A stretch of 8,043 nucleotides of DNA from Candidatus Cloacimonadota bacterium (GTDB lineage Bacteria; Cloacimonadota; Cloacimonadia; JGIOTU-2; B8-G9), in contig QMNM01000053.1 in assembly GCA_003647765.1 (NCBI GenBank), positions 1 to 8,043 on the forward strand, in the 5' to 3' direction. Of this stretch, positions 1 to 8,043 are shown piece after piece. Numbering within the stretch: position 1 is the stretch's first letter; the number at the start of each line of letters is the position of its first letter. The notes beneath the pieces are model-generated. The model saw only the letters and a list, made by a program, of their open reading frames with translations, was not told where the DNA came from and did not search any database. The translations under genes and the position numbers were made by a program.

Positions 1-393
1 GAAAATGGTAATACATATTATTATTGGTTAGAGCAAGTAGATTTTGATGGAGAAAGTCATTTCTCCTGGTCAATTGAAGCTACACCAGAAGCAACTATTA
101 TTCCAGAACCAGACCACTACAATTTCAGTTTGAAACAGAATGTTCCAAATCCATTCAATCCAACAACAGTAATTGAGTTCACTCTTGATGGAGATCAAGG
201 CACAAGTCAATATGTACAGTTGAAAATCTATAATGTATTGGGTGAATTAGTAGCTACTCCAGTTGATGGTAAATTATCCGCTGGTCCTCATAAGATTACT
301 TGGACTTGTCCAACAAATGCAAGTGGTGTATTCTTCTATCAGTTGAAGACAGATAAAGTTGTAGAGACCAAGAAGATGGTAATCTTGAAGTAA
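1..393 (+). CDS. 3' end of a secreted protein with a type IX sorting domain (partial)
   Basis: The reading frame is open from the first base, so this is the C-terminal 130 residues of a larger protein whose start lies outside the window. The segment YYYWLEQVDFDGE (visible residues 6-18) is the strand pattern that often precedes sorting domains in FCB-group surface proteins. It is followed by LKQNVPNPFNPTTVIEF (44-60), the classic opening of the Por/type IX secretion (T9SS type A) sorting domain, also called FlgD-Ig-like. The domain continues through LKIYNVLGELVATPV and ends in ETKKMVILK, as expected at a true C terminus. Such domains direct export across the outer membrane and are then removed. 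The passenger function is unknown because it is not in the window. An internal TTG at 130 is not a real start, since the frame continues upstream without a stop. Confidence 0.9.
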   Translation, partial: ENGNTYYYWLEQVDFDGESHFSWSIEATPEATIIPEPDHYNFSLKQNVPNPFNPTTVIEFTLDGDQGTSQYVQLKIYNVLGELVATPVDGKLSAGPHKITWTCPTNASGVFFYQLKTDKVVETKKMVILK

Positions 394-420
394 TGTGAAA
401 TTGGAAATGTAAGATTGTTT

Positions 421-460
421 AAACCTCCTATTGGGTAAATCCTAATAGGAGGTTTTTTTT
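421..460 (+). terminator. Rho-independent terminator
   Basis: A perfect 12-bp stem (421-432 aaacctcctatt pairing with 444-455 aataggaggttt) can extend inward by two G-C pairs and one G-T pair, leaving a five-base loop. The right arm runs directly into eight T's (453-460). It lies 27 bases after the stop of the type IX-secreted protein and should end that transcript. Confidence 0.93.
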
Positions 461-467
461 AGTCAGA

Positions 468-519
468 GAAACTCGACTCGGGTTCTTTGAACTCGAGTCG
501 GGTTTCACGAGTTGGGTTT
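468..519. repeat. Short GC-richer repeat with hairpin (actcgactcggg type)
   Basis: Three related units follow one another: aactcgactcgggttc, aactcgagtcgggtttcacg and agttgggtttcacg. Bases 471-480 (actcgactcg) can pair with 494-503 (cgagtcgggt) with one G-T pair, giving a 10-bp hairpin with a 13-base loop. The base composition differs sharply from the surrounding AT-rich sequence. No T-run follows, so it is unlikely to be a terminator. It looks like a dispersed intergenic repeat, but no second copy is visible in this window. Confidence 0.55.
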
Positions 520-551
520 CACGATTGAATACGAAAAATAGGAGAAAAGTA

Positions 552-1256
552 ATGAAAAAAATTATAGTATTATTATGCATTTTATTATTTTCAAGTTCTG
601 CATTTGCTATGGTTGGCATAAATTTCTATGGTGGATTGGATATGTGCAAAATTGATAAACAGGAATATTTTCATTTCAAACTTAATGAAGCATCTAATGA
701 TTCTGTTTTCTTAGGACTAGGACAGGAAGCAATTGAAAATCCGTTCTTATTAGGAACGAATGTGTATATTGATATTCCACTCTCAAAATTCTCTGTTGTA
801 GGAACAGGTGAAGTTTCTTTTAAGAATTATAAGATAAAATATGATAATGATTTTTTTTATCCACCAAATGGTCAGCATTTGAGTAAAGACCTTATTTATG
901 CAAGAGTATCAGCATTGGCTTCGTTAAGGTATACATTTTTGAAATTGCCACCAGTTGTAAAGACAGTTAGTATTTATGCTGGAGCAGGTGTAGGAGTTCA
1001 TTTTATCGCACCTATATTTTGTGAGGACTTGATAAAAGATAATCTGGATAGTTGTAATGATAAGTTGGATGAAAAAGAGATTGTCAAGAAGCAATCAAAA
1101 TTTGGCTATCATCTACTTGCAGGTGCAAAAATTAAGCCACCTTTGTTTCCTGTTGGTTTTGTATTAGAAGGGAGATATATATTCCTGACCGACACAAAAT
1201 ATAAAGTGCCAGATAATTTTATCTCTATTGTAGCTGGAATACAGTTTGGTTTTTAG
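552..1256 (+). CDS. Probable outer-membrane beta-barrel protein, signal peptide present
   Basis: This 234-residue protein starts at ATG 552, preceded by AGGAG at 540-544 with a seven-base gap. An in-frame TTG at 525 would add nine residues but has no ribosome site and would spoil the signal peptide. The N terminus MKKIIVLLCILLFSSSAFA is a typical Sec signal with an Ala-x-Ala type cleavage site after residue 19. The mature part has alternating polar and hydrophobic strands rich in Gly and aromatic residues, for example VSIYAGAGVGVHFIAP and FVLEGRYIFL. It ends in VAGIQFGF; a terminal phenylalanine is the usual BAM recognition signal of outer-membrane barrels. A Cys- and Asp/Lys-rich stretch in the second half is probably an extracellular loop. 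No specific family is recognised, and porin, OmpA-like barrel or type IX accessory protein cannot be told apart. It is separated from its upstream neighbour by a terminator and appears to be transcribed alone. Confidence 0.8.
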   Translation: MKKIIVLLCILLFSSSAFAMVGINFYGGLDMCKIDKQEYFHFKLNEASNDSVFLGLGQEAIENPFLLGTNVYIDIPLSKFSVVGTGEVSFKNYKIKYDNDFFYPPNGQHLSKDLIYARVSALASLRYTFLKLPPVVKTVSIYAGAGVGVHFIAPIFCEDLIKDNLDSCNDKLDEKEIVKKQSKFGYHLLAGAKIKPPLFPVGFVLEGRYIFLTDTKYKVPDNFISIVAGIQFGF

Positions 1257-1504
1257 CTATCCTAATTCCTCCCGATTTTATTGCCATTAATTATTTGAAT
1301 TATGCAGTTGCAAATTATTGGCTGATTGAGTTTATATTAGTTTGATGGTAAATTATAGATGAGGCAGGTTTTATGTTTTTGCAGATTATTTGTATCGTTA
1401 GACATCTTCATGATAATATAAAATTAATAGATTATAAACTACAAGGACTTATTTAGTGCAGTGTAAAGTTAGTTCTGATATATAGTATTTTTTGGATTAC
1501 AGGT
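1257..1504. other. Intergenic stretch with no recognisable feature
   Basis: No open frame with a ribosome site, no strong hairpin plus T-run and no recognisable promoter could be found here on either strand. The stop of the barrel protein is not followed by an obvious terminator. Confidence 0.5.
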
Positions 1505-1627
1505 ATAGAAGCCCACGATTTTAATCGTGGGTATCATAAGCAAATAACTCATATATAACCACCATTGAAACGGTTATGAATACATTGTTTTATATCCATT
1601 CCTACAACTGAAATTGTGTGCTTCTAT
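1505..1627. repeat. REP-like cluster of three palindromes (BIME-like)
   Basis: The left element, atagaagc followed by cccacgatt-tt-aatcgtggg (1505-1531), is a perfect 9-bp hairpin. The right element (1601-1627), read on the minus strand, is atagaagcacacaatttcag plus ttgtagg, a diverged inverted copy: the outer 8 bp (1505-1512 and 1620-1627) match exactly. A third small palindrome, ataacc (1555-1560) with ggttat (1572-1577), lies between them. Two inverted REP-type hairpins around a spacer are the arrangement of bacterial interspersed mosaic elements or REPINs. These are normally mobilised by REP-associated tyrosine transposases of the IS200/IS605 group. No transposase gene is in the window. 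Confidence 0.65.
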
Positions 1628-1668
1628 CTATCAGTCAGAATTTATTTTACACTAGTAGGAGTATATCA

Positions 1669-1846
1669 ATGTTAAACATCCAAATTGAAATAAATATATC
1701 TCTCAAAACAGAAACAACATAAGGAATATGAACAATTAGTTTTACAATTAATGAAAAATCAAAATTGGTCAAAAGAAAAGGCAATGGAATTTTTAAATTT
1801 AGATGGAATTTTTGAAGATCCTGATACAGAGATTTCCTTTGAATAA
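1669..1846 (+). pseudogene. Frameshifted remnant of a small gene, possibly antitoxin-like
   Basis: A good ribosome site (taggag, 1656-1661) precedes ATG 1669, which encodes MLNIQIEINISLKTETT and then a stop at 1720-1722. The +1 frame is open across the same region and continues as QKQHKEYEQLVLQLMKNQNW, SKEKAMEFLNLDGIFEDPD and TEISFE, to a stop at 1844-1846. The two parts read naturally as one charged protein of about 58 residues broken by a frameshift near 1705-1720. The second part has no upstream start of its own except ATG 1751, which would give 31 residues. Size, charge and position just ahead of another gene resemble a toxin-antitoxin antitoxin, but no family motif is recognised and that label is a guess. 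A sequencing or assembly error would explain it equally well. Confidence 0.45.
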
Positions 1847-1866
1847 ATTAGAGAGGAAATGAATGT

Positions 1867-2337
1867 ATGGAGAATTTAAGAGGTAAAATGGATTCAACAA
1901 AAAGACCGCAACTTATTGTTATAGACGATGATGAATTCGTATTAACTGTTGTTACAGCTATTTTGAAGAGGGAGTTTGATGTCTTTGCATTTAGTACTCC
2001 ATCAGAAGCATTGGATTTTTTAGAACAGCATGCAGATAAGATTGATATTGTTATATCTGACCAGAAAATGCCATCAATGTCAGGCGTAGAATTGTTAGCC
2101 AAAGTAAAAGATAAATATAGTCATATCAGCCGAGTGATTCTTAGTGGAGCCTCGGACAAATTTGATGTTGCTGATGCTATCAATATAGCAGAAGTAGATA
2201 AGTTCCTATTCAAGCCGATAAATAGCCGTCTATTGCTTTTCTCTATAAATGAAGTAATGGAAAAACGAACATTGGAACAAAAAATAAAGGAACAAGAAGA
2301 AAAAATTGCCCAATTGCTAAAACAAAAACAAACTTAA
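1867..2337 (+). CDS. Single-domain response regulator with coiled-coil tail
   Basis: This 156-residue CheY-like receiver protein acts in the cytoplasm by accepting phosphate from a sensor kinase. Visible features are the acidic pocket D20-D21-D22 in LIVIDDDEF, the phosphoacceptor D65 in IVISDQKMP, the switch residue S93 in VILSGASD and the conserved lysine in FKP (K116-P117). The QKMPSMSGVELL and LSGASD wording resembles receivers of the RpfG/HupR group. After the receiver (about 13-120) comes only a charged helix of about 35 residues, EKRTLEQKIKEQEEKIAQLL, predicted as a coiled coil. There is no DNA-binding, GGDEF or HD-GYP output domain, so it probably works through protein contacts or dimerisation. 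The start may be ATG 1867 (gaggaa about ten bases upstream) or ATG 1888 (aagagg four bases upstream, giving MDSTKRPQ). No histidine kinase is adjacent, so the partner is unknown. Confidence 0.88.
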   Translation: MENLRGKMDSTKRPQLIVIDDDEFVLTVVTAILKREFDVFAFSTPSEALDFLEQHADKIDIVISDQKMPSMSGVELLAKVKDKYSHISRVILSGASDKFDVADAINIAEVDKFLFKPINSRLLLFSINEVMEKRTLEQKIKEQEEKIAQLLKQKQT

Positions 2338-2347
2338 AAGATTTTTA

Positions 2348-2390
2348 GCCACGAAGACACCAAAATTATTTCTCTCTATGTCTCTGTGGC
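2348..2390. repeat. Imperfect inverted repeat of the 'agccac' family
   Basis: gccacgaagac (2348-2358) and gtctctgtggc (2380-2390) are inverted with two mismatches, and the AC-rich / GT-rich flanks belong to the 'agccac..gacac' intergenic repeat type. It sits right after the response regulator stop. There is no T-run after the stem, so terminator function is not supported. Confidence 0.6.
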
Positions 2391-2451
2391 AAAGAAAAAT
2401 ATTATGTGGAATGCTATCTATATATGCTGATGCACAGATTAAATCCAGCAA

Positions 2452-2547
2452 TTTTATTGATACTTATTAGCCACAAAATTACACAAAAAAACACAAATTT
2501 TCTTGATACTCATTAGCCACAAAACTACACAAATTTTCTTAATACTT
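2452..2547 (+). repeat. Tandem 'attagccacaaaa' repeats upstream of the binding-protein gene
   Basis: A complete unit at 2466-2510 (attagccacaaaattacac through ttttcttgatact) is followed at once by a shortened unit at 2512-2547 that lacks the second acaca block. A partial unit end (ttttattgatactt) lies just before 2466. Unit 2466-2510 is nearly identical to 4535-4578, differing by one substitution and one A in a homopolymer. A shorter inverted copy is at 7170-7195. These are dispersed intergenic repeats of unknown function. Confidence 0.8.
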
Positions 2548-2566
2548 ATGAAAGGATGGCAAAAAA

Positions 2567-3457
2567 GTGCATAAAAATCCATCTAAATCAATACTATTCG
2601 TGAACTATTTTCAAGTCAAAATAATATTACTTTTTATAACAATACTATTCATAATTGGTTGTGGTAAAGTTGCACATAAAAAGAGTGATAAAATTATTGT
2701 TTTATCACCAGAAGTAGCAGAAATTGTCTATGAAATAGGTGCAAAAGACCAGGTATTAGCAGTTACTAATGAGTGTGATTATCCGCCAGAAATTGAGAAT
2801 ATTCCAAAAGTAGGAAGTTTTAGTTCTCCTGATATAGAAAAAATTATTGCACTCAGACCAAAATATATTCTTGGAACAAGTTTAGAACAAGCAATGGTTT
2901 TTGCGAATATGAAAAAACTTCACTTAAAATGCTACGAGTTCTATCCACAATCTATTGATTCTCTTTATAATGCTATAATGAAAATTGGCTCGTTGTTCAA
3001 TAAAGAAATGGAGAGTCAAAAGTTGGTGCATCAGTTGAGAATGGATATTTCATCTATAAATATACCAAATTATCAGCCGAGAGTATATATTGAAATATAT
3101 AATAGTCCGTTAATGACCGCTTCTTCAGAGTCCTTTGTCGGAGATATAATTAGTAAAGCAGGTGGCAAAAATATTTTTAATCAACTTCCAAGAGAATATT
3201 GTCGTATTACTGCTGAAGAAATAATTAGTCGTAATCCTCAAGTAATTATTATTACTTATCCAAACATTACAAAAAATGATGTGTCTAATCGTTTAGGTTG
3301 GGATAAAATTGATGCTGTAATAAATAAACAAATTTATACTGTTGAAGATATAAATCCTGATTTTATTGTTAGAGCAGGGCCAAGATTTGTTATTGGCGTA
3401 AAGCAATTAGCACAATTATTCAAGAATGCGGTAAAAGGAAAAGAAAGTGAAGGATAG
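2567..3457 (+). CDS. ABC transporter substrate-binding lipoprotein, BtuF/FecB type (cobalamin or iron chelate)
   Basis: This 296-residue protein starts at GTG 2567, with aaagga (2551-2556) ten bases upstream. The hydrophobic stretch VKIILLFITILFIIGC (17-32) ends in a lipobox (FIIGC), so C32 is probably lipidated and the protein anchored on the periplasmic side. From about 43 to 285 it is a Peripla_BP_2 domain. KIIVLSPEVAEIVYEIGAKD opens the N lobe, then come NECDYPPEIENIPKVGSF (68-85) and PDIEKIIALRPKYILG. The C lobe has AGGKNIF (198-204), ITAEEII (214-220) and R-AGPR-FVIG (269-277). The DYPPE and R.GPR motifs are typical of BtuF-like corrinoid binders; E91 and E217 align by context with the glutamates that dock BtuF to its permease. 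Iron-siderophore or haem binding remains possible. It lies upstream of its permease, and the stop codon sits in the repeat between them. No cobalamin riboswitch was recognised upstream. Confidence 0.85.
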   Translation: MHKNPSKSILFVNYFQVKIILLFITILFIIGCGKVAHKKSDKIIVLSPEVAEIVYEIGAKDQVLAVTNECDYPPEIENIPKVGSFSSPDIEKIIALRPKYILGTSLEQAMVFANMKKLHLKCYEFYPQSIDSLYNAIMKIGSLFNKEMESQKLVHQLRMDISSINIPNYQPRVYIEIYNSPLMTASSESFVGDIISKAGGKNIFNQLPREYCRITAEEIISRNPQVIIITYPNITKNDVSNRLGWDKIDAVINKQIYTVEDINPDFIVRAGPRFVIGVKQLAQLFKNAVKGKESEG

Positions 3458-3552
3458 AACACAGATTCCGCGGATAACTATGGATGAACACAGATAAAAC
3501 CTAAAAAATCAATCAGTGAAAATCAGTGTAATCAGTGTCATCTGTGTTCTAT
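3454..3552. repeat. 'aacacagat' dispersed repeat with 13-bp terminal inverted repeats
   Basis: Bases 3454-3466 (atagaacacagat) and 3540-3552 (atctgtgttctat) are a perfect 13-bp inverted repeat. The interior carries more AC/GT-rich relatives: gatgaacacagat on the left and aatcagtg three times on the right. It fills almost the whole gap between binding protein and permease and includes the binding protein's stop codon (3455-3457). It could fold into a long hairpin in the mRNA, which may protect or separate the two messages, although it has no T-run. Confidence 0.75.
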
Positions 3553-3563
3553 TAAGGGGGTTG

Positions 3564-4511
3564 ATGAGAAATAAAGGTATTTTTATTTGGTCTATTGTCA
3601 TATTAGTTGTAGTTTTTATCAGTTCATTGATGATTGGTAGTGTATCATTAAATCCATTTTCTTTATCAGAGACGGAGCAAAATATCCTGTGGAATGTGCG
3701 TTTTCCCAGAATAATTTTAGGATTGATAACTGGCATAGTATTAGGGACTGTTGGTGCAATTTTTCAAGGTATTTTGAATAATCCACTTGCTGACCCATAT
3801 TTATTAGGTATCTCTTCTGGTGCGGCATTAGGTAGCATTATTGCTCTTTTGCTAAGACAGGTTTTACTTATGCCAATATTTGGCTTTGTCGGTGCTTTAC
3901 TGACAATTATTTTAGTATGGAATTTGGCACATAAAAATAGATTTGTAAGTAAGACGCAGCTGATTTTATCAGGAATAATAATTAGTTTATTCTTCTCTGC
4001 TATAATTTCTCTATTGTTAAGTTTGTTTCATAGGGAATTGGCTCAGATAGTATCGGTTTTATTGGGCAATTTAGGATATATCTTTTCAAAAGAAAGTATC
4101 ATTTGGCTATGGATTATTTCAGGAATTTGTTTATTTGTAGTAATAATTCTAAATCTTTTTGCTGTGAGGATAAACATATTATCAACAGGTGATTATTCAG
4201 CAAAAGGATTAGGTATTGATGTGCAGAAAACAAGGAAGATACTATTTTTACTTAGTTCACTTATTACTGGAATTGTAGTTTCTTTCACAGGTATTATTGG
4301 TTTTGTAGGATTGATTATTCCACATACAGTTCGGCTTATTACTGGTGCTAATCATCAGCGAGTAATCCCATTATCAGGTATAATAGGTGGTGCTTTTTTG
4401 ATATTTTGCGATACTATTGCCCGTTCCATTTCAGTAGTAGAAATTCCAGTTGGAGTGATTACAGCCCTATTTGGAGCTCCTTTCTTTATCTATCTATTAA
4501 AGTCAAAATAA
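3564..4511 (+). CDS. ABC transporter permease, FecCD/BtuC family
   Basis: This 315-residue integral membrane protein should form the dimeric channel for the corrinoid or iron-chelate importer. ATG 3564 is chosen because aaggggg lies at 3554-3560 just before it and the protein then begins with the first membrane helix (IFIWSIVILVVVFISSLMIG). An in-frame GTG at 3516 would add 16 residues encoded by the intergenic repeat, so it is rejected. Family motifs are RFPR (46-49), FQGILNNPLADPYLLGISSG (67-86), GIIGFVGLIIPHTVR (243-257) and PVGVITALFGAPFFIYLL near the end. IGFVGLIIPH forms the usual coupling region facing the ATPase. The length is at the short end for the family but all landmark motifs are present. 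It follows the binding-protein gene in the same direction; the matching ATPase is not next to it but at 7231-8007. Confidence 0.92.
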   Translation: MRNKGIFIWSIVILVVVFISSLMIGSVSLNPFSLSETEQNILWNVRFPRIILGLITGIVLGTVGAIFQGILNNPLADPYLLGISSGAALGSIIALLLRQVLLMPIFGFVGALLTIILVWNLAHKNRFVSKTQLILSGIIISLFFSAIISLLLSLFHRELAQIVSVLLGNLGYIFSKESIIWLWIISGICLFVVIILNLFAVRINILSTGDYSAKGLGIDVQKTRKILFLLSSLITGIVVSFTGIIGFVGLIIPHTVRLITGANHQRVIPLSGIIGGAFLIFCDTIARSISVVEIPVGVITALFGAPFFIYLLKSK

Positions 4512-4534
4512 TTGAGAACCAGAACAGAATTCCT

Positions 4535-4578
4535 ATTAGCCACAAAACTACACAAAAAACACAAATTTTCTTGATACT
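4535..4578 (+). repeat. 'attagccacaaaa' dispersed repeat copy
   Basis: This 44-base copy is almost identical to 2466-2510. It lies in the convergent gap between the permease and the minus-strand Fe-S scaffold gene. The first 26 bases match the inverted copy at 7170-7195 at 23 positions, so the two bracket the Fe-S block. Confidence 0.8.
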
Positions 4579-4605
4579 TCTTTGGCTTATCAATGTAATT
4601 CGCAA

Positions 4606-5238
4606 TTATACTGCTACTATTTTAATTTTATTTATCTCCGGAAAGCTATTTTTCAATTGATTTGTTATATGTTCAAATACACTGTACTTATATTCATCAT
4701 CAATAGTCATTTCTATCAGGACATCGTTATTCTCATCTAGTTTAACATATTTAACCATTCGCAGGGTGATAATATCTAAACCGACTTTTGGATAGATAAT
4801 TGACTTTAGTTTTTCCTCTATATTTTTTTTATTTAAATGTTCATCAAATACTTTACCTAAATATTTTTTTTCATATTGTTTAATTGCAGAGTGCAATGTA
4901 TCAACTGCTAATACAGAGCAATGCATCTTTATAGGTGGTAGTCCGCCAAGTTCATCAGCTGCTTGTTTCCATGTGATTTTCTTGGCTTGTTCCAATGTCC
5001 TGCCCTTTGCCAAGTCAGTTATTATTGACCCAGTAGCAATATTTGACGCACAACCGTACGACTGAAATTTTATGTCAGTTATCTTATGATTTTCTGGATT
5101 AACTTTTAGATATACAGTAACTATATCGCCACATGCGGCACTACCCTCAGTGGCTTCTACATCTGCATTTTCTAACTTGCCTAAATTATGTGGATGTTGA
5201 AAATGTTCAATCACTTTATCTGAATATTTTATTGTCAT
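4606..5238 (-). CDS. IscU/NifU-type Fe-S cluster scaffold with extra C-terminal MIP18/DUF59-like domain
   Basis: This 210-residue protein assembles Fe-S clusters from sulfur supplied by the desulfurase. ATG 5238 is preceded by AGGAGA. Residues 1-127 are a standard IscU domain: YSDKVIEHFQHPHNLG at the start and three ligand cysteines, C36 in AACGD, C63 in YGCASN and C107 in MHCSVLA. D38 follows C36 as in IscU. The IscS/HscA-type LPPIKMHC motif is present (100-107). Residues about 137-210 form a second alpha/beta domain running IEEKLKSIIYPKVGLDIITL, then DVLIEMT, then FPEINKIKIVAV. This aligns without gaps to the MIP18/PaaD/SufT (DUF59) pattern (E.L..V.DPE.G.nIvdLGlVy...MT). Its DPE has become YPK, and the usual cysteine after MT is absent. 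A degenerate NifU C-terminal (Nfu) domain is the alternative; both folds are related. It is the last gene of the rrf2-desulfurase-scaffold operon, 118 bases after the desulfurase. Confidence 0.87.
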   Translation of the reverse strand: MTIKYSDKVIEHFQHPHNLGKLENADVEATEGSAACGDIVTVYLKVNPENHKITDIKFQSYGCASNIATGSIITDLAKGRTLEQAKKITWKQAADELGGLPPIKMHCSVLAVDTLHSAIKQYEKKYLGKVFDEHLNKKNIEEKLKSIIYPKVGLDIITLRMVKYVKLDENNDVLIEMTIDDEYKYSVFEHITNQLKNSFPEINKIKIVAV

Positions 5239-5280
5239 TATTTATCTCCTATTTAATTCAATACTGATAATATGGAAAAG

Positions 5281-5309
5281 TAGCCACATAGACGCAGAGA
5301 ACACAGAGT
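5281..5309. repeat. 'tagccacatagacgcagagaacacagag' repeat copy
   Basis: An AC-rich copy of the 'agccac..gac.cagag' intergenic repeat type lies in the 118-base gap between desulfurase and scaffold genes. Further GT-rich fragments (tatcagtgttattcagt, about 5322-5338) resemble parts of the repeat at 3454-3552. Confidence 0.55.
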
Positions 5310-5356
5310 AATTTTTATTTTTTATCAGTGTTATTCAGTTTGCTATTACTTTGCTA

Positions 5357-6541
5357 TTACTCTTTCCACAATGGGCTTCTTCTTCGGAGTTCTCTAATTA
5401 TATCTGTTAAAACTAAAACTGTTTTGTCAATATCCTGTTCAGTTGTAAATCTGCTAAAAGTGAAGCGGATTGAACTATTTGCTTGCTCATGAGTATGTCC
5501 TGTTTGTAGCATCACATAGTTTGGTTCTAGACTTTGTGAGGAACATCCAGAACCGGTTGCCACAATAATATTTTGCATATCCAACATCATCATAATTGCT
5601 TCACCCTCTACAGCAGAAAAGGAAAAATTAACATTAGCTGGATTCCGCTTGTGTCCACGCGGTCCATTCAATTGAACTTTTGGAATATTATTCACTATAC
5701 TATATATTAATCTATTCTGCAATTTCCGATATTTGTTATATTGTTTGTCAAAATTTGAAAATGATATTTCTACAGCTTTTGCAAGTCCAATAATAGACGG
5801 AATGTTAATTCCACCAGGTTTTAGTTTATGAAATCGTGCTACACCATGTTGAATAGGTTTGATTTTTATCCCTTTTCTACAATATAAAAATCCAATTCCA
5901 GGAGGTCCATTAAACTTATGTCCAGATACGCTCATTAAATCCATTCCTAATTCATTTACATCCACAGGAATTTTAGTATAAGCTTCACAAGAATCAGTAA
6001 ATAAATATATTTTGTGGTTTGCACTATCTAAAATTTCCCGTATTTTTTTTACTTCCTGAATAGTTCCTAAAATATGATTTATATGAGTTATTGCAACCAA
6101 TGTTGTATCTTCTCTAATCTCATTTTTTAATTCTTCCAGATCAATAAAGCCATCTTTGTCAGCTGATATGTATGAGACATCAAAGCCAGATTCTTCTAAA
6201 TCAAGAAAAATTGCTAATACAGAAGGATGACTTACAATAGTAGTTATAAGATGTTTTCCATTATCTTGATTAGCATAAGCAGTTCCCTTAATACCTATGT
6301 TATTGGAGTCCGTGCCACCACTTGTAAATACAATTTCCTCTGGTTTAGCACCAATGGACTCAGCCACAATTTGAGTTGCTTTTTCAATATCCTCAGATAT
6401 CTCTGTGCCATAAGATGTAAAAGGGCCTGGATACCAATATTTTTGCAAAAAATATGGTTTCATCGCTTCTAATACAACAGGATCAGTCCGACTTGTTTTG
6501 CAATTGTCTAAATATATTTTATCGCTTTTTATCTGGTTCAT
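5357..6541 (-). CDS. Divergent NifS/IscS-type cysteine desulfurase
   Basis: This 394-residue PLP enzyme should convert cysteine to alanine and pass the sulfur as a persulfide to the scaffold protein. ATG 6541 follows AAAGGAG with good spacing. Catalytic features present: TSGGTDSNN for PLP phosphate binding (73-81), H105 in SHPSV stacking on PLP, D183 in FTDSCEA, the PLP lysine K209 in SVSGHKFNGPPGIGFLY, and active-site C333 in TGSGCSSQSLEPNYVM. SSIRFTFSRFTTEQDID closes the small domain. Several normally conserved motifs have drifted: YLDNAATT is YLDNCKTS (10-17), VNNE.GT is INHILGT (154-160), DAAQ is DSCE (183-186), and the GGGQE..LRSGTEN region is GVARFHKLKPGGIN (233-246). Group I NifS/IscS is favoured over SufS by the SLEP.YV loop. 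It is 45 bases downstream of the Rrf2 gene and upstream of its scaffold partner, so all three are probably one operon. Confidence 0.9.
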   Translation of the reverse strand: MNQIKSDKIYLDNCKTSRTDPVVLEAMKPYFLQKYWYPGPFTSYGTEISEDIEKATQIVAESIGAKPEEIVFTSGGTDSNNIGIKGTAYANQDNGKHLITTIVSHPSVLAIFLDLEESGFDVSYISADKDGFIDLEELKNEIREDTTLVAITHINHILGTIQEVKKIREILDSANHKIYLFTDSCEAYTKIPVDVNELGMDLMSVSGHKFNGPPGIGFLYCRKGIKIKPIQHGVARFHKLKPGGINIPSIIGLAKAVEISFSNFDKQYNKYRKLQNRLIYSIVNNIPKVQLNGPRGHKRNPANVNFSFSAVEGEAIMMMLDMQNIIVATGSGCSSQSLEPNYVMLQTGHTHEQANSSIRFTFSRFTTEQDIDKTVLVLTDIIRELRRRSPLWKE

Positions 6542-6586
6542 TTTTTCTCCTTTACTTCAATAAAAATAGCATACGAATAGTGCTTA

Positions 6587-6991
6587 TCAAACTCCTTTAA
6601 TAATATCTTCAAGAGTAAAAAAATTAAGAAATTCAATTATATGGGCATTAAATTTAGTCCAGAAATTTTTGAAATCGCAATTATGAAAGAATTGACATGT
6701 CTCATCGCCTTGTAAGCAAGATATAATGTTCAAATTTCCTTCTGCTGCTTTCAAGATTTCAGCAATAGTAATTTGATTAGCTGGACTATACAGAATATAG
6801 CCACCATTTTTGCCTGATACTCCTTTCACAAGATTATGCTTTCGTAGTATACTGAAAATTTGTTCCAAAAATTTATATGGAATACATTGTCGTTCTGCTA
6901 TTTTACTCACAGAAATAGGAGTATTGGTTTTATCTTTGGCCAATTCATACATTGCTCGTAAGGCATATTCACATTTTTTGCTAATCTGCAT
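6587..6991 (-). CDS. Rrf2-family regulator, IscR-like
   Basis: This 134-residue DNA-binding protein probably senses Fe-S cluster supply. ATG 6991 (MQISKKCEYALRAMYELA) is the usual Rrf2 opening and has AAAGGA nine bases upstream. A longer frame from 7039 adds 16 residues that run through a promoter-like region and the palindrome, so it is not used. The winged helix covers about 1-70: ISVSKIAERQCIPYKFLEQI is the recognition helix region and GVSGKNGGYILYSP is the wing. Cysteines C92, C99 and C105 match the three cluster ligands of E. coli IscR (92, 98, 104) within one residue. The IscR fourth ligand His107 has no exact match (K108 here; H103 is nearby). Two further cysteines, C7 and C36, lie in the DNA-binding part. 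It is the first gene of the operon with desulfurase and scaffold, an iscR-iscS-iscU order, so it is probably autoregulatory. Confidence 0.9.
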   Translation of the reverse strand: MQISKKCEYALRAMYELAKDKTNTPISVSKIAERQCIPYKFLEQIFSILRKHNLVKGVSGKNGGYILYSPANQITIAEILKAAEGNLNIISCLQGDETCQFFHNCDFKNFWTKFNAHIIEFLNFFTLEDIIKGV

Positions 6992-7011
6992 TTTAAAAAT
7001 TCCTTTATAAA

Positions 7012-7039
7012 AACATACTAATTTAGTATGAATTGTCAA
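7012..7039 (-). promoter_or_regulatory. Possible promoter of the rrf2-desulfurase-scaffold operon
   Basis: Read on the minus strand, TTGACA (7039-7034) is a perfect -35 box. TATGTT (7017-7012) is a four-of-six -10 box after a 16-base spacer. The predicted start would lie close to the ribosome site at 7006-7001, giving a very short leader, which is a weakness. An alternative -10, TATAAA (7050-7045), lies further upstream but lacks a good -35. Confidence 0.4.
7014..7030. promoter_or_regulatory. Palindromic candidate operator for the Rrf2/IscR-like protein
   Basis: catacta-att-tagtatg is a perfect 7-3-7 inverted repeat 22 bases upstream of the rrf2 start codon. It lies between the candidate -35 and -10 boxes and overlaps the -10. 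Size, AT-rich centre and position are what one expects of an Rrf2-family autoregulatory site; binding itself is inferred. Confidence 0.5.
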
Positions 7040-7169
7040 ATCTTTTTATAGCATGACTTGTTAAGACGCATAGGTATTGTCAAATTAAAGAATGAAAAAA
7101 TTACTATATTTAGAGAAACGAAGGATTATACAGAATAAAAATGGAAGTAATATAGAATATTGGTTAATT

Positions 7170-7195
7170 CTTTTTTGTGTGTTTTTGTGGCTAAT
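7170..7195 (-). repeat. Inverted copy of the 'attagccacaaaa' dispersed repeat
   Basis: The minus strand reads attagccacaaaaacacaca plus aaaaag, matching the first 26 bases of 4535-4578 at 23 positions. It lies 35 bases before the ATPase gene and is in opposite orientation to the copies at 2466, 2512 and 4535. Confidence 0.75.
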
Positions 7196-7230
7196 ATCTG
7201 AGAGTACAGTTTCGTAAAATAGAGGAATGT

Positions 7231-8007
7231 ATGATAAAAGTACACAGTATCTCATATCAATATAATAAAAAGCCGGTGCTGAAAAATATATCTTTTAATA
7301 TTGAGAATGGGGATTTTGTAGGCATTATTGGGCCTAATGGTGCTGGAAAATCCACTTTACTAAAATGTATAAGTGGATTATTGCCTGGGAATGAAAATAA
7401 GATATTTATCAAAAATAATAGTATTGGTAAATGGAATAGAAAGGAGTTGGCAAAAAATATTGCAATAATTCAACAGGACTTTCACACTGAGTTTGATTTT
7501 TCTGTATATGAAATTGTAATTATGGGTCGTTTCCCTTATCTTGGATTTTTTGAAAGATATAGCAAAGAAGATGAAGAGTTTGTAGAGAATATATTCACAC
7601 AGTTAGATCTAGCTCAGTTTGCTAAAAGGAGATTTTCTCAGTTAAGTGGTGGTGAAAAACAGCGTGTTATCATTGCACAAGCATTAGCCCAGAATACAGA
7701 TATTTTGCTTTTAGATGAACCAGCCGTACACTTGGATATTCATCATCAGATTGAAACTTTTTCTTTGTTAAGAAATTTGAATGCGAAAAATAAAACCATT
7801 GTAGTGGTCTCACATAATATCAATTTATCTGCGGAATTTTGCTCTAAATTACTTATTTTAGATAAAGGAGAAATAGTCAATTTTGGCAAAACAGATGATG
7901 TTATGAAATCAGAGATTATCTCTAAAATATATAAAGTGTCTTCAAAAATAGTTAAAAATCCTTTTACTAATAAACCAAATATCCTTTATAAGTACAGAAC
8001 TAAATAA
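7231..8007 (+). CDS. ABC transporter ATP-binding protein, BtuD/FecE family
   Basis: This 258-residue cytoplasmic ATPase should power the importer formed with the binding protein (2567-3457) and permease (3564-4511). ATG 7231 is preceded by agagga (7221-7226). All catalytic motifs are intact: Walker A GPNGAGKST (34-42), Q-loop IIQQDF (79-84), signature LSGGEKQR (138-145), Walker B ILLLDEP (158-164), D-loop HLDIHHQ (167-173) and switch histidine H195 in VVVSHN. VIMGRFPYLGFFERYSKEDE between Q-loop and signature is the hallmark of the iron-chelate/haem/cobalamin import subfamily. The length is normal. It lies on the same strand as the other two subunits but is separated from them by the minus-strand Fe-S operon. 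No promoter could be assigned with confidence. No other permease is visible in the window; one beyond the right edge cannot be excluded. Confidence 0.92.
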   Translation: MIKVHSISYQYNKKPVLKNISFNIENGDFVGIIGPNGAGKSTLLKCISGLLPGNENKIFIKNNSIGKWNRKELAKNIAIIQQDFHTEFDFSVYEIVIMGRFPYLGFFERYSKEDEEFVENIFTQLDLAQFAKRRFSQLSGGEKQRVIIAQALAQNTDILLLDEPAVHLDIHHQIETFSLLRNLNAKNKTIVVVSHNINLSAEFCSKLLILDKGEIVNFGKTDDVMKSEIISKIYKVSSKIVKNPFTNKPNILYKYRTK

Positions 8008-8043
8008 AAGTTATACAAAATTGTTTAATGCTTTGCCCTACGC

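Follow-up and report, generated by a model that had tools for sequence, protein, structure and literature searches.

An IscU-type scaffold fused to a DUF59/MIP18 domain without its reactive cysteine, conserved across Cloacimonadota

The gene at positions 4606 to 5238 (minus strand) of the window, by which we mean the whole stretch of 8,043 nucleotides analyzed here, encodes a protein of 210 residues with an ATG start, in which an IscU-type scaffold is followed by a C-terminal DUF59/MIP18 domain that has lost the reactive cysteine and the acidic motif of its family. We estimate at roughly one in two the probability that the fused protein is the main Fe-S scaffold and that its DUF59 tail is a tethered, noncatalytic docking or dimerization module. 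The initial annotation had located the gene correctly at 4606-5238 and had given no strand, which is minus. The IscU/NifU_N domain comprises residues 1-127 (4858..5238, minus strand) and the cysteine-less DUF59/FeS_assembly_P domain residues 137-208 (4615..4830, minus strand); a short linker of residues 128-136 (4831..4857, minus strand) separates both domain matches.

In the Pfam profile search, PF01592 covered residues 4-126 with an E-value of 1.7e-42 and 145 bits (cut-off 22). All five canonical IscU ligands, Cys36, Asp38, Cys63, His106, and Cys107, were found in the fused protein and are invariant across 94 aligned rows, and K104 of the LPPxK motif is also kept. The N-terminal 127 residues had been described as an ordinary IscU, and both the profile match and the five ligand residues agree with that description. 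Against the NCBIfam models of NifU, IscU, and NifU_clost, the fused protein scored under the equivalog cut-off in each case. By homology, the IscU domain would assemble an Fe-S cluster.

PF01883 matched the full protein with an E-value of 1.9e-4 and 22.0 bits, slightly under the cut-off of 23.5, and the tail scanned alone with 5.3e-5 and 23.9 bits, slightly over it; relatives reached E-values down to 2.4e-10. The same profile matched all 31 homologous tails (best E-value 1.1e-13) in a count that allowed E-values up to 1. Judged on these profiles, the match is weak in the window protein alone and secure at the level of the family. When the profile of the tails was compared with the PDB, nearly the whole domain was aligned with the DUF59 protein of Bacillus anthracis (3lno, 6e-10) and with TM0487 (1uwd, 7e-9). 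The AlphaFold models, which rest on 4 sequences (the window protein and those of L002, L003, and L004), were of moderate confidence (pLDDT 77-79; tail model 79), with the loop 150-159 below 50. The top Foldseek match of the tail model was again 3lno (E-value 1.1e-5, TM 0.75), for which VIA-align gave a Z of 9.8 and an rmsd of 3.0 over 79 aligned residues, and CIAO2B/FAM96 structures ranked near the top in VIA-align (Z 8.4-8.9; CIAO2B 6tbn, Z 8.8). Since the C-terminal domains of CDF transporters, which are unrelated, also score Z 8 against the tail model, it is the sequence evidence that carries the DUF59 assignment. PF01106 (Nfu) matched none of the 31 homologous tails, and there is no CxxC in the window protein. 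The initial annotation had left the choice between DUF59 and Nfu to profile searches and structure prediction, and both point to DUF59; its gap-free alignment from DPE to MT (P150 to T178) agrees with the HMM alignment to 3lno. These results support a DUF59/MIP18 domain for the tail, neither an Nfu domain nor an unrelated fold. The latter was ruled out for residues 130-210 by PF01883, the PDB profile matches, and the fold matches.

DUF59 proteins carry the motif DPE-X26-31-T-X2/3-C (PMC9045647). This motif, proper to SufT, is absent from the window tail, where the position of DPE reads YPK, the cysteine region reads DDEY, and there is no cysteine at all; the replacement of DPE by YPK and the loss of the cysteine, both proposed at the outset, are therefore borne out. 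In the HMM alignment the cysteine of 3lno falls beside Asp181 (4696..4698, minus strand), and in the 94-row alignment this position is Asp in 73 rows and His in 18 (91 of 94 together), a constraint that might reflect a function as a ligand or in catalysis. A total of 93 distinct ORFs were taken as fused, and one of these (L051) is a different IscU protein. None of the remaining 92 has a cysteine at the reactive site; 4 of them have some cysteine in the tail, always away from that site. Considering that the site cysteine is missing from every one of these ORFs and that DPE is missing outside Cloacimonadota as well, where the motif is mostly NPxxGLD, the loss of both elements is a stable property of the family and no local accident. 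A peculiarity of one genome was rejected on the same count, and the cysteine loss, whose conservation had been raised as a question, proved conserved in all relatives examined. One fusion of the archaeal group (L076:1276-2112, minus strand) has 5 cysteines in an insertion that lies in one of the loops of its DUF59 domain, off the canonical site.

Within Cloacimonadota, a match was found in 109 of 124 genomes and in 69 of the 70 of best quality. The initial annotation was in doubt about how common the architecture is: both domains are spanned in at least 106 of the 124 genomes, and the fusion also occurs, with E-values <1e-60, in 5 of 201 genomes of a Chloroflexota sample and in two archaeal phyla, namely, the phylum of a Methanofastidiosia MAG (7/115 genomes) and that of a Halarchaeoplasma MAG (Thermoplasmatota; 8/194). 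Mis-binning was rejected for the main cases from outside Cloacimonadota because these fusions are often on long contigs (1.8 Mb in G609, 148 kb in G263, and 164 kb in G347) and each phylum has more than one genome with the fusion; the contigs of L002 and L004 are short, and the occurrence out of the phylum does not rest on them alone. A rapid phylogeny of the IscU domain, with SH-aLRT support only, split the fused proteins from three standalone IscUs with a support of 96, and the fusions from outside Cloacimonadota formed one supported group. A single fusion event is likely, and it falls short of proof because the outgroup branches of this tree are long. There is one copy per genome, and one IscU in the window's own genome; the single exception is a genome with a second IscU bearing an unrelated tail. 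This homolog (L051:1570-2196, in G085) has its own nifS adjacent and a C-terminal CxC...CxxC extension that looks like a BFD-type [2Fe-2S] domain.

The minus-strand order in the window is rrf2, nifS, and the fused gene. The cysteine desulfurase gene nifS (5357..6541, minus strand) matched TIGR03402 with 1.8e-113, under its equivalog cut-off, and the SGCSSQS loop of its product contains a cysteine. For the Rrf2/IscR-like regulator (6587..6991, minus strand; PF02082, 9.1e-34), the ATG at 6991 is more likely the start than the TTG at 7039, and the PF02082 domain begins at residue 19 of the TTG ORF (6587-7039). The C-terminus of this regulator, SCLQGDETCQFFHNC, shows a pattern of three cysteines which may resemble those of cluster-binding regulators; their spacing differs slightly from that of E. 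coli IscR. The order of the three genes recurs in most relatives whose locus extends far enough, and nifS adjoins the fused gene in nearly every locus, other phyla included. Conserved neighbors on the plus strand are the periplasmic binding protein of a heme/B12/siderophore-type ABC importer (2567..3457; PF01497, 9.6e-29), a FecCD/BtuC-type permease (3516..4511; PF01032, 2.6e-83), and the importer ATPase, divergent from rrf2 (7231..8007; PF00005, 2.1e-35), which reached 250.5 bits against the heme ABC ATPase model (cut-off 261). Importer genes of the FecCD/BtuCD type bracket the operon in many families, over much of Cloacimonadota, which suggests that metal or cofactor uptake is coupled to Fe-S assembly. 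Elsewhere in the window, positions 1-393 at its edge encode a type IX-like secretion sorting tail (Por_Secre_tail), and 525-1256 is an ORF with a signal-peptide-like start and no Pfam match.

SufBD was not found in 121 of the 124 Cloacimonadota genomes, and the A-type carrier family was over the cut-off in just 2. As the fusion is, in addition, near-universal there, it is likely that the phylum relies on the fused protein as its main de novo scaffold. A separate Nfu is encoded in 103 of the 124 genomes and was not found in the window's own assembly, which is 88.8% complete.

Other DUF59-type genes were observed in these genomes. A second, standalone family (L056:1058-1348, minus strand, and L113-L120) is likewise cysteine-less, with HPAINxSL...LPALNIPI or similar motifs, and in the window's genome the gene adjoins a Nitro_FeMo-Co (NifX-like) gene. 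In G116, one DUF59 protein retains both the DPE and the CP motif and is preceded by a hydrophobic N-terminal segment (L083:1420-1881, minus strand); cysteine-bearing DUF59 is thus not wholly absent from Cloacimonadota. The DNA of L056 (G000:C81) and L086 (G117:C108) is 93-98.6% identical in genomes of two different families, whose fused proteins are only 59-71% identical; this would be explained either by a recent transfer or by a contig of foreign origin in at least one of the two bins. G117:C108 also has a SufB/D match.

In the mechanism that we propose, NifS, encoded next door, would supply sulfur to the IscU domain, and the cluster would be built on Cys36/Asp38/Cys63/(His106)Cys107. The tail would retain the SufT/MIP18 fold without the reactive cysteine or the acidic motif and, being permanently attached, would recruit partners to the cluster, be it another scaffold, NifS, or client apoproteins, so that it would do in cis what free SufT achieves via cysteine-dependent binding. 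The docking role and its partners are what we infer for the tail. An adaptor role of DUF59 has precedent, since SufT of Mtb binds SufS, SufU, itself, and client proteins, and it binds neither Fe nor cluster (PMC9045647). In that protein the cysteine is required both for self-association and for SufU/SufS binding (PMC9045647), so dimerization and the contacts with SufU/SufS are precisely what a cysteine-less domain might lack. The covalent tether could make the cysteine dispensable for adaptor work.

Taking into account the absence of the motif residues of DUF59, the tail might be regarded as a degenerate remnant without function. We consider this very improbable, given that its full length is kept across Cloacimonadota and in three other phyla and that it has conserved positions of its own (L144, G153, D155, V162, K163, I175, D181, E190, and E193). 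The median dN/dS of the tail was 0.083, with 0.051 for IscU (Nei-Gojobori, 15 close pairs), which shows that strong purifying selection acts on the tail; a pseudogene or decaying tail was rejected on this conservation and dN/dS. The chance that we are dealing with an Nfu (NifU C-terminal) domain, degraded and devoid of CxxC, is smaller still, practically negligible. The Nfu and DUF59 folds are alike and, further down the list of fold matches, CnfU (2z51) reached a Z of 8.0, but DUF59 proteins are the best matches by sequence and by fold, and the 31 tails that match PF01883 include none with PF01106. The separate Nfu of most relatives also argues against this identity, which was rejected.

A tail that serves purely the dimerization or stability of the scaffold, with no client contacts, is unlikely, although less so than the other alternatives. 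DUF59 proteins do self-associate, Mtb SufT among them (PMC9045647), the domain-swapped Fam96a dimer 3ux3 was among the fold matches, and Nfu, which could pass clusters on, is separately encoded in the 103 genomes mentioned; however, the self-association of Mtb SufT also needs its cysteine (PMC9045647). We give distinctly less credit to a metal-handling domain in which Asp or His would replace the cysteine and which would bind Fe(II) or Zn and either feed iron to the IscU site or gate that site. Both residues found beside the lost cysteine are possible metal ligands, and the operon lies within a conserved cluster of iron/heme/B12-type importer genes. Nevertheless, DPE is lost, the tail showed no further cluster of conserved ligands, and Mtb SufT binds no iron, its cysteine notwithstanding (PMC9045647). 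The conserved Asp may also be a helix cap, as the helix predicted in the AlphaFold model begins at residue 181. We retain the docking or dimerization module on the main scaffold as the preferred reading.

The function of the DUF59 domain is still debated, and its reactive cysteine is regarded as central. With a selected and conserved DUF59 that is cysteine-less and permanently joined to a scaffold, docking can be studied apart from the chemistry of the cysteine, in a clean test system. The fusion also hints that Fe-S assembly is compact in this large phylum, most of which is uncultured. It is conceivable, albeit rather tentatively, that the fused protein represents an uncharacterized class of scaffold, the sole de novo one in the phylum and shared with some Chloroflexota and archaea. 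In that case the core job of DUF59 in Fe-S assembly would be that of an adaptor or docking domain, which needs no cysteine chemistry once it is tethered to the scaffold.

In the literature searched, no dedicated description of an IscU-DUF59 fusion was found, just one sentence on a class S5 and the mention of a fusion of an Nfu N-terminus with SufT. Mashruwala et al. (2016) reported S5 as a U-type scaffold domain before SufT in 5 of 761 homologs (PMC4982691). The two domain types and their order, with the U-type scaffold N-terminal to DUF59, are the same as here, and the fusion architecture is therefore not new in outline. Every SufT homolog in that study, limited to sufBC genomes, kept the cysteine (PMC4982691). 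By comparison with this description of S5, the family described here is distinct in having no such cysteine and in occurring in genomes almost none of which have SufBD, so the cysteine-less form found across Cloacimonadota would be new. The initial annotation had set the architecture apart from the usual arrangements of NifU and SufT; the U-type scaffold/DUF59 combination as such was already reported as S5 (PMC4982691). As far as the searched literature goes, what is new is the cysteine-less form, its near-universality in a phylum without SUF, its occurrence in Chloroflexota and archaea as well, and the conserved operon.

With SufT/DUF59 proteins (TM0487, 3lno, and Mtb Rv1466) and CIA2/MIP18 the tail shares the fold, the profile family, and the link to Fe-S assembly; unlike them, it has neither DPE nor TxxC(P) and is attached to the scaffold instead of free. 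The minimal ISC system, MIS, consists of a cysteine desulfurase and an IscU-type scaffold with no carrier (PMC12192291). The present case resembles it in the two-gene unit of nifS and a U-type scaffold, found in organisms that are presumably anaerobic, and in the near absence of SufBD and A-type carriers. The scaffold described here differs in its additional DUF59 tail, and most Cloacimonadota genomes (103/124) encode a separate Nfu. Finally, NifU of the Azotobacter type and IscU have in common with the fused protein the IscU-type N-terminal scaffold beside NifS, but in place of the ferredoxin and Nfu domains of the Azotobacter-type NifU the fused protein carries the DUF59 tail.
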